From positions 2,640,501-2,704,500 of the forward strand of contig NZ_CP116902.1 of NCBI RefSeq assembly GCF_028471905.1: a DNA stretch of 64,000 nt. Direction: 5' to 3'. Shown here in pieces: positions 1-64,000 of this stretch. How positions within the stretch are numbered: position 1 is the first letter of the stretch; each line of letters opens with the position of its first letter. Both the position numbers and the translations under genes were made by a program. The stretch comes from Aneurinibacillus uraniidurans. Its GTDB lineage: Bacteria > Bacillota > Bacilli > Aneurinibacillales > Aneurinibacillaceae. The notes beneath the pieces are model-generated. The model was not told the origin of the DNA. It was given only the letters and a program-made list of their open reading frames with translations, and ran no database searches.

Positions 1-148
1 GCGTTACCATAAAATTAATCATGGCCGCATTTGTCTGCTCGGCAAGTGCGATAAAATCTCCTTCATTCTCCCGGTCTTCATCGTCGACAACAATAACCGG
101 CTTGCCCTGTTTCAAATCGCTAAGCGCCTCTTCAATTGTATGAAACAT
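1..148 (-). CDS. ribBA: 3,4-dihydroxy-2-butanone-4-phosphate synthase / GTP cyclohydrolase II, N-terminus (partial)
   Basis: Only the first 49 codons are in the window, and the gene runs off the left edge. The translation begins [17 protein letters not shown] and contains [10 protein letters not shown], the acidic metal- and substrate-binding signature of RibB, which makes 3,4-dihydroxy-2-butanone 4-phosphate from ribulose 5-phosphate for riboflavin synthesis. The start ATG at 148 follows a good AGAGGAGGAA ribosome binding site and lies 14 bases after the ribE stop. It is the third visible gene of the riboflavin operon. That it is the bifunctional RibBA form is inferred from the usual Bacillales operon, because the GTP cyclohydrolase half is outside the window. 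Confidence 0.92.
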
Positions 149-162
149 CCGCTGTTCCTCCT

Positions 163-813
163 CTATAGAAATCCATGCTCCGACAAGAAAGATTCCGTCA
201 GCGTGCTCTTCTTCTGCTTCTCTTCCCGGAAGGTCAAAAATCGCTCGATGTATTTGCCAATCATATCGCACTCCAGATTAACTGCACTTCCGGCCTGCTT
301 ATGCATCAGTACCGTTTGCGCAAGCGTATGCGGAATAACAGATACGGTAAACGTATCGTCCTTTACCGCCACAACCGTCAGGCTGATGCCATCAATGGCA
401 ACGGAGCCTTTCGGGATGATGTAGCGCAAAACCGCACTCGGTGCCTGAATCTCAAACAAAACGGCATTGCCATACGGCTTGCGGGATGCAATCGTGCCCG
501 TTCCGTCTACATGCCCGGATACAAAATGTCCACCAAACCGCTCACCTGCCGCAAGCGCCCGCTCCAGATTTACTGGATCACCCGGCGAAAGTTGACCAAG
601 TCCGGTACGCGCAAGCGTCTCTGGCATGACGTCAGCGGTGAATGTCTCCTGTGTATAGGATGTCACGGTCAGACATACACCGTTAACTGCAATGCTGTCA
701 CCTATTTTTACTCCCTTAAGTACGGTCTGCGCTCGAATCGCAAGCACCGCCGCTTCTGGTGCACGCCGAATACTCGCAAGCGCTCCAACTTCTTCAATTA
801 ATCCTGTAAACAT
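163..813 (-). CDS. ribE: riboflavin synthase alpha chain
   Basis: This is riboflavin synthase, which dismutates two 6,7-dimethyl-8-ribityllumazine molecules into riboflavin and the pyrimidinedione. The protein has two lumazine-binding repeats, the first opening with the family hallmark [10 protein letters not shown] and the second with [12 protein letters not shown] chose the ATG at 813 because it gives this canonical N-terminus and has AAGGAG just upstream; an in-frame ATG 15 bases earlier would add five unlikely residues. At 216 residues it is of normal length. It overlaps the end of ribD by 16 bases, which suggests translational coupling, and ribBA follows 14 bases later. Expression should be under the FMN riboswitch ahead of ribD. 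Confidence 0.95.
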
Positions 814-1913
814 GGCCGCTCCTTCCACACCGGATACCCGGAGATTTTCAGATCAACTCCGACCGTCTCCATCTTGAGATCTGCCAGATCAATTGCATCT
901 GCCATCTGCTCCACTCCGATTCCGCCAAACGGTGTTGGGGCGAGATGGCCCGCCACAAGCTTCGGGGCTACATACGTGATCAGCTTGTCTACCGCACCTG
1001 CTGCCAGAAACGAAGCATTCACCTCGCTGCCGCCCTCGACTAGAAGCGAGGTAATTCCTTCTTCCCCAAGTATCCCAAGCATGGTTTCAATATGAACTCG
1101 CTGCGTCATCTTGGTCGAAAAAACGCGCACCCCCATCGATTCAAGCACCGTCCGCTTCGCCTGATCGGCACGGTCGGTCGTAAACACCCATACCGGCGCT
1201 TCCCCGTCTGTCAGCATCCGTGCCGTCTCCGGGATGCGAAGTGCTGTATCCAGTACAATTCGCACCGGATTCTGGCCTTTTTCCTCCGGCAGTCGAGTCG
1301 TCAACTGTGGATCATCCGCAATCACCGTGCCTACCCCGACAAGAATCGCATCATGCTCATGCCGCATCCGGTGTACATCCAGCCGCGCTGCCTCACCCGT
1401 AATCCAGCGACTGCTTCCGGTCTGTGTCGCTACTTTTCCATCGAGTGTCATCGCCGTCTTAATCGTCACAAACGGTCTTTTTTTCGTAATATACGTGAAA
1501 AACACTTCATTCAACTTCTTCGCCTCTTCCTCACACACACCGCAGGTTACGGAAATACCTGCTTCCCGCAGACGAGCCACTCCTCGACCTGCCACAAGTG
1601 GGTTCGGATCAGACGATGCAATCACGACAGATGCAACACCGCTCGCAATCAACGCATTCGCACACGGCGGGGTACGCCCGTGATGGCTGCACGGCTCCAA
1701 TGTTACATACGCAGTGGCCCCACGTGCCCGTTCTCCTGCCATACGGAGCGCTTGCACTTCCGCGTGCGCTTCTCCTGCCCGCAAATGTGCGCCCATCCCG
1801 ACAATTTCTCCATCACGGACAAGCACACAGCCGACAAGCGGGTTTGGACTTGTCTGTCCACGCGCCGCTTCCGCAAGCGTAAGCGCCAGCTTCATATACG
1901 TATCATGCCCCAT
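798..1913 (-). CDS. ribD: bifunctional pyrimidine deaminase/reductase RibD
   Basis: RibD carries out the second and third steps after GTP cyclohydrolase II: deamination of the pyrimidine and reduction of the ribosyl side chain. The N-terminal deaminase domain (residues 1-145) has the zinc site H50-A-E52 and C75/C84 in PCSHHGRTPPC, with E52 as proton shuttle. The C-terminal reductase domain starts near FVTIKTAMTLDGK at about residue 147. At 371 residues it is full length. It is the first gene of the rib operon. Its start lies about 27 bases downstream of an intrinsic terminator that is the output of the FMN riboswitch, so it should be shut off when FMN is plentiful. Confidence 0.95.
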   Translation of the reverse strand: MGHDTYMKLALTLAEAARGQTSPNPLVGCVLVRDGEIVGMGAHLRAGEAHAEVQALRMAGERARGATAYVTLEPCSHHGRTPPCANALIASGVASVVIASSDPNPLVAGRGVARLREAGISVTCGVCEEEAKKLNEVFFTYITKKRPFVTIKTAMTLDGKVATQTGSSRWITGEAARLDVHRMRHEHDAILVGVGTVIADDPQLTTRLPEEKGQNPVRIVLDTALRIPETARMLTDGEAPVWVFTTDRADQAKRTVLESMGVRVFSTKMTQRVHIETMLGILGEEGITSLLVEGGSEVNASFLAAGAVDKLITYVAPKLVAGHLAPTPFGGIGVEQMADAIDLADLKMETVGVDLKISGYPVWKERPCLQD

Positions 1914-1939
1914 CTGTCCCTCACCTCTTCTGTCAACAT

Positions 1940-1974
1940 AAAAAAGCCCTGAAGCGAATCACCGCTTTCAGGGC
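1940..1974 (-). terminator. intrinsic terminator of the FMN riboswitch
   Basis: On the minus strand a GCCCTGAAAGCG/CGCTTCAGGGC stem with one bulged base is followed by six T. It sits between the riboswitch aptamer and the ribD start, the position of the FMN-induced terminator in Bacillales rib leaders. Confidence 0.88.
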
Positions 1975-2111
1975 ATATTATCAGAAAAAAGATATATCGA
2001 TATTCAGGTAGCACAAATACACATGCTATCTCTTGCTCGTCCCCACGCCAAATAAACCTGTGCGCATGACATCAACAAAAAACAGCTGGTACTGTGCCCA
2101 ATACCAGATCG

Positions 2112-2252
2112 ATCCTTCTCCCATCCAGACTATACTGTCGGTCCCGGAATCACACCGGGTCAGCATTGGTTCAGACGAACCGCAGCTCACGGACTGAAGG
2201 GACAGATGCCCCTATCACCGCCGGTCGGGAATTTCACCCCGCCCCGAAGGAT
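2112..2252 (-). promoter_or_regulatory. FMN riboswitch (RFN element)
   Basis: The minus strand carries the RFN consensus blocks in order: ATCCTTCGGGGCGGGG, GTGAAATTCCCGACCGGCGG, a variable arm, and the closing GGATGGGAGAAGGAT that pairs with the first block. The aptamer spans about 141 nucleotides. It lies 3' of a sigma-A promoter and 5' of a terminator and ribD. By family knowledge, FMN binding favours the terminator and so represses riboflavin synthesis. Confidence 0.95.
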
Positions 2253-2275
2253 ATTACGTATGAAAATGTACGTTC

Positions 2276-2304
2276 AGTATAAAGCAAGAGATTGCGTCTG
2301 TCTA
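2276..2304 (-). promoter_or_regulatory. sigma-A promoter of the rib operon
   Basis: On the minus strand TAGACA and TATACT are separated by 17 bases. Transcription would start near 2,269, about 17 bases before the aptamer begins. Position and spacing agree with the rib leader. Confidence 0.75.
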
Positions 2305-2351
2305 CATTAAAAGTTAGAAAAGAATAATAACTTGTAAGAAAAAACAAAGAC

Positions 2352-2386
2352 TGTATTAGTTTTTATACGATAAAAACTAATACAGC
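2352..2386 (-). terminator. terminator after ppiB
   Basis: A perfect 16-bp inverted repeat (arms 2,352-2,367 and 2,371-2,386, loop of 3) is followed on the minus strand by TCTTTGTTTTTTC. It begins 12 bases after the ppiB stop. Confidence 0.82.
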
Positions 2387-2397
2387 CCTCTATAACA

Positions 2398-2835
2398 TTA
2401 CTCTTCGATTACTTTAACTTCTTTCATTGCGTCGCCTTGCTTGATCGCATCTACATAATCCATGCCTTCAACAATTTTACCGAATACAGTGTGAATGCCG
2501 TCAAGGTGTGGGAACGCATCATATGTGATGTAGAACTGACTTCCGCCTGTATCTTTACCAGCATGTGCCATAGCCAGAACGCCACGCTCATGCTTGTGCG
2601 GGTTGCCTGCTGTTTCACATTTGATTGTGTAGCCAGGGCCGCCTGTCCCTGTTCCTTGCGGGCATCCGCCCTGTGCTACGAAGCCCGGGATAACACGGTG
2701 GAATGTCAGACCGTTGTAGAAGCCTTCGTTTGCAAGTTTTTCAAAGTTAGCTACTGTACCCGGTGCTTCTCCATCGTGCAGAAGGATTTTTACCTGGCCG
2801 CCTTTTTCAAGATCAATAACAGCGTATTTACTCAT
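2398..2835 (-). CDS. ppiB: cyclophilin-type peptidyl-prolyl cis-trans isomerase
   Basis: This is a 145-residue cytoplasmic cyclophilin that speeds proline isomerisation during protein folding. It contains the conserved [13 protein letters not shown] segment with catalytic Arg47, the GTGGPGY segment, and a GGSQFYIT-type core strand. There is no signal peptide. The start has AAAGGGG upstream, somewhat far from the ATG. In B. subtilis ppiB neighbours lysA and the rib operon, so its position here next to rib is part of the conserved backbone; lysA has been moved about 30 kb away by inserted genes. Confidence 0.95.
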
Positions 2836-2921
2836 ATGTAAGTACCCCTTTCAGTCAATCAAGTATGTATATGTTATACTCCTCGATTATACGCTATACA
2901 CAGCGAAAAAGAAAACGTCTG

Positions 2922-3299
2922 CTAGTCCTCTCCGACGAAAAACAAATGCGCCGGGCAGCGGCAATCAGAAGAACCGAATCTTCGCACCGGAATTTCTCCC
3001 TTTGCTTCTTCCATGAGCCGGGCAAACAGTTCGCATTCACCTTCCGCACCAGAATACGTCTGCACGTCGACAACGTCCATATACGGACGCACATAATCAA
3101 AATGCCAGCGCATCGTTTTCTCCATTCGCATATGCCGCTCTACCCTGGCTCGAATATTTCGTTTCGCACTTCCAACATATACGTACAATCCACGCACGAA
3201 CAGAAATGTCCCGAGCTTTCCAACCGTAATCTCTGTATCACTTGGCAAATACGCCTTAACATGATACAGCGTATGCTGTTCATCGATTCTCACATTCAT
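2922..3299 (-). CDS. GIY-YIG domain (DUF123) protein
   Basis: This small protein of about 125 residues belongs to the DUF123 branch of GIY-YIG nuclease-like proteins. The signature is LYVYVGSAKRNIRARVERHM, where GLYVYVGSA replaces GIY-YIG, and the conserved CRCPAHLFF segment near the end supplies Cys and His. I chose the ATG at 3,299 because AAGG precedes it at a workable distance; an ATG four codons upstream has its AAGGG too close. Cellular function is unknown for this family. It is a monocistronic gene between ppiB and a chemoreceptor. Confidence 0.8.
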   Translation of the reverse strand: MNVRIDEQHTLYHVKAYLPSDTEITVGKLGTFLFVRGLYVYVGSAKRNIRARVERHMRMEKTMRWHFDYVRPYMDVVDVQTYSGAEGECELFARLMEEAKGEIPVRRFGSSDCRCPAHLFFVGED

Positions 3300-3458
3300 T
3301 TTCCTTACCATCCCTTGCCTAATATCATGAAAATATTACATAAAATTAACTGTAAATACATATGAAAATCCCTACTTAATCATTAAGATAGTAACTGTTA
3401 TCATGAGCCCAATTTGCCTATGTGTTACTGTTATTATACTAGAGGAGTGTACGTAAGG

Positions 3459-5138
3459 ATGAAAATCAGGACAAAGCTTATTTTGGGAATTAGCATGCTG
3501 TTTATTTTCAGCGTGAGTATGGGGATTCTTGCGGTTATAGAGAACGAAAAAACGCAAGTCTCGTATAACAATGTTTTAAAAAACAGAGAAGATGTACGGT
3601 ATTACTTGAAAAATATCCAATATAGAATTGTAGGGATTTCTAATGATGAAAGGGCGTATTTGCTTACAGGAGACAGCCAGTTCAAAGATGAGACCGAAAA
3701 AAAGATAGCGGATATCAAAGAATATCTATCCATTATTAAAGGACGAGAGTTAAGCTCGGATGAACGTGAAGCCATCGGGAATCTGGAGAACGGTATCCAT
3801 GCCTTTCTAGAAGTAAGTACTGTAGTTAAAAACACGTATGAAAAAGATAAACATAAAGCCCTTCAACTTCATCTTACCGATGAGCGAGATGTGCGAAAGA
3901 AAACGATGGATCCGACTATTAACAAAGCGGTGGAATTAATAGACAAGCATACTGCTATGGATTTAGACAAAATAAATAAAAGTAATTTTGTAGCGAATAC
4001 CATTTTACGGACTCTTGTTCCTGCATCCGTAATTTTTGGTTTGATTGTGATGGTTCTTTTACTACGTTCCATTAAACCTCTCGAATTGTTACAAAATGAA
4101 TTTAAAACGATCGCCAATGGAGACTTAACGCAACCTCTTGAAATAAAATCAAAAGACGAAATTGGCGAATTATCCAGTTCAGTCAATGTGATGATTGAAA
4201 ATTTGCGTTCTACCATTTCAACCATTAGCGACTCCTCTCATCAAGTATCAACCGCTGCAGAGGAGCTGCTAGCAAGTTCTGAACACACCCATCGGGCAAC
4301 CGAACATATTACGGTAACAATTGAGGAATTAGCATTAGGTACGGATAAACAGGTACAAAGTGTGGAAGAAACATCTCAAATCGTCGACGAGATGTCTAGT
4401 CGTGTGCAACAAATTTCGATTCGCACCCAAGATGTTTCTACTACCGCCACCCATGCTCTCGAAAAAGCTATGGAAGGAAATCAGGCGATCCAAACGACGG
4501 TTGAACAAATGAATTCCATAAGCGAAACGGTCGAAGGTTTTACACAAAAGATCAAGGAATTGGGCGAACGTTCGAATGAAATCGGGGAAATTGTCGAGGT
4601 AATCACAAGTATCGCAGCTCAAACAAACCTGCTCGCCTTAAATGCAGCAATTGAAGCAGCACGAGCGGGAGAGCAGGGAAAAGGATTTGCGATAGTCGCG
4701 GATGAAGTTCGGAAATTAGCAGAACAATCCGCTCAATCTGCTGAACAGATTGCCAGGTTAATTACAGGCATTCAGGTAGATACAAACGCAGCAGTTATAT
4801 CTACGGAAAATGTAACAAAAGAAGTGGAAGAAGGAATTCATGTTGTCCATGTAACCGGGGAGTATTTCAAGCAAATCGAAAATAAAATTGACCAGGTTGC
4901 CAATCAGATTAAAGAGGTTTCAGATTCAGTTCATCAAATATCGTTCGGTACCGATCAGGTTGTTCATTCCATAAATACGGTTACGGGAGTGGCAGAGGTA
5001 GCAGCTTCAAGAACACAAAGTGTGTCTGCCGCTACTGAGGAACAATTTGCCTCGATAGATGGTATTATTTCAGCCGCCACGTCTCTTTCTAAGATGTCGG
5101 AAAATTTACAGACGTTGATTGAGCGGTTTAAAGTTTAA
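3459..5138 (+). CDS. methyl-accepting chemotaxis protein
   Basis: This is a transmembrane chemoreceptor of about 559 residues. An N-terminal membrane helix ([18 protein letters not shown]) is followed by an extracellular helical domain of about 160 residues, a second membrane helix ([17 protein letters not shown]), a HAMP linker, and the cytoplasmic signalling hairpin with the tip [20 protein letters not shown] that contacts CheW and CheA. The start at 3,459 follows GAGGAGTG and gives the usual MKIRTKL start; the reading frame continues upstream without a sensible N-terminus. The ligand is unknown. The four-helix-like sensor resembles 4HB/CHASE3-type sensors. No chemotaxis genes adjoin it, so it is an orphan receptor. 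Confidence 0.92.
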
Positions 5139-5151
5139 TAACAAATAGCAT

Positions 5152-5175
5152 AGCGCCGGATTTACCTCCGGCGCT
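5152..5175. terminator. GC-rich hairpin between convergent genes
   Basis: AGCGCCGGA and TCCGGCGCT form a 9-bp stem in the gap between the chemoreceptor and the convergent anti-sigma gene. Neither side has a clean T run, so termination is plausible but not certain. Confidence 0.5.
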
Positions 5176-5199
5176 TACACCGCTTCCCCTAGAACCAGA

Positions 5200-6273
5200 C
5201 TATTTTTTCTCAGTAAGCGGAACAGTAATAAAGGTCGACTGACGCGATTTTTCATCCGCTTTACTCCCTGAACCTAGCTGGTGAGGAATCAGCGCTTCAA
5301 TTGTAATCTGCTTCGGAATGTCTTGCATGGCAGCAAATTTTAATGTATCTGTGATCGTGACCATGCCATTACCTTCATCTTTCGGTGCACTTCCCGAGCT
5401 CGGCCCTCCTGACATCCGTTTCATGTGTTCATCATAGCCGATGTAGTAGAAATCATTCATCTTCTCTTTTGACACGGTCCGCTTGACAATGACCTGCGTT
5501 GTTGCCGGTGAAAACGTCACCCTTTCTACCGTATACGTCATGCCGTTCCATTTCTTTGTTACCATAGGCCGGAATGTCGTACTCGCCTTTGCCGTTTTTT
5601 CCATCGAGATCGGCAGGATAAATTTCCAATTTCCTGCGACACCATGAATTGCTTCTACATCAAGCTGCAACGTGAAGTTCTCCAGCGACTTTTCTTCTAT
5701 CTCAAAATTGAGGTCAATCTTTCCCACATATTCTCCGTTATCACGCGCTACTTCCTTCGCATCGCCGATCCACTGGATTTGGTCGGTTTCCTTCACACCA
5801 ATCTTCCATTGCAAGGGCATCAGATCGCTGCTTACTTTAAGCGGTTGATTGTTCTGCGGCTTTAGCTTGTAGCCAATCGCCAGCCGTGAACCGTCATAGA
5901 ACACATCCGTTATCGTCATCTCAACGCCTTTATCAGTCGCTATTTTTTGCGGCTGGGATGTCAAACCACGCTCACTCATGTCTTTCAGCACTGGATCTCC
6001 AGTCTTTTCAAATACCGAACCAATCAGAGGAACCTCACGGAGAACTTGAGCCATTGCCGGAGAAACGAATCCAGACCCGATCACACATAGCGTCGTAACC
6101 GCGACCGCCCCTGCTACGTACGGCCAACGGGGACTTTTGCGTGGCGGAATCGCAGCTGGGAGTTCCGGAAGATTGTTTAATGCGTCCGCAAGTCCCTTAC
6201 TGAAAAAATCTGGCACTTCTGTTTTTTCCCGTCCCAATCGGCTCAGCATCTCGTCCATTTTCTTCTCATTCAT
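5200..6273 (-). CDS. DUF4179 membrane protein, probable anti-sigma factor
   Basis: The 357-residue protein has a cytoplasmic N-terminus of about 48 residues, one membrane helix (YVAGAVAVTTLCVIGSGFV, about residues 52-70), and a long extracytoplasmic region. The order matches DUF4179 followed by a DUF5643-like C-terminus. It overlaps the preceding ECF sigma gene by 8 bases, so the two are co-translated. By context it should hold the sigma factor at the membrane and release it on an envelope signal. There is no direct sign of the trigger. A role as a sporulation or envelope protein outside sigma control cannot be excluded. Confidence 0.75.
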   Translation of the reverse strand: MNEKKMDEMLSRLGREKTEVPDFFSKGLADALNNLPELPAAIPPRKSPRWPYVAGAVAVTTLCVIGSGFVSPAMAQVLREVPLIGSVFEKTGDPVLKDMSERGLTSQPQKIATDKGVEMTITDVFYDGSRLAIGYKLKPQNNQPLKVSSDLMPLQWKIGVKETDQIQWIGDAKEVARDNGEYVGKIDLNFEIEEKSLENFTLQLDVEAIHGVAGNWKFILPISMEKTAKASTTFRPMVTKKWNGMTYTVERVTFSPATTQVIVKRTVSKEKMNDFYYIGYDEHMKRMSGGPSSGSAPKDEGNGMVTITDTLKFAAMQDIPKQITIEALIPHQLGSGSKADEKSRQSTFITVPLTEKK

Positions 6274-6805
6274 GGCACAATCTCCCTTCCTTTTTCTCCA
6301 CCGTGTACGATACAGCTAATTTCGTCCGCGCCCTCGTTAGTCGAGACTTTACCGTTCCTTCCGGTATTTCCAGCAGGCGAGCCATTTCTTTTACCGATAA
6401 GTCTTCGAAATAATACAGCATAATGACGATCCGTAAATCATCTTCAAGTGCCTGAACAGCATCCTGTAGCGCCATATCTCCTTCAAATGTTGAGCAGGCC
6501 TGCTGCTCTATAATTTCCTCCATCGGAATCACCCGTTTTTTCTGTCGAATAATGCGCTGACATTCATTCATGACAATCCGTATGAGCCACGTTTTAAAAA
6601 ACTTCGGCTCACGTACGCTCCGGATTGATGCGTACGCTTTCATTACAGCCTCCTGCGCGGCATCTAAGCATTCTGTATCGGACTTTAAAATTGAACGGGC
6701 GATTTTATAGATGCTCGTTTCACACTGCTTAATTAAACGTACGAACGCTTCCCGGTCACCCTGCTGTGCCTGGATGACATTGTATTCGTAGAAATCAGTG
6801 TCCAC
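6266..6805 (-). CDS. ECF-family RNA polymerase sigma factor
   Basis: At 179 residues this is a typical two-domain ECF sigma. Region 2 (about residues 20-90) includes the acidic DAAQEAVMKAYASI segment and FKTWLIRIVMNEC, and region 4 (about 110-165) has the helix-turn-helix LSVKEMARLLEIPEGTVKSRLTRAR. The start is GTG at 6,805 behind AAGGAGGGAC. It is directly followed by, and overlaps, the DUF4179 membrane protein, the usual sigma/anti-sigma layout. Such pairs usually autoregulate, but I could not identify a clear cognate promoter upstream. The regulon is unknown. Confidence 0.93.
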   Translation of the reverse strand: MDTDFYEYNVIQAQQGDREAFVRLIKQCETSIYKIARSILKSDTECLDAAQEAVMKAYASIRSVREPKFFKTWLIRIVMNECQRIIRQKKRVIPMEEIIEQQACSTFEGDMALQDAVQALEDDLRIVIMLYYFEDLSVKEMARLLEIPEGTVKSRLTRARTKLAVSYTVEKKEGRLCHE

Positions 6806-6872
6806 TCGTTGTCCCTCCTTTTTCGTCTCTATGTATTAGATCATCTGGAATGGTATTTGGACCATACGAATG

Positions 6873-6902
6873 AAAAAAAGAGCAGATCATTCTCCTGCTC
6901 TT
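6873..6902 (-). terminator. terminator after secF
   Basis: On the minus strand AGAGCAG and CTGCTCT form a stem with a 9-base loop, followed by seven T. It ends secDF transcription just upstream of the ECF sigma gene. Confidence 0.85.
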
Positions 6903-6917
6903 GTGATGTGCTTATCC

Positions 6918-7823
6918 TTACATACATTTTCTTTTAAAATCATACCCTCTCCACGATACCCAGATCTGGCTAGCAATGAAGATAGAAGAGTACGCACCGA
7001 ATGTCAACCCGATAATCAACGCAAGTGTAAAATTGCGAATGCTTTCACCGCCAAAAATATAAAGCGCAAGCGAACAAATGAGTACCGTCAACACCGTATT
7101 GATCGAACGGGCTAGCGTCTGACCGATACTGTAATTCACGACATGCTCAACATCTTGCACCGTTTTCACTTTCACCCGTTTCAAGTTATCCCGAATGCGG
7201 TCAAAAATAATAATATTATCGTGAATGGAGTACCCAACAATCGTTAAAATCGCAGCGATAAACGGTAAATCCACCTCAATCTGAAACAGACTGAACAGCG
7301 TGATCACCAGAAACACGTTGTGCAATAGCGCAGCAATAGACGAAAGTGCAAACCGAAATTCGAAGCGAATTGTCGTATAGATCACAATCCCAACCGATGC
7401 AATGAGTATCGAGTACAGCGCCGAACGCGCGAGTTCGCGACTGATCATCGGATTGACCATACTTTCCTGCACGTCTACGTGATTGCCGTATGCCGCCTGC
7501 ACCGCTTTCGTTAACGCGGCTACCTGATCTTTATGAAGCGGCTCGGGAAATTGAAGCACTGCCATGTCGTTCTTACTTCCCGCGGTTGTAATACTTCCCG
7601 GCTTCAAGCCTATTTTTTCTACCGTTTGTTTCACATCGTCCTCATTGAACACTTTTCCGATCTGAACTTGAATCCTTGTCCCGCTCTTAAAATCAATTCC
7701 TAGATTTAGATTCATCGTACAGAGAGAAATAATCCCTGCAACAATCAAAAATGCGGAAAGGATAAAATATTTTTTTCGATGCGTAACAAAGTCAAATCGA
7801 TAATCCGTACATTTATCACTCAT
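6918..7823 (-). CDS. secF: protein translocase subunit SecF
   Basis: SecF works with SecD beside SecYEG and uses the proton gradient to help pull secreted proteins out. The protein has an N-terminal membrane helix, the conserved LGIDFKSGTRIQVQI segment at the start of the periplasmic domain, and five further helices including the GYSIHDNIIIFDRIRDN signature of the RND fold. I chose the ATG at 7,823, which overlaps the secD stop (CATGAGTGA), giving about 301 residues; in-frame starts farther up lie inside secD. The genes are separate here, as in many bacteria, whereas B. subtilis has a fused SecDF. Confidence 0.94.
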   Translation of the reverse strand: MSDKCTDYRFDFVTHRKKYFILSAFLIVAGIISLCTMNLNLGIDFKSGTRIQVQIGKVFNEDDVKQTVEKIGLKPGSITTAGSKNDMAVLQFPEPLHKDQVAALTKAVQAAYGNHVDVQESMVNPMISRELARSALYSILIASVGIVIYTTIRFEFRFALSSIAALLHNVFLVITLFSLFQIEVDLPFIAAILTIVGYSIHDNIIIFDRIRDNLKRVKVKTVQDVEHVVNYSIGQTLARSINTVLTVLICSLALYIFGGESIRNFTLALIIGLTFGAYSSIFIASQIWVSWRGYDFKRKCM

Positions 7824-9051
7824 GCTGATCACGCCCCCTCGCCCCGTAATACACCGGTTTATTAAATGCGTTGGAGCGAACAGCAAGGCTCAGTAAAAAA
7901 CGTGAACCTGCAACCGCTGTAAGCAGACTTACCACAATGCTTAAGATAAGCGTTACCGCAAATCCTCGGATGGCACTCGAACCGAAGTAGAACAAAACAA
8001 GCGCACCAATTACACTGGTCACATTCGCATCAAGAATCGTGCGCAAGGAGCGTTTGGAACCAGCCCGCAGCGCGGACAGATACGATTTTCCAGAGTACAA
8101 CTCCTCTTTCATACGCTCGTACATAATAATGTTCGCATCCACCGCCATCCCGATCCCGAGCACGAACGCCGCAATTCCCGGCAATGTTAATGTGGCCCCC
8201 ATGAGATTCTGAAGCAGTATGAGCAAATAAATATAGGCCACCAGCGTAATACAGGCGATCACACCAGGCATGCGATAATACACCATCATAAATACAAACA
8301 CCAGGAGCGTGCCGATCATCCCTGCTTTCACTCCGCTCTGCAGCGCTTCCTGTCCGAGCTTGGCTCCTACACTTGTAGAAAATACTTCTTTCATTTTCAC
8401 CGGAAGTACGCCCGCATTTAAAATCGCGGCCAGCTCTTTTGCTTTCTGAATGTCCTCTTGTCCATCAATTCGAGCAAGACCGTTCGGAATGATTTCTTTG
8501 ATGATTGCGGTCGTAATAGGTTGATCATCAAGAAAGATCGCCATCGGCTGTCCGACATATTTCTGTGTGACATCCGCAAACTTTTTCGCATCTTTAAACT
8601 GAAGCGTAACAACCGCCTGCTGAGTTTGTGAGTCCAACACGCCCTGTGCCCCGCTCTCGGCAAGGTCACGCCCTTCCATCAGCACATTCCCCTGCATGTC
8701 CCGAAATGTTAAATGTGCGGGCTTCCCGATCAGATTCCGTGCTCGCTCTTGATCTGTAACCCCCGCTAACTGCACACGAATGCGATTATCTCCCTCAACC
8801 TGGATACTAGGCTCCGCCATCCCAAGCGCATTCACCCGTTTATCCAATGCTTTTTCTGTATCACTCAGCAGTTGCTTCGTTACGTTTTGCTTGGCGTCTA
8901 ATGGCGATACTTCATATAAAATTTCGAAGCCGCCACGTAAGTCTAATCCAAGTGTTGTCTGCTTCGCAATTTTTGTCCCGGTCATAACGACGAGTATTAC
9001 TACCATCAAAACAATCAGACATAAAGCACCAAGCTTCCCCCATTTTATCAT
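7816..9051 (-). CDS. secD: protein translocase subunit SecD
   Basis: This 411-residue protein is the first half of the SecDF motor. It has an N-terminal membrane helix, the LGLDLRGGFEILYEV motif, the external P1-type region (ITDQERAR-like VTDQERARNLIG), and five C-terminal helices with GMAVDANIIMYERMKEEL, which carries the conserved Asp of the proton path. The start follows TAGGAGGAAAC. secF overlaps its end by 8 bases. In comparison with Gram-negative SecD, the external domain is short, as usual in Firmicutes. Confidence 0.95.
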   Translation of the reverse strand: MIKWGKLGALCLIVLMVVILVVMTGTKIAKQTTLGLDLRGGFEILYEVSPLDAKQNVTKQLLSDTEKALDKRVNALGMAEPSIQVEGDNRIRVQLAGVTDQERARNLIGKPAHLTFRDMQGNVLMEGRDLAESGAQGVLDSQTQQAVVTLQFKDAKKFADVTQKYVGQPMAIFLDDQPITTAIIKEIIPNGLARIDGQEDIQKAKELAAILNAGVLPVKMKEVFSTSVGAKLGQEALQSGVKAGMIGTLLVFVFMMVYYRMPGVIACITLVAYIYLLILLQNLMGATLTLPGIAAFVLGIGMAVDANIIMYERMKEELYSGKSYLSALRAGSKRSLRTILDANVTSVIGALVLFYFGSSAIRGFAVTLILSIVVSLLTAVAGSRFLLSLAVRSNAFNKPVYYGARGRDQHE

Positions 9052-9112
9052 GCTAGTTTCCTCCTACGATCCTCATGCTCCCCCCTTCGTGAACATTACA
9101 TATGTACATTCT

Positions 9113-9304
9113 TTAATGCTGAAACGGCAGTCCCCCATCCTTAAACGCAGTTCGATTATTACGGGAAGGGAGAACAGCCGTGCTTTTCGTAACAGTCGGC
9201 TGCTCCATCGTAATCGTCTGAACGTTTGGTGGTACAACAGGAACTTCGTATAACGCTAAGGTAAGAGCCATAATCGAGATAATTTGGCTTAACCGTTCTT
9301 TCAT
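9113..9304 (-). CDS. small hypothetical protein with hydrophobic N-terminus
   Basis: This 63-residue ORF has a good GAGGCG site four bases before its ATG. It has a basic start (MKER), a short hydrophobic stretch (IISIMALTLAL), and a polar tail rich in Thr, Pro and Arg. I do not recognise it. It lies between secD (same strand, 61 bases downstream) and a divergent HTH-TPR regulator. The shape, with a short export-like N-terminus and a polar C-terminus, resembles secreted signalling pre-peptides of the Phr, PapR or SHP kind, and the divergent neighbour would be the matching receptor type, but this is only inference. It might equally be a small SecDF-linked membrane peptide or non-coding. Confidence 0.5.
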   Translation of the reverse strand: MKERLSQIISIMALTLALYEVPVVPPNVQTITMEQPTVTKSTAVLPSRNNRTAFKDGGLPFQH

Positions 9305-9359
9305 TTTGCGCCTCGTTTCTATTCATTACGAATCTGTAGTAATCGTACTACAACACAAA

Positions 9360-9371
9360 AATACATGTATT
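9360..9371. promoter_or_regulatory. palindrome AATACATGTATT between divergent genes
   Basis: A 12-base perfect palindrome lies in the 168-base gap between the small ORF and the regulator, with looser outer symmetry (ACTACAACA on the left, TGTTAGTAG on the right). It is a candidate operator for the adjacent HTH regulator. AT-rich palindromes of this size also occur by chance. Confidence 0.4.
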
Positions 9372-9472
9372 GTTAGTAGAGGATGATAAAGGTAATAGAT
9401 AGCATTATTATAATGCAGAAACGACACCTTTCGTATAAAATTATGAGAATACTCATATTGCGAGGTAAAGAT

Positions 9473-10345
9473 ATGGATTTCGCCAAAATAGGCGCGCACA
9501 TTCGAGACATACGAAAGTCATTAAAAATAACTCAGGGAGAAATCGCACACGGAATTTGCACGCAGGGATTAATTAGCCGCATTGAGAAAGGAGAGTTAAT
9601 TCCTTCCGCTGACATTCTCTATAAAATCTCGAAAAAACTCGGTGTAGATATTAATTACTTCTTTCATTATGCGGAAACACCAAGTCTTGCATATGTACAA
9701 GAGGTGATGTATCAAGTGCGCAAGTTCATACGGGATCGTAATTATCAAGAGGTCGCCGAAATCATACATGTTGAAATGAAAAATCCACTATTTCAGCCGC
9801 CTGCCTTCCAGCAATTTTTACTCTGGCATCATGGAATCTGCACATACTACATCCAGAAAAATATGGAGGAAGCATTTGCACTTATTCAGAAAGCGCTTGA
9901 TATGAGTGAACCGGGGAGCAACACTTATTCAGAACGTAACATTGAAATATTGAACAGCATGGCTATTTTATATAGCGAAGAAGGGCAGCATAAAGAGGCC
10001 ATTGCTATTTTAGAAAAAGCAATGACCCATTTAAAAGCGTTGTCCCATCAAAAAGATGCTCGAATCGAAATTCGCTTGCTGTATAGCTTAGCCAAATCCC
10101 TCACAATCGAAGGGCAATATGAAAATTCCATTCATTACTGTCAAAGAGGAAGCAAGCTATGTCTTCAAGCCGAATCACTCTACTTGTTTGGAGAGATGAC
10201 GTTTCAACACGGGTATAATTTATTACAATTGAATCGGAAAGAAGAAGCGCTTGTGTATCTTTATCGGGCTCGCAATATTTTTCAGCTGCAAAATAACGTA
10301 AATTTCGTGGCGTACATAGATGAAGAAATACGCTATCTGGATTAA
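9473..10345 (+). CDS. XRE-family HTH regulator with TPR repeats (RRNPP-like)
   Basis: From the ATG at 9,473, preceded by GAGGTAAAG, the protein has 290 residues. The N-terminus is an XRE helix-turn-helix (IGAHIRDIRKSLKITQGEIA...GLISRIEKGELIPS). The rest, about residues 70-290, is a run of TPR-like helical pairs (EEAFALIQKALDMSE, EAIAILEKAMTHLKA, EEALVYLYRARNIFQ). This architecture is that of RRNPP regulators such as PlcR, NprR and Rgg, which bind a small re-imported peptide. No peptide gene follows it; the small ORF divergent at 9,113-9,304 is the only local candidate. An oligopeptide importer (opp) is encoded at 45-50 kb. Its targets are unknown. Confidence 0.8.
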   Translation: MDFAKIGAHIRDIRKSLKITQGEIAHGICTQGLISRIEKGELIPSADILYKISKKLGVDINYFFHYAETPSLAYVQEVMYQVRKFIRDRNYQEVAEIIHVEMKNPLFQPPAFQQFLLWHHGICTYYIQKNMEEAFALIQKALDMSEPGSNTYSERNIEILNSMAILYSEEGQHKEAIAILEKAMTHLKALSHQKDARIEIRLLYSLAKSLTIEGQYENSIHYCQRGSKLCLQAESLYLFGEMTFQHGYNLLQLNRKEEALVYLYRARNIFQLQNNVNFVAYIDEEIRYLD

Positions 10346-10353
10346 TTGCTTCC

Positions 10354-11217
10354 TTATTTATCGCAAGACAAGTCTGCCATAAATCGCGTCAATTCCTGCA
10401 TATATCCCTCACTCAGCAAATCACTTCCGGCAATAATCGTATCCCGATACGCCGGAGAAGGAGCCATGTCCGGCTGCTTGTTCACAACCGTATACGTCCA
10501 GGCCTGAACCATTCTGTTCTCTACCTTAACTTCGACCATAATTCGCTCATAAATTCCCGCTTTAACACCTTCACGCCTGTCGAGTGCTGGCAGCAAATCC
10601 GCAGGAATTGCATACAGCACCCCCTCTGTCTGCCGCCCCGATGCAGGCAGTACATCTGCCACGCCTCCCTGCCATTTATATGCGGAATAATGTGTGAATC
10701 CAATCCGGTAATCATCCAGCACCGCCCGACTCAACACACGGTATACCGGCACATCGACTGCGAAGCTATCGCGGTTCATACAAGACCCATACGCAAAGTA
10801 CATCTCCCACGCTTCGCCTCGCTGATACGCACGCCAGTCTCCAGCTGGCAGGAAGATTGCATCAGGCTCCAGCCTGTTTTGGTGCCTGTCAGGATATATG
10901 TACACATAGCAGTCATGCGTTTGACCGTCTTCGGTTACAACTGTTGTTACGATGCGTTCATACTCGTTATCCGGACAGTTTGCTTCATATCCTTCCAGCC
11001 AATCCATCGCAGCAAGCGCCGCCGGAACATCGCGCAATTCAAGTAGTTGCCCACTTACTTTTCCGGCACCAGGAATCATCGTTGGATACCCGTACGGGAG
11101 ATGATACAGCCACCCCTGGATTGTCGCTTCCGAAGTACTTTGTACGAAGGGAGACACAACATGATGATTGCTTTCTCCCTTACAGAGCGTTCCATATACG
11201 AATGCTTTGTTAATCAC
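10354..11217 (-). CDS. tandem gamma-glutamylcyclotransferase-like (GGCT) protein
   Basis: The protein has two GGCT/AIG2-like domains in one chain. Domain 1 (about residues 1-135) opens with AFVYGTLCKGE and has WLEGYEAN, and domain 2 (about 140-287) opens with YFAYGSCMNRDSF and has LDRREGVKAGIYERI. The glycine-rich YG(S/T) loop and the following acidic EG position of the active site are present in both. Such enzymes cyclise gamma-glutamyl compounds to release 5-oxoproline. The GTG at 11,217 is preferred because GGGGGA lies at proper distance. It is probably a single gene, 9 bases from the convergent regulator end. Confidence 0.82.
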   Translation of the reverse strand: MINKAFVYGTLCKGESNHHVVSPFVQSTSEATIQGWLYHLPYGYPTMIPGAGKVSGQLLELRDVPAALAAMDWLEGYEANCPDNEYERIVTTVVTEDGQTHDCYVYIYPDRHQNRLEPDAIFLPAGDWRAYQRGEAWEMYFAYGSCMNRDSFAVDVPVYRVLSRAVLDDYRIGFTHYSAYKWQGGVADVLPASGRQTEGVLYAIPADLLPALDRREGVKAGIYERIMVEVKVENRMVQAWTYTVVNKQPDMAPSPAYRDTIIAGSDLLSEGYMQELTRFMADLSCDK

Positions 11218-11239
11218 AAACACTCCCCCTTTTTCTATA

Positions 11240-11265
11240 CAAAAAGGCCCGGAATTCCCCGAGCC
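11240..11265 (-). terminator. terminator after the sugar kinase
   Basis: On the minus strand GGCTCGGGGAATTCCGGGCC forms a stem with one mismatch, followed by TTTTT. It ends the nagA-glycosidase-kinase unit and precedes the cyclotransferase gene. Confidence 0.8.
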
Positions 11266-11280
11266 ACATTTGTTTTACTG

Positions 11281-12267
11281 TTATTCTTGCAAATCATCCA
11301 GTGCCTTGTTAACGGCTGTCATGTACGGCAGCGCTGGAATTGCCCCGCGCTGCTCTGTCGCAAGCGCTCCCGCCGCATTCGCAAACGTAAGCAGCTGCAC
11401 AAGCCCCTCATGATCAAATCCATCGAGCACATCGCCCAAATTACAAGTCATTCGTTCCGCCAACTGGTACAAAACTGCCCCGATAAACGCATCACCCGCA
11501 CCTGTCGCATCCACAGCCTGTGCCGGAATCCCCGGCACATCACCTGTCGAACCATCCGATAACACATACGTACTGCCCTGCTTACCACGTGTAATGAGAA
11601 CAAGCCGCACCCCCTGTGTAAACCAGGATGCTGCCCCTTCTCTTACATTCGCTGTACCCGTCAGAAACTCCAGCTCTTCCTCACTCACCTTCACCACATC
11701 CGCAAGCGGCATGTACGAAAGAATCGTTCGGCGGGCATCTTCTGCCCCAGGCCAGAGAGCAAGTCGCACATTCGGATCATAACTGACCAGCAGGCCATGC
11801 TTCCGTGCCTGTTCCGCGGCATATACCGTAGCCGAGCGTGCCGGTTCTGCAATTAATGACAGCGAGCCAAAATGAAACACAGCCGCATCCGTAAATAGCT
11901 CATCAGTAATGTCGTTTCTTTCAAGTAACATATCCGCTGCCGGATCGCGATAGAACAGGAAATCTCGCTCCCCGTCTTCTTTCAATGACACAAAGGCAAG
12001 CCCCGTCTTCACTTCTGCCGTCCGTGTCAGAAAGCGAGTATCCACGCCAACATCTACAAGTGTCTGAATAAGGAAATCACCAAATGCATCCGCACCTGTT
12101 TTTCCGATGAACCGGGCGCGACCACCAAGCCTGGCAACGGCCGCCGCTACATTAGCAGGCGCCCCCCCTGGCGCTTTGCGAAATGATCCCACATCAGCAA
12201 GCGCCTGCCCGTTCGTTTCCGGCACAAAATCAATCAGCAACTCCCCCAGAGAAAGTACAGCCTTCAC
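11281..12267 (-). CDS. PfkB-family carbohydrate kinase (fructokinase-like)
   Basis: This is a ribokinase-fold sugar kinase of 328 residues. It has the N-terminal GG signature (FRKAPGGAPANVAAAVARLGG) and the C-terminal signature VDATGAGDAFIGAVL with the catalytic Asp in GAGDAF. Sequence style is that of bacterial fructokinase (ScrK), but substrate cannot be set by eye. I chose the GTG at 12,267, which has AGGAGGG at the right distance; the ATG at 12,285 overlaps the stop of the upstream glycosidase. It is the last gene of a nagA-GH2-kinase unit, so it may phosphorylate the sugar released by the glycosidase. Confidence 0.85.
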   Translation of the reverse strand: MKAVLSLGELLIDFVPETNGQALADVGSFRKAPGGAPANVAAAVARLGGRARFIGKTGADAFGDFLIQTLVDVGVDTRFLTRTAEVKTGLAFVSLKEDGERDFLFYRDPAADMLLERNDITDELFTDAAVFHFGSLSLIAEPARSATVYAAEQARKHGLLVSYDPNVRLALWPGAEDARRTILSYMPLADVVKVSEEELEFLTGTANVREGAASWFTQGVRLVLITRGKQGSTYVLSDGSTGDVPGIPAQAVDATGAGDAFIGAVLYQLAERMTCNLGDVLDGFDHEGLVQLLTFANAAGALATEQRGAIPALPYMTAVNKALDDLQE

Positions 12268-12281
12268 TCGTGCAACCCTCC

Positions 12282-14528
12282 TCATAATCCAGCGTTCACA
12301 TCAGCCGCCGTCTCCATCTCCTCTGCCTTACCATGCGTGTGCAGCACACAATCATTGTGAGCCATAACACAACCGTCTCGATCGCGTAGCACCCCTTCTA
12401 ACCGGTATACCTCACCTGAAGCAGGCAAGGTTAGCACAGCCCGATCAAAACAGCGAGTAGAATCCTCCTCAATCAGCGGCGCCAGCACAATGCGTTCTTC
12501 AAGCACCGCTCCGTCCATATCCAGCAGCCGATACGCAATTTCTAATCCTTCATACCCCCGATATTCATCATTGACGACCCACGCTTCCATCGTCACCTGC
12601 ACCGTATCATCCACCCGCTCCACATTACCTGTAAACGACAAAAGCAGAGGCGCAAACGCTTTCTGAATTGCATGATACGCTTTTTTCGGCTGGCGATAAT
12701 AATCAATAATCGCCCAATCAATCGCTGGCCACGTATTTACGAAATGAAACTGTAGTATTCCATTTACCTGGTTATATTTCCGGCGACGCAATGCTTCTGT
12801 ATGTGCCTTATAAAAAGCAACCTGATAGTTTTGCGTCTGCTCTACCAATTCTTCTAAAGAATCCGGCAGCTCACCCGTCCGCTTTTCACAAATTACATTC
12901 TGAAAGCCCCGCTTGCGCCAGGCATTCATATCCGGCGGCCATAGCTCATCAGGTGCGAGAAACCTACGCAGCGATGCCACATCCGGCAATGATTGCGTAC
13001 CGTATTCGGTCACAAACAACGGATTATACTGTTCGGCGTCTTCAATCTTGCCCCAGTACCAGCCCACCCAGTTCACACTCAAATGCTCCGGCACATAGGC
13101 AGCGAAATGATCCCATGTTGCAAAAAAAGGCGGCAGCTCCCCTTGATCAATCAACACCGAATTTTTATGCACAGGACGGGTTGGATCTGCTTTTTGCACG
13201 GTTTCCATCAGCACCGCATCAAGCTTGTTATAATCATGCATACGCGACTCGCTGTGACAACACCAGAGCGCAATTGATGGATGATGCGTGAGGCGCTCAA
13301 CGAATCGGCGGCTTATATCAGCGGCGCGATTGATGAATTCACCGTCAGAGCGGTAGCCCCATTGGAACGGTAAATCTTGAAAAATGAGCAAGCCCTTTTC
13401 ATCACATAGACGATAAAACTCTTCTTTCTCCGCATGAGCGAACAAGCGGGTCATATTCATATGCGCATCGAGCATCATCTGCACGTCACGCTCATATTTC
13501 ATCTCATCCATCAGTGATAAAAACTGATTGGACAAATAATTGTTTCCTTTAATAAAGAGACGCTTGCCATTCACATACACACCCCAATCCGCTTCAATGC
13601 GGATGTCACGAATGCCGAATGTGATTTCCTTCGTCTCGATCACCGTTGTACCGCACGTAAGTTCAACAATCGCACGGTACAAATTCGGCTCCCCGAGTCC
13701 TCGACTCCACCAGAGCATCGGATTTGGCATTACAAGACGCATCATCCGATTTCCAACTCCCGGTGGAACAAATAACCCCTCACTAGTAACAGCAGCTGTA
13801 TCTCCTACAAAATTATGCGGCACAATTCGTACCGTCAGCGCATAGTCCGCTTCCTGTCTACTATCATTGTTCCAGCGCACATCTACATATACGCGGGCAG
13901 ACTTATAATCATCCGCCAAATAAGGAGTAACGCGAACATCCGTCAGATGAACAATCGGGCGCATCTGAAGCACTACATCCTGCCAGATGCCACCCGGATT
14001 TACAAGCGGATTCGGGTATTGTTCATTCGCCGCAGACGGTACTTCCGGGCAGTCCGCGAGACCCTGCTGGCGCACCGGCAGGCAATCCCAGTGATACAGA
14101 CCACCCTTTGCAATCGCCTTACGCTCCGGATTCGCATCCAAAGCAGCAGTCACTTTCACAATCAAATCATTTTCTCTTCCAAAATGAATGGCATCCGTCA
14201 CACGGAAGGAAAACGCATCAAAATCTCCTTCATGCGCTCCAAGATAGTGACCGTTCAACCATACTTCCGCAAAATAATCCACACCACCAAAATGCAAATA
14301 ATACGAAATATCATCTTGTCGTGCTGGCACTGTAAACAGGCGACGATACCACATCACTCCCTGATGGTCCGCAAATCCTGCCTGCTGCCAATGCGCGGGA
14401 ACGATAATATCATGCCACGGTTGTTCACTCGCCTTATATACCACATAGTTGTTGATACTAGTTTCTATTATATTGTCCGGGTCGGGCATGCATTGCCACA
14501 TGCCACTAATGTTTAGTTCCTGATGCAT
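12282..14528 (-). CDS. glycoside hydrolase family 2 protein (beta-mannosidase-like)
   Basis: The 748-residue enzyme has the GH2 layout: a sugar-binding jelly roll (HWQQAGFADHQGVMWYRRLFTVP, VWLNGHYLGAHEG), an immunoglobulin-like domain, and a TIM barrel. The presumed acid/base Glu is in CCHSES near base 13,250 and the nucleophile Glu in VTEYGTQS near base 13,005. There is no signal peptide, so it acts in the cytoplasm on imported oligosaccharides. The start at 14,528 follows GAGGTGG; the frame runs 47 codons farther up but without a good site. With nagA and a PfkB kinase beside it, a substrate containing beta-linked mannose or glucosamine is possible. Beta-mannosidase, exo-glucosaminidase and galactosidase activities cannot be separated here. 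Confidence 0.85.
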   Translation of the reverse strand: MHQELNISGMWQCMPDPDNIIETSINNYVVYKASEQPWHDIIVPAHWQQAGFADHQGVMWYRRLFTVPARQDDISYYLHFGGVDYFAEVWLNGHYLGAHEGDFDAFSFRVTDAIHFGRENDLIVKVTAALDANPERKAIAKGGLYHWDCLPVRQQGLADCPEVPSAANEQYPNPLVNPGGIWQDVVLQMRPIVHLTDVRVTPYLADDYKSARVYVDVRWNNDSRQEADYALTVRIVPHNFVGDTAAVTSEGLFVPPGVGNRMMRLVMPNPMLWWSRGLGEPNLYRAIVELTCGTTVIETKEITFGIRDIRIEADWGVYVNGKRLFIKGNNYLSNQFLSLMDEMKYERDVQMMLDAHMNMTRLFAHAEKEEFYRLCDEKGLLIFQDLPFQWGYRSDGEFINRAADISRRFVERLTHHPSIALWCCHSESRMHDYNKLDAVLMETVQKADPTRPVHKNSVLIDQGELPPFFATWDHFAAYVPEHLSVNWVGWYWGKIEDAEQYNPLFVTEYGTQSLPDVASLRRFLAPDELWPPDMNAWRKRGFQNVICEKRTGELPDSLEELVEQTQNYQVAFYKAHTEALRRRKYNQVNGILQFHFVNTWPAIDWAIIDYYRQPKKAYHAIQKAFAPLLLSFTGNVERVDDTVQVTMEAWVVNDEYRGYEGLEIAYRLLDMDGAVLEERIVLAPLIEEDSTRCFDRAVLTLPASGEVYRLEGVLRDRDGCVMAHNDCVLHTHGKAEEMETAADVNAGL

Positions 14529-14665
14529 GTCAGACCACCTCGATGTATGGGATAAGGGAGAAACGATACCGTTATTACAACAATACGCGGTCTGTGCTTC
14601 GTTCGCTCCACTTTTACAAGAAAACAACTTGTCTACACCGAATGTAATCCTTTTCTTACGCCCGG

Positions 14666-15835
14666 TCAATGGAATTCATAGGCGACTTTCCCACGGCACA
14701 TCGTCAGCACCACTTCGTCTCGCTCATTCAGTACAACAAGATCAGCATCCTTGCCCGGTTCGATGCTGCCTTTACGATCAAACACGCCAATCTGCTTCGC
14801 CGGATTAACCGCCGCCATCCGAACAGCGTCCGCCAGCGTACAACCGGTAAAGGCTTGAACATTCGCGAACGCTTCCCTCATACGAAGAATACTTCCGGCA
14901 AGCGTGCCGTCTGCAAGTGTCGCCTGACCGTCCTGTACGTTCACCTGCTGTCCCCCTAGCTCATACGTACCATTTCCCAAACATTTAGCCCGCATCGCAT
15001 CCGTTACAAGCAGGAGCTTCTCCGCTCCTTTCATATGCCACGCAAGCTTTACCATCTCCGGCACAACATGAATGCCGTCCATAATCAGCTCCGCTGCAAT
15101 TCTTTCATCTAACAGCACCACCCCAGCCACACCTGGCTCACGATGATGCAATCCGCGCATTGCATTAAACAGATGCGTTGCATGTGTTACGCCTGCATCG
15201 GCTGCTGCCTTTACTTGTGCAGATGTAGCATCCGAGTGACCGACGGAAACCGTCACACCCGCCTCACGCAAGTAACGGATAAACGCAAGCGCGTCCGGCA
15301 GTTCCGGTGCCATTGTTACCAGACGAATCGCGCCATCTGCTGCTTCCTGCCACTTCTGAAACCGCTCACGATCCGGATAACACATATGCCGGATAGGCTG
15401 TGCCCCTGCCCGTTTCGGCGACAAAAACGGCCCTTCCAGATGTACACCAAGCACTTCTGCCTGTCCCGGATTCATGCACGTACGCCGGTATTCCCTTACA
15501 TTCATCAAGGCCTGTTCAATCTTTCTTGCCTCTTGCGTCATCGTCGTCGCTAGAAAAGAAGTCGTTCCTTCTGCTGGCAACGCACTCGCTATCGTCCGAA
15601 GTGCGGCTAGATCTCCATCCATCACATCAGCTCCGGCTGCACCGTGAACATGTACATCAATAAAACCAGGCACCAGCTTGTACCCTTGTGGAAACGAAAA
15701 TGTTGCCGCCTGCCAATCATTTATTTTCTCTGTGCTGACCGTACGAATCCACTCACCTTCTACCACTACAACTCCATTCTCAATTCGCTCTGTTCCTGTG
15801 TATATATCCATATTCTGAAAGATTTTCATACGCAT
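14666..15835 (-). CDS. nagA: N-acetylglucosamine-6-phosphate deacetylase
   Basis: NagA removes the acetyl group from GlcNAc-6-phosphate to give glucosamine-6-phosphate. The 389-residue protein shows the amidohydrolase metal site (PGFIDVHVHG), the conserved Glu in VHLEGPFLS, SVGHSDAT, and THLFNAM, and the acid base in LVTDAMRA. The start ATG has AAGGAGG seven bases upstream. It heads a three-gene unit with a GH2 glycosidase and a PfkB kinase. No nagB or sugar transporter is beside it, so the pathway must be completed elsewhere. Confidence 0.93.
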   Translation of the reverse strand: MRMKIFQNMDIYTGTERIENGVVVVEGEWIRTVSTEKINDWQAATFSFPQGYKLVPGFIDVHVHGAAGADVMDGDLAALRTIASALPAEGTTSFLATTMTQEARKIEQALMNVREYRRTCMNPGQAEVLGVHLEGPFLSPKRAGAQPIRHMCYPDRERFQKWQEAADGAIRLVTMAPELPDALAFIRYLREAGVTVSVGHSDATSAQVKAAADAGVTHATHLFNAMRGLHHREPGVAGVVLLDERIAAELIMDGIHVVPEMVKLAWHMKGAEKLLLVTDAMRAKCLGNGTYELGGQQVNVQDGQATLADGTLAGSILRMREAFANVQAFTGCTLADAVRMAAVNPAKQIGVFDRKGSIEPGKDADLVVLNERDEVVLTMCRGKVAYEFH

Positions 15836-15971
15836 GAATATCCTCCTTCTTCTCTTTATCTTACGCTTCTTCAGCTCTGATCACCAATTTCTGTGAAAGT
15901 TAAAGGAATTTAATCCTGTAATATAGAAAAGATCATATCCATAGAACTATATAATTAGCAGGAGGAGAATA

Positions 15972-17030
15972 ATGAAAGCGATCATTACACAACGAATAAG
16001 GCGTGTCATTTGTCTTATATGCCTATATAGTATACTTACATTTCCCGCACAGGCAGCCTCCACCTTCTCTGTAAATCCAAAAGAAACATATACATATGGA
16101 AAAATGGTTCAGGACATCCGAGAGCTTACAAATAAGTATCCCGATATCATACAAGTTAAAATCATTGGCAAATCCGAATACGGGCGGGATCTATATGCTA
16201 TTGGACTTGGCACAGGACCCGCTACTGTTATGATTAACGGCGCTCACCACGCCCGAGAATGGCTAACGTCCACCCTAACCATGCATATGCTCGAACAGTA
16301 CGCATACGCCTATGTAAATGGAACAAAAATTGGTGGCTATGATCCCCATACCATTCTCGACCAAAGCACTATCTGGTTCGTACCGATGGTTAACCCGGAT
16401 GGTGTAACACTTCAACAATCGGGATTGACCGAGTTCCCTAAAAGCGTTCACACGGCACTTATTAGCATGAATGATGGCAGTCGAGACTTCAAGAAATGGA
16501 AAGCTAACGCAAAAGGAATCGACCTGAATCGGCAGTACGAAGGTCTCTGGACACGAAGCCCTTCTCCGACCCGTCCATGGTATAAAAACTTTTCCGGAAC
16601 AACGCCGGTAACTGCCGCAGAAACAAAAGCGCTTGTTACTTTTACCCGCAGCATTGATCCAGAGATGACGATTGCGTACCACAGTAGCGGCCGCATTCTG
16701 TTCTGGGATTTCTATCAGACTGGAAGCGTACGTGCGCGCGACTTAGCCTATGCAAAAGCCTTACATAACCTGACTGGCTACGCACTCGTTTCTCGTACGG
16801 CTGGAGGAAATGGCGGCTATAAAGATTGGTTTGTTACTGCCTATCACCGTCCAGGATTCACGATTGAGATCGGGCCAGTAGTTGGTGAAACCAGTCTGCC
16901 CCTGTCTTGTTTCGCCGAAGAATGGCGCCGCAATCAAGCGGTTGGGCTGTATGCTGCACAAGAATCTGCCCGCCTATATGAAGCCCGACAACCGGCTATA
17001 CAAAAAGGCGAACCACTACCTAAACCATAG
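15972..17030 (+). CDS. secreted M14 zinc carboxypeptidase (gamma-D-glutamyl-diamino acid peptidase I type)
   Basis: The 352-residue protein begins with a signal peptide (RVICLICLYSILTFPAQAA, cleavage near residue 29) followed by one M14 peptidase domain. The zinc site is H93 and E96 in GAHHAREW plus His in AYHSSGR, and the catalytic Glu is in FTIEIGP. The YHSSGR and related segments are typical of peptidases that cut the gamma-D-Glu-meso-diaminopimelate bond of peptidoglycan stem peptides, though LysM wall-binding repeats are absent. AGGAGGAG precedes the start. It stands alone between nagA (divergent) and lhgO (convergent). General carboxypeptidase activity is the alternative. Confidence 0.85.
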   Translation: MKAIITQRIRRVICLICLYSILTFPAQAASTFSVNPKETYTYGKMVQDIRELTNKYPDIIQVKIIGKSEYGRDLYAIGLGTGPATVMINGAHHAREWLTSTLTMHMLEQYAYAYVNGTKIGGYDPHTILDQSTIWFVPMVNPDGVTLQQSGLTEFPKSVHTALISMNDGSRDFKKWKANAKGIDLNRQYEGLWTRSPSPTRPWYKNFSGTTPVTAAETKALVTFTRSIDPEMTIAYHSSGRILFWDFYQTGSVRARDLAYAKALHNLTGYALVSRTAGGNGGYKDWFVTAYHRPGFTIEIGPVVGETSLPLSCFAEEWRRNQAVGLYAAQESARLYEARQPAIQKGEPLPKP

Positions 17031-17047
17031 TCATAACAAACAAAAAT

Positions 17048-17087
17048 AAAGCCCTGATAGACTCACGCATGAATCTGTCAAGGCTTT
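17048..17087. terminator. bidirectional terminator between the M14 peptidase and lhgO
   Basis: AAAGCCCTGATAGA and TCTGTCAAGGCTTT form an imperfect stem. The minus strand has TTTATTTTTGTTTG after it and the plus strand has TTTT, so it can end both convergent units. Confidence 0.75.
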
Positions 17088-17109
17088 TGGTATGTGTCTG
17101 TATATTATA

Positions 17110-18333
17110 TTAAACCGAAATTGTAGTCTTATTCTGAGCATCCACAATCGCAGCCGGAAGATTTTCCACAATCGATTCGCCGATCTTAATGGAAGCTGTT
17201 GCCGCTGGAGACGGTGCGTTACATACATGCATCGACTTCTCACCTGGGAAGATCGCGAAATCGTCTACCATGTTACCATCCGGTTTTAAAGCTTGCGCAC
17301 GAACACCCGCATGTGTTGGAACGATATCTTTCTCAGTCAATTCTGGAATGAGGCGCTGCAAGCTCGCAAGGAATGCTTGCTTGCTGAACGAACGCACGAT
17401 TTCTTTCATGCCTTCCTTCATATTTGGCATTGCCATTTTCCAGAAGCCTGGATATGTCAGTACTTCTGCCAAGTCTTTCAAATCAAAGTCTGATTTCGTA
17501 TAGCCTTCACGTTTGAAGCTTAACACCGCATTCGGACCTGCATGCACATCACCATTAATCATGCGGGTGAAGTGAACACCAAGGAACGGGAAGTCTGGAT
17601 TTGGTACTGGATAGATCAAGTGCTTAACTAGATGCTTTTTCTCTGGTACAAGCTCATAATATTCCCCACGGAACGGAACAATTTTCATTCCTGGGTCTTT
17701 TCCACTCATTTTGGCTACGCGGTCACTGTGCAGACCCGCACAGTTGATTAGATAACGAGACTGGAAGGTTCCATTATTCGTTGTAATCGTAACGCCATCC
17801 GCGCGCTCATCGATTCGTTGCACTTCCGTGCCGAGTCGCAACTCTCCGCCGCCTTCCTGAATGATGCGGGCAAACGTGCGTGCCACACCTACATAATCAG
17901 CGATCCCACAGCTCGAAACACGAATGGCGCCGAGCCCGCGGACGTGCGGTTCAATTTCTTTCAGCTCTTCTACGCTGATTTTAGAAACATTCAGTTCATT
18001 TTCGAGACCGCGCTTATACAGATTGTCCATCAGCGGCAGCTCTTCTGGTTCAGTCGCTACAATAACCTTACCGCACATCTCATACTTAATGCCATGCTCT
18101 TGACAGAAACGAACCATCGCCTCGTTTCCTTCACGAGCAAAACGCGCTTTGAAACTACCTGGCTTATAATAAATACCTGAGTGGATAACACCACTGTTAT
18201 GTCCAGTCTGGTGCTGTGCCCAATCTTTCTCTTTCTCGATCATCACGATTTTGGCGTTCGGAAAACGTTTTGTCAGCGCCATACCTGTTGATAACCCTAC
18301 GATTCCTCCACCGACAATTGCAAAATCAAACAT
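17110..18333 (-). CDS. lhgO: L-2-hydroxyglutarate oxidase/dehydrogenase
   Basis: LhgO is an FAD enzyme that oxidises L-2-hydroxyglutarate to 2-oxoglutarate and feeds electrons to the quinone pool. The start MFDFAIVGGGIVGLSTG contains the dinucleotide-binding GxGxxG, and the conserved HNSGVIHSGIYYKPGS and CAGLHSDRVA segments are those of the family. The start at 18,333 has GGAGGAGAG; the frame extends 12 codons farther up without support. It is the last gene of the unit and directly follows csiD, whose product is its substrate. In E. coli the csiD-lhgO-gabDTP order is the known glutarate operon. Confidence 0.94.
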   Translation of the reverse strand: MFDFAIVGGGIVGLSTGMALTKRFPNAKIVMIEKEKDWAQHQTGHNSGVIHSGIYYKPGSFKARFAREGNEAMVRFCQEHGIKYEMCGKVIVATEPEELPLMDNLYKRGLENELNVSKISVEELKEIEPHVRGLGAIRVSSCGIADYVGVARTFARIIQEGGGELRLGTEVQRIDERADGVTITTNNGTFQSRYLINCAGLHSDRVAKMSGKDPGMKIVPFRGEYYELVPEKKHLVKHLIYPVPNPDFPFLGVHFTRMINGDVHAGPNAVLSFKREGYTKSDFDLKDLAEVLTYPGFWKMAMPNMKEGMKEIVRSFSKQAFLASLQRLIPELTEKDIVPTHAGVRAQALKPDGNMVDDFAIFPGEKSMHVCNAPSPAATASIKIGESIVENLPAAIVDAQNKTTISV

Positions 18334-18422
18334 GCTGTCTCTCCTCCGTTCCAAATACATACGTGGCAAGGCAGGCCTTCACTTGAAAGCCTGCCTGCCT
18401 TAATTATTTATCATTCAACGAA

Positions 18423-19361
18423 CTATACGAGTGCGAAATGTCCACGCTGGCGCATCAGTTCACGGTGCAGTTCTGGATGTTTCTCGAATGCTTCACGTCC
18501 ATGCAGCCAGAATGTGTTATTAATCATAATCAGGTTGCCTGGTGGCAATTCAAGACCGTGTGTAGCTGGAGAATTCTCCATCGAATCGGACAGTTCTTTC
18601 AGATAGACAGCTTGCTCGATTGTATCTGGGTAAGCAAACTGGTCAATAAAGCAAGCGCACGGTGCATTGTCCTTACGATAGAATGTTGCACGCTGTACAG
18701 TTTTAGCTACGTTTTTGCTCGGTGGAGCTTTGTACGTAATTTTGTAAGCGCCAAGCGGATCTGTACTGAATTTCTCAAGGTCTTCCCAATCGTCGAGGTG
18801 CAGCAGACGGGAACGTCCACCTTTTGCATTTTTCTCGTCCATTTTCATCATAAGAAGCCAGTCAGTCGGCTCATCAACGAATGTACCATCTGTATGCAGT
18901 GTGAACAGGCGGTATGCCTGACGCAGGTATGAATCGCTGTTGTCTGTATCATTAACTGTGAAGCGAGCGTAGAATGTACCAGTCATCGCGTCAAAGTTTG
19001 GAACGCCTACCAGGTGAGTCAAAGCTGTTGCGAATTTTACGTATTCACCTGTATCAGTTGTTTGGCCTTGTACACCGATTGTGAAGCCGCCTGTCGCACG
19101 ATCATGCAGAATGCCACGAAGCGTTTCCAGGAAAGAAGCACCGAACAATTCACGCATTGTATTTGACAGGAGCTGACGGGAATACGGCAGGTATTGAAGC
19201 GATTGCTCACTTGCATCTGCATGTTTTGCAAAGAATTTTGCCAGAAGAGTCTGATCCAGTTCGATATGGTACAGACGCTTGTGCTCCGGATGTGGTTTCA
19301 CCTCGTAGCCTGCTTGTTTTTGTACGAATTTCAGGTCGCGTTCTTGTGTTGCAGTTGTCAT
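18423..19361 (-). CDS. csiD: glutarate 2-hydroxylase CsiD/GlaH
   Basis: CsiD is a non-haem Fe(II)/2-oxoglutarate dioxygenase that turns glutarate into L-2-hydroxyglutarate, coupled to conversion of 2-oxoglutarate to succinate. The 312-residue protein has the facial triad: His and Asp in LHTDGTF and the distal His in FWLHGREAF, followed by the 2-oxoglutarate-binding Arg in ELMRQRG. I start at 19,361, behind GAGGAGGAA; the frame continues upstream into the terminator region. Its transcript probably begins at the sigma-A promoter at 19,603-19,631 and carries a structured leader with an intrinsic terminator. lhgO follows. Confidence 0.95.
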   Translation of the reverse strand: MTTATQERDLKFVQKQAGYEVKPHPEHKRLYHIELDQTLLAKFFAKHADASEQSLQYLPYSRQLLSNTMRELFGASFLETLRGILHDRATGGFTIGVQGQTTDTGEYVKFATALTHLVGVPNFDAMTGTFYARFTVNDTDNSDSYLRQAYRLFTLHTDGTFVDEPTDWLLMMKMDEKNAKGGRSRLLHLDDWEDLEKFSTDPLGAYKITYKAPPSKNVAKTVQRATFYRKDNAPCACFIDQFAYPDTIEQAVYLKELSDSMENSPATHGLELPPGNLIMINNTFWLHGREAFEKHPELHRELMRQRGHFALV

Positions 19362-19384
19362 AAATAATTCCTCCTCGTCCAGGT

Positions 19385-19442
19385 AAAAAAATAAAAGCCA
19401 GTTACACATCTCTGATTTCAGTGACAGAGTGTATAACTGGCT
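19385..19442 (-). terminator. leader terminator (attenuator) directly upstream of csiD
   Basis: On the minus strand AGCCAGTT and AACTGGCT close a long hairpin with an inner ACAC/GTGT step and CTCTG/CAGAG helix, followed by TTTTATTTTTTT. The T run ends 24 bases before the csiD ATG. It is upstream of csiD within a same-strand gene run, so it either ends the gabT-gabD-DUF3870 transcript or acts as an attenuator for csiD. Confidence 0.85.
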
Positions 19443-19444
19443 AC

Positions 19445-19596
19445 GTTTTACGGATGCGCTCTGATCGCTCAGAGTGTGGTAAAACAGGCAGTTTCGTTAT
19501 CATATTGTAAGATGATTGTGAGAAACCAGCCGGTGACAGCCGGGATTCTGGAAGGGGTGATCTTCAGAAGGCTGTGTCCGTTCGCTGTTCTTCTTA
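19445..19596 (-). ncRNA. structured 5' leader of csiD, candidate riboswitch
   Basis: Between the predicted start site (about 19,596) and the terminator, the minus-strand RNA folds by eye into three consecutive hairpins, each with an internal loop. Hairpin 1 is 19,536-19,575 (ACAGCC/GGCTGT plus TTCTG/CAGAA). Hairpin 2 is 19,491-19,526 (GTTTC/GAAAC plus ATCAT/ATGAT). Hairpin 3 is 19,445-19,485 (GTTTTAC/GTAAAAC plus CTCTGA-GCGA-TCAGAG). An intrinsic terminator follows. I matched it to no riboswitch, T-box or protein-binding leader I know. No obvious anti-terminator pairing was found, so ligand control is a hypothesis. Confidence 0.55.
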
Positions 19597-19602
19597 TTTA
19601 TA

Positions 19603-19631
19603 ATCTTACAATACTAGCAACAATCTGTCAA
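19603..19631 (-). promoter_or_regulatory. sigma-A promoter for csiD-lhgO
   Basis: On the minus strand TTGACA and TAAGAT are separated by exactly 17 bases, near-consensus for sigma-A. It lies just after the DUF3870 stop and points at csiD, giving a leader of about 235 nucleotides. Confidence 0.82.
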
Positions 19632-19649
19632 TATTTTTTCGAAACTTTT

Positions 19650-19964
19650 TTACTTTTGTGACAGGAATTGAGTATGCAGATCACGTACAGCCGCGATTAG
19701 CGCATTCTGTGCTTTGCCCCGGTAGTAATCCGTAATCCGGCTGCACAGCTCGTCCACACCGTCTTGCAGGCTGCATCCACGCAGCAGTTGACCGATAAAA
19801 TCACGACCATGCTCGGTCGCCAGCGTGCAGGATGCTTCAATAATGACATGGTATTTCACATCCGCTTCCACCGTAATCGTGAGCGTATCTGAAATGCTGC
19901 GAGCCGCCATTCCTTGCGGCAGTCTTGCATGTCCTGCGATAAAATACGTTTTGCCTGTATACAT
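19650..19964 (-). CDS. DUF3870 protein
   Basis: This small protein of about 104 residues matches the DUF3870 pattern: YFIAGHARLPQG near the start, a central ASCTLATEHGRDFI segment, and the end YYRGKAQNALIAAVRDL. No function is established for the family that I know of. I prefer the ATG at 19,964, with GGAGAG upstream, to the GTG at 19,982. The single conserved Cys in CTLAT, and the location between semialdehyde dehydrogenase and csiD, make an accessory or regulatory role in glutarate/aminovalerate breakdown a reasonable guess. It has no signal peptide or membrane segment. Confidence 0.8.
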   Translation of the reverse strand: MYTGKTYFIAGHARLPQGMAARSISDTLTITVEADVKYHVIIEASCTLATEHGRDFIGQLLRGCSLQDGVDELCSRITDYYRGKAQNALIAAVRDLHTQFLSQK

Positions 19965-19988
19965 GCCTACCACTCTCCGCACTCGTAA

Positions 19989-21437
19989 TTAGTACATGCC
20001 GTCCATGTAGACGGTTTTTACCTGTGTATAGAAGTCAATTGCTGTTTTTCCTTGCTCGCGTGAACCTGTGCTAGAATCTTTGCAGCCGCCGAACGGAACT
20101 TGCGGCTCGGCACCTGCTGTCTCAGAATTCACGTGTACCATGCCTGTCTCCATATCCGCAACAAAGCGGCGGGCAAGCGTAAGGTTATTCGTGCAGATGG
20201 AGCAGCTAAGGCCAAATGGTGTATCATTTGCCAGCTCAACTGCCTCCTCGTAATTTTCAACTTTGAAGAGCGCTACAACCGGTCCGAAAATTTCTTCTCG
20301 TGCAATGCGTGCATCACGGCCGACATTTTCAAAAACGGTTGGTTGTACATAGAAACCGTTCGCGAGTGACGCGTCCGCTGGCACTTCGCCGCCGCACAAC
20401 AGATCTGCTTCTGCTTTGCCTGCTTCAATCATTGACAGTACAGTTGCCTGCTGTGCTTTAGATGCACAAGGTCCCATAAATACATCTGCTTCAAGCGGAT
20501 TGCCCACTTTGAGCGATTTCGTACGCTCTACAAGCGCATCGCGGAACTGCTCGTAAATGCCTGCTTCCACGATCACGCGGCTTGTCGCTGTACATTTTTG
20601 ACCTGTTGAACGGAAAGCACCGCCAATTGTAAGTTCCACAGCTTTGTTGATATCGGCATCTGCCAAAATAACAAGTGGGTTTTTACCGCCCATCTCAAGC
20701 TGAACTTTCTTACCTTTCGCAATGGCTTTCTCCTGAATGTTCAGACCAACGCCATTTGAACCAGTGAAAGAGATCGCCTTGATATCCGGGTTCGTAACAA
20801 TTTCTTCTCCAACAACAGAGCCGCGTCCGTATACGCAGTTTATAACACCAGCTGGAATGCCTGCCTGATGCAAAGCTTCCATTACATAGTTCACACACAT
20901 CGGAGTCTGATCAGCTGGTTTAATTACAACGGTATTCCCGTAGATAAGGGCCGGAGCCATTTTCCATACCGGAATCGCAATCGGGAAGTTCCATGGTGTA
21001 ATCAGACCGATCGGACCAAGCGGAACACGTGTTGTGTACAGGAACGTATCCGCATTCGCTGATGGAATCACATCGCCTACTGGCTGCAGGGATTCTGCTG
21101 CATAGTAGTCGAAGATCGAAGCCGCACGCAGCACTTCACCTTTTCCTTCTGCAAGTGTTTTTCCTTCTTCACGAGTCAGGTCGCGGCCAATCTGCTCTAC
21201 GTTTGCTTTCAAATAATCGGCTGCTTTTTTCAAATACGCGCCACGCTGTGCGTAGGACAATTTTTTCCATGATGCAAATGCTGTTTTTGCAGCAGCAACT
21301 GCTTCGATTACATCGGAAGTCCCGCTAAGCGGGAACTCTCCGATGATATCATTTGTATCGTGTGGGCTTGTGTTAACGCCGTACTCACCAGTCGACGGCG
21401 CTGTCCACTCCCCATTAATGTAGTTATTGTAACGCAT
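19989..21437 (-). CDS. gabD: NAD(P)-dependent (glutarate/succinate) semialdehyde dehydrogenase
   Basis: This 482-residue aldehyde dehydrogenase has the cofactor-binding PWNFPIAIPVWKMAPAL, the general base in LEMGGKNP, and the catalytic Cys in GQKCTATS. The EEIFGPVVA and GGCKDSSTGSREQG segments are close to the 2-oxoglutarate semialdehyde / succinate semialdehyde branch. By location it should oxidise glutarate semialdehyde to glutarate, or succinate semialdehyde to succinate. It follows gabT by 23 bases, with AGGAGGAATATAACC before the start, and precedes DUF3870 closely. Activity on 2,5-dioxovalerate (YcbD-like) is the main alternative. Confidence 0.9.
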   Translation of the reverse strand: MRYNNYINGEWTAPSTGEYGVNTSPHDTNDIIGEFPLSGTSDVIEAVAAAKTAFASWKKLSYAQRGAYLKKAADYLKANVEQIGRDLTREEGKTLAEGKGEVLRAASIFDYYAAESLQPVGDVIPSANADTFLYTTRVPLGPIGLITPWNFPIAIPVWKMAPALIYGNTVVIKPADQTPMCVNYVMEALHQAGIPAGVINCVYGRGSVVGEEIVTNPDIKAISFTGSNGVGLNIQEKAIAKGKKVQLEMGGKNPLVILADADINKAVELTIGGAFRSTGQKCTATSRVIVEAGIYEQFRDALVERTKSLKVGNPLEADVFMGPCASKAQQATVLSMIEAGKAEADLLCGGEVPADASLANGFYVQPTVFENVGRDARIAREEIFGPVVALFKVENYEEAVELANDTPFGLSCSICTNNLTLARRFVADMETGMVHVNSETAGAEPQVPFGGCKDSSTGSREQGKTAIDFYTQVKTVYMDGMY

Positions 21438-21460
21438 TGGTTATATTCCTCCTGCTGCTC

Positions 21461-22789
21461 TTATTTAGAAGCGTCTGCAATCGCAGCTTCAAGAATGTCG
21501 AGACCTTTTTCAAGCTGCTCGTCTGTAATTGTGAGCGGCGGCAAGAAGCGGAGAACGTTGCCGTAGATGCCTGCGCTCAGCGAGATGAGGCCGTTTTTCC
21601 ATGTAGTAGATGTAACGTAAGCTGTTGCTTCTTTGTTCGGCTCTTTCGTTGCACGATCTTTTACAAGTTCCATCGCTACCATCGAACCCATGCCGCGAAC
21701 ATCGCCAATGATTTCGTATTTGTCCATCCAGCTGCGGAATGCGCTTTGCATACGCTCACCGATTACGCGTGCACGTTCTACGAGATTTTCTTCTTCGATA
21801 ACTTCAAGAACTGCAAGACCAGCTGCACATGATACTGGGCTTCCTGAGAATGTACCACCAAGGGAACCTACTCCTGGTGCATCCATCAGTTCTGCACGAC
21901 CTACAACAGCACTCAGCGGCATACCAGCAGCGATTGATTTAGAAAGAGTAGTCAGGTCAGCCGCTACACCGTGGTGCTCCATCGCGAACAGTTTGCCTGT
22001 ACGAGCAAAACCAGCCTGGATTTCATCTGCAATCATGATAATGCCGTATTTGTCGCACAATGCGCGAATGCCTTTAACAAATGTTGCAGACGGAACGATG
22101 AAACCACCTTCACCTTGCATTGGTTCCATGATGATCGCTGCGATGTCATTTGCTGCTGCTTCAGCAAGGAAGAAGCGCTCGATGCTTTCTAGTACTTCTG
22201 CATCCAATTGTTCTGGTGTTACACCATATGGAGCACGGTAGTAGTATGGATATTGGATTTTGTATGTTTCTGGCGCGAATGGTCCGAAACCTTTTTTGTA
22301 AGGTGCTACTTTACTTGTCAGGGACATCGTCATCAGCGTACGGCCATGATATGCACGTTCGAATGAAAGTACACCGGAACGGCCTGTTGCAGTACGTGCG
22401 ATTTTCACAGCGTTCTCAACTGCTTCTGCTCCGCTGTTTGCAAACATTGTTTTCTTTTTGAAGTCGCCTGGTGTTAATTCATTCAGCTTCTCAGCCAATT
22501 CAACATAGCTTTCATACGGCATAACGTGGAAGCAAGGATGAATTACTTTTTCGACTGCATCCTGAACAGCTTTGACTACTTTCGGATGGCAGTGACCAAT
22601 GTTCTGCATCCCGATTCCACCAGCAAAGTCGATCAGTTCATTGCCATCTACGTCTTTAACAAGTGCACCTTTTGCAGATTCGATATAGAGTGGAGTTACA
22701 TGGCCTGGGCCTTGTGCAACTGCATTCTGACGACGTGCATGTAATTCAGTTGATTTTTGTCCTGGCATTGTTTTTGTTTCAGTTGTCAT
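21461..22789 (-). CDS. gabT: 4-aminobutyrate / 5-aminovalerate aminotransferase
   Basis: GabT is a PLP enzyme of aminotransferase class III that moves the omega-amino group of GABA or 5-aminovalerate to 2-oxoglutarate. The 442-residue protein has FANSGAEAVENAVKIAR, the YHGRT segment, the cofactor-binding Asp in IADEIQAGFARTG, and the Schiff-base Lys in LTTLSKSIAAG. I take the ATG at 22,789 because GGAGAG lies seven bases before it. It overlaps the 3' end of the sigma-54 activator gene, so the two are translationally coupled. Since csiD and lhgO follow, 5-aminovalerate is the favoured substrate. Confidence 0.92.
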   Translation of the reverse strand: MTTETKTMPGQKSTELHARRQNAVAQGPGHVTPLYIESAKGALVKDVDGNELIDFAGGIGMQNIGHCHPKVVKAVQDAVEKVIHPCFHVMPYESYVELAEKLNELTPGDFKKKTMFANSGAEAVENAVKIARTATGRSGVLSFERAYHGRTLMTMSLTSKVAPYKKGFGPFAPETYKIQYPYYYRAPYGVTPEQLDAEVLESIERFFLAEAAANDIAAIIMEPMQGEGGFIVPSATFVKGIRALCDKYGIIMIADEIQAGFARTGKLFAMEHHGVAADLTTLSKSIAAGMPLSAVVGRAELMDAPGVGSLGGTFSGSPVSCAAGLAVLEVIEEENLVERARVIGERMQSAFRSWMDKYEIIGDVRGMGSMVAMELVKDRATKEPNKEATAYVTSTTWKNGLISLSAGIYGNVLRFLPPLTITDEQLEKGLDILEAAIADASK

Positions 22790-24515
22790 GTTCATTCTCT
22801 CCATTTCTCGTCCCCAGATATTTGTTCATCTTCCGGACGACGGTTGATTGATTAACCCGAAGTACTTCTGCACATCGGTACGTGTTCTCGTATTTCTCAT
22901 ACGCCATTGCTAGTAACTGGCGTTCCACTTCTTCTACTGCATCCTTAAGCGGACATAATCCTTTGATTTTAACGACTGGCATTGCGTTCATCGTTTTACC
23001 ATCTTTCCAGAGTGTATCTGGAAGATAATGCGGCATGATTTCCATCCCTTCACTTGTAACAACGAGTCGTTCTACCATGTTTTCAAGCTCACGGACGTTA
23101 CCCGGCCAGTCATAGGCGGTCAAAATCTCGACCGTATCTTCATGGAATTGTTTAAACAATCCGTATTTCTTCGTGAATCGTGCAAGGAAATGCTGAACAA
23201 GTGCCGGAATCTCCTCTTTGCGCTGTCGAAGCGGCGGCATTGAGATCGGAATCACATGCAGGCGATAGAACAAATCTTCCCGGAACTTTCCTTCTCGTAT
23301 CAACTGACGCAAATCCTGATTTGTAGCAGCGATGATTCGCGTATCTACGCTCATAAGCTGGTTTCCACCTAGACGGCGGAATGTGTTGTCCTGTAAGAAT
23401 TGCAGTAACTTAACCTGCACATTCAGCGGAACTTCCCCGATCTCATCAAGAAACACCGTGCCACCGTCCGCAATTTCAAGCACCCCTTTTTTAGAGGTAT
23501 GGGCACCGGTAAAGGCACCTTTCTCAAAACCGAACAGTTCAGATTCGATCAGTGTTTCTGGAATGGCTCCGCAGTTAATATGAACAAAATTCCGTTCATG
23601 ACGATGGCTCGAGCGATGTACTTTCTGGGCGATCATGCCCTTACCAACACCAGACTCCCCAATAATCAATACCGTAGAATCAACGTGGGCAATCCGTTCA
23701 GCTAGACGGTATACACTTTGCATCTCGGGCGAGAGCACAACCATATCGTCCGTCGCGCCTCCACCATCCTGCTTAAGCTTCTCTAGTTCACTTCGATACG
23801 CATCAAGCAGACTTTCCGTTGTTTCCAGACGTTTGCGCAAAAGCTCAACTTCTTCGTACTCACGTGAGTTAAAAATAATACGGTGAATACTTCCATCTGG
23901 ATTGAACACCGGATTCCCGATTACATACAGCTTTTTACCGTTTGCTGTTACCTGAATGCCTGATACTTTTTCTTTCTTCTCCAAAATTTCAGGCAATAGA
24001 CTCGGTGTAAAGCCTCCGAGATCCGCAACTTCTGTCGTTTTGCGACCAAGCAACTCTCTAGCTGGCTGGTTGTACAACTGCTCACTTTTGGTACCGGCCC
24101 GAAGAATTCGCCCTTCTCCATCTGTAATCAAAATCTCATCAAACGATGCGTCAAACAGATTCTCCAATTCGAAGTAGGATTCATCTCGGCGCAGCACAAG
24201 AAAATCAGCTACATGCTCTCCAGCTTCGATATACCGCTTCCATTCTCCACGCAAGGAAAACGATGGAAGTTTAATCTGCGTCTCCCAGTACTCGTCACCA
24301 ATTTGACAAAATGATTCATAGGATGAAGAAACAAGCGGCAACACGTCAGATACGTGTTTGCGAATGACATCTTCTTCCGTGTGTAAAAACCACGTTTCCA
24401 GCTCCCCATGCCATCCAATCACAAACCCGTCTGTATTCAGCACAAGCGTACCGTACGGAAGTTTTTCCCATATTTTTTGAAGATTCAGTTTTGTATATGC
24501 TTCCAATGTCCTCAC
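22779..24515 (-). CDS. PAS-domain sigma-54-dependent transcriptional activator
   Basis: The 578-residue protein has two PAS-like sensor segments (about residues 15-120 and 120-225), a coiled-coil linker, an AAA+ domain (about 255-490), and a C-terminal helix-turn-helix (CAEVLRVNQSTVVRKMNKY). The AAA+ part has Walker A (GESGVGKG), the sigma-54 contact loop GAFTGA, Walker B (GGTVFLDEIGE) and the arginine region. The start is probably GTG at 24,515, though the site is weak and nearby starts are possible. It is the first gene of the unit with gabT and gabD, lies behind its own sigma-54 promoter, and presumably senses a pathway metabolite and drives both this unit and the importer. Confidence 0.93.
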   Translation of the reverse strand: MRTLEAYTKLNLQKIWEKLPYGTLVLNTDGFVIGWHGELETWFLHTEEDVIRKHVSDVLPLVSSSYESFCQIGDEYWETQIKLPSFSLRGEWKRYIEAGEHVADFLVLRRDESYFELENLFDASFDEILITDGEGRILRAGTKSEQLYNQPARELLGRKTTEVADLGGFTPSLLPEILEKKEKVSGIQVTANGKKLYVIGNPVFNPDGSIHRIIFNSREYEEVELLRKRLETTESLLDAYRSELEKLKQDGGGATDDMVVLSPEMQSVYRLAERIAHVDSTVLIIGESGVGKGMIAQKVHRSSHRHERNFVHINCGAIPETLIESELFGFEKGAFTGAHTSKKGVLEIADGGTVFLDEIGEVPLNVQVKLLQFLQDNTFRRLGGNQLMSVDTRIIAATNQDLRQLIREGKFREDLFYRLHVIPISMPPLRQRKEEIPALVQHFLARFTKKYGLFKQFHEDTVEILTAYDWPGNVRELENMVERLVVTSEGMEIMPHYLPDTLWKDGKTMNAMPVVKIKGLCPLKDAVEEVERQLLAMAYEKYENTYRCAEVLRVNQSTVVRKMNKYLGTRNGENEHDN

Positions 24516-24560
24516 CCGCTCGCATTCCCCCTCTCACGCTCATTTCGCTTTTATAAAGCT

Positions 24561-24576
24561 AGCAAATACCATGCCA
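24561..24576 (-). promoter_or_regulatory. sigma-54 promoter of the activator-gabT-gabD unit
   Basis: The minus strand reads TGGCATGGTATTTGCT, which fits the -24/-12 consensus TGGCAYRNNNNTTGCW throughout. It sits about 45 bases upstream of the activator gene, so the activator would be autoregulated. Confidence 0.85.
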
Positions 24577-24650
24577 ACCGTAAAAACTTTATAAATCGCG
24601 ATCTATGCGTGAAAGAGGAAAAGAATATAATGCATATTCGCATTATATCG

Positions 24651-24751
24651 TGCATCGAGAGACAGAACAATCGAAATTTACCTACTTGCTACACTATCTC
24701 GAATCTTGCGATGCGATTCGACATCGAAAAAATGCAAAAATACATCGAGAG
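24651..24751. promoter_or_regulatory. candidate enhancer (UAS) motifs upstream of the activator unit
   Basis: Related motifs occur as TGCATCGAGA (24,651), ACATCGAAAAAATGC (24,721) and TACATCGAGAG (24,741), between 75 and 175 bases upstream of the sigma-54 promoter. The same core (GCATCG plus A-rich, then ATGC) recurs upstream of the importer promoter. The distance is usual for activator binding sites of this class. Confidence 0.5.
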
Positions 24752-24757
24752 TGGGTA

Positions 24758-24797
24758 AAAAGAGCCATGCCCTAGGATAAAGGGCAATGGCTTTTTT
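24758..24797 (-). terminator. terminator after the ABC importer operon
   Basis: AGCCATTGCCCT and AGGGCATGGCT form a stem on the minus strand followed by CTTTTT. It starts directly at the end of potC and separates the importer operon from the activator unit. Confidence 0.82.
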
Positions 24798-24799
24798 AT

Positions 24800-25564
24800 T
24801 TACGACTTCTGTCCAGTACGGGAAAATCCTTGTAGAGAAAATAGAAGAACCGTACCAACAATGAGCAGTGTAGAAGCTGCAGCAATTGTTGGATCTACCT
24901 GTGTACGCATGTTTTCCCACATGACAATCGGCAATGTTTTCGTACTAGCCCCTGCGATGAAGATGGAAACAACAACTTCATCCAGCGACGTAATAAAAGC
25001 AAACAGCGCACTTGCCATTACCGCTGATTTAATGAGCGGAAGCGTTACTTTGAAAAACACACCAATCGGGGTAGAACCTAGACTTAATGCCGCTAATTCC
25101 AGATTGCGATCCATTCCTTTCAAGCTAGCCGATATTGTGACAAACACCATCGGAATCGCCAGAATAGAATGAGCGAGCACCAGGCCGGTAATCGTGTTCG
25201 TAAGCTTGTATACGGAAAACGTATGATACATTGCAATCCCGACAACGACGACCGGAATAACCATCGGTGCCACAATTAAATTCGTAAAGATTTTTTTACC
25301 CGGAAATTCCAAGCGTTGGACTGCCATTGATGCCATCGTTCCGATAATCGTCGATACAACAGCCGTCAGCGCCGCAACAGTCAAACTACGCCACAATCCA
25401 TCCATCCACTGCGAATTCTCCAAAAACGCTGTATACCACTTCGTTGAATACGAAGGCGGTGGAAACGTAAACGTAATTTGTGAGCTAAAAGACAGCGGAA
25501 CCAGAACAAGGATCGGCAGCGTAATCAAAAGCATGATAACTCCAACATACAGGCGCAGCCACAT
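24800..25564 (-). CDS. potC: ABC transporter permease (PotC type)
   Basis: This 254-residue inner-membrane permease has about six membrane helices and the EAA loop (LELAALSLGSTPIGVFFKVTLPLI) that docks with the ATPase. It resembles PotC of spermidine/putrescine importers. It starts one base after the potB stop with GAAAGGAGAGA before the ATG. With potA, potB and potD it forms a full importer. Given the catabolic genes next to it, the substrate may be 5-aminovalerate, GABA or a diamine, not necessarily a polyamine. Confidence 0.9.
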   Translation of the reverse strand: MWLRLYVGVIMLLITLPILVLVPLSFSSQITFTFPPPSYSTKWYTAFLENSQWMDGLWRSLTVAALTAVVSTIIGTMASMAVQRLEFPGKKIFTNLIVAPMVIPVVVVGIAMYHTFSVYKLTNTITGLVLAHSILAIPMVFVTISASLKGMDRNLELAALSLGSTPIGVFFKVTLPLIKSAVMASALFAFITSLDEVVVSIFIAGASTKTLPIVMWENMRTQVDPTIAAASTLLIVGTVLLFSLQGFSRTGQKS

Positions 25565-25565
25565 A

Positions 25566-26468
25566 CTATTTCTCTCCTTTCAACAGCGGAGACAGACGTG
25601 CTACCCACGCTGCCAGCCCAAGCAAAATGAGCGTTGTTACAAGCAGAACAACTGAAATAGCGGAAGCCATGCTCCAATTAAGTGTCATCTGGATGTTTTC
25701 CTGAATGAGTTTGGAAATCATCATGTTACCCTGTCCACCAAGCAATGCCGGCGTAACAAAATACCCGATTCCAAGTACAAATACGATCAGCGAACCCGAC
25801 ATAACTCCCGGAAGCGACAACGGCAGAAAAATTTGCATGAATGCTTTCCACGGACGTGCCCCCATTCCCTGGGCAGCCTGTATAAGTCTGCGATCAATCC
25901 CTTCCATAACCGAGTACAAGCTCAGTACCATGTACGGGATCAAAATGTGCGTCATACCAATGACGACACCCATCGTATTGTACATTAACTTAACCGGCTC
26001 CGAGATGAGCCCTGCCGACATCAAAAATTTATTGATGATCCCTTGATCCTGTAGAATAACCGTCCAGGTAAACGTACGAACGAGCAAACTAATCCACAGC
26101 GTAATCATGACAAGCGACAATACAACCTTTTTCCAGCGTTCCGATTCCATAACGACGAGCAAATACGCAATCGGATACGAAATGAAAAGCGTTACGAGCA
26201 TGACAATGAACGATGTTTTCAGCGTGTTCCACAATACCTTTAAATACAGCGGTTCTGTAAATACTTGCTGAAGATACTGCATGGTAAAGCCTTTGTCATC
26301 ATATACGCTTAGCTTCAATACACTTGCCATGGAGTAGTACAGCAGAATCGCTGTATACACAAGCGGGATAAGCAATAATAGCCATTTCAGTCCCGGAATT
26401 TGCACAAGTCGGTTTAGAGGAGGTACCATACCTGGTACCGGTGCCTCTGTATTTACTTTTGTGGACAT
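25566..26468 (-). CDS. potB: ABC transporter permease (PotB type)
   Basis: This is the first permease of the importer, about 300 residues with six predicted helices. The EAA loop is LIQAAQGMGARPWKAFMQIFLPLS. The start is taken at the ATG 26,468 because GAGGGGG lies upstream; the GTG four codons earlier is too close to that site. It lies between potD and potC in a tight operon. Confidence 0.9.
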   Translation of the reverse strand: MSTKVNTEAPVPGMVPPLNRLVQIPGLKWLLLLIPLVYTAILLYYSMASVLKLSVYDDKGFTMQYLQQVFTEPLYLKVLWNTLKTSFIVMLVTLFISYPIAYLLVVMESERWKKVVLSLVMITLWISLLVRTFTWTVILQDQGIINKFLMSAGLISEPVKLMYNTMGVVIGMTHILIPYMVLSLYSVMEGIDRRLIQAAQGMGARPWKAFMQIFLPLSLPGVMSGSLIVFVLGIGYFVTPALLGGQGNMMISKLIQENIQMTLNWSMASAISVVLLVTTLILLGLAAWVARLSPLLKGEK

Positions 26469-26497
26469 CGTGGTGAGCACCCCCTCTATCTTCTTCT

Positions 26498-27574
26498 CTA
26501 TTCAAGCATGAATTTGTTGAAACGCTCTGCAATTTTATCGTAGTTATCGAGCCACCATTTGTTATTAATGAAAATCTGTTTTGATACGCGGTCTGGTGTT
26601 TGACCAATACGCTGTTTCACATCATCCGGAAGCATATCAAGTGCTTTTTTGTTTGTCGGAGCATAATCGATCGCCTTTGAGTACGCAGCTTGTGATTCTG
26701 CTGTTACTGCATAAGCAATGAATTTCTGCGCCAGATCTTTATGCGGTGCGCCTTTCGGAATTACCCATGAAGTCGCCATACCAAGTGATTGATTGAACTC
26801 GTTGTCAATTGGTGATCCTTGTGCCTTCGCGCTGGATACACGTCCATTCCATGCAGCGGCTGCTACTACTTCTTTCGTACCAAGAAGCTGCGGCGGCTGT
26901 GCTCCTGCATCCCACCATACTTTTACGTCTTTCTTAATCTTACCAAGACTCTTGAAAGCGCGGTCTACATCAAGCGGATACAGCTTGTCTGGCGCTACGC
27001 CGTCAGCAAGAAGAGCGGCCTCCAGTGTGCCAACCGGGTTTTTGTACAGAGAGCGTGCACCTGGGAATGCTTTTGTATCCCAGAATTCTGTCCATGTTTT
27101 CGGATGCTTGCCACCTGGGAACGCTTCCGTATTGTACGCGATATTTGTGAAATAAACTTGCAGACCGATCGAGCAGTCTGTCACAAGCTCAGGATAAACA
27201 TCATCTTTTTTGATCTGTGTATAATCCAGCTTCTCCAACATGCCTTCTTTCTCAAGACGCAGCGCTACGTCCGTATCGGAGTTTACTACATCCCACTCCA
27301 CAGCCCCACTTTGTACCATCGCCTTCAGCTTACCTACATCTGTCGGAGATACAACGGTAATTTTCACGTTGTTTGCTTTTTCAAACGGCTCGTATACATT
27401 TTTCTTAGCTGCTTCAGAAGATGCACCACCCCAGTCTACAACGACAAGCTCTTTAGAGCCGCCTGCAGCCGGTGCACCTGCTTCTTTGTCTTTTGCGCCG
27501 CCACATGCGGTTACACTGAATGTAAGTGCCAGTGACGCAAGAACGAGCAGTGGTTTTTTCCATACCTTTTTCAT
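26498..27574 (-). CDS. potD: extracellular solute-binding lipoprotein (PotD/PotF type)
   Basis: This 358-residue protein starts with a lipoprotein signal (LLVLASLALTFSVTAC, lipid-modified Cys in VTACGG), so it is anchored outside the membrane. The mature part is a family 1-like binding protein with LVVVDWGGASSEAAKKNVYEPFEKA near its start. It should deliver the ligand to PotBC. The ligand-binding residues do not let me name the substrate. The gene is between potA and potB. Confidence 0.9.
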   Translation of the reverse strand: MKKVWKKPLLVLASLALTFSVTACGGAKDKEAGAPAAGGSKELVVVDWGGASSEAAKKNVYEPFEKANNVKITVVSPTDVGKLKAMVQSGAVEWDVVNSDTDVALRLEKEGMLEKLDYTQIKKDDVYPELVTDCSIGLQVYFTNIAYNTEAFPGGKHPKTWTEFWDTKAFPGARSLYKNPVGTLEAALLADGVAPDKLYPLDVDRAFKSLGKIKKDVKVWWDAGAQPPQLLGTKEVVAAAAWNGRVSSAKAQGSPIDNEFNQSLGMATSWVIPKGAPHKDLAQKFIAYAVTAESQAAYSKAIDYAPTNKKALDMLPDDVKQRIGQTPDRVSKQIFINNKWWLDNYDKIAERFNKFMLE

Positions 27575-27603
27575 CTCTTTTTCCCCCTTATATGTGATGA
27601 AGA

Positions 27604-28698
27604 TTAGCTGGCGTCTGCTTCGTACGGAATCGTAATCGCATCGCCATGATTCCAGCCTAATGTGATCGTCTCACCCGGCTGGAGGGAGTGCGCGTACCCG
27701 ACCGGAACACGCACAGTTAATTCTTGTCCAAATGTCGTTTTCGTCTTCAGCTTGATGCAGTCGCCCAGGTAAATTTTTTCGTCTACCGCTACAGAAAGCG
27801 CATTCTCATACTGCCCGGCTTCTTGCGTCACATAAACATTTTCCGGGCGAAGGGCGATGTACACTTGCTCCTTAAGCGCTTTCACACCATGAGCACGTAT
27901 TGACACTGCAGCATCTCCCATCAGGCGGACAATTGAACTATCTTGCTCAGCTCCTGTAACTTCGCCTCCAAGCAGATTGATCTCACCGATGAACTCGGCA
28001 ATAAAACGATTTTGTGGAAACTGATAAATATCTTCCGGAGACGATACCTGCTCAATTCTCCCGTGATTCATAACACAGATCCGATCAGACATCGTAAGCG
28101 CTTCCTCTTGATCGTGCGTTACGCTAATCGTCGTAATGCCGACTTGCTGCTGAATGTGTTTGATCTCAAGCTGCATGCGTTCACGCAGATTTTTGTCAAG
28201 CGCCCCAAGCGGCTCGTCCAATAATAGAAGCGGTGGGTTAAACACAATCGCCCGCGCAATTGCCACGCGCTGCTGTTGTCCACCTGATAGCTGCTTCGGA
28301 TATCGATCGATCAGATGCCCCAGATGAACCAGATCAAGAATGTTATGTACCCGCTCTTTAATTTCCTGCTTAGAGACGCCGCGTAACTTAAGCGGATAGG
28401 CGACATTATCACCTATTGTCATATGCGGAAACAGCGCATAATTTTGAAATACCATGCCGATATCACGTTCGTATGGTTTTTTATGTGTGATATCCTGGTC
28501 ATTTAACTGAATCGAACCGCTTGTCAGCTCCTCAAAACCGGCAATCAATTTAAGAAGCGACGTTTTTCCGGAGCCGGATGGACCAAGAATCGTAAGGAAT
28601 TCTCCTTTACGAACGTCAAGGTTAACACTGTCCACCGCCTTAAAGTTGCCGTAAAACTTGGTTGCATTATTGATGGATAAGTCCATCCCCTTTGCCAT
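27604..28698 (-). CDS. potA: ABC transporter ATP-binding protein (PotA type)
   Basis: The 364-residue ATPase has Walker A (GPSGSGKTS), Q-loop, signature LSGGQQQRVAIARA, Walker B (LLLLDEPLGALD) and the switch His in SVTHDQEEA, followed by a TOBE regulatory domain of about 115 residues, as in PotA and other CUT1/polyamine-type ATPases. It is the first gene of the importer operon, with GGGGG before the start and a sigma-54 promoter about 50 bases upstream. Confidence 0.92.
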   Translation of the reverse strand: MAKGMDLSINNATKFYGNFKAVDSVNLDVRKGEFLTILGPSGSGKTSLLKLIAGFEELTSGSIQLNDQDITHKKPYERDIGMVFQNYALFPHMTIGDNVAYPLKLRGVSKQEIKERVHNILDLVHLGHLIDRYPKQLSGGQQQRVAIARAIVFNPPLLLLDEPLGALDKNLRERMQLEIKHIQQQVGITTISVTHDQEEALTMSDRICVMNHGRIEQVSSPEDIYQFPQNRFIAEFIGEINLLGGEVTGAEQDSSIVRLMGDAAVSIRAHGVKALKEQVYIALRPENVYVTQEAGQYENALSVAVDEKIYLGDCIKLKTKTTFGQELTVRVPVGYAHSLQPGETITLGWNHGDAITIPYEADAS

Positions 28699-28748
28699 TT
28701 TTATTTACCCCCTTTTTTCTCTAGGCTGTCGTATAACACTTTATACCT

Positions 28749-28764
28749 AGCAACAATTGTGCCA
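28749..28764 (-). promoter_or_regulatory. sigma-54 promoter of the potABCD-type operon
   Basis: The minus strand reads TGGCACAATTGTTGCT, a close match to the -24/-12 consensus. It is about 50 bases upstream of potA and shows that importer and catabolic enzymes are under the same sigma factor. Confidence 0.87.
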
Positions 28765-28897
28765 ATTTAAAATTTTGCGAAATATATGTATTTTTGAATG
28801 AATAGCAATGTGAAAATGCATTGTTTTTTACTTTTTAAAATTATCAGACCGTTATTTTCCAAAGAAATCTGCAAGAAAAATTACACAATGCAAAAAA

Positions 28898-28928
28898 GCA
28901 TCGTAAAATGCTGTTTAGCATCGAAAAT
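28898..28928. promoter_or_regulatory. candidate enhancer (UAS) pair upstream of potA
   Basis: GCATCGTAAAATGC (28,898-28,911), a loose inverted repeat, is followed seven bases later by GCATCGAAAAT (28,918-28,928). They lie 135-165 bases upstream of the sigma-54 promoter. The motif is shared with the region upstream of the activator gene, so it is a candidate binding site for that activator. The surrounding 28,765-29,012 gap also holds the hit promoter but nothing else I can name. Confidence 0.55.
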
Positions 28929-29012
28929 ATCAGGATGTTTTGGACGATTTACGTTTCAATTTTTAGATAAGGAATGGTAAAATAAAACGAAAAACGCAAG
29001 GAGGAATTTGAT

Positions 29013-29447
29013 ATGGCGCATGATCCGAACTGCATTTTCTGTAAGATCATCCAAGGGGAAATTCCATCAGCGAAAGTATTTGAAAATGACCACGTGCTGG
29101 CTTTTCTCGATATTAGCCAAGTAACGAAAGGTCATACCCTTATTATCCCGAAAACCCATCGCCAGGATATTTTTGAGCTGGAGTCTGATATTGCGGCTAA
29201 CTTGTTCCGTGTCGTGCCTGCAATCGCGAATGCGGTGAAAAAACAAACGGGTGCTGATGGCGTAAACATTTTAAATAACAATGGAAAAACAGCTGGTCAG
29301 ACAGTATTCCATTATCATATGCACATCATTCCTCGCTACGGAATGGAAGATGGGTTCCATCCTCACTTCGTTGATCATATGGCTGATTATACACCAACTG
29401 ACTTGCAGCAAATTGCTGCTACGATCCGCGATCACCTAAAAGCGTAA
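29013..29447 (+). CDS. hit: HIT-family nucleotide-binding protein
   Basis: The 144-residue protein is a histidine triad hydrolase or nucleotidylyl transferase. The N-terminal CIFCKIIQGEIP and the triad FHYHMHIIPR near residue 100 are the hallmarks. It resembles the Hit protein of Bacillus. AAGGAGG precedes the start. The cellular substrate is not known; family members cleave phosphoramidates of AMP. It is monocistronic, ended by the terminator at 29,467, and borders repeat element A. Confidence 0.93.
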   Translation: MAHDPNCIFCKIIQGEIPSAKVFENDHVLAFLDISQVTKGHTLIIPKTHRQDIFELESDIAANLFRVVPAIANAVKKQTGADGVNILNNNGKTAGQTVFHYHMHIIPRYGMEDGFHPHFVDHMADYTPTDLQQIAATIRDHLKA

Positions 29448-29466
29448 GTTCGTACATAAAACAGAG

Positions 29467-29502
29467 AAGCTGTCCCATAAGTAAGTGGGGGCAGCTTTTT
29501 TC
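29467..29502 (+). terminator. terminator after hit
   Basis: AAGCTGTCCCA and TGGGGGCAGCTT form a stem with an 8-base loop followed by six T and C. The left end of repeat element A touches this terminator. Confidence 0.85.
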
Positions 29503-30120
29503 TTGGCAGAGGATTTCGCCAAAGTGTAGTGGAGGAGCGGGATCGGGCGGGGCCTCGTCACTTCGGTACGCTTACGGAGAAGCTGTAACTGTCCGCTTCA
29601 GGTGCCAGACGAACTTGCCCACAAAAAAAGGCCTACGATGTATATACACCGAAGCGTTGTGGACAAAAATCGTTCGTCTGACCCCTTCCGCTAAGCAGGC
29701 CCGTACAGGCGTTCCGCTTCCCCGCCCGATCCCGCTCCTTGCACACTTTGGATGAAAATCATCAAGCAAGATCAAGAAACTGAGCTTTGCTATGCAGATA
29801 AAGAATTAGGAAGAGATCTTACGAAAAGCCAGCAGCTACCGAGCAAATCCATTCTGACGACGAGAGTTTTTTTGTAAATTGAAACGTTGTGCGGGGAGTG
29901 GGAGAAGGGAGGAGCACGAGCGCCTGTACGCGCCTACTTAGCGGAGGGAGGACGGCGAACGGGCCTTTTGTCCGCAATTCTTCGGTGAATCGGCATCACG
30001 AGCTTTTCTTTGCGGGCAAGTTCGCCGGGCTCCCGGAGCGGACAGCTCCCACTTCCCTGCAAGCGTACCGAAGCGAACGGCTCCTCCCTTCTCCCACTCC
30101 CTCCCCCACACTTTCGATTC
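29502..30120. repeat. repeat element A (two inverted modules around a spacer)
   Basis: This 619-bp stretch holds no convincing gene and is repeated at 43,310-43,930 with clear similarity along its length. Left module A1 (about 29,523-29,747) and right module A2 (about 29,886-30,110) are homologous in opposite orientation, sharing CTTCGGTACGCTT, CTGTCCGCT, CGAACTTGCCC, GGACAAAA and TCCGCTAAG in the same order. Each module is closed by its own inverted repeat: 20 bp perfect in A1 (AGGAGCGGGATCGGGCGGGG) and 22 bp in A2 (29,894-29,915 with 30,080-30,101). The arms of A1 and A2 are different sequences. A spacer of about 138 bp between them is about 87% like that of element B by eye. No transposase, target duplication or known insertion sequence was seen. 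Confidence 0.85.
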
Positions 30121-30130
30121 TACAAAAAAA

Positions 30131-30166
30131 GCTGTCTCGTCCGCCATGTTCCGGCTTTGGGACAGC
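30131..30166 (-). terminator. orphan intrinsic terminator next to element A
   Basis: GCTGTCCC and GAGACAGC pair (7 of 8 bases) and the minus strand then has seven T. No minus-strand gene precedes it, so it would end a transcript running leftward from the ubiD region into element A. The loop sequence matches the terminators of fur and, more loosely, lysA (dispersed family). Confidence 0.6.
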
Positions 30167-30268
30167 CTTCAAGCAGCACTCTATTTCACCAACGATAAAA
30201 GACTGATAAAATGGACAGTAAAAGCATGTGGGAACAATACATTTCTACAGATTGGAGCAATTCACATT

Positions 30269-32104
30269 ATGTATCGCAATTTAGAAGATTGCATAATTGA
30301 TTTAGAAAAAAACGGGCATCTCGTTCGCATTCGCGAAGAAGTAGACCCTTATCTTGAAATGGCTGCGATTCACATGAAAGTATATGAGGCAGGCGGTCCT
30401 GCGTTATTATTCGAAAATGTAAAAGGCTCGAAATTCCGAGCTGTATCCAACCTTTTTGGTACAGTAGAACGCAGCAAATTTATCTTCCGACATACGTGGA
30501 AAGCCGTACAAGATGTAATGACTGTGCGCAATGACCCAATAAAAGCATTAAAAAATCCACTAAAAAATATCAAAACCGGATTAGCAGCTGCAAAAGCTCT
30601 GCCAGTGAAAAAATCAGGAAGCCTACCGGTCACTGCACAAGAAATCAAAATATCCGACCTTCCATTCATTCAACACTGGCCAATGGATGGCGGTGCTTTT
30701 ATCACGTTGCCCCAGGTATATACGGAAGATCCAGAGAAACCAGGAATTATGAACTCTAATCTAGGTATGTACCGGATTCAACTGAGCGGCAATGAATACG
30801 AACTGGATAAAGAGATTGGTCTGCATTACCAGATTCACCGCGGTATCGGAATCCATCAGAGCAAAGCAAACAAGCAAGGCGCCCCACTAAAAGTGAGTAT
30901 TTTTTTAGGCGGTCCCCCGGCACACACATTGTCAGCCGTTATGCCTCTGCCAGAAGGATTAAGCGAGATGACTTTTGCAGGCTTACTGGCAGGACGTCGT
31001 TTTCATTACAGTTATATCGACGGCTTCTGTATTAGTAATGATGCTGATTTTGTTATAACCGGAGAAATCCATCCGGGCGAAACCAAACCAGAGGGTCCGT
31101 TTGGCGATCATTTAGGTTATTACAGCCTGACCCATCCTTTTCCGGTCATGAAAGTACATAAGGTGTATGCTAAGCCAAATGCTATCTGGCCGTTTACCGT
31201 CGTCGGTCGTCCTCCTCAAGAAGATACAGCATTTGGTGACCTTATCCATGAACTAACCGGTGATGCTATTAAACAAGAAATCCCTGGCGTAAAAGAAGTC
31301 CATGCAGTAGATGCTGCAGGCGTACACCCGCTGCTCTTTGCAATAGGCAGTGAACGATACACTCCGTATCAACAAGTAAAACAGCCGACCGAATTACTTA
31401 CAATCGCCAATCGTATTTTAGGAACCGGGCAACTAAGTCTAGCCAAGTTTTTATTCATTACAGCAGAAGAGAATCAACCACTCGATACACATCATGAGGT
31501 AGAATTTTTAACCTATATTCTCGAACGTCTTGATTTACATCGAGACATTCATTTTTATACGCATACAACTATCGATACGCTTGATTATTCAGGTACGGGA
31601 TTAAATAGCGGCAGTAAGGTCGTCTTCGCTGCTTATGGAGATAAAAAAAGAGAACTGTGTAAAGAAGTGCCTGACAGTTTGAAGGAGTTGCATCCATTTG
31701 AAAACGCTCGATTGATAATGCCGGGCGTCGTCGCGATACAAGGACCCGCCTTTACGAGTTACGCACAAGCACAGCAAGAACTGCAAGGATTATGCGATGC
31801 AATTCAAGCAAAAGGCTCGCTTCCAACTTGCCCGATGATCATCCTATGCGATGACAGCACATTTATGAGTGCGACCCTTAGTAATTTTCTGTGGGCTACA
31901 TTCACGCGCAGCAATCCTTCGCATGACATGTATGGTGTGAATAGCTATTACGAGCACAAGCATTGGGCGTGCGATAATCTGATCATTGATGCTCGTATCA
32001 AACCACATCACGCACCACCATTAGTACCTGATCCAACTGTTGAGAAAAACATCGAGCGATTCTTTACCAAAGGAGCCAGTTTGAGCGGCATAAAAATCCG
32101 GTAA
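30269..32104 (+). CDS. UbiD-family decarboxylase
   Basis: The 611-residue protein belongs to the prenylated-FMN UbiD decarboxylases, in the longer form often annotated as menaquinone-pathway decarboxylase. The start MYRNLEDCIIDLEKNGHLVRI is typical, and the catalytic Glu region is GEIHPGETKPEGPFGDHLGYYS. I placed the start at 30,269 where GGAG is upstream; the frame is open for 41 more codons through the terminator hairpin, which is unlikely to be translated. No ubiX prenyltransferase is nearby. A VOC protein gene follows 31 bases later. The substrate is unknown: futalosine-pathway and aromatic acid substrates are both possible. Confidence 0.85.
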   Translation: MYRNLEDCIIDLEKNGHLVRIREEVDPYLEMAAIHMKVYEAGGPALLFENVKGSKFRAVSNLFGTVERSKFIFRHTWKAVQDVMTVRNDPIKALKNPLKNIKTGLAAAKALPVKKSGSLPVTAQEIKISDLPFIQHWPMDGGAFITLPQVYTEDPEKPGIMNSNLGMYRIQLSGNEYELDKEIGLHYQIHRGIGIHQSKANKQGAPLKVSIFLGGPPAHTLSAVMPLPEGLSEMTFAGLLAGRRFHYSYIDGFCISNDADFVITGEIHPGETKPEGPFGDHLGYYSLTHPFPVMKVHKVYAKPNAIWPFTVVGRPPQEDTAFGDLIHELTGDAIKQEIPGVKEVHAVDAAGVHPLLFAIGSERYTPYQQVKQPTELLTIANRILGTGQLSLAKFLFITAEENQPLDTHHEVEFLTYILERLDLHRDIHFYTHTTIDTLDYSGTGLNSGSKVVFAAYGDKKRELCKEVPDSLKELHPFENARLIMPGVVAIQGPAFTSYAQAQQELQGLCDAIQAKGSLPTCPMIILCDDSTFMSATLSNFLWATFTRSNPSHDMYGVNSYYEHKHWACDNLIIDARIKPHHAPPLVPDPTVEKNIERFFTKGASLSGIKIR

Positions 32105-32135
32105 AAATAAGATTGAAAAAAGGAGGAAATATACA

Positions 32136-32489
32136 ATGTTCAAGAGTGGCAATGTAAGTGTCATGGTAGCAGATTTTAAAAAAGCAGTACAATTTTACGT
32201 CGAAACCCTTGGATTAAAGCTGACACACCAAGTGGAAGGGCATTTGGCGGTAGTCGAAGCGCCGGGATTGACAATTTCGCTACTATATACTGCCGGAGAA
32301 CAACGTTCACAACAAGGGAAATCAGGGAGCATGTCTATTGGATTTGAAGTACAAACATTAGAGTCAGCAATCGAGATACTGAAATCCCGTGGTGTTGAAT
32401 TCCAACATTTCATGGAAGAAAATGCAACTAGGCTCGCACACTTCAGTGATCCTGATGGTAATCCCCTTTACTTGATTGAGCTTAAGTAA
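32136..32489 (+). CDS. VOC-family (glyoxalase/dioxygenase fold) protein
   Basis: This 117-residue protein has the paired beta-alpha-beta-beta-beta modules of the vicinal oxygen chelate fold: NVSVMVADFKKAVQFYVETLGLKL at the start and FSDPDGNPLYLIEL at the end, which supplies the terminal metal Glu. AAAGGAGGAAAT precedes the ATG. It follows ubiD in the same direction and may be co-transcribed. The reaction is unknown. Confidence 0.85.
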   Translation: MFKSGNVSVMVADFKKAVQFYVETLGLKLTHQVEGHLAVVEAPGLTISLLYTAGEQRSQQGKSGSMSIGFEVQTLESAIEILKSRGVEFQHFMEENATRLAHFSDPDGNPLYLIELK

Positions 32490-32508
32490 TTGTACGTTGT
32501 CAATTCTA

Positions 32509-32564
32509 CAAAAACGAGGCTGTCTTACTCGCTATATTCTAGCTTGTAAGATAGCCTCGTTTCT
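32509..32564. terminator. bidirectional terminator between VOC gene and lysA
   Basis: CGAGGCTGTCTTAC and GTAAGATAGCCTCG form a 14-bp stem with one mismatch (32,515-32,528 and 32,546-32,559). The minus side runs into TTTTTG and the plus side into TTTCTTTT. The loop (TCGCTATATTCTAGCTT) resembles the loops of the hairpins at 30,131 and 62,419. Confidence 0.85.
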
Positions 32565-32565
32565 T

Positions 32566-33885
32566 TTATCTCTGTGCAGCTCCTGCATGCAGACGATCAT
32601 TTTTAATGAGATCGTCATATGTTTCCCGCTCAACCACGACTTCAGCGCGGCCATCCTTCACAAACACGACAGCAGGACGACGAATACGATTGTAGTTGTT
32701 CGCCATCGAATACCCATATGCGCCAGTACAGGAGATCGCCAGAATATCACCTGGTTTTGCTTCCGGCAGCATGTAATCCCAGATCAGCATATCACCGCTC
32801 TCACAGCATTTGCCCGCAATCGATACCGTCTCAGCTGGCTGCTCGTTCATCTTATTCGCAAGTGCTGCCTCATATTTTGCCTGATACAGCGCAGGACGAA
32901 TGTTATCGGTCATTCCCCCATCAACAGCTACATACTTGCGGATGCCTGGAATATCCTTAATCGAACCGACTGTATACAGTGTCGTTCCCGCATCGCCAAC
33001 AATGCTGCGGCCCGGCTCAATCCAAATCTCAGGCATGCGATATGCACGTGCACTGAACTGACGGCGCACCTCATCGGTAATGACCTTCACATACTCGTCA
33101 ACCGGAAGCGGTGTATCTTCCTCTGTATAACGAATGCCGAAACCCCCACCTAAGTTAAGCACTTCCACTTCGTATCCAGTCTCAGTACGTACCTGTTCCA
33201 GGAACGCTCCTAGTACTTCAACTGCACCAACAAAACCAACCGTATCAAAAATTTGCGATCCGATATGAGAATGAATCCCCAGCAAGCGAACAGCTTCTTT
33301 ATCCAGCGCATGCTTCACTGCCGCAAGCGCCTGACCAGTTGCCACACCGAAGCCGAACTTTGAATCATCCTGGCCGGTTGAAATATACTCATGTGTATGT
33401 GCTTCAATCCCCGGTGTAAGACGCAGCATGATCGGGACAATCACCTCACGTTCCCTTGCCAGATCATTCAGAATTTCAAGCTCATAGAAATTATCTACAA
33501 CAAAACAGCCAATTCCGGCATCAAGTGCCATTACCAGCTCATCTTCTGTCTTATTATTGCCGTGGAAATGAATGCGTGCAGCCGGAAAACCCGCTTTCAG
33601 CGCTGTATATAACTCGCCACCTGATACAACATCAAGCGACATATTTTCCTCTGCTACAAGACGGCACATTTTCATGCACATAAACGCCTTGCTGGCATAC
33701 GCCACTTGAAAACGGAATCCCGTTTCTTCAAATGCTTTCACATAAGTCTGACATTTCTCGCGAATCAGCGCCTCATCGTACACATACAACGGCGTTCCGT
33801 ATGTACGTACTAGATCGGCTGCATCACAACCCCCAATCTCTAGATGTCCCCTCTCATTCACTCTGCTTGTTCCGTGTAAAAACAC
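32566..33885 (-). CDS. lysA: diaminopimelate decarboxylase
   Basis: LysA decarboxylates meso-diaminopimelate to L-lysine, the last lysine step. The 439-residue protein has the PLP Lys in VAYASKAFMC, the HSHIGSQ segment, GGGFGIRY, the EPGRS phosphate-binding motif, and the C-terminal CCESGDMLIW with the substrate Cys. The start is GTG at 33,885 behind GAGGAGGAA. It lies next to the spoVA operon as in B. subtilis, but spoVAF, which normally sits between, is absent. Confidence 0.96.
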   Translation of the reverse strand: MFLHGTSRVNERGHLEIGGCDAADLVRTYGTPLYVYDEALIREKCQTYVKAFEETGFRFQVAYASKAFMCMKMCRLVAEENMSLDVVSGGELYTALKAGFPAARIHFHGNNKTEDELVMALDAGIGCFVVDNFYELEILNDLAREREVIVPIMLRLTPGIEAHTHEYISTGQDDSKFGFGVATGQALAAVKHALDKEAVRLLGIHSHIGSQIFDTVGFVGAVEVLGAFLEQVRTETGYEVEVLNLGGGFGIRYTEEDTPLPVDEYVKVITDEVRRQFSARAYRMPEIWIEPGRSIVGDAGTTLYTVGSIKDIPGIRKYVAVDGGMTDNIRPALYQAKYEAALANKMNEQPAETVSIAGKCCESGDMLIWDYMLPEAKPGDILAISCTGAYGYSMANNYNRIRRPAVVFVKDGRAEVVVERETYDDLIKNDRLHAGAAQR

Positions 33886-33965
33886 TCCGCTTCCTCCTCA
33901 ATGCTACCGTAATGCATCATTTATTTTTGTTTACAACAGTACCACACCTCGCTAAAGGGTGACAA

Positions 33966-34550
33966 CTACGTATTTGCTGGATGATATCCGCTACGCTTTA
34001 ATATAAAAGAAACAGCCGCCATCGTAACCGGATAGCCAAAACACTGCTCATCCCGTCCCTTCATCTTCCCAATATCTCCGATGCCAACAATAACCGGAAC
34101 ACGCAGCATGTTTAACACATCAACCGTATCCCCTATAATATATGCCTTTGTCCCTTTCTCAACAAACCCATTTTTATTAACCGCTTTTCGAGTCACACGG
34201 CCATAGCGATCAATACATACATCCACTTCCACCCCGAGTGCGTATTTCGTTTTAGAAGCAACCGCAATTGCACCAAGTACCGTAATATCAGGATGCGTGG
34301 AGACATAATACAGCGCCTGCTCCCCCCGGCCCATGCGACCGTCTCCGTTATCGTCAAACATGACCAGTACAGGATCATATGGCGTCTGCTTAATGAGGGT
34401 AACAATTTCTTTTCCGCTAAGCGGTGTCGGATTGCCAGACGAACGGGAAATACAGCGTCCCCCAATCCGGCGGGCCACCGTCTCAACAGCCTGCCTGGCT
34501 ACCATATCGCCATCCGTAATCAAAATCACGTTGCGCCGAATGCGTTCCAT
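33966..34550 (-). CDS. spoVAEA: stage V sporulation protein AEA
   Basis: This 194-residue soluble protein matches SpoVAEA, with the start RNVILITDGDMVARQAVE and conserved MFDDNGDGRMGRGE and VPVIVGIGDIGKM segments. The spoVA operon encodes the forespore channel that takes up dipicolinic acid in sporulation and releases it in germination; the role of EA is less clear. It is the last gene of the operon. GAGGGG precedes the start, two bases after spoVAEB. Confidence 0.92.
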   Translation of the reverse strand: MERIRRNVILITDGDMVARQAVETVARRIGGRCISRSSGNPTPLSGKEIVTLIKQTPYDPVLVMFDDNGDGRMGRGEQALYYVSTHPDITVLGAIAVASKTKYALGVEVDVCIDRYGRVTRKAVNKNGFVEKGTKAYIIGDTVDVLNMLRVPVIVGIGDIGKMKGRDEQCFGYPVTMAAVSFILKRSGYHPANT

Positions 34551-34552
34551 GT

Positions 34553-34906
34553 TTATCCCCTCGGTCTAAATACAAGCGCCGCAAAAAAACTAAAGGCGAC
34601 CGCAGCCGAAATGCCCGCACTTGTAATCTGGAACATCCCGCTAATCAGTCCGATCAGGCCGTCTTTCTCCGCTTCCTGCCACGCTCCATGATAAAGCGAG
34701 TGCCCGAAGCTCGTAATTGGAACGGTAGCCCCTGCTCCCGCAAAGTCAATCAACGGATCATACAACCCGAGTCCGTCCAAAATCGCGCCGCTCGCTACTA
34801 AAATGCTCATGACATGGGCCGGTGTCAGCTTTGCCATATCAAGCATCAGTTGGCCGATGACACAGATCAGACCGCCGACCACAAACGCAATTAAAACTTG
34901 CGCCAT
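34553..34906 (-). CDS. spoVAEB: stage V sporulation protein AEB
   Basis: A 117-residue membrane protein with about four helices ([51 protein letters not shown]). It is a paralogue-like partner of SpoVAC and part of the inner forespore membrane dipicolinate channel. It starts two bases after the spoVAD stop, with AAAGGAGGAG upstream. Confidence 0.93.
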
Positions 34907-34908
34907 GT

Positions 34909-35928
34909 TTACTCCTCCTTTACAGCTTCAAATGCTACAGCATGGGCAATACACGGAATGCTTTCTCCTTGCTGGTAGCTCACCGGGCTAAACAAAGCAC
35001 CAGTCGCACATACAAGCACACGTGTAAGTTTACCCGCTCGCAGTTGATTCATAATGTGACTATATGTAACCACTGCACTGGACGCACAGCCACTCCCACC
35101 TGCAAAGACAGACTGATCAGGTCGATAGATCATCAAGCCACAGTCGTTATACACCGGCGACATATCATACGCCAATTCTTTCATTTCGTCCTTAAAAATT
35201 GCGTAGCCAATCTTCCCCAGATCACCCGTTACAATCAGATCATAATCGTGTGGCGCACGTCCGGTGTCACGAAAATGTGTCGACATCGTATCCACCGCAG
35301 CCGGTACCATCGCCGTCCCCATATCAAACGGATCTTTAATCCCCATGTCGACCACTTTTCCAATCGTCGCATGCGTAATGCGCGGCCCACTGCCACCTTT
35401 GCCAACAACACCAGCACCAGCACCCGTTACCGTCCACTGTGCATATTCCGGCTTCTGTCCACCGTATTCAGTCGGATAGCGGAACTGCTTTTCCGCTGTG
35501 CAATTGTGACTGCTACACGCCGCTACAACATAATGGGCATATCCCGCATCAACGAGTGCCGCACCGACAGACAGCGTCTCCATCGAAGTCGAACAGGCTC
35601 CAAACATGCCTAGTAACGGAATAGTAAGCTTACTGGCAGTAAAATTTGAGGAGATCGTCTGATTCAGCAAATCACCTGCTAACACGATATCAATCTCACT
35701 CTGCAGCAGATTACTTTTCTCGATTGCCGTCTCTATCGCCTGATGCATCAGATGCCGCTCGGCTTTTTCCCATGATGCCTGCCCGGCGTACATATTATCA
35801 TGAATATGATCGAACTCGGCCGCAAGCGGGCCTTCTCCTTCTAGCGGACCGACCGCTACCGCGCTGCCAAGCAGGCGAATATCCTGCTGGAAGTGCCACG
35901 TCTGCCGCCCGCATCGCGGTTCGTTCAT
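34909..35928 (-). CDS. spoVAD: stage V sporulation protein AD
   Basis: SpoVAD is the thiolase-fold subunit that binds dipicolinic acid at the outer face of the inner spore membrane. The 339-residue protein has the family segments [32 protein letters not shown] and [25 protein letters not shown] is before the ATG. It is the fourth gene of the spoVA operon and is followed closely by spoVAEB. Confidence 0.95.
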
Positions 35929-35940
35929 ACTGTCTCCTCC

Positions 35941-36420
35941 TTACATTTTAATAAGTAACCACTTCACAAGCGCAACAACAAGCGCTGAGACTACCCCGTA
36001 TACGATCACGCCACCTGCCAACTTGAACATGTTGCCCCCAACCCCGAGCACAAGCCCTTCTGTTCGGTGTTCAATCGCAGCAGACGACATGGAATTGGCA
36101 AATCCAGTCACTGGCACAGCCGAACCAGCCCCAGCGAACTGGCCGAGCTTATCATAGATGCCAAATCCCGTTAGTAAAACCGCCAAAAAAATCAACGTTG
36201 CCACTGTCGGATTGCCTACCTCCTGCTTTGAGAAGCCAAACATACTCATATAAAAATCAGAAACAATCTGGCCAAACGCACAGATGGCTCCCCCTACAAG
36301 AAATGCTTTTACACAATTGCGGACATACGGTCGCTTCGGCTTGTACTTGACTGCTCGCTCCTGGTATGCCTGCTGCGCTTTTGTAGGCCTGGATTGCTGC
36401 TTTGTTTTTACCGTGGACAT
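35941..36420 (-). CDS. spoVAC: stage V sporulation protein AC
   Basis: This 159-residue integral membrane protein is the putative mechanosensitive channel of the dipicolinate system. The N-terminus is basic and cytoplasmic, followed by helices such as AFLVGGAICAFGQIVSDFY and AVPVTGFANSMSSAAIEH. GAGGGAGGAGAAGG precedes the start. It is located between spoVAB and spoVAD. Confidence 0.95.
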   Translation of the reverse strand: MSTVKTKQQSRPTKAQQAYQERAVKYKPKRPYVRNCVKAFLVGGAICAFGQIVSDFYMSMFGFSKQEVGNPTVATLIFLAVLLTGFGIYDKLGQFAGAGSAVPVTGFANSMSSAAIEHRTEGLVLGVGGNMFKLAGGVIVYGVVSALVVALVKWLLIKM

Positions 36421-36435
36421 AAACCTTCTCCTCCC

Positions 36436-36861
36436 TCATTTGACAAAATATATCCAGTAAAAAAGAGAACCGGCCATTTTCCCCAAAGCGAGTGCAAGAA
36501 TGAACAGGGCTAAATACTCGTATACATACATGCGCTTAGCGAGAATTGGGATCACATTCAACACTTCCGTTAAAGCTGCCGCCAGCAGCCCGACGAAGAT
36601 CCCCATGAACAGCCCCGGAACAATCAGCCAGGCGGATGCAAGATGAAGTGGCGGACAAAAAAAAGTAAATAACGTAGAACCGAGCGCCCCGAACACCACT
36701 GCCCACTGAAAATAAATCAAATGTGATGCACACTTCGTAATCTGCACCAGGCGGGGGATCAATGCGAGTACCGTTAAAAACGCCACAAATCCGCTGCCAA
36801 CAATCAAACCACCGGACAGCCCAATCAACGCCAGCAGCACGCTACTTGCTACCGCGCTCAT
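36436..36861 (-). CDS. spoVAB: stage V sporulation protein AB
   Basis: A 141-residue membrane protein with four or five helices (VLLALIGLSGGLIVGSGFV, LASAWLIVPGLFMGIFVGLL). I start it at ATG 36,861, which has GGGAGGAGAGC upstream, overlapping the end of spoVAA by 20 bases. The gene order AA-AB-AC-AD-AEB-AEA is the B. subtilis order. Confidence 0.92.
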   Translation of the reverse strand: MSAVASSVLLALIGLSGGLIVGSGFVAFLTVLALIPRLVQITKCASHLIYFQWAVVFGALGSTLFTFFCPPLHLASAWLIVPGLFMGIFVGLLAAALTEVLNVIPILAKRMYVYEYLALFILALALGKMAGSLFYWIYFVK

Positions 36862-37471
36862 GATGCTCTCCTCCCGGTGCCTCATGTGTCAACACATAGT
36901 CGTCCAAATTTTGCTGATACAAAAACATTTCCAGCTCAAGCGGGCTCGGTTCCTCGTTAAAGCGCTTACGGAACAAATGATTAAAAAACAAGATCATTCC
37001 CGCTCCCACCCCAATCGAATACGGAATTTGGAGAATGAATGGGTGCTCACTCTTGTGCCCGGTCACAAGCTCATACACACGCTGGTGCACCTCCTGCATG
37101 CTTACATCGGTGTGAAAATTCATAATGGCCAGCGCGGAGCCAATAAACAGGACGAGCCAGACAAAAGCAACTAGCAAAAGGTTTGCCGGACGTTTCGGAC
37201 TCTCAATCTCGACAAGCATCTGTCCTGCGCCGATGCCGTGCACATCCGCATCTGGTACAACCGCCCGCACCGCACGAATTACATGCATCATATCCACCAC
37301 ATACCGATTGCCATCTTCTATGCGAAGTACATGAAGCACCGCATCCTGAAGCACCGATTCATACGGGCTGTCCGTCAGAACATCCGCGACATCGCCAACA
37401 CGCAGCATAGTTCCAGGCGGGCGCTTGACTTTACCTTTTAACTTTACATACACATGGGTGAGGTCAGCCAT
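36842..37471 (-). CDS. spoVAA: stage V sporulation protein AA
   Basis: First gene of the spoVA operon. The protein of about 209 residues has a soluble N-terminal half (VYVKLKGKVKRPPGTMLRVGDVADV) and two C-terminal membrane helices (LLVAFVWLVLFIGSALAIM and a later one). The ATG at 37,471 has AGGAGGGAAGG upstream; the ATG six codons earlier lies within that site. A sigma-G type promoter is present at 37,495-37,524. Confidence 0.93.
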   Translation of the reverse strand: MADLTHVYVKLKGKVKRPPGTMLRVGDVADVLTDSPYESVLQDAVLHVLRIEDGNRYVVDMMHVIRAVRAVVPDADVHGIGAGQMLVEIESPKRPANLLLVAFVWLVLFIGSALAIMNFHTDVSMQEVHQRVYELVTGHKSEHPFILQIPYSIGVGAGMILFFNHLFRKRFNEEPSPLELEMFLYQQNLDDYVLTHEAPGGEHHERGSK

Positions 37472-37494
37472 ATCCTTCCCTCCTTGCATACGAA

Positions 37495-37524
37495 TAGTAT
37501 TTGTCAGTAGAAAGTCCGGTATGC
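37495..37524 (-). promoter_or_regulatory. sigma-G type promoter of the spoVA operon
   Basis: The minus strand has GCATA, 18 bases, AATACTA, close to the sigma-G consensus (GHATR-N18-CATNHTA). Transcription would start about 17 bases before spoVAA. spoVA is known to be a forespore sigma-G operon in B. subtilis. Confidence 0.72.
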
Positions 37525-37532
37525 GAGCATAG

Positions 37533-37570
37533 AAAAAGACCAGAGCGAGTTATTTCTCGATCTGGTCTTT
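37533..37570 (-). terminator. terminator overlapping the end of sigF
   Basis: AAAGACCAGATCGAG and CTCGCTCTGGTCTTT form a 15-bp stem with one mismatch, followed by TTTTTC on the minus strand. The left arm is coding sequence of sigF, and the sigF stop codon lies in the loop. Confidence 0.83.
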
Positions 37571-38305
37571 CATGACACGCAGTATTTTTTTCTCCAGTCG
37601 CGATACTTGGACTTGCGAGATGCCCAAACGCTCCGCTACTTCAGACTGCGTCTGGTCTTTGTAGTAGCGTAAGTATACGATCAGCTGCTCCCGCTCACCA
37701 AGACGGGCGATCGCTTCGCGGAGGGCAATCCGGTCGAACCATTTTTCCTCATCCTTGTCCGCAATCTGATCCATCAGTGTAATCGGGTCGCCATCATTCT
37801 CGAAGACCGTCTCGTGAATCGACGATGGCGCACGATTTGCTTCCTGAGCGTATACGACCTCTTCCGGCGTAATCTCTAATACCTCCGCGATTTCGCTCAC
37901 GGTCGGCAAGCGTCCCATCGTCTTGGACAATTCATCCCGGGTACGCCGTACTTTATTGGCGATCTCCTTTAAAGAACGGCTGACTTTTACCGTTCCATCA
38001 TCCCGGAGGAAGCGCTGAATTTCGCCAATGATCATCGGTACTGCATACGTGGAAAATTTAACATCGAACTTCAAATCAAATTTATCAATCGCTTTCAGCA
38101 GACCGATACAGCCGATCTGAAACAAGTCATCTGCTTCATACCCTCGGTTTAAAAAACGCTGAACGACTGACCATACCAGACGAATGTTGCAATTTACCAA
38201 TGTATCTCGTGCTGCTGTATCTCCCGCCTGACTTGCCGCAAGCAATCGTTTGACCTCTTGATCGGACAGATAAGAATGGTTGGCATTACGTACATTGGTC
38301 TCCAT
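37550..38305 (-). CDS. sigF: RNA polymerase sigma-F factor (forespore)
   Basis: Sigma-F is the first forespore-specific sigma factor, held by SpoIIAB until SpoIIAA frees it. The protein of about 251 residues has region 2 (DLFQIGCIGLLKAIDKFD, FSTYAVPMIIGEIQRFLRD), region 3, and region 4 with the helix-turn-helix TQSEVAERLGISQVQVSRLEK. The ATG at 38,305 has AGGAGAC overlapping the spoIIAB stop at good spacing. It is third in the spoIIA operon. A terminator overlaps its 3' end, so spoVA is transcribed separately. Confidence 0.96.
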   Translation of the reverse strand: METNVRNANHSYLSDQEVKRLLAASQAGDTAARDTLVNCNIRLVWSVVQRFLNRGYEADDLFQIGCIGLLKAIDKFDLKFDVKFSTYAVPMIIGEIQRFLRDDGTVKVSRSLKEIANKVRRTRDELSKTMGRLPTVSEIAEVLEITPEEVVYAQEANRAPSSIHETVFENDGDPITLMDQIADKDEEKWFDRIALREAIARLGEREQLIVYLRYYKDQTQSEVAERLGISQVQVSRLEKKILRVMKDQIEK

Positions 38306-38316
38306 CGGCATGTCTC

Positions 38317-38772
38317 CTAATTGCAGAGCGCTTCATTCTTGGCTAGATATTTCACCAGTCGAATTCGTGTGCCCCGATTGATCTCGCTCTCCACTTCCAT
38401 TGCGTCCATGAAACTCTCCATAATCGTAAAGCCCATACCAGAACGCTCTAATTCTGGCTTGGTTGTGAAGAGCGGCTGACGAGCCTCTTCCAAGTCTGCG
38501 ATGCCAATGCCCTGATCTTCAATCAAAATCTCAATCGCAGATGGGGTGTACGTTGTCTCAATCACGACCGTTCCGGTTTCATCCCCTTCATAGCCATGAA
38601 TGATTGAATTCGTCACCGCTTCTGACACAACGGTTTTGATCTCTTCTACCTCTTCAAGCGTCAGAGGCAAGCGGGCGAGAAAGGCAGCCACAGTAATGCG
38701 GGCGAATCCTTCATTCTCACTGCGTGCTGCAAATGACAGGCGCATGAAGTTGTTGTCGCTTTTATCAAGCAT
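38317..38772 (-). CDS. spoIIAB: anti-sigma F factor / serine kinase SpoIIAB
   Basis: SpoIIAB binds sigma-F and phosphorylates SpoIIAA. The 151-residue GHKL kinase has the N box ([18 protein letters not shown]), the G1 box (EDQGIGI) and the G2 segment ([15 protein letters not shown]). Its ATG overlaps the spoIIAA stop (TAATG), so the two are coupled. Confidence 0.96.
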
Positions 38773-39122
38773 TACGCCACCCCCAGTCCAAGGAGCGCTT
38801 CATGTTCAGACTCCTTGATCTTCAAAATTTTGAACAGACCGGATAATTCAAACATGCGATGCATGACCGGACTCAGCGAGCAGACCGTCATGTCGCCCCC
38901 ACGCGCGTTCATCTGCTTGTAGCGCCCAAGAATGACCCCCAGTCCAGAGCTATCCATAAAATGCAAATTCTCTAGACTTAGCAGTATATGATCGATTGGG
39001 TTGCGCGCGATGTCATCTTCTAATTTATTGCGGAGAAACTCAGCCGTATGATGGTCGAGATCTCCTTCCAGACGTACAATCAACACATGCCCCACACATT
39101 CCGTCTCTACTCGCAAACTCAC
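38772..39122 (-). CDS. spoIIAA: anti-sigma F factor antagonist SpoIIAA
   Basis: SpoIIAA is the STAS-domain protein that binds SpoIIAB when unphosphorylated. I start it at GTG 39,122, giving 116 residues and the start [20 protein letters not shown], which lines up with the B. subtilis protein, with AAGGAG upstream. The open frame extends 38 codons farther, but that stretch covers the probable sigma-H promoter and looks non-coding. The phosphorylated Ser is in [16 protein letters not shown]. It begins the operon. Confidence 0.95.
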
Positions 39123-39157
39123 ACTGACCCACTCCTTCATTCCTTGTGATACAGGGG

Positions 39158-39186
39158 ATTTCTCCTCCTCTTCCTGCAATTCCTGC
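39158..39186 (-). promoter_or_regulatory. sigma-H type promoter of the spoIIA operon
   Basis: On the minus strand GCAGGAATT, 12 bases, GGAGAAAT fits the sigma-H consensus (RNAGGAWWT, 11-12, RNNGAAT) with one mismatch. Transcription would start near 39,150, about 28 bases before the spoIIAA GTG. spoIIA is a known sigma-H/Spo0A operon in Bacillus. Confidence 0.7.
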
Positions 39187-39253
39187 CCCTCGACAAAACT
39201 AGAAAAAAACCGGGAGTGTATGACAAATTCCGCCATATTCCCGATTTATTTTC

Positions 39254-40447
39254 TTACGCGCCGCCGAACATCTTGCGGGTCGTCCGCTTCATAAGCTCCC
39301 ACCAGCTTGCTTGTTCAATCGTTTCAGCTGCAACCAGATCCACCTTGCTGAGTATTTTTCCATCTTTCTTAATGAGAAGTTCACCCAGCTTTACACCCTT
39401 CTTGATAGGAGCAGGTAATGTTTCTGGCATGTTAACCACTCTTTCGTACTGCTCTGGCTTCTCGCCTTTTTTCACTAGCATGCTAAAGCGATACGGCACG
39501 AGGATGTTAACCTGCTCTTTCATCCCTTTCTCTACCTTAACGGTGCGAACGACTTGATGATCCTTATACAGCGGATGACTGTCATATTGATTGAACGCAT
39601 AATCAAGCATGGAGCTTACTTCCTGATTGCGCGTCTTAGAATCCGGCTCACCCATGACAACTGCTATGACCCGCATGTTGCCGCGCTTCGCTGTGGCAGT
39701 CAGGCAATATTTTGCTTCGGATGTGTAGCCAGTCTTCAGGCCGTCTGCTCCGGCATAGAAGCGAACAAGACGATTCGTATTAACGAGCCAAAACGGCTTT
39801 TTAGAATCTTTGCGCAGATAGTCTTGATACAGTCCGGTATATTTCGTAATTTGTTCATGCTTTAGGAGTTCACGTGACATGAGCGCAATATCATGCGCCG
39901 ATGAAACGTGGCCTGCGATTGGCAGACCGTTTGGATTTAAGAATGTCGTATCATCCATGCCAAGCTCTTTCGCACGCTGATTCATTTTTTTCACAAATGC
40001 CTGCTCCGTGCCTGCTAGGTGCTCTGCTATGGCGACTGAGGCATCATTACCGGATGCAAGAGCGATGCCTTTTAGCATTTCATCGACAGACATCTCTTCT
40101 CCTGGCTCCAAGAAAATTTGCGAGCCGCCCATCGAAGCTGCATATTCACTTGTACGTACTTTGTCCGTCAGTTTTAACTCACCGCGATCCATCGCTTCCA
40201 TAGCGAGGAGCATAGTCATAACTTTAGTGATGCTCGCAGGCGGAAGTGGTTTATGACCGTTTTTTTCATATAAAATCGTGCCGGTATCCCGGTCGATCAA
40301 CACAGCCGACATAGCATTCGGTGCGATATCTGTGTTCTGTCCTGTCTCAGGCTGCGCCGCCTTTCCTTTTCCTTGCTCCGTGGCAAAAACAGCAGCAGGT
40401 GACAGCAGTAAAGCAATGGATAAAAGAACTCCAGCTATTTTTTTCAT
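39254..40447 (-). CDS. dacF: D-alanyl-D-alanine carboxypeptidase DacF
   Basis: This is a secreted, membrane-tethered penicillin-binding protein of the PBP5 type that trims D-Ala from peptidoglycan stem peptides. The 397-residue protein has a signal peptide (IAGVLLSIALLLSPAAVFA), the SxxK motif in ASITKVM, SGN in ASGNDASV, and KTG in LKTGYTSEA, plus a C-terminal amphipathic region. I start at 40,447 with GGAGGGG upstream. Being immediately upstream of spoIIAA, it corresponds to the sporulation paralogue DacF. A clear sigma-F promoter was not recognised. Confidence 0.93.
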   Translation of the reverse strand: MKKIAGVLLSIALLLSPAAVFATEQGKGKAAQPETGQNTDIAPNAMSAVLIDRDTGTILYEKNGHKPLPPASITKVMTMLLAMEAMDRGELKLTDKVRTSEYAASMGGSQIFLEPGEEMSVDEMLKGIALASGNDASVAIAEHLAGTEQAFVKKMNQRAKELGMDDTTFLNPNGLPIAGHVSSAHDIALMSRELLKHEQITKYTGLYQDYLRKDSKKPFWLVNTNRLVRFYAGADGLKTGYTSEAKYCLTATAKRGNMRVIAVVMGEPDSKTRNQEVSSMLDYAFNQYDSHPLYKDHQVVRTVKVEKGMKEQVNILVPYRFSMLVKKGEKPEQYERVVNMPETLPAPIKKGVKLGELLIKKDGKILSKVDLVAAETIEQASWWELMKRTTRKMFGGA

Positions 40448-40583
40448 GCGATAGACCCCTCCAGTGATTACTCTCTTCACCAGTGTGGCCCGAAATAATG
40501 GAATTATATACCTAACAAAGTACGAGGTAGCATTTTGTTTTTTGTGGTGTCGACAACGTTTCGATTCAAAAAAAGAAAAACTA

Positions 40584-40612
40584 TTGCTTTCTTATTTCTA
40601 TTTTCTTTATAT
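40584..40612 (+). promoter_or_regulatory. candidate sigma-A promoter for the MBOAT pair
   Basis: TTGCTT and TTATAT are separated by 17 bases, 56 bases upstream of the TTG start of the acyltransferase. The area is AT-rich, so chance matches are easy. Nothing else is evident in the 40,448-40,667 gap. Confidence 0.4.
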
Positions 40613-40667
40613 TTAAAGGATGGCTTCTATAGTATTAGATTTAATCTGACAGAAACAGGTGATACGT

Positions 40668-42071
40668 TTGGTTTTCAGCAGTCCGATCTTCTTGTTCTTC
40701 TTCCTGCCATTAGCACTGTTCTGCTATTTTTTCTCACCGTGGCGCCTGAAGAATGTTGTCCTGCTTTTATTTAGTCTCGTATTTTACGCATGGGGCGAGC
40801 CGATGTATGTGTTCCTTATGCTATTTTCTATTCTCATGAACTACGTATACGGCATTTATATCGAAAAATATTTTGAACAAACAAGAAAGAAAAAAGCGAT
40901 TTTATTCATTGCGATTGTGAGCAATACAGCGCTGCTTGGCTACTATAAATACATTAACTTTTTCGTAGATTTGGTCAATCAGTTGTTTCATACCGCTTAT
41001 CATGTCAAGTCGGTGCCGCTCCCGATCGGGATTTCGTTCTATACATTCCATGCCATGAGCTACGTGGTGGATGTGTACAGAAGCCGTAATTCCCAGAAAA
41101 ACTTGTTTAATCTGGCGCTCTATATTACGCTATTTCCGCAGCTTGTGGCAGGGCCGATTATTCGCTATCACATCATTGAGCATCAGCTGCGCGAGCGTAA
41201 ATTACGGCTCGATCAATTCGCAGACGGGATTCGTGTCTTCATCATTGGTCTGGCGAAAAAAGTGCTGATCGCCAATCAGATGGGGATCATCGCGGATCGT
41301 ATTTTTACCCAGCCGACTGATAGCATGAGTACACTGCTTGCCTGGGTCGGCATTCTGGCGTATACGCTGCAAATTTATTTTGATTTCTCTGGCTACAGCC
41401 AGATGGCGATCGGGCTTGGCAAAATGTTCGGCTTTGAATTCCCGATTAACTTTAACTTTCCGTACATTTCGCGCTCTGTCTCTGAATTTTGGCGGCGCTG
41501 GCACATGACGCTCGGACAGTGGTTCCGGGATTATGTATACATTCCGCTTGGCGGCGGGCGCGTAGCCACATGGAAGGTGTACCGCAATTTGTTTATCGTG
41601 TGGATGCTTACGGGGTTCTGGCACGGAGCAAGCTGGACATTTATTGCGTGGGGCTTGTATTATGGCATTCTCATCTCGCTTGAGAAAGCTGGACTCGAAA
41701 AAATACTCACAAAGTGCTGGACCCCTGTACAGCATTTGTATGTACTTATGATCGTAATGATCGGTTGGGTGTTTTTCCGGGCTGATAACTTCCCGTATGC
41801 TGCCTCCTATATCCAGGCGATGTTCGGACTTCGCGGTGGGCCTTTGGTGGACGAGCAAGGACTGTTTTATATCATTCAGTACAGCCCGTACTTCATTGCC
41901 GCAATCATCGGCTCGATGCCGTTTTTCGACTGGATCAAAGCGAAGCTCATATCATACAGAGGGGCTATTTATGAAGTCGTATCGTACGTATTTTATTTCG
42001 GTCTCTTTTTTGAAACAATTTTTTATCTGGTGACATCAACGTACAATCCATTTATTTATTTCCGCTTCTAA
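40668..42071 (+). CDS. MBOAT O-acyltransferase (AlgI/PatA type)
   Basis: This multi-pass membrane protein of 467 residues belongs to the AlgI branch of MBOAT acyltransferases, which pass acetyl groups across the membrane for polysaccharide O-acetylation. I choose the TTG at 40,668, behind AGGTGAT, because it yields the hallmark start MVFSSPIFLFFFLPL. It has about ten helices, the SFYTFHAMSYVVDVYR segment, the WRRWHMTLGQWFRDY motif, and the invariant His in LTGFWHGASW. The following DHHW protein is its usual extracytoplasmic partner. The polymer that is acetylated is not shown by the sequence. Confidence 0.93.
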   Translation: MVFSSPIFLFFFLPLALFCYFFSPWRLKNVVLLLFSLVFYAWGEPMYVFLMLFSILMNYVYGIYIEKYFEQTRKKKAILFIAIVSNTALLGYYKYINFFVDLVNQLFHTAYHVKSVPLPIGISFYTFHAMSYVVDVYRSRNSQKNLFNLALYITLFPQLVAGPIIRYHIIEHQLRERKLRLDQFADGIRVFIIGLAKKVLIANQMGIIADRIFTQPTDSMSTLLAWVGILAYTLQIYFDFSGYSQMAIGLGKMFGFEFPINFNFPYISRSVSEFWRRWHMTLGQWFRDYVYIPLGGGRVATWKVYRNLFIVWMLTGFWHGASWTFIAWGLYYGILISLEKAGLEKILTKCWTPVQHLYVLMIVMIGWVFFRADNFPYAASYIQAMFGLRGGPLVDEQGLFYIIQYSPYFIAAIIGSMPFFDWIKAKLISYRGAIYEVVSYVFYFGLFFETIFYLVTSTYNPFIYFRF

Positions 42072-42081
42072 GGAGTCTGTT

Positions 42082-43290
42082 ATGTCAACGAAAATATTTT
42101 CGATTTGCTTTGTTGCTACCTTTTTACTCATCATTTTTGGAATCGGCATATCCAGCATTATAAAACCAGATGTCGAAAGATCTTATACCGAGGCTCGAAA
42201 ACTTCAACAGTTGCCGACGTTTTCTGAGCAGTCTTTTCAATCCGGTGATTATTTTCGTGATATGGCAGCCTATACGAGCGATCAACTGGCCTGGCGTGAT
42301 AACTTTGTCAAAATGTACGACCGGCAACAGCTCCTCACACCGCTGCATGCCACCGTTGTAAACAATACCGTCGTAGTTGATCATTCTTGGTTGCTAGAAA
42401 AACCAACTGATCGCTTCCATAAGGAGCTGATGGATAATGCACTGGCAGGGATTCGCTATCTACACAAAGTCGTTAAGCCAAATGACACACAGATCTATTA
42501 CGCATCCTTGCCGTATCCAGTACTAAATCTACAGGAATTGTATCCGTCTTATTTGCGCTTTCGTGCACCGGCTGAGAATAAAAAATACTTTCTGAGTGAA
42601 TTGAACAAAGACGACATTCACGTTATCGATTTGGCACCGCGTTTTGCACAAATTCCGGCAAAAGAACGAGAGACGATGTATTTCCATACTGATCATCACT
42701 GGAATATAAAAGGCGCCTTTACGGCTTACCAGATGATTATTGAGGATTTAAACAAAGCAGGGGTACTGCATCAATCCCCTCCCCTTACCGACAACGATAT
42801 TATCAAAACGCAGGTGCCACCGGGCAAATTTGTCGGAAGCTGGAACCGTCAGCTTAATATGCTCATTGATGATAAAGTAGACCGCCCGTGGATTTACAAG
42901 CCAAAGGCAGGCTTTCCATTTAATCAAGTGCGAGTCGTAGCGATGAACGGAAAAACCTACACCAAACTCGACGATGTCTACGGCGCAGGTGCGTCCACAC
43001 CGCCGTATCAGTATTCGACTGTGTATACGAATGACCATGATCTAATGGAGTTTGAAAACAAACAAGCAAACAACAAGCTGCGTGTGCTCATTTTTAAAGA
43101 CTCGTACGCGAACGCCATGCTTCCATTCGTTGCAAGTCATTTCTATCAAACACAGGTGTTGGATTTACGCTATAAAGGCGACCAGTTTAATCTCGAAAAC
43201 TACTTGAAGTCGTATAAACCGGATGTGGTTCTGTTTTTGTTCCATGACAGTAACCTGACAACCCCGGCGTATCCGTTTTTTAAGGAGTAA
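42082..43290 (+). CDS. DHHW-motif extracytoplasmic acetyltransferase-like protein (AlgX/AlgJ type)
   Basis: The 402-residue protein has one N-terminal membrane helix (IFSICFVATFLLIIFGIGI) and an extracytoplasmic SGNH-fold domain. It has YFHTDHHWNIKGA, which is the DHHW signature with the Asp/His of the catalytic triad, and IFKDSYANAMLPF with the Ser. Such proteins receive acetyl groups from the MBOAT partner and transfer them to a glycan. It starts 10 bases after the MBOAT gene with AAGGAG. Repeat element B starts 19 bases after its stop; no classical terminator lies between. Confidence 0.88.
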   Translation: MSTKIFSICFVATFLLIIFGIGISSIIKPDVERSYTEARKLQQLPTFSEQSFQSGDYFRDMAAYTSDQLAWRDNFVKMYDRQQLLTPLHATVVNNTVVVDHSWLLEKPTDRFHKELMDNALAGIRYLHKVVKPNDTQIYYASLPYPVLNLQELYPSYLRFRAPAENKKYFLSELNKDDIHVIDLAPRFAQIPAKERETMYFHTDHHWNIKGAFTAYQMIIEDLNKAGVLHQSPPLTDNDIIKTQVPPGKFVGSWNRQLNMLIDDKVDRPWIYKPKAGFPFNQVRVVAMNGKTYTKLDDVYGAGASTPPYQYSTVYTNDHDLMEFENKQANNKLRVLIFKDSYANAMLPFVASHFYQTQVLDLRYKGDQFNLENYLKSYKPDVVLFLFHDSNLTTPAYPFFKE

Positions 43291-43309
43291 AATGCAGCAG
43301 CTGAGTTTT

Positions 43310-43930
43310 CTTGATGGAGGGTTTCTCCAAAGTGTGGTGGAGGAGCAGGATCGGGCGGGACCTCGTCACTTCGGTACGCTCCCTAAGGAGTAGGGACTGT
43401 CCGCTCCAGGTGCCAGGTGAACTCGCCCACAAAAGGGGCTCACGATGTATTTGCATCGAAGTATTGTGGGCAAAAGCCCGTTCACCTCGCCCCTTCCGCT
43501 GGGGAGTCGCGTATAGGCGTTCCGTTGCCCCGCCCGACCCCGCTCCTAGCATACTTTGGATAAAAATCATCAAGCAATATCAAGAGGCTGAGCTTTGCTA
43601 TGCAGATAAAGAATTAGGAAGCGGTCTTGCGAGAAGCTAGTGACTACCGAGGAAATTTATTCTGACGACGAGAGTTTTTTTGTAAATCGAAACGTTGTGC
43701 GGGGAGTGGGAGAAGGGAGGAGCAAGAGAGCACCTGTACGCGCCACCCCAGCGGAGGGAGAACGGCGAACGGGCCTTTTGCCCGCAACACGTCAGTGAAT
43801 CAACATCGTGGGCTTTTCTTTGCGGGCGAGTTCGTCGAGCTCCCGGAGCGGACAGTCCTCACTTCCCTGCAAGCGTACCGAAGCGAACGGCTCCTCCCTT
43901 CTCCCACTCCCTCACCACCACACGTTTTCA
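43310..43930. repeat. repeat element B (two inverted modules around a spacer)
   Basis: A 621-bp stretch without a convincing gene, homologous to element A (29,502-30,120) in the same orientation. Module B1 (about 43,331-43,555) is closed by arms that match A1 but with several changes and three mismatches. Module B2 (about 43,693-43,921) has a perfect 22-bp inverted repeat identical to A2's arms (43,701-43,722 with 43,888-43,909). The spacer retains GAGCTTTGCTATGCAGATAA exactly. It fills the gap between the 3' ends of the DHHW gene and phzF, so it may also serve as a terminator for both. No transposase, direct target repeat or RNA gene of known family was found. Confidence 0.85.
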
Positions 43931-43954
43931 ATATCACCAAAAACAACTGCTCGA

Positions 43955-44752
43955 CTACAGCAATTCCCCACGCATAACCGTTACCGCCTGTCCCCCAAGC
44001 AGCACACGCTCACCGCGCACATGTACTCGCACAAACCCGCCTCGTGCAGATGCCTGATAACCAACTAGATCATCTTTGCCAAGCTTCTCTCGCCAGTATG
44101 TACCGAGCAGACAATGTGCCGACCCAGTTACCGGATCTTCTTCAATCCCAATGAGCGGGAAAAAAGCGCGCGAGACAAAATCATATGAGCTCCCTTCCTC
44201 CGCACGGCTCGTCACGATAACACCGCGCTGGGACACCGGAAGATTACACAGTTTCTTCATATCCGGGCGACATTCCCGAACATACCCTTCTCTATCTGTT
44301 TCCACAAGCACATCGAATCCGCCTAAGCTAACATGCTGTATCGGGATATCGAGTGCCGCTGCCAATTCCGGTATTTTTTCAGTTGGCTTCGCATAATCAG
44401 TTGGAAAATCAAGTTCGATCCACTCTCCATCTCGGCTCGCAGTCAAAAGTCCACTGCGCGTGAAAAAAGAAATCGAACTCGACCGCCCAACGTTTCCTGT
44501 CTCCCATAGCACATGAGCCGCTGCCAGCGTAGCATGCCCGCACAAATCGACCTCTTCGACCGGTGTGAACCAGCGCAGCCGATACCCGTCTTCCGTCTGC
44601 TGAACAAAAGCAGTTTCAGACAGATTCATCTCCCGCGCCACCTGCTGCATCCAGCGCTCATCACGCGATTCCTCCAACACACATACCGCAGCCGGATTTC
44701 CTTTAAACTTCTCTGCAGTAAATGAATCAACCACTACTACATTCTGTTTCAA
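43955..44752 (-). CDS. PhzF-family isomerase/epimerase
   Basis: The 265-residue protein is a PhzF-type enzyme with the diaminopimelate epimerase fold. It has VVDSFTAEKFKGNPAAV at the start, the catalytic Glu in MNLSETAFV, the CGHATLA motif, and EDPVTGSAHC near the end. The start is TTG at 44,752 behind GGAGGAGAGG. The natural substrate of most PhzF homologues is unknown. It follows oppF by 36 bases and may share its transcript. Confidence 0.9.
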   Translation of the reverse strand: MKQNVVVVDSFTAEKFKGNPAAVCVLEESRDERWMQQVAREMNLSETAFVQQTEDGYRLRWFTPVEEVDLCGHATLAAAHVLWETGNVGRSSSISFFTRSGLLTASRDGEWIELDFPTDYAKPTEKIPELAAALDIPIQHVSLGGFDVLVETDREGYVRECRPDMKKLCNLPVSQRGVIVTSRAEEGSSYDFVSRAFFPLIGIEEDPVTGSAHCLLGTYWREKLGKDDLVGYQASARGGFVRVHVRGERVLLGGQAVTVMRGELL

Positions 44753-44788
44753 ACCCTCTCCTCCTCATCCATTTTTTCATGATTTTAT

Positions 44789-45754
44789 CTACAAATGACA
44801 GGCCACAAAATGCCCGGATCGTACTTCTTGCCATGCCGGGCTCACTGCTGCACACACATCCATTACATATGGGCAGCGTGTACGAAAATAACAGCCGCTT
44901 GGCGGATTCAGCGGACTTGGCACATCGCCTGTCAGCACAATTCGCTCCCGACTACGCTCCACCGCCGGATCCGGAATCGGAATCGCGGACAGCAAAGCCT
45001 GCGTATAAGGGTGAAGCGGATTGTCATACAATTCTTCACTCTCTGCCAATTCTACCACTTTACCAAGATACATCACAGCTACCCGATTACTAATATGCTT
45101 AACCATCGCCAGATCATGCGCGATGAATAAATACGTCAAGCCCAGCTTTTTTTGCAATTCCATAAGCAAATTTATAACTTGCGCCTGAATGGATACATCC
45201 AGTGCCGAGATCGGCTCGTCACAGACGATGAATTTCGGCTCTACTGCAAGCGCTCGGGCAATCCCGATCCGCTGCCGCTGCCCACCGGAGAACTCGTGAG
45301 GAAAACGGCTGCTATGTTCCGGCTTTAATCCGACAAGGAGCAACAGCTCTGCGATCCGTTCCCTCCGCTTCGTTCCATGTGCGAGCCGATGCAGGTCAAG
45401 TGCTTCCCCGATGCTATCCCCAGCTGTCATGCGAGGATTAAGCGAGGCATACGGGTCCTGAAAAATCATCTGCATGTCACGCCGCAGCTTTTTCAACTCT
45501 TGCGGACTCGCCTGATGCACATCATGACCAGCAAACCGCACCACACCTTCTGTTGCCTCATACAGCCGTAAAATGGTGCGTCCCATTGTAGATTTACCAC
45601 AGCCAGACTCACCAACTACCCCAAGTGTTTCACCACGTTTAATATCGAATGTTACATCATTGACCGCCGCAACAGTTCCACTTCTTGTATGAAAATGCTT
45701 GGTCAGATGGCGTACCTCAAGCAATGCAGCTTCTTTATTTTCTGCTGACATCAT
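44789..45754 (-). CDS. oppF: oligopeptide ABC transporter ATP-binding protein OppF
   Basis: The 321-residue ATPase has Walker A ([12 protein letters not shown]), signature [15 protein letters not shown], Walker B ([13 protein letters not shown]) and the C-terminal oligopeptide extension ([12 protein letters not shown]) with cysteines that in some family members bind an iron-sulfur cluster. It pairs with OppD to energise peptide import. AAGGGAATGAGCG precedes the start, three bases downstream of oppD. Confidence 0.93.
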
Positions 45755-45757
45755 CGC

Positions 45758-46759
45758 TCATTCCCTTCTATCCGCACGTACCTGCTGTGCGAACGAATGA
45801 TGCAGCCAACAAGCCGCATACTGATAGCCTCCCTGATCCTCGAGCGCAGGCTTATATGTGCGGCACACTTCCATCGCATATGCACAGCGAGCAAAAAATG
45901 AACAACCTACAGGTGGATGCAGCAAATCAGGCGGTGTCCCAACGATCGAACGAAGTGCAGCATGCCGACTTTGATCAAGGCGCGGCACAGCCGCTAACAG
46001 TCCGCTCGTATACGGATGTTTCGGGGTATAAAAGATTTGATCGACCGTGCCGATTTCTACTACTTCTCCGGCATACATCACCACAACGCGGTCGCATATG
46101 TCTGCGACAACCCCAAGGTCATGGGTAATCAGCATAATCGCCATCCTGGTTTTCCCCTGCAAATCTTTCATCAATTCAAGAATTTGGGCCTGAATCGTTA
46201 CATCAAGCGCGGTAGTTGGTTCATCTGCCAGTAACAACTTCGGGCGACAAGCAAGCGCAAGTGCGATCATCGCCCGTTGCCGCATTCCACCAGAGAATTC
46301 ATGCGGATACTGCCGCACACGCTTATCTGGCTGCGGGATACCAACCAGGCGCAGTGCTGCAACCGCTTGTTCCTGTGCATCCTGACGTGATAGCCCGTTA
46401 TGCTTGATCAATCCTTCGGCAATTTGCTCCCCGACACGCATCGTCGGATTAAGCGAGACAAACGGATCTTGAAAAATCATTCCGATGTCATTACCACGCA
46501 CCTGCTGCATGGCCGCCTCTTCTTTTTGCAGCAAATCCTGACCGTTAAACAAAATCTGCCCCTGCTTATACGTAACTAGGGATTCAGGAAGCAGCTTCAT
46601 CATCGACTGTGCTGTCACACTTTTACCGCAGCCGGACTCACCGACAAGCCCAATGGTTTCCCCTTCTTGGACTGTAAAACTCACACCACGTACGGCCTGT
46701 ACTTCTCCAGCGTATGTATGAAAAGAAACAGATAAATCGCGCACTTCAAGCAGCGCCAT
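45758..46759 (-). CDS. oppD: oligopeptide ABC transporter ATP-binding protein OppD
   Basis: The first ATPase of the opp transporter, 333 residues from ATG 46,759 (AAGGGGGATC upstream). It has Walker A ([12 protein letters not shown]), signature [15 protein letters not shown], Walker B ([13 protein letters not shown]) and the C-terminal [12 protein letters not shown] segment. The frame runs 29 codons farther up into oppC, which I reject. It lies between oppC and oppF. Confidence 0.93.
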
Positions 46760-46775
46760 TCGTGATCCCCCTTGC

Positions 46776-47717
46776 TCAGTCGAACGATTTGCCCATTCCC
46801 GGATCAAGCGCATCACGCATTCCATCACCGAGCACATTAAAAGCAAACATCGTTAACGAAATAAAAAATCCTGGGATAAACAATTGATACGCATGGCCAA
46901 CGAGCAAACTAACAAGTGCATCATTCGCCATTGTGCCCCAGCTCGCCTGCGGCGCCGGAACCCCCAGACCGAGGAAGCTTAGTGTTGCCTCCGCAAAAAT
47001 AGCCGCAGGCACTGTCAGCGTGACATTGACGAGAATCGGACCCATCGTATTCGGGATGACATGCTTACGCAAAATCCAGCCAGTATCAGCCCCCAGTACA
47101 CGGGCTGCCTGAACATATTCCTGCTGCTTTAACTGCAAAACCTGCCCACGTACAAGACGAGCCATCGGAATCCAGCCTGTTATGGTCATAGCAATAATAA
47201 TCGTCCAGATGCCCGGTCCCATCACAACCATCAAAAGAATCACCATCAGTAAATACGGCACGCCATACAGCACTTCAGCCATCCTCATCATCATGTTGTC
47301 GACACGCCCTCCCTTAAGCCCGGCGATGCCGCCATACAACACCCCAAGTACGAAATCAATGAGTGCTGCCATCATTCCAATAAATAACGAGATGCGCGCC
47401 CCGTACCAGATGCGGGTAAAAATATCCCGCCCAGATGAATCTGTTCCAAACCAATGTGCTTTTCCTGGATACATGTTTTTCTCGGCAAAATTTTGTGCGT
47501 CATACGTATAGCCGCTTACATAAGGACCAATAATCGCCATCACAAGCAGAGCGATCATGATACCGAGGCCGACCATAGCCAGTTTATTCTTCTGCAAACG
47601 CCGCCACACATCCGCCCAGTACGAGACCTGTGGACGGTTGATTGCCTCTGCATCAAAAAATCGATCCGCTACAGGTCGGAACATCGCGGCGGTCAGCTGT
47701 TTTTCCTGCTGCATCAT
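46776..47717 (-). CDS. oppC: oligopeptide ABC transporter permease OppC
   Basis: A 313-residue permease with an N-terminal cytoplasmic segment, a helix (LAMVGLGIMIALLVMAIIG), then the five-helix core with the EAA loop EYVQAARVLGADTGWILRKHVIPN. The FGTDSSGRDIFTRIWYGAR segment is the OppC hallmark. Its start overlaps the oppB stop by 4 bases. Confidence 0.94.
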   Translation of the reverse strand: MMQQEKQLTAAMFRPVADRFFDAEAINRPQVSYWADVWRRLQKNKLAMVGLGIMIALLVMAIIGPYVSGYTYDAQNFAEKNMYPGKAHWFGTDSSGRDIFTRIWYGARISLFIGMMAALIDFVLGVLYGGIAGLKGGRVDNMMMRMAEVLYGVPYLLMVILLMVVMGPGIWTIIIAMTITGWIPMARLVRGQVLQLKQQEYVQAARVLGADTGWILRKHVIPNTMGPILVNVTLTVPAAIFAEATLSFLGLGVPAPQASWGTMANDALVSLLVGHAYQLFIPGFFISLTMFAFNVLGDGMRDALDPGMGKSFD

Positions 47718-48643
47718 CTGCTCTCCCCTGTCACTGTAATGCGTGGATCAATCCACGTATAAGCAAGATCAACAAGCAGAATTAAAAAAATCAAAATCGC
47801 ACTGTAAAAAACCGTCGACCCGAGAATGACCGGATAATCGCGATTAAAGATGCCCTTCACGAACATCTCACCCATCCCGGGAATCCCAAAAATATGTTCA
47901 ATCACAAAACTGCCCGTTACGAGATTTGCCGCAATGACACTAAGCATCGTCACAACTGGCAGAATCGCATTACGAATCGTATGCTTCATAATAATAATCG
48001 TCTGCGTAAGCCCTTTTGCTTTCGCTGTCTTTATGTATTCCTGCCTAAGCACTTCAAGCATACTTGCCCGCATCAGGCGGGCAATAAACGCCAGCGGCAT
48101 CAGTGCTAGAGCAATAGACGGGAGAATCGTATGCTGCCACGTCTCCCATGTTGCCGGAGGAAGCCAGCCCCACTCCACAGCTACGTACTGAATCATAACC
48201 GTAGCAAGAATAAAATTCGGTACAGAAATGCCGATAATCGCCAAAATCATCGACACATAATCAGGCCAGCGGTTATGATATAATGCAGCAATTACCCCAA
48301 ATATAACCCCGAATGTTACGCCAATCACAAGCGCCTGCAAACCAAGATGCAACGAGATCGGGAACCCATCTCGAATATAGTCATTTACCGTAATGCTATC
48401 CGACTTCAGGGACGGGCCAAAATCCAATGTAAGTAGCGACCCCAAATATTCGAAGTACTGCACTACAACCGGACGGTCAAGATGATAATATGCTTTTATA
48501 TTTTCATATACACCAGGCGGCATCTTGCCCTCCGAAGAGAAAGGGTCACCTGGAATCAGACGCATCAGTATAAACGTAATGGTAATCACAATCCACAACG
48601 TGAAAAGGGCCCATCCGAGACGCTGTAACGTATACCGTACCAC
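47714..48643 (-). CDS. oppB: oligopeptide ABC transporter permease OppB
   Basis: The 309-residue permease begins MVRYTLQRLGWALFTLWIV, typical of OppB/DppB, and has RLIPGDPF and the EAA loop EYIKTAKAKGLTQTIIIMKHTIRN. The start is GTG at 48,643 behind AAGGAGGAC. It follows oppA by 19 bases. Confidence 0.94.
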   Translation of the reverse strand: MVRYTLQRLGWALFTLWIVITITFILMRLIPGDPFSSEGKMPPGVYENIKAYYHLDRPVVVQYFEYLGSLLTLDFGPSLKSDSITVNDYIRDGFPISLHLGLQALVIGVTFGVIFGVIAALYHNRWPDYVSMILAIIGISVPNFILATVMIQYVAVEWGWLPPATWETWQHTILPSIALALMPLAFIARLMRASMLEVLRQEYIKTAKAKGLTQTIIIMKHTIRNAILPVVTMLSVIAANLVTGSFVIEHIFGIPGMGEMFVKGIFNRDYPVILGSTVFYSAILIFLILLVDLAYTWIDPRITVTGESR

Positions 48644-48662
48644 GATAAGTCCTCCTTGATGG

Positions 48663-50315
48663 TTACATAATATTTGCGTACATCAACACTGGATATTCGT
48701 CTGCTGGCGTATACACGCCGGAGATGTTCTGTTTTATTGCATACGGTTTTGTATAGAAGTAGATCGGGATAATCGGCATGTCCTTCATCAGAATCGCTTC
48801 CGCTTCATGCATCGCCTTCATGCGAATTACTGGATTACTTGACTGTTTGGCTATATTGATCTTCGCGTCGTACTGTTTATTTTTCCAACCCGTATCATTT
48901 TGTGTGCTAGCACTCGTAAACATGTCCAGAAACGTCATCGGGTCACTAAAATCCGCCACCCAGCCAGAACGAGACACACTGTAGTCCAGCTTGTGCTCAC
49001 GATCAATCTTCACTTTGAACTCTGTGTTTTCAAGCCCTACGTCAATCCCGAGATTTTGCTTCCACATGCCTGCAATGGCTTCCGCAATTCGTTTATGCAA
49101 ATCAAGCGTATTGTACATAATGTTGAACTTCGGCATGCTTGTCAGTCCTTCTTCTCTCAAGCCTTCCGCTAGTAGTCTCTTCGCCTGCTCTACATTTTCT
49201 GTGAAATAGGCACCACCTACTGTACGAAAATCCTCTTTGCCATTCGCATCACGTGCACCTTCTGCTACCAAGGCGTATGCCGGCTTCTGTCCACCCTGGG
49301 CAATATGTTCCGTAATCGTAGCGCGATCAATCGCCATCGCTAGAGCGGTGCGAATTTTTGCATTCGTAAATGGCTTTTTCGTCGTATTAAAACGATAAAA
49401 GTAGGTGCTGAATTCCGGTGCAATTTTAAAATCTTTCGCCTTCTGGCTTTTCAATTGACCGACTACATCACCCGGCAGCGGCAATGCAAGATCAAGCTTG
49501 CCCGCACGATACATCTGCCATGCTGTGTTCTCCCCTTCTACCATTGCCCAGTTAATGCCTGCAAGTTTGATTTTGTCTTTCTCAAAATAGTTCTCGTTTT
49601 TCACCATTTTCAAGTCTCGTTTATGCTTCCATTCCGTTAACCTGAATGGACCATTCGAGATGAATGCAGCAGCATCATTTGCCCATTTCGGGTTACTTTC
49701 CTGCACATTCTTGTCTACCGGATAATACGTATAAAAAGAAACAAGCTGATCAAAGTAAGCGGTCGGGTTAACAAGCCTGACTTCTAACGTCTGTTTATCA
49801 AGCGCTTTTACCCCCACTTTATCCGCGAGCGCTTTCAGCTTTCCCACATCTTTTTCTTTCGATTCGTTATACGCCTGCGCTCCCTCGATGTAGTACAGCT
49901 GGTATGCATAAGTAGAAGCCGTGGCTGGATTCAGCACATGCTTCCAGGCAAATTCGAAGTCTTGCGCGGTAACCGGATCACCATTCGACCATTTTTGCCC
50001 TTCCCGAAGATGGAATATGTATGTTTTCCTGTCCGAACTGATGTCCCAGTTCTTAGCCGCACCCGGAACGACTTTGCCATTCGGACCTACCATTGTCAGA
50101 CCAACGAATAGATGACGCAGCGGCCATGATTCATGTGTTCCCTGTGCTTTGGCCGGGTGGAGAGAACCTGGCTCTGAGGAGTTGTTCACGTTAAGAATGT
50201 TTGCGCTTGCATTTGTATTGGAGCTATTGCCAACACAACCTGTCACAGCCAGTACAAGCATAAGCAATATACTTATAACTATGGTACGTAGTTTCTGCTG
50301 CGTCTTGATGATCAT
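48663..50315 (-). CDS. oppA: oligopeptide-binding lipoprotein OppA
   Basis: The 550-residue extracellular binding protein has a lipoprotein signal (VISILLMLVLAVTGC, lipid Cys in VTGC) followed by the family 5 binding domain. The FHLREGQKWSNGDPVTAQDFEFAW segment is the family signature. GAGGAGG precedes the ATG. It is the first gene of the opp operon and probably feeds peptides to OppBCDF. A role in taking up signalling peptides is possible, because an RRNPP-like regulator is encoded at 9.4 kb, but this is only inference. Confidence 0.94.
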   Translation of the reverse strand: MIIKTQQKLRTIVISILLMLVLAVTGCVGNSSNTNASANILNVNNSSEPGSLHPAKAQGTHESWPLRHLFVGLTMVGPNGKVVPGAAKNWDISSDRKTYIFHLREGQKWSNGDPVTAQDFEFAWKHVLNPATASTYAYQLYYIEGAQAYNESKEKDVGKLKALADKVGVKALDKQTLEVRLVNPTAYFDQLVSFYTYYPVDKNVQESNPKWANDAAAFISNGPFRLTEWKHKRDLKMVKNENYFEKDKIKLAGINWAMVEGENTAWQMYRAGKLDLALPLPGDVVGQLKSQKAKDFKIAPEFSTYFYRFNTTKKPFTNAKIRTALAMAIDRATITEHIAQGGQKPAYALVAEGARDANGKEDFRTVGGAYFTENVEQAKRLLAEGLREEGLTSMPKFNIMYNTLDLHKRIAEAIAGMWKQNLGIDVGLENTEFKVKIDREHKLDYSVSRSGWVADFSDPMTFLDMFTSASTQNDTGWKNKQYDAKINIAKQSSNPVIRMKAMHEAEAILMKDMPIIPIYFYTKPYAIKQNISGVYTPADEYPVLMYANIM

Positions 50316-50446
50316 GAACCTCCTCTTTTTATTCAGTATGTTACTAAAACGTGATTTGTAATTACATAATTTGATTTTTTATGATGATAATCATAGTCTG
50401 CCAATTACAAGCTCTAGTATGAAAACGAACCAATTCCATAAGAAAA

Positions 50447-50489
50447 GAGACCATCTCAACAGCTGTAATACTGCAATTGAGATAGTCCC
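50447..50489 (-). terminator. terminator after the HxlR regulator
   Basis: GGGACTATCTCAA and TTGAGATGGTCTC form a 13-bp stem with wobbles, followed by TTTTCTT on the minus strand. The rest of the 50,316-50,446 gap upstream of oppA is AT-rich without a clear further signal. Confidence 0.78.
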
Positions 50490-50527
50490 TTCTTTAAAAT
50501 TCCAGAGTCTTTATAGTTGAAAAGGGG

Positions 50528-50863
50528 TCATTTTTCTCCCCTTCCTAACACGTCCCACTCATTTCCCCATTCTTTCATAGCATCAAAAATAGGACGAAGT
50601 GTTTTTCCTTTTTCAGTAAGAGAATATTCCACATGTGGAGGAATTTCTGAATATATAGCTCGACTAATAATCTCTTCGTTCTCTAGTTCCTTTAGACGCA
50701 TCGACAAAGTTCTTGGACTAATACCTTTCAAAGACCTCTGCAGCTCACCGAATCGACGTGGGCCATAAAATAAGTCCCTTAAAATAATAAATGTCCACTT
50801 ACCACCAATTATATTCATGGTTTTTTCAATGGGACATTTAGGATGATCATGTTCGTCATACAT
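50528..50863 (-). CDS. HxlR-family winged-helix regulator
   Basis: The 111-residue regulator has the conserved N-terminal Cys in HPKCPIEKTM and the winged-helix core GGKWTFIILRDLFYGPRRFGELQR...ISPRTLSMRLKELE. In relatives such as HypR and YodB this Cys senses aldehydes, quinones or oxidants. It is divergent from an NAD-epimerase-type gene, and a 19-bp inverted repeat lies between them, so it probably controls that gene. Confidence 0.9.
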   Translation of the reverse strand: MYDEHDHPKCPIEKTMNIIGGKWTFIILRDLFYGPRRFGELQRSLKGISPRTLSMRLKELENEEIISRAIYSEIPPHVEYSLTEKGKTLRPIFDAMKEWGNEWDVLGRGEK

Positions 50864-50911
50864 ATGTGTAATCCCTCACTATCAATTTGAATAGTAACTA
50901 TAAATAATATC

Positions 50912-50960
50912 CGTACTTTCAAAACTATAACACTTTACTTATTATAGTTTTGAAAGTACG
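50912..50960. promoter_or_regulatory. 19-bp inverted repeat, candidate HxlR operator
   Basis: CGTACTTTCAAAACTATAA (50,912-50,930) and its exact complement (50,942-50,960) are separated by 11 bases and lie between the divergent genes. Perfect symmetry at this length and position suggests an operator that controls both promoters, or a leader hairpin for the plus-strand gene. Confidence 0.7.
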
Positions 50961-50986
50961 ATCAGTAAATATTTAGAGGAGGAAAT

Positions 50987-51907
50987 ATGAAAGTCATTAT
51001 TTTTGGAGGGACCGGTTTTATTGGAAGTCACGTTGTCGAACAATTACATATAGCTGGACATCAAGTTACGGTAGCTATTCGCGAGACAAGTAACACAACA
51101 TTTTTAGAAAGTTTAGGGGTCAACGTCGTTAAGATTGACTTTTCTAATTCGGTAGCAATCGGAAAAGTAATAGAGGGGCATGACGTTGTATATAATTGCA
51201 CAGCAGATGCGAAGCTGCATACGCCAATCAGCTTAGATGCTCCGGTAGAAATAGCATTGACAAGAACATTGATTGAAGCTGCCGCTTTACATGGTGCTTC
51301 AAAATTCATTCAGTTAAGTTCAGTCGTACTATATGACTTTCAAACGAACGAGCCTATTGATGAATCCTATATTTCACAACCTGAATACCCAATACAAAGC
51401 TTACTACTTGAAAGAGAAAGAATAGTCGAAGAGGTAGGAAGAAAAAACGGAATTACCACCATCTTGTTACGTCCGGCAAGTACAATCGGTGTAAGGGACA
51501 CCTCATCGTTTTTTGCACGACTCTTTACCGCACATACTAGTGACCTATATCCAATGATCGGTAATGGTACCACTAAAGTTTCCCTTGTTGATACTCGCGA
51601 CATCGGTCGAGCAATGGCCTGGTTAGGAACCTATCAAAAATCCGAACATGATAATGACATCTTTTTACTTAAAGGATTCGATACAACTTGGGGTCAATTA
51701 AAAGCAGAAATAGATCACGCAATCGGAAGAATTGCAAAAACAATAAATTTTTCAGAAGGATTACCATCATTTGCACTAAAAACCTTTACAGTCAACAGGC
51801 TATGGAATGACAATAAGATACGAAATATAGGCTTTAAAACGAAATATTCGCTAACTAATTCGGTAGAAGCTGCCGTCCACGACTTAATTAGTCGGAACTC
51901 CTTTTGA
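50987..51907 (+). CDS. NAD-dependent epimerase/dehydratase-family protein (extended SDR)
   Basis: The 306-residue Rossmann-fold protein starts MKVIIFGGTGFIGSHVVEQL with the TGxxGxxG cofactor motif, and has the YNCTADAK and LSSVVLYD strands. The usual catalytic YxxxK is not intact: after the Ser in QLSSVVLYD, the expected segment reads EYPIQSLLLE, with Ser where Lys is usual. It may therefore be a reductase with altered catalysis or a redox-sensing NAD(P)-binding protein. AGAGGAGGAAAT precedes the start. It is divergent from an HxlR regulator. Confidence 0.83.
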   Translation: MKVIIFGGTGFIGSHVVEQLHIAGHQVTVAIRETSNTTFLESLGVNVVKIDFSNSVAIGKVIEGHDVVYNCTADAKLHTPISLDAPVEIALTRTLIEAAALHGASKFIQLSSVVLYDFQTNEPIDESYISQPEYPIQSLLLERERIVEEVGRKNGITTILLRPASTIGVRDTSSFFARLFTAHTSDLYPMIGNGTTKVSLVDTRDIGRAMAWLGTYQKSEHDNDIFLLKGFDTTWGQLKAEIDHAIGRIAKTINFSEGLPSFALKTFTVNRLWNDNKIRNIGFKTKYSLTNSVEAAVHDLISRNSF

Positions 51908-51962
51908 TCATTAACAATAAAGCTGCTCAATTAGGTACGAGTTATAACGACAGAAAATAAGG

Positions 51963-51998
51963 AAACAAGCTGACCTATGTTGCTAGGTCAGCTTGTTT
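51963..51998. terminator. bidirectional terminator between epimerase and chemoreceptor
   Basis: AAACAAGCTGACCTA and TAGGTCAGCTTGTTT pair perfectly over 15 bases with a 6-base loop. It serves the convergent genes on both sides. The arm AAACAAGCTGACCT recurs in the terminator at 54,966. Confidence 0.83.
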
Positions 51999-52005
51999 AA
52001 AGGTA

Positions 52006-53592
52006 CTATACCTTAAATTTCGTCACCAACTGATTAAGCGACTCGGACATACGTGATAATTCGCTTGCGGTTGATGCCGTCTCCTCTGTTCCGACTGATG
52101 CTTCCTCCGCAACAGCCGCAATATTTTCCACTGATTTTAGTACTTCAGAAGCCTGTGCTGCCTGCTGTTCACTTGCTGCAGCAATTTCCGTGACACGGGT
52201 TGATGCCTGATGAATAATCTCCATAATTTCTTCAAATGACTCTCCAGCCTGAGCAGCCTGCTTATTCCCAGCCGTAACAGCTTCAACGGATTCATGCGTA
52301 TTTTTTTGGATCGATTGAATTAAATTCGCAATCTCTTTTGTTGCCCTGCCGCTGCGTTCCGCTAAGTTACGCACTTCATCAGCTACTACTGCAAATCCTT
52401 TACCTGCTTCCCCGGCCCGTGCTGCCTCAATGGCCGCATTTAATGCCAGCAAGTTTGTTTGTTCGGCGATTTCATCGATCATTTCAATAATTTCACCAAT
52501 GGCAGTAGATTGATCGGATAACTCCTCGACTTTTTGTGCAATCAGCCCCATCGCCTCAATAGAACTGCGAATGACCTCGCCACCTGTTTGAGCCATCCCA
52601 ACGGCCTGTTCCGAATGGGCCGCGGCCTGCTCGGCATTTTCCGCTACCTGATGGATTGCATCAGCAAACTGATTCATCATTTCATTCACGATTTCCGATG
52701 CTCCTGCCTGCTGCTGTGTTCCGCTCGCAATTTCCTGCATGCTGGCGGAAATTTGTTGAGAGCTTGCCGACAAATTCATCGAGTTCGCTTTAATTTCTTT
52801 AATAATTTGTGCAAATCCTTTCATCATGGAATTAAAAGACGCAGACAGCAGTCCAATTTCATCACGTGCCTGATTCGTGCTTTGTAAAGTTAAATCCCCT
52901 TTTTCAGCACGCAACGCCAAATCAAGCATTTCTCGGACAGGTCGCACAATCATTCGGGAAATAAACAATCCAAATACTACTGAAATGACTACAGCTGCAA
53001 TAGTCAGGCAAAGAATCATGATGTTGGCACTTTCTGCGTCAGTTGTCATTTGTGTACTCATATTGTCTGCCAGTTTATCATTGTAAGCAGCCAAATCAGT
53101 CAGTATCGTATTTACCTTATCTAGAGGTGGCAGTGCATACGTATTAAATACCGTGTACGCCCCGACTTTGTCACCTTTGTCAAGCAAAGCAAGCGCTTTT
53201 TCACGTTCCTGACGATACGTGGCTAGTGCATCTTTTAGCTCTTTCCACTTACCCTTCTCCTCCTGGGTAATATTCGTTCCCTCAAAAATGCTTATATCTT
53301 GATCTACCTTTTGTATACGTTCTTTAAAGTCAGCGACCAATTTCTGTTCTTGAACCGGGTCCTTCGTCAACATTCTCGTATAAACAATCGCTTCCGTTGC
53401 ACGTAAATGAGCACGCATATCGTTCAGCACACGAACAGGAATCAAATTATCACGATACATCCTATTCCCCTGTTGCTCCATCTTTGTAAGATAATGATAC
53501 GAAATATAGCCTACACCAGATAAAAACAGTGCTGCTACGATAATGAGGGTTAAAATTTTGTTTGCTACTTTCATGTTCTGCATCCACATCAT
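52006..53592 (-). CDS. methyl-accepting chemotaxis protein (4HB sensor)
   Basis: The 528-residue chemoreceptor has helix 1 ([20 protein letters not shown]), an external four-helix bundle of about 150 residues, helix 2 ([20 protein letters not shown]), HAMP, and the signalling domain with the tip [20 protein letters not shown]. It differs from the receptor at 3.4-5.1 kb in the sensor and the adaptation region, so it is not a recent duplicate. AAGGGAG precedes the first ATG. No other chemotaxis genes are near. Confidence 0.93.
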
Positions 53593-53927
53593 GATACCCC
53601 ACTCCCTTATTATGTCTATATAAAACGAATGACAATATATATTTTACATTATTATAAAAAATTTACATATAAGAGAAAGTGAAACTGATCACAAAGTTTC
53701 GATTGTTTGAATCATTATGCCTACTTATACAACGAATCTAATTGCCCATTATAAAAGCCTCGACTGAACACCCCTGCTCAATCAAGGCTTTTTTCAAATT
53801 TCACCCATAAAAAGAGGATATCATTCAATGCCCCATGTATTATATAAGAAAGATGAGACATTTGGCTTCTTATATCGCGTGGTTGTGATCGGAACAACTA
53901 GAGCAGCCATTATGGAGGAGATATAAC
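53593..53927. other. 335-bp intergenic region with an orphan hairpin
   Basis: This AT-rich gap holds the upstream region of the chemoreceptor (minus) and the secreted protein (plus). A hairpin at 53,753-53,792 (AAAAGCCTCGACTG with CAATCAAGGCTTTT) has T runs on both sides and looks like an intrinsic terminator, but neither flanking gene ends here. A weak TTGTTT-17-TATACA pair lies near 53,700-53,730 on the plus strand; a transcript from it would be only about 60 nucleotides. Nothing else was found. Confidence 0.4.
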
Positions 53928-54950
53928 ATGAACCTGTATAAAAAAGCATGTTTACTCGTAATAAGTGGTATTGTGTTATCCGGTTCGCTTTCCGCATTAC
54001 ATACAGAAGAAGTGCACGGGGCGGTTGTATCCAAACAATCGACATATAAGATTACATACAAGCTTCCATCTAAACAAAAGCTGGCTCAAATCCTACCAAC
54101 TTTTTCAATTGGTATGAGCAACATAACAATCGCTAACCCTCTGCCTGTATCACTCAGTGAAAAAAATGCATACGGTCCAGGAGACTTTTACGGTTCGTTA
54201 GCGGATGGTAGTCAGGCTGCGCATGAAATGTTTTATTCATCGAAAGCAGGCTTTTTGGTAAAAGTCTATCAGTATATCGGCATTCTCTCCCCGATATATC
54301 CAGCTGGTACAAGCGAAGCGGAGATTAATCGCACGATAAAAGTCACAGATCCAATAAGCAACGAATACAAAGCAGCACAAAACATACGTTTTACAGCTAT
54401 GATGCAGGCATTAATTCAGGCAGGCTATGTGACATCCGAAGACATCACAGATGCAAATAAACTGGAGAGTTGTTCGAAAGAATTTATCGCTACGGTACTA
54501 TACCGTATGTTCAAAGAAGTACGTCCTTACCAAGGAACGGTAGCTCCGACTGATTCAAAAAACGAAGCGGTACGCTGGGCCGTTGAGATTGGGCTTCCTG
54601 GCTTTACGTTAGATAAATCCGGAAATGTTCATCCGGAACAAATGATGGACGGTACTGCCATAAATACAATCTTTAATTTTACGACTTTATTTTTACCAGG
54701 CAAGAAGACAGCTACCGGTTGGGAGTACTATCAGATGAGCGATGTTCGCTCCCTGACGACTCCTTTTCTGCTGATTAACGGAAAACCCTATAACGAAGTA
54801 CTCCTTAACAATCCTGCTCTTGAATCCAATCCGAAGATTAGACAACAGATTACTAAAACAAAAACAGCTGCCACTTCGGCCCTTTTGAAGACGATCACAG
54901 AAATTCGACAGGATGTGCGAAACCCAAGACTCACAAACCGGAAGAAATGA
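53928..54950 (+). CDS. secreted protein of unknown function with a degenerate SLH-like segment
   Basis: The 340-residue protein has a signal peptide (ACLLVISGIVLSGSLSA, cleavage probably near VHGA). I do not recognise the main part. Residues around 210-250 (NEAVRWAVEIGLPGFTL, then GNVHPEQMMDGTA) resemble the EAV.WAVE.GI...G.F.P...TR.E pattern of S-layer homology domains, though without the TRAE end. GGAGGAG is before the ATG. A terminator follows at 54,966. It may be a wall-associated protein, with low certainty. Confidence 0.7.
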   Translation: MNLYKKACLLVISGIVLSGSLSALHTEEVHGAVVSKQSTYKITYKLPSKQKLAQILPTFSIGMSNITIANPLPVSLSEKNAYGPGDFYGSLADGSQAAHEMFYSSKAGFLVKVYQYIGILSPIYPAGTSEAEINRTIKVTDPISNEYKAAQNIRFTAMMQALIQAGYVTSEDITDANKLESCSKEFIATVLYRMFKEVRPYQGTVAPTDSKNEAVRWAVEIGLPGFTLDKSGNVHPEQMMDGTAINTIFNFTTLFLPGKKTATGWEYYQMSDVRSLTTPFLLINGKPYNEVLLNNPALESNPKIRQQITKTKTAATSALLKTITEIRQDVRNPRLTNRKK

Positions 54951-54965
54951 GAATAAAGCGTAAGC

Positions 54966-55001
54966 AAACAAGCTGACCTCTATGAGATCAGCTTGTTTTT
55001 C
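54966..55001 (+). terminator. terminator after the secreted protein gene
   Basis: AAACAAGCTGACCTC and GAGATCAGCTTGTTT pair with one mismatch around a TAT loop, followed by TTTTT on the plus strand. Its arm repeats that of the terminator at 51,963. Confidence 0.85.
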
Positions 55002-55052
55002 TGTCCGCCTTTTTTACGTATATTGTTGAACTTAATTGCGGTCATGAGAAGT

Positions 55053-55868
55053 TTACTTTAAATCTGGTATGATCGCTTTTACAAGCGAAAGAAAATGAGG
55101 CCGGGTACGATTCGCTACTTCCATTACCTGGTCATGTGTAAGCGGAGCCAGTTCTTCTCCGATAGCCATATCGGTTACACACGCAATGCCAAGCACTTTG
55201 AGTCCAGCATGGCTGGCCGCAATTACTTCTGGTACGGTCGACATACCGACTGCATCTGCCCCAATCCGAGCAAGCATCGTGAGCTCTGCTGGCGTCATAT
55301 ACGAAGGACCACTAATTCCCGCATACACCCCTTCCTGTACAGCAATACCAAGCTCCCCCGCTTTCGCGCGAGCATGCTTACGATACGCATCCGTATACGC
55401 ATCCGACATATCCGGGAAGCGTGGACCAAACGTCGGAAGGTTCGCACCGATTAGCGGATGATCACCCGTCCAATTAATGTGATCGCAAATGAGCATCAAA
55501 TCACCTGGTGCGAATGCTTTGTTCATACCACCGCATGCATTCGTCACAACAAGCGAGGCGATCCCTAACTGCCGCATTACATACACAGGAAGTGTGACCT
55601 GCTGCATCGTATACCCTTCATAATAATGAAAACGCCCCTGCATGGCCGCAACCGTTCGTCCTTCAAGTGTCCCGACTACTAGTTCTCCTTTGTGTCCTTC
55701 TACAGTCGACACCGGAAAATGTGGAATGTCACCATACGGAATTCGCACTGCATCCGTAATTTCGTCAGCCAACACCCCGAGACCAGACCCGAGAATGAGT
55801 CCGACCTCCGGCTTGCGCGGGCCAATCTTCTCCTGAATAAACGCGGCAGAAGCCTCTATCTGCTTCAT
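55053..55868 (-). CDS. purine nucleoside phosphorylase paralogue 1 (altered base-binding residues)
   Basis: This 271-residue protein is a trimeric-type nucleoside phosphorylase. The phosphate-site GSGLG, GRFHYYEG and TNACGG motifs are intact. The two purine-contacting positions differ from the standard enzyme: GPSYMTPAE has Met where PNP has Glu, and CVTDMAIG has Asp where PNP has Asn. In human enzymes Asn at this site selects 6-oxopurines, while MTA phosphorylase has Asp. So it may accept a 6-aminopurine nucleoside or another substrate. It overlaps paralogue 2. I prefer ATG 55,868 (GGGAGAC upstream), but ATG 55,880, overlapping the stop, is possible. Confidence 0.88.
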   Translation of the reverse strand: MKQIEASAAFIQEKIGPRKPEVGLILGSGLGVLADEITDAVRIPYGDIPHFPVSTVEGHKGELVVGTLEGRTVAAMQGRFHYYEGYTMQQVTLPVYVMRQLGIASLVVTNACGGMNKAFAPGDLMLICDHINWTGDHPLIGANLPTFGPRFPDMSDAYTDAYRKHARAKAGELGIAVQEGVYAGISGPSYMTPAELTMLARIGADAVGMSTVPEVIAASHAGLKVLGIACVTDMAIGEELAPLTHDQVMEVANRTRPHFLSLVKAIIPDLK

Positions 55869-55879
55869 TCTGTCTCCCA

Positions 55880-56713
55880 TTATACGTCCCCCCGTGGCAT
55901 CTCCTGTACAATCTCCTTCACAAGCGTCAAAAATGTATGCTTCACTTTCTCAGCCGTCTCCATTACTTCGTCATGCGACAATGGTTGCGGTAAAATACCC
56001 GCCGCCATATTGCTAATGCAGGAAATCCCAAGTACACGCAGTCCAATATGACGGGCTACGATCACTTCCGGTACAGTTGACATGCCAACCGCATCACCGC
56101 CAAGAATGCGGATCATCCGAATTTCCGCTGGTGTCTCATAACTTGGGCCAAGCATGCCCGCATATACACCTTCTTGTAGCTTAATGCCGCGGCGCTCTGC
56201 CACCTGGCGTGCCAGCATCCGCAACTTCGGACAATACGCCGCTGACATATCCGGGAAGCGCACACCAATCGCCTCATCATTCGGTCCAATTAGCGGGTGA
56301 CGACCAGTCAGATTCAAGTGATCCGAAATCAGCATAAGATCACCCGCTTCATACGATTCGTTCACACCTCCGGCTGCATTCGTCACGATGATACTCGTAA
56401 CGCCTATCGCTTTCATGACATGAACCGGAAACGTCACCGCATCTAGTCCATGCCCTTCATAGTAATGGAAACGTCCCTGCATCGCGACAACCGTCTTACC
56501 GTGAAGCTGTCCGATGACAAGCTGCCCTTTATGCCCCTCTACGGTCGAAATCGGAAAATGTGGAATGTCACCATATGGAATATAAACCGCATCGGTAATT
56601 TCATCCGCTAACACCCCGAGACCTGACCCAAGAATCAGTCCGATCTCCGGGCGGGCGGTTGTTTGTTGGGTAATATACGTTTGTACATCATGAATCGCAG
56701 CTTGATCTGGCAT
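55880..56713 (-). CDS. punA: purine nucleoside phosphorylase
   Basis: The 277-residue enzyme cleaves inosine and guanosine with phosphate to the base and ribose 1-phosphate. It has GSGLG, GRFHYYEG, TNAAGGVN, GPSYETPAE with the base-binding Glu, and CISNMAAG with the base-binding Asn. It follows deoB and overlaps paralogue 1 (TAATG), giving a deoB-punA-punA2 salvage operon. It corresponds to B. subtilis pupG (deoD-like order drm-pupG). Confidence 0.95.
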   Translation of the reverse strand: MPDQAAIHDVQTYITQQTTARPEIGLILGSGLGVLADEITDAVYIPYGDIPHFPISTVEGHKGQLVIGQLHGKTVVAMQGRFHYYEGHGLDAVTFPVHVMKAIGVTSIIVTNAAGGVNESYEAGDLMLISDHLNLTGRHPLIGPNDEAIGVRFPDMSAAYCPKLRMLARQVAERRGIKLQEGVYAGMLGPSYETPAEIRMIRILGGDAVGMSTVPEVIVARHIGLRVLGISCISNMAAGILPQPLSHDEVMETAEKVKHTFLTLVKEIVQEMPRGDV

Positions 56714-56725
56714 GAGAATTCCCCC

Positions 56726-57916
56726 TTATGCGTCTCGTTTTGCAATGTCTTCTAGAAAGCTTGTGCCAATGACTGGCTGTGCCACGCCAAAATTCTCGGC
56801 AATCGTCGCACCGATATCCGCAAACGTCCCCCGTACACCTAGATTTTGCGCAGACTGCATCGCGGTATGATACGCGAGCAATGGCACATACTCCCGTGTA
56901 TGATCCGTTCCATGATGCACGGGATCATTGCCATGATCAGCTGTAATGATAAGCAAGTCATCCGGGCGCAGCGCCGCTATAATCTCAGGCAGACGTGCGT
57001 CAAACGCTTCAATCGCATCCCCGTAGCCCTGCGGATTACGACGGTGACCATACAGCGCGTCAAAATCAACCAGATTCACAAAGGCCAGTCCGTGAAAATC
57101 ACGCTTCATCACATCAAGCAGCTTATCGACCCCGTCCATGTTCGACTTGGTTTTAATCGAATCCGTAACGCCTTCTCCCGCATAAATATCTGAAATTTTG
57201 CCGAGTGCAATCGAGTCAAGCCCCGCATCTTTCAGCCGGTTCATCACCGTTTCACCCGGCGGCGCTACCGAATAGTCATGACGGTTTGCCGTGCGTGTAA
57301 AATTCCCTGGCTCTCCGATGAAAGGACGGGCAATCACACGCACAACCGAATGTTCGTCATCAAGTGTCAGCTCACGTGCTACCTCACAGATGCGGTACAA
57401 CTCTTTAAGCGGTACAACTTCCTCATGAGCTGCGATCTGGAATACACTATCCGCTGACGTGTACACAATCACATCACCCGTCCGCATGTGCTCGGCCCCT
57501 AGCTCATCAAGAATTTCCGTTCCCGATGCTGGCTTATTGCCCAGCACTCCACGTCCGATGCGTTCACAAAACGGCTTAATCAAGCTATCAGGAAACCCAT
57601 TCGGCCACGTCTTAAATGGCGTCTTCACTTCAAGTCCCATGATCTCCCAATGCCCGGTTGATGTATCCTTGCCGCGCGAGATTTCTTTCATCTTGCCAAA
57701 AGCCCCAATCGCTTGCGTATCTGCCGCTACACCTTGAAGCGGCGCAATACGACCAAGCCCAAGACGCTCTAGATTCGGCACCCGAAGTCCTCCGCGCCGT
57801 TCGGCGATATGACCAAGCGTATGAGCACCTGCATCCCCATAATCCGGGGCATCCGGTAACTCTCCAATGCCCACACTATCCAGTACAATCAAAAACACCC
57901 GTTGAAAGTCTGCCAT
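56726..57916 (-). CDS. deoB: phosphopentomutase
   Basis: DeoB converts (deoxy)ribose 1-phosphate to the 5-phosphate, feeding the products of the phosphorylases to central metabolism. The 396-residue alkaline-phosphatase-fold enzyme has [12 protein letters not shown], the phosphorylated Thr in [10 protein letters not shown], and [15 protein letters not shown] metal ligands. The start at 57,916 has GGGAGGAATAC; the frame extends 17 codons into the xerD terminator hairpin. Confidence 0.95.
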
Positions 57917-57958
57917 ATGTATTCCTCCCTGTTGATAGCTGATGTCAAAAACGATAGG

Positions 57959-57994
57959 AAAGGGCACTTCCCGCTTGCGTGAAAAGTACCCTTT
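57959..57994 (-). terminator. hairpin between xerD and deoB
   Basis: AAAGGGTACTTTTC and GGAAGTGCCCTTT form a stem on the minus strand with an 8-base loop. The following CCTATCGTTTTTG is a poor T run, so it may be only a partial terminator. Confidence 0.5.
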
Positions 57995-57997
57995 GTT

Positions 57998-58885
57998 TTA
58001 TGCCCTCGGATGCGCCTTCGCATACACTTCTTTTAAGCGCGTCTTCGTTACATGAGTATAAATCTGTGTCGTCGAAATATCCGCATGACCAAGCATCTCC
58101 TGCACCGAACGAAGATCGGCTCCATTCTCTAATAAATGTGTCGCAAACGAATGCCTGAGCGTATGCGGCGTAACTTCCTTATTGCTGTTCGCAACCTGCG
58201 CATATTTCTTAATAATCTTCCAGAATCCTTGCCGTGACAGGCGGCGCCCGTGGTGATTCAGGAACAGCGCTTCATCGCTCCCCCGCTTCTTCAACAGCGG
58301 ACGGCTGCGTTCAATATAGCCACGCACATTTTCAATCGCCAGCCGCCCAAGCGGAATAATGCGCTCTTTTGATCCTTTGCCAAAACATTTGACAAAACCC
58401 ATCGCCAGATTCACATCGCTAAGATTCAAGGATACGAGCTCAGACACCCGAATTCCTGTCGCATACAAAAGCTCAAGCATCGCTTTATCCCGCATGCCCG
58501 TCGGAATATGTGCATCCGGACCATTCAACAATGTCTCCACTTCCGTTACAGACAACACCTGCGGCAGCTTCTTCTCAATCTTTGGAGACTCTAAGTTCAC
58601 GCTCGGATCTTTGTCCGTCATTTTCTCTCGCAACAAAAACTGATAAAAAGCCCGAATCGATGCTACATTACGCGATATCGTAGCCGTCGCTCGTCCCTGC
58701 TCCTGCAATCGCATGAGATAGCCCATGATTTGTGCCCGTGTTGTCTGATTAATGTCTGTAAAACCTTCTTTTTGCACGTACGTGCAGTATGCGGTCAAAT
58801 CACGCTGATACGATTCTAGCGTATTTTTGGCCAACCCTCTCTCCACCGTAAGGTAATGGATAAATTGGGTGATCAAATCTTTCAT
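57998..58885 (-). CDS. xerD: site-specific tyrosine recombinase XerD
   Basis: XerD resolves chromosome dimers at dif together with its partner CodV/XerC. The 295-residue protein has the N-terminal SAM-like core-binding domain ([20 protein letters not shown]) and the catalytic residues: Arg in ATGIRVSEL, Lys in [23 protein letters not shown], His in [12 protein letters not shown], with the nucleophile Tyr in TQIYTHV. It corresponds to ripX in the B. subtilis order. Confidence 0.95.
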
Positions 58886-59000
58886 TTCCTGCTCTCCTCA
58901 ACCATCCCGAAATCGTGCGTACACACGCTAGCATGTCCCATAATTATTTGTATTCCACAATGATACTCGGTTTCCTTCTGTTATACAAAACTTTATTGAC

Positions 59001-59237
59001 CTATTCACCATAGTAATAAAAGTCAAACAGCCGCCGCTTCGTGTCCGCATACATCTGCTCCGCGCCCCCAAGCGATTTCATGACTTTTAAAGATTTTCCA
59101 TCCGGTTCGTGGTATGGCTGTGCGGGCTTAATCACATCATTCAGATACAAAAACAACTGGTAAAAAATAAACGTACAGGCCATAAAAATGAGCAAGAGCT
59201 TCCCCATCTCTGACACGCGTCGATACGATACAAACAT
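59001..59237 (-). CDS. yqzK: YqzK-like small membrane protein (DUF4227)
   Basis: A 78-residue protein from ATG 59,237 (GGAGGGG upstream). It has one membrane helix (LLLIFMACTFIFYQLFLYL) and a tail ending FYYYGE, as in DUF4227. It lies between fur-side genes and xerD, the position of yqzK in B. subtilis. Function is unknown. Confidence 0.8.
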   Translation of the reverse strand: MFVSYRRVSEMGKLLLIFMACTFIFYQLFLYLNDVIKPAQPYHEPDGKSLKVMKSLGGAEQMYADTKRRLFDFYYYGE

Positions 59238-59383
59238 CCAAATCCCCTCCAGCGAACTGCATATATGCTCCATCTTATTCGATTGTCTACGTTTTTATAC
59301 TCGCCTAGCATTTTCATTTTCGCATTGTCATGCTAGAATATGTGGTTGAGTGTACTTTTTAAGAAATAAGGTGTGGATGAACC

Positions 59384-61465
59384 ATGTACAACCACGAAGA
59401 AAAAGGAAATGAACGAGTAAAAACGATATTTAGCCGCTTAAATGTGCTCCTGCTTGTTGTGTTTCTCGTTTTCTCTGCGATGATTTTCCGCCTCTCCTAT
59501 GTGCAAATTGTGAAGGGCGCGAACTTCGAAAAAGAAGCAACGTCAAAGTCAGACAAAAAAGTTCCAATCCTGGCAATGCGGGGCAACATTTACGACCGCA
59601 ACGGCAACTTAATCGTACACAGCCAGGGCTCGTTTACCGCTGTATTTCAAGAAAAGGATTATATGAACGAAGCGTATTACGTAAACCTTGCGACCAAGCT
59701 GGAAAAAATTCTTGCAGGTACAAAAAAAGAAGACTTGCTTAAAAAAATGGATGTGGGCTACGAATTCAAAAACGGCAAAGTCGAACGTACGATGCGCATG
59801 ACAAGCAAATTTCTTGAAAAGGATCTGAAATATGATCTGTCGCAAAAAGAAATCGCGTATCTCGCCGAGCATCGCAGCGAGCTCGATGGGATCACGGTCG
59901 TCACAAAGCCTATTCGTGTCTATGATCCAAATCAAGTTGCTGTACAGGCAATCGGCTATGTGCGCCCGTTCAACGTTGCCGAAAATCAGGGCAACGAATA
60001 CTATCTGGCACGCAAAGATTCGTATCTACCAAATCAGATGGTCGGATATGATGGAATTGAACGCAGTTACGAAGACCAACTGCGCGGTGAAAATGGCTAT
60101 CGCCTGTATCAGGTAGCTGCCAACCAGACAATCCTGCAACAAATTAAGGAAGTTCCGCCAAAACGAGGCAACAACCTGTATCTGACGATTGATGAGCGCG
60201 TACAGCTTGACACCCGTAATTTTATTAAAGACTTCCTGCCAAAACTGCGCGGAACCGGTAAGAATGCGTACAATGCCCGCAACGCCTATGCAGTAGCAAT
60301 CGAAGTCAAAACGGGCCGAGTTATCGCCATGGTCAGCTACCCAGAATACGATCCGAATATCTGGACATCTGGACCGGATAAAGAAACGTACGAGGCGAAC
60401 CAGTATTCATTCCCGAACGGTACAATCAACAGTGCCCCGCACGACGTTCGTCCGAAGACCGGTGACGATGCCGCATTAGAAACATATAAGCATCCGGCCT
60501 CTATCCTTCCATCTGGTTCGGTTCTCAAGCCAGCGACGGTTCTAACGGGTCTTGCAGAAAAGGTCATCACGCCTGATGACACATGGTCAGACCCTGGTGC
60601 TTATCGATATGGTTCTTCAGCAGGGGACGTCATTCACAATGACAGCAACCATAATTACGGCTTATTAACTCCACAACGGGCACTTAAGTTCTCGTCTAAT
60701 ACGTATATGGCCCGGGTTGGTAAAGCACTACGTGATAAGTTAGGCAAGGATACGATCTTTACGTATCAGAAATACCTCCGTGCCTTCGGCCTGGGTATCA
60801 AAACCGGGATCGATTTGCCGAATGAATCAAGCGGTAAGGAAGATTTCCTTGTAATGAATGCAAAATATGGTCCAACTGCTGCGATGGTACAAGCTTCCTT
60901 CGGTCAGCAAGGTCGCTATACTACCATGCAGCTTGCTCAGTACACAGCGACACTGGCAAGTAAGGGTGTTCGCTATCGTCCGCAGTTAGTAGACCGGATC
61001 GTAGACAATAATGGTAAAGTAGTCCAGTCATTCAAACCAGAAGTTCTGAGCAAACTGAATCTCCCGGACGAGTACTGGCGAGTTGTACACCAGGGAATGG
61101 TCATGGTTACGACCGAACAAGGGGGTACAGGGGTAACCGCCTTTGCCGGATTCCCGTACCATGTAGCGGCTAAAACCGGTACATCTCAGCAAGATATTTA
61201 CGTTCCTAGCTCTGTCGACTTCTCGAAAAAAGTAACCTGGCACAAAGCTAACAAGATTAATAACGGGGTGTTTATTTCATTCGCTCCCGCTGAAGATCCA
61301 AAGCTTGCGGTTGCAGTTATCGTTCCGGAAGGTGGCTATGGTAGTCAATCTGCCGGTATGATCGCACGGGCGATCTATGACTCGTATAATAAACACGTTG
61401 GCCTTGGTCCAATAGATAAGCCGTATGTTCCTGCGACTGCGGCTCCGAATACAACGAAGAAATGA
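59384..61465 (+). CDS. class B penicillin-binding protein (transpeptidase, PbpA/PbpH type)
   Basis: The 693-residue protein has one membrane anchor (LNVLLLVVFLVFSAMIF), the dimerisation domain with RGNIYDRNGNLIV, and a transpeptidase domain with the active Ser in PSGSVLKPATVL (SxxK), SSN in KFSSNTYM and KTGT in AAKTGTSQ. It forms peptide cross-links in the wall, probably for elongation or a sporulation-related role. AAGGTG precedes the ATG. It is on the plus strand, opposite to the backbone genes, which suggests insertion into the yqzK-fur interval. Confidence 0.92.
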   Translation: MYNHEEKGNERVKTIFSRLNVLLLVVFLVFSAMIFRLSYVQIVKGANFEKEATSKSDKKVPILAMRGNIYDRNGNLIVHSQGSFTAVFQEKDYMNEAYYVNLATKLEKILAGTKKEDLLKKMDVGYEFKNGKVERTMRMTSKFLEKDLKYDLSQKEIAYLAEHRSELDGITVVTKPIRVYDPNQVAVQAIGYVRPFNVAENQGNEYYLARKDSYLPNQMVGYDGIERSYEDQLRGENGYRLYQVAANQTILQQIKEVPPKRGNNLYLTIDERVQLDTRNFIKDFLPKLRGTGKNAYNARNAYAVAIEVKTGRVIAMVSYPEYDPNIWTSGPDKETYEANQYSFPNGTINSAPHDVRPKTGDDAALETYKHPASILPSGSVLKPATVLTGLAEKVITPDDTWSDPGAYRYGSSAGDVIHNDSNHNYGLLTPQRALKFSSNTYMARVGKALRDKLGKDTIFTYQKYLRAFGLGIKTGIDLPNESSGKEDFLVMNAKYGPTAAMVQASFGQQGRYTTMQLAQYTATLASKGVRYRPQLVDRIVDNNGKVVQSFKPEVLSKLNLPDEYWRVVHQGMVMVTTEQGGTGVTAFAGFPYHVAAKTGTSQQDIYVPSSVDFSKKVTWHKANKINNGVFISFAPAEDPKLAVAVIVPEGGYGSQSAGMIARAIYDSYNKHVGLGPIDKPYVPATAAPNTTKK

Positions 61466-61467
61466 TG

Positions 61468-61510
61468 AAAGGACTGTCCTGTGAGCGATTTACAGGGCAG
61501 TCCTTTTTTG
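61468..61510 (+). terminator. terminator after the penicillin-binding protein
   Basis: AAAGGACTGTCCTGT and ACAGGGCAGTCCTTT pair with one mismatch, followed by TTTTTTG. It begins three bases after the stop codon. Confidence 0.88.
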
Positions 61511-61551
61511 TCGTTCGACAACGTGTGAAGGTGGGGTACTCAAGATAAAAC

Positions 61552-61606
61552 AAAAAAGAGGCGAGTCCCACTCGTCCGATCCTGACGTGTGAGACATTGC
61601 CCCTCT
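61552..61606 (-). terminator. terminator after the GNAT gene
   Basis: On the minus strand a long stem (AGAGGGGC...GTCTCACACGTC with GACGAGTGGGAC...GCCTCT) ends in TTTTTTG. Confidence 0.75.
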
Positions 61607-61630
61607 ATACTTTCAATCCATATACATTAA

Positions 61631-62320
61631 TTAATGAAAATCAGGATTTCGCCACTCCATAAGAAGTGCATTATTACCCGAGCGAACATCATGGAGATAA
61701 TTGTGCACGACATGCAACGGGATACGACCACAGTGCATCATAAATGTAATAACCGGATCTTTCAGGCGGCCTGCCACTACTGCGGATACGTACTGCTCCG
61801 GTGTAAGTTGTGCCTTATATGCACAATAGCCCGGCATACGTACCGCACCGATCAAGCGGCGCAACCCAAGATGCTGTACCAATTCATAGCCTTTAAACAT
61901 TAATTGTTTTCCGATGCCAAGTTTGCGATACATCGGATTTACCTGAAGGTCTGCGACGTATAACGTGTCGCCTGCTTCGTTATGCGAATGAGCCAGATAC
62001 CCATGGTCTGTTACTTCTTCCCACGTATGCTCGGCTTCTGCCATCTCATCCGTAATAAATGTCGTCATCGTGCCGACAATCTCCTCTTCATACTCGGCAC
62101 AAAGCGCTCCTTCTTCAAACACATCAATATGACTTTGCAGCTGCTCTACACTCCAAAGATCATCTTGCGGCCACGGCGGTGGATACACCACTTTTTCCAT
62201 TTCTTTAATGCCTTCAAAATCATCCTGTGAATACGTACGAATGACAAGGTCGTGTTCGTCCTTTACTTCCTGCTTCCATGTTAACCTGTCAGCTTCATCA
62301 TTCTGAGAGCTAACAAACAT
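61631..62320 (-). CDS. GNAT-family N-acetyltransferase
   Basis: The 229-residue protein has an acetyl-CoA-binding core with VADLQVNPMYRKLGIGKQLM, where RKLGIGK is motif A of the family. An N-terminal stretch of about 25 residues is unassigned, and the C-terminal 60 residues (RIPLHVVHNYLHDVRSGNNALLMEW) resemble the acetyltransferase part of some nitrilase-GNAT proteins. GGAGG is before the start. Substrate is unknown. It may be an insertion in the fur region, as it is not part of the usual order. Confidence 0.85.
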   Translation of the reverse strand: MFVSSQNDEADRLTWKQEVKDEHDLVIRTYSQDDFEGIKEMEKVVYPPPWPQDDLWSVEQLQSHIDVFEEGALCAEYEEEIVGTMTTFITDEMAEAEHTWEEVTDHGYLAHSHNEAGDTLYVADLQVNPMYRKLGIGKQLMFKGYELVQHLGLRRLIGAVRMPGYCAYKAQLTPEQYVSAVVAGRLKDPVITFMMHCGRIPLHVVHNYLHDVRSGNNALLMEWRNPDFH

Positions 62321-62410
62321 AAAAATAACCTCCTATTTTTCCCATCTCGCTATATAAGCAATGAGAATGGTACCTATAGTATACCACAGATGAGCGAGAC
62401 AAATTAGGTT

Positions 62411-62458
62411 ACGAAAAAAGCCGTCCCGTTCGCCATATTCTGGCTTTTGGGACAGCTT
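62411..62458 (-). terminator. terminator after fur
   Basis: GCTGTCCC and GGGACGGC form a stem around CAAAAGCCAGAATATGGCGA, then six T on the minus strand. Its loop and arms match the orphan terminator at 30,131-30,166. Confidence 0.87.
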
Positions 62459-62466
62459 CACTTTGT

Positions 62467-62946
62467 CTACATTTGTGGTTTTGGTTTGCTAACTTCGTCC
62501 AGGTCAACATTGTCGATACAGCGGTGACATACACCATGAAATGACAAACGATGATCCAAAATATGAAAGTGAAACTTTTCACTGACAGCCTGCTCCACTT
62601 CGCCAAGAAGATCTTCATGAATCTCATCTACTGTGCCGCATTCCACACATATTAAATGATGATGATGATGTTCAGCATCTTCATTACGGAAATCGTAACG
62701 TACCGCGCCATCACCAAAATTCACTTTATCGAGAATGCCAAGCTCACTCATTAGCTCTAACGTACGGTATACAGTCGCAAGGCCGGTTTCCGGAGCTTTC
62801 TGTTTGACAAGCAGCCAGACTTCTTCGGCGGATAGATGCTTTTCTTCATTTTCGAGCAACACCCGAAGTGTCGCTTCCCGCTGCGGAGTCAGCTTATAAC
62901 TACTTTCATGCAATTGCTGTCTGATTCTCTCAATTCGTTCTTCCAT
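62467..62946 (-). CDS. fur: ferric uptake regulator Fur
   Basis: Fur represses iron-uptake genes when bound to Fe(II). The protein of about 159 residues, from ATG 62,946 (GGGAGGGTC upstream), has the winged helix (LTPQREATLRVLLENEEKHLSAEEV, GLATVYRTLELMSE), the metal segment EHHHHHLICVECG, and CHRCI with the structural zinc cysteines. It matches Fur more than PerR or Zur by neighbours: it is next to spoIIM and xerD as in B. subtilis. A PerR-type box overlaps the region ahead of its promoter. Confidence 0.94.
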   Translation of the reverse strand: MEERIERIRQQLHESSYKLTPQREATLRVLLENEEKHLSAEEVWLLVKQKAPETGLATVYRTLELMSELGILDKVNFGDGAVRYDFRNEDAEHHHHHLICVECGTVDEIHEDLLGEVEQAVSEKFHFHILDHRLSFHGVCHRCIDNVDLDEVSKPKPQM

Positions 62947-62981
62947 CACAGACCCTCCCCGAGCAGCTTTCATACATGATT

Positions 62982-63010
62982 ATTATAGTGGAGGGTGTAT
63001 ACTGAGTCAA
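62982..63010 (-). promoter_or_regulatory. sigma-A promoter of fur
   Basis: TTGACT and TATAAT on the minus strand, separated by 17 bases, 36 bases upstream of the fur ATG. Near-consensus. Confidence 0.85.
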
Positions 63011-63019
63011 ATATAATTC

Positions 63020-63682
63020 TTATTTAATAATAACTATTATAAATTTCATCACTGCTGCACTTGCATGCTTCATCAGTGCAGGTGAGATAAATGCTTCAAA
63101 AGCTGCTGCCACCGTCATCACTCCACCCATGATGAGAATGAGCAGACTATACATGAGAAACCGTGGATAAATAGCTCCACCCCGCTTCATAAATCGTGAC
63201 TGAATCAACTGCATCGAAAACGATACACCCGCTGTCGCTACAATAATGACAACTGGAATCACCAGCAGGTTTTGCGGAAGTACAGACACCACAGCAAAAT
63301 ACAAACCTTCCCAGTGAAGCTGGTTCACTAAAAATCCAACAGTAAAGCCAAGTACTACTCCTTTGAGGAAGACCATTAACAGAATGAGCGGCAGCCCGAT
63401 GACAGACAGGCCGAGCAGCCACATAAACCCAAGGTACTTCAAGTAATGACCGAGCGAATTTTGAAAACTGCGCACAGGCTCAGCAATGTTGTCCGTTTTT
63501 AGTTCATGAAAAAACTGACTTACATACATGTACAGTTCCTGCTTTTGCGTCAACCCAAGTGAATTAACTACGACTGCCCCAAAACCAAGCCCCATCACAA
63601 ACAGCACGGTCGTAAACAAATAAAGCGATGAATTCTCGCGCAGATTTTGCTGGAATGTTTGTCCCCATTTACCGCGTGCCAT
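63020..63682 (-). CDS. spoIIM: stage II sporulation protein M
   Basis: SpoIIM is part of the SpoIID-SpoIIM-SpoIIP machine that removes septal peptidoglycan and drives engulfment. The 220-residue membrane protein has about five helices (LFTTVLFVMGLGFGAVVV, LGFMWLLGLSVIGLPLILL, VIPVVIIVATAGVSFSMQL). AGAGGGGAGAAAT precedes the start. It is under a mother-cell type promoter (below) and in the conserved order before fur. Confidence 0.94.
   Translation of the reverse strand: MARGKWGQTFQQNLRENSSLYLFTTVLFVMGLGFGAVVVNSLGLTQKQELYMYVSQFFHELKTDNIAEPVRSFQNSLGHYLKYLGFMWLLGLSVIGLPLILLMVFLKGVVLGFTVGFLVNQLHWEGLYFAVVSVLPQNLLVIPVVIIVATAGVSFSMQLIQSRFMKRGGAIYPRFLMYSLLILIMGGVMTVAAAFEAFISPALMKHASAAVMKFIIVIIK
63028..63042 (-). 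promoter_or_regulatory. PerR/Fur-box-like site upstream of fur
   Basis: The minus strand reads TTATAATAGTTATTA, which matches the 7-1-7 PerR box TTATAATNATTATAA in 12 of 14 fixed positions. It lies 18 bases upstream of the -35 box and overlaps the spoIIM 3' end. fur is in the PerR regulon of B. subtilis, but this position is farther upstream than usual. Confidence 0.45.
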
Positions 63683-63709
63683 CGGATTTCTCCCCTCTGT
63701 TCAACTTAC

Positions 63710-63725
63710 CGTCATATATATGACG
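63710..63725. promoter_or_regulatory. 16-bp palindrome CGTCATATATATGACG upstream of spoIIM
   Basis: The 16-base perfect palindrome overlaps the probable -10 region of spoIIM and lies between spoIIM and nudF. It is a candidate operator, or a chance product of an AT-rich -10. Confidence 0.45.
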
Positions 63726-63741
63726 AACAGAGAGGACTTAT
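63715..63741 (-). promoter_or_regulatory. sigma-E type promoter of spoIIM
   Basis: On the minus strand ATA (in GCATAA), 16 bases, CATATATA agree with the sigma-E pattern (ATA, 16-18, CATACAMT) at 6 of 8 of the -10. spoIIM is a sigma-E gene in B. subtilis. Transcription would begin about 25 bases before the ATG. Confidence 0.5.
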
Positions 63742-63750
63742 GCATAACGA

Positions 63751-64000
63751 TTATGCGTGTGTTTCAATCTGCCAGGCATACACAGCCATGATGGTTTTCG
63801 CATCACAAATCTCACCAGCCGCAATGAGCTGCTGGGCTTCTTCAATGGTGATGTGCATCAACTCGACGAATTCATCCTCATCCGGCTTTGCTTCTCCCGC
63901 TATCAAGCCATTCGTACGATACAGATGAATGATTTCATTTGCAAAACCAGGTGATGTATAACACGAAGCTACATGCTGCATTGTCTGCGTCGTATAGCCT
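63751..64000 (-). CDS. nudF: ADP-ribose pyrophosphatase NudF, C-terminus (partial)
   Basis: The 3' 83 codons of a NUDIX hydrolase, cut by the right edge of the window. The segment ...HVASCYTSPGFANEIIHLYRTNGL and DEDEFVELMHITIEEA match the end of NudF, which cleaves ADP-ribose to AMP and ribose 5-phosphate. The NUDIX box itself lies outside. Position next to spoIIM matches B. subtilis nudF. Confidence 0.88.
   Translation of the reverse strand, partial: GYTTQTMQHVASCYTSPGFANEIIHLYRTNGLIAGEAKPDEDEFVELMHITIEEAQQLIAAGEICDAKTIMAVYAWQIETHA

Follow-up and report, generated by a model that had tools for sequence, protein, structure and literature searches.

REP repeats are located near gene ends, and bcr1 of Bacillus cereus is a dispersed Bacillales repeat of the MITE kind, single-module, about 155 bp long and with an RNA-like structure. 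Integron attC sites are strand-specific recombination sites that act as folded single strands. Details of lagging-strand transposition are known from IS608, and they lie behind the comparison of polarity made below. In the opening parts of their abstracts, REP and BIME sequences are described as high-copy palindromic repeats in alternating orientation (PMC2817692), with a REP unit of 20-40 bp (PMC3733652), and REPs as targets of insertion sequences (PMC1525189). In abstracts of the same kind, IS200/IS605 elements have secondary structures at their ends and use the lagging-strand template (PMC6006769), while MITEs and other small mobile sequences (RU, ERIC, RUP, Correia) are non-autonomous intergenic repeats (PMC2229807).

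The nearest kind to the element described here is the bacterial interspersed palindromic repeat (REP/BIME) or the MITE. As far as those abstracts go, it shares with REP/BIME the high copy number, the alternating palindromes and the role as insertion sequence target, but its modules of about 235 nt lie far outside the 20-40 bp range and are branched and covarying. Like the MITEs of the abstract it is non-autonomous, intergenic and bordered by terminal inverted repeats; unlike MITEs it shows no target duplication at the eight unoccupied sites read, a two-module design across genera and a strong polarity in four genomes. Compared with IS200/IS605, the element is without a transposase, its ends are inverted homologs, its structure is far larger and the Y1 transposase does not track it. 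Both bcr1 and the element are dispersed and structured; the element has two modules, and the two are set apart by description. A folded single strand, putative for the element, is shared with attC, whereas the copies of the element are dispersed at gene ends. The element may also resemble GC-rich repeats found in other Bacillaceae. Among literature listings and the opening parts of abstracts we found no description of it.

Architecture of the element

The window is the whole stretch of 64 kb that was analysed, positions 2640501-2704500 of the single-contig, 3.85-Mb genome of the host (G000); a congener (G004) serves as the main comparison. From the letters alone, a repeat of about 620 bp had been described at 29502-30120 and again at 43310-43930, and block alignment bears this out at 84-87% identity. 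In our delimitation copy 1 covers 29520-30111 and copy 2 43327-43929; they share blocks of 253 and 194 nt at 87% and one of 129 nt at 84% identity, and homologous blocks lie 13808-13810 apart. Each copy had been read as module, spacer and inverted module, and the corresponding inverted repeats are found at 29534-29668/29966-30100 (72%) and 43334-43433/43819-43918 (71%). The two modules, each about 235 nt long, are homologous but distinct and face outward. Their cores are homologous and their outer arms dissimilar, and each arm still pairs with its own partner, just as the sequence-only reading had it.

Copy 1 starts with a terminator-like hairpin with a T-run (GAAGCTGTCCC..GGGGCAGCTTTTTT) at 29466-29502 on the plus strand, directed into the element and recognised from the sequence and an alignment of 28 copies. 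Module 1 follows at 29520-29751, with its outward (S) strand on the minus strand, facing left. It is supported by module match, fold and a match (G000:2670053-2670218, minus) of R1, a covariance model of the module core built from 38 modules, and its outer end bears GTGTAGTGGAGGAG at 29524-29537. After the spacer (29752-29880, from alignment) comes module 2 at 29881-30111, with the S strand on the plus strand, facing right, the outer end CTCCCTCCCCCACAC, and equivalent support from module match, fold and R1 (G000:2670414-2670580, plus). An inverted terminator-like hairpin at 30124-30169 on the minus strand, again directed into the element, closes the copy; it is seen in the sequence and in hairpin profile matches at 30113-30168 and 30124-30168. 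In copy 2, module 1 lies at 43327-43558 (minus; module match and alignment), the spacer at 43559-43688 (alignment) and module 2 at 43689-43929 (plus; module match and R1 match G000:2684224-2684390, plus), and the right hairpin is not recognisable.

The consensus unit, taken from 28 full copies of the host and the congener, consists of hairpin, module 1, a spacer of about 130 bp, inverted module 2 and inverted hairpin, with the hairpin pair incomplete in some copies. It measures about 600 bp and is bounded by short inverted ends, TGTRGTGG...CCACCACA, which are imperfect in some copies. The same terminal inverted repeats, TGTRGTGG/CCACCACA, stand in the consensus of the host clade and of the genome G311, as in a MITE, and single copies deviate from them, for example on the right side of copy 1 in the window.

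Frames of 86-120 aa overlap both window copies; they are not the same frames in copy 1 and copy 2, and no conserved reading frame shared by the two was seen. Since no frame is common to both and small indels are scattered among the copies, we take the element as non-coding. No promoter was demonstrated in the spacer. Elsewhere in the window, 55395-56650 holds direct repeats of 201 and 153 nt (79% and 73%) at a spacing of 839 bp, perhaps a duplicated gene region.

An rRNA or tRNA fragment had been named among the counter-readings, and in Rfam release 15 no family reaches its gathering threshold on the modules; the window as a whole gives only an FMN riboswitch at 2109-2255 on the minus strand (115.6 bits). 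These searches covered the window, 16 loci of the genomes G002, G003, G007 and G009, and 16 loci from the class. At relaxed settings the best match on the element is MIR1437 with 24.8 bits against a cut-off of 168, and one module locus (L109) matches MIR5998 with 38.5 bits (E 8.7e-5) against 180, which we take as a generic long hairpin. In 16 further loci nothing appeared except one snoRNA match of 24.8 bits (L239). A phage or plasmid origin was considered and dropped, with no match in phage or plasmid collections. The Y1 transposase (PF01797), the family to which the RAYT enzymes of REP/BIME repeats belong, was uninformative as a correlate: with the RAYT subfamily not separated, it occurs in 14 of the 15 genomes sampled from the order regardless of the element, and the only host match, at 1873000-1873359, lies outside the listed copies, so that no Y1 is encoded by or adjacent to them. 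No autonomous transposon sharing the ends of the element was noticed in an unsystematic look.

A conserved fold in one part of the Bacilli

Both modules are predicted to fold far better than expected. Module 1 reaches -112 kcal/mol compared with -76.1 (sd 5.4) for shuffles (z -6.67), and module 2 -123.5 compared with -90.3 (z -6.53); in neither case was any of 200 shuffles as good. The predicted fold has a long closing stem P1, a helix P2, a long P3/P4 arm that starts at a GC-GGA/GGA (or TCC/GGA) step, an apical loop, and a 3' hairpin that starts with CGGACAG, usually CGGACAGTNNNNNCTTCCYYG. The junctions are conserved, with CCCAGC before P3, the GGA/GGA (or TCC/GGA) step and CGGACAG after it, and relatives in G009 and G002 have other helices around identical junctions.

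A covariance model and a test of covariation had been proposed together with the first description, and in both alignments studied the pairing goes beyond the controls. The model R2 was built from 17 modules (15 of family f23 and two of f30), without any sequence of the host family. In this set 93.3% of the cells in 37 pairs are paired, 22 pairs show double changes, and all 11 pairs of helix P3 covary. The covariation score is 0.515 compared with 0.183 in shuffles, a value reached by none of 500. When partners are slid along the alignment, 39-49% are paired and the covariation is 0.07-0.13, a comparison in which the tested structures are favoured since they are RNAalifold consensus structures of the same alignments. 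In the alignment of 38 modules (37 from the host clade, one from G009) the figures are 96.7% paired, double changes in 18 of 33 pairs, and a score of 0.304 compared with 0.181. The arm pairing of the window copies is in this way conserved in further copies as well. Further, in 68 distinct modules, left after 20 of 88 distinct rows without the junction motif or of short length were dropped, at least 16 of the 37 pairs are seen in all four Watson-Crick types. While the junctions stay conserved, the helices next to them have been rebuilt by compensatory changes. The invariance of CGGACAG in the R2 loci is partly due to selection, because the class loci were found with the pattern CGGACAG..CTTCC; in 21 model-found loci of G311, CGGACAG is kept and the CTTCC part of the pattern is replaced (CGGACAGTC-TCAGCCCCCAGC in the consensus).

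A sequence search with copy 1 found about 40 places in the host genome, with best pieces 76-87% identical, when 40 of the 83 candidates were scored. The load of G004 is similar (about 40 scored places); four of the other five congeners had no match and one a weak match. With R1 the host has 95 modules, G004 at least 150 (all of the 150 candidates scored), G007 23, G009 14, G003 six and G002 five. R1 finds no module in a further five members of the family (G001, G005, G006, G008, G010) or in four genomes of another family of the order. The element is accordingly patchy in its genus, being present in four of seven genomes.

In the class, a 22-base junction pattern occurs in 20 of 398 genomes, and the same pattern read backwards gives one match in the 398. 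R2 matches 59 of them, with a best E-value of 1.5e-50 and six candidates scored per genome. It recovers the host at 5.7e-20 and G004 at 2.1e-21, although the host family is absent from the model. Matches are found in 31 of the 35 sampled genomes of f23, and also in f18, f24, f26, f30 and f31. In named genomes a junction-like pattern occurs in 110 stretches, of which 80 were listed. The clade matches among those listed are Aneurinibacillus tyrosinisolvens and terranovensis, Brevibacillus daliensis, reuszeri, panacihumi and migulae, a Thermoactinomyces, and Croceifilum oryzae. The 70 other listed loci, from many phyla and including one Paenibacillus, are probably chance matches; 22 of them (21 outside the Bacilli and the Paenibacillus) and six viral contigs with the pattern are taken as chance because they score at most 23.4 bits with R2. 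We take f23 as Brevibacillaceae because one of its loci (L237, in G257) scores identically to a locus of B. panacihumi (L141), and f18 as Thermoactinomycetaceae because L245 (in G390) scores identically to the Thermoactinomyces locus L180. By the same kind of reasoning the window probably comes from a relative of Aneurinibacillus. As identified here, the module appears to occur in one part of the Bacilli, including Aneurinibacillus, Brevibacillus and Thermoactinomycetaceae.

Nine genomes of one or two contigs hold 61, 66, 52, 48, 28, 66, 31, 14 and five modules, and two genomes of family f5 hold none. Outward module pairs like those of the window are found in f23 and named Brevibacillus loci (L123, L157, L240, L255, L262, L270, L272, L286, L141, and twice in L166), in Croceifilum (L182) and in G007 (L090). 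Tandem copies also occur beside divergent pairs. In two genomes, G213 and G249, whole units are arrayed head to tail about every 518-520 bp, with as many as four at one site; in most of these units module A is strong and the inverted module B weak. Such arrays, of three or four units, are found at 1370054-1371784, 729067-730278 and 4790736-4791947 of G213, and at 5494069-5495276 and 4781057-4782265 of G249. They contain the most recent-looking copies seen. Judged from these comparisons, the module is old and the two-module design recurs in several genera.

Genomic place, polarity and turnover

In the host and G004, 42 of 82 elements or fragments lie between tandem genes, 35 between convergent and five between divergent genes, as counted with simple gene calls, with orthologous copies entering twice and two at stretch ends left out. 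Terminator-like hairpins stand beside many copies, both in the 28-copy alignment and in a profile search, which was used in place of a strict pattern that matched 11 hairpins. Two loci hinted that the target terminator is duplicated upon insertion. This idea was rejected, as the left and right hairpin of one locus resemble each other no more than hairpins of different loci do (permutation p 0.96, 31 copies with both hairpins among 67 full copies). The flanking hairpins behave as element-borne. Hairpins of the same type also occur alone in the window, at 32495-32558, 50446-50494 and 62413-62458. The first of these, on the minus strand and found by the profile search, carries the TTTTTGTAGAATTGACAACG tail of the module-2 side and is likely a relict.

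Occupancy was compared between the host and G004, as had been suggested at the outset, and both shared and unshared sites were found. For 26 host sites with an orthologous stretch in G004, 20 are shared and six are occupied in the host only; most of these stretches were chosen because they bear copies, and among ten sites in stretches chosen by synteny five are shared. Element sequence is present in G004 only at four sites, one of them a fragment. Eight unoccupied sites were read: an unrelated terminator stands at four (L003, L006, L011, L018), relicts of a deletion at L019 and L065, and a lone hairpin at L027 and L062. None of the eight is a clean empty site with a target-site duplication. 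The initial statement that there is no transposase, target duplication or gene agrees with what we see, namely no transposase in the element, no target duplication at these eight sites and no conserved frame. Short direct repeats, ACGTTGT, flank module 2. At L021, L025 and the L006 copy near 474-1010 module 2 is gone and one ACGTTGT (ACAACGT) is left, as if it had been excised between the repeats.

Some further differences between the two genomes can be observed. The window gap 40452-40661 has no element, and the orthologous gap in G004 (L295 7572-7805) bears a module-2 copy. In the G004 ortholog of window copy 2 an additional stretch of about 1 kb separates the two modules (L295 10804-11811); it has short frames, two of which find no match in Pfam. 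Three IS110-family insertions that share a 420-aa frame (Pfam DEDD_Tnp_IS110 and Transposase_20) are found in G004, at L080 about 2518-4150 and 10144-11780 and at L068 about 10938-12570, all at one spot in the apical loop of module 2. A match that ends at the same place suggests a fourth at G004:2914673-2915172.

The orientation of the modules shows a clear polarity relative to replication in some hosts. In four single-contig genomes of g28, assigned to Brevibacillus by way of the f23 score link and each with a DnaA-like frame in its first 4 kb, 92 of 95 listed loci point toward the origin (p 7e-24), where same-strand matches within 3 kb were merged and 120 of 227 matches were listed, the weaker ones being left out. 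In the first half of the genome the listed modules occupy the minus strand, in the second half the plus strand. None of the three exceptions scores above 102.3 bits, and one of these loci (L371) has another module of similar strength in the opposite orientation. Gene direction does not explain this, because among 41 origin-pointing modules of G311 and G275 the gene on the 3' side points at the element in only 27 and the other neighbour agrees in only 28, by simple ORF calls. Polarity is absent in G240 (6 of 14), in G212 (5 of 10) and in G054 (2 of 6; no DnaA-like frame was found at its start). It is also absent in the host, where a hand tally with an assumed origin gives 9 versus 12 in the first half and 10 versus 9 in the second. 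A polarity such as IS200/IS605 insertion would leave is seen in four genomes and not in three others or the host. Transposition on the lagging-strand template, as the IS200/IS605 abstract presents it, gives polarity of this kind and would explain it.

Ten full-length orthologous pairs average 85.3% identity, compared with 83.4% for paralogs in the host, 84.2% for paralogs in G004 and 83.3% for non-orthologous cross pairs. The ortholog is the best match in four of ten cases, and in two it ranks 20th or 21st of 24. In 55 flanking genes 70.8% identity is kept at 4-fold sites; the most variable columns of the element have 45.3% in orthologs versus 39.2% in any cross pair. It seems that sites are often inherited and the sequences at them exchanged or replaced, with a fast saturation of the free columns as the alternative. 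Outside the tandem arrays the best identity between copies is 90.5% and 91.2% within the two genomes and 92.5% across them, and 87.2% among 21 loci of G311. As there is no near-identical pair outside the arrays, no recent transposition is caught.

Between orthologs, single changes at pairs break the pair in 145 cases and keep it as a wobble in 100. Double changes keep it in 25 and break it in 15, and these 40 compare with 16 expected. Differences affect 10.1% of paired and 17.1% of unpaired positions. When the starting point is a standard pair, pairing survives 42.7% of single changes compared with 35.0% expected from the unpaired spectrum (p 0.014), which speaks against a wholly neutral decay of single copies. 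Single copies are not free of constraint, because paired sites change less and pairs are kept slightly above expectation. This constraint is weak but present, far below the covariation of the family; it suits an element selected for spreading and leaves room for a function. At the level of the family, covariation bears out the original argument that pairing would be lost under simple duplication and decay; in single copies only this weak constraint is seen.

Which strand is read can be addressed by wobble and by folding. On the outward strand wobble-type departures exceed A-C mismatches in both modules; over 68 modules there are 103 GU versus 43 AC, with 26 of the 103 at one mostly-wobble pair. 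When the unpaired columns, which have much of this C/T bias too, serve as the control, GC pairs do not differ from them in module 1 (p 0.30) and do differ in module 2 (p 5e-5), and AT pairs do not differ. The case for an RNA strand from wobble is of moderate weight, since the raw excess shrank under this control. In four sets of the host clade the advantage of the outward strand over its complement in folding exceeds that in shuffles (p 0.009 to 3e-10). For modules of Brevibacillus neither strand is preferred (7 of 16, p 0.21). Among nine modules from G002, G003, G007 and G009 it is mostly the complement that has the better fold outright (7 of 9), but by a smaller margin than in shuffles (p 0.012). 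Overall there is a slight preference for the outward strand, which is compatible with RNA or single-stranded DNA.

Explanations for the element

Our leading reading, held tentatively and with a chance just short of even, is an old, non-coding and non-autonomous dispersed element whose spread is coupled to replication and which is recognised, through its folded single strand, by a factor acting in trans. It builds on the observed architecture, covariation, distribution, location at gene 3' ends, polarity in four genomes, turnover at occupied sites and weak constraint on single copies; mobility, the RNA or DNA nature and the trans factor are what we infer. The factor would recognise the folded outward strand, probably where the replication fork exposes it, and would insert or overwrite copies beside terminators. 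Selection would then act mainly on the ability to spread, so that the family keeps its fold while single copies drift. A factor that reads the fold at the fork and prefers terminators would explain the fold, the polarity, the gene-end location, the inverted ends and the non-coding nature. A bolder form, which we consider unlikely, is a parasite free of protein, in which two divergent structured RNAs (or folded single strands) as its ends program insertion at terminators, on one strand of the fork, and overwrite older copies.

The sequence-only reading had offered three possibilities, and a non-autonomous palindromic element fits best: copy number, patchiness, recurring ends, gene 3' ends and the polarity in some hosts speak for such a new family, with mobility still inferred. 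A large structured RNA agrees with the conserved structure and some wobble asymmetry, while the mutational control weakens the argument for an RNA strand. If each element were a pair of divergently transcribed RNAs kept for a function in the cell, which is possible though on balance doubtful, the strong covariation with conserved unpaired bases, the GU excess on the S strand, the better folding of that strand in the host clade and the slower change and slight retention of pairs would all be expected. Against this, much of the C/T bias is shared by unpaired columns, Brevibacillus modules have no strand preference in folding, the spacer of L123 is by eye only about 45 bp and the spacer has no demonstrated promoter, and three of seven congeners do without the element. 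A chromosome-organising repeat draws on the strong polarity of the four Brevibacillus-type genomes, which the host lacks. More generally, polar gene-end repeats could be maintained by the host as bidirectional terminators, nuclease stops or marks of replication polarity; gene-end location, flanking hairpins, polarity along the replichores of the four genomes and the unrelated terminators at four of the eight unoccupied sites point that way. We hold this improbable, as the element is patchy in the genus, the polarity is not general, a simple terminator is found at such unoccupied sites, and an elaborate conserved fold is unnecessary for termination.

Two further explanations appear very improbable. 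An RNA mobilised by a reverse transcriptase, SINE-like or an intron without ORF, would account for a conserved single-strand fold and replication polarity, which are also traits of group II intron retrohoming. However, RVT_1 (PF00078) has no match in the host or in G004, the two richest genomes examined, although 12 of 15 genomes of the order have one, and no intron of Rfam matches. Equally slight is the chance of an ordinary MITE in decay, with covariation only from correction of the palindrome by template switching. The long, near-perfect arms and the weak pairing constraint between orthologs would suit it, but so many pairs occur in all four Watson-Crick types while unpaired bases stay, and it is disfavoured because correction alone would not protect unpaired bases.

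Dispersed repeats of bacteria are usually short palindromes or transposon remnants, and here the fold is complex and deeply conserved. This is apparently a large, undescribed family of non-coding elements, with a two-module design, dozens of copies per genome and a near-absolute replication polarity in some hosts, and it lies outside Rfam. If the bolder form of the leading reading is true, insertion and overwriting programmed by a fold would be a new mode of propagation. The family makes testable the view that selection in a non-coding element acts on a folded single strand, and it offers more than 100 natural structures for finding the protein that reads them.
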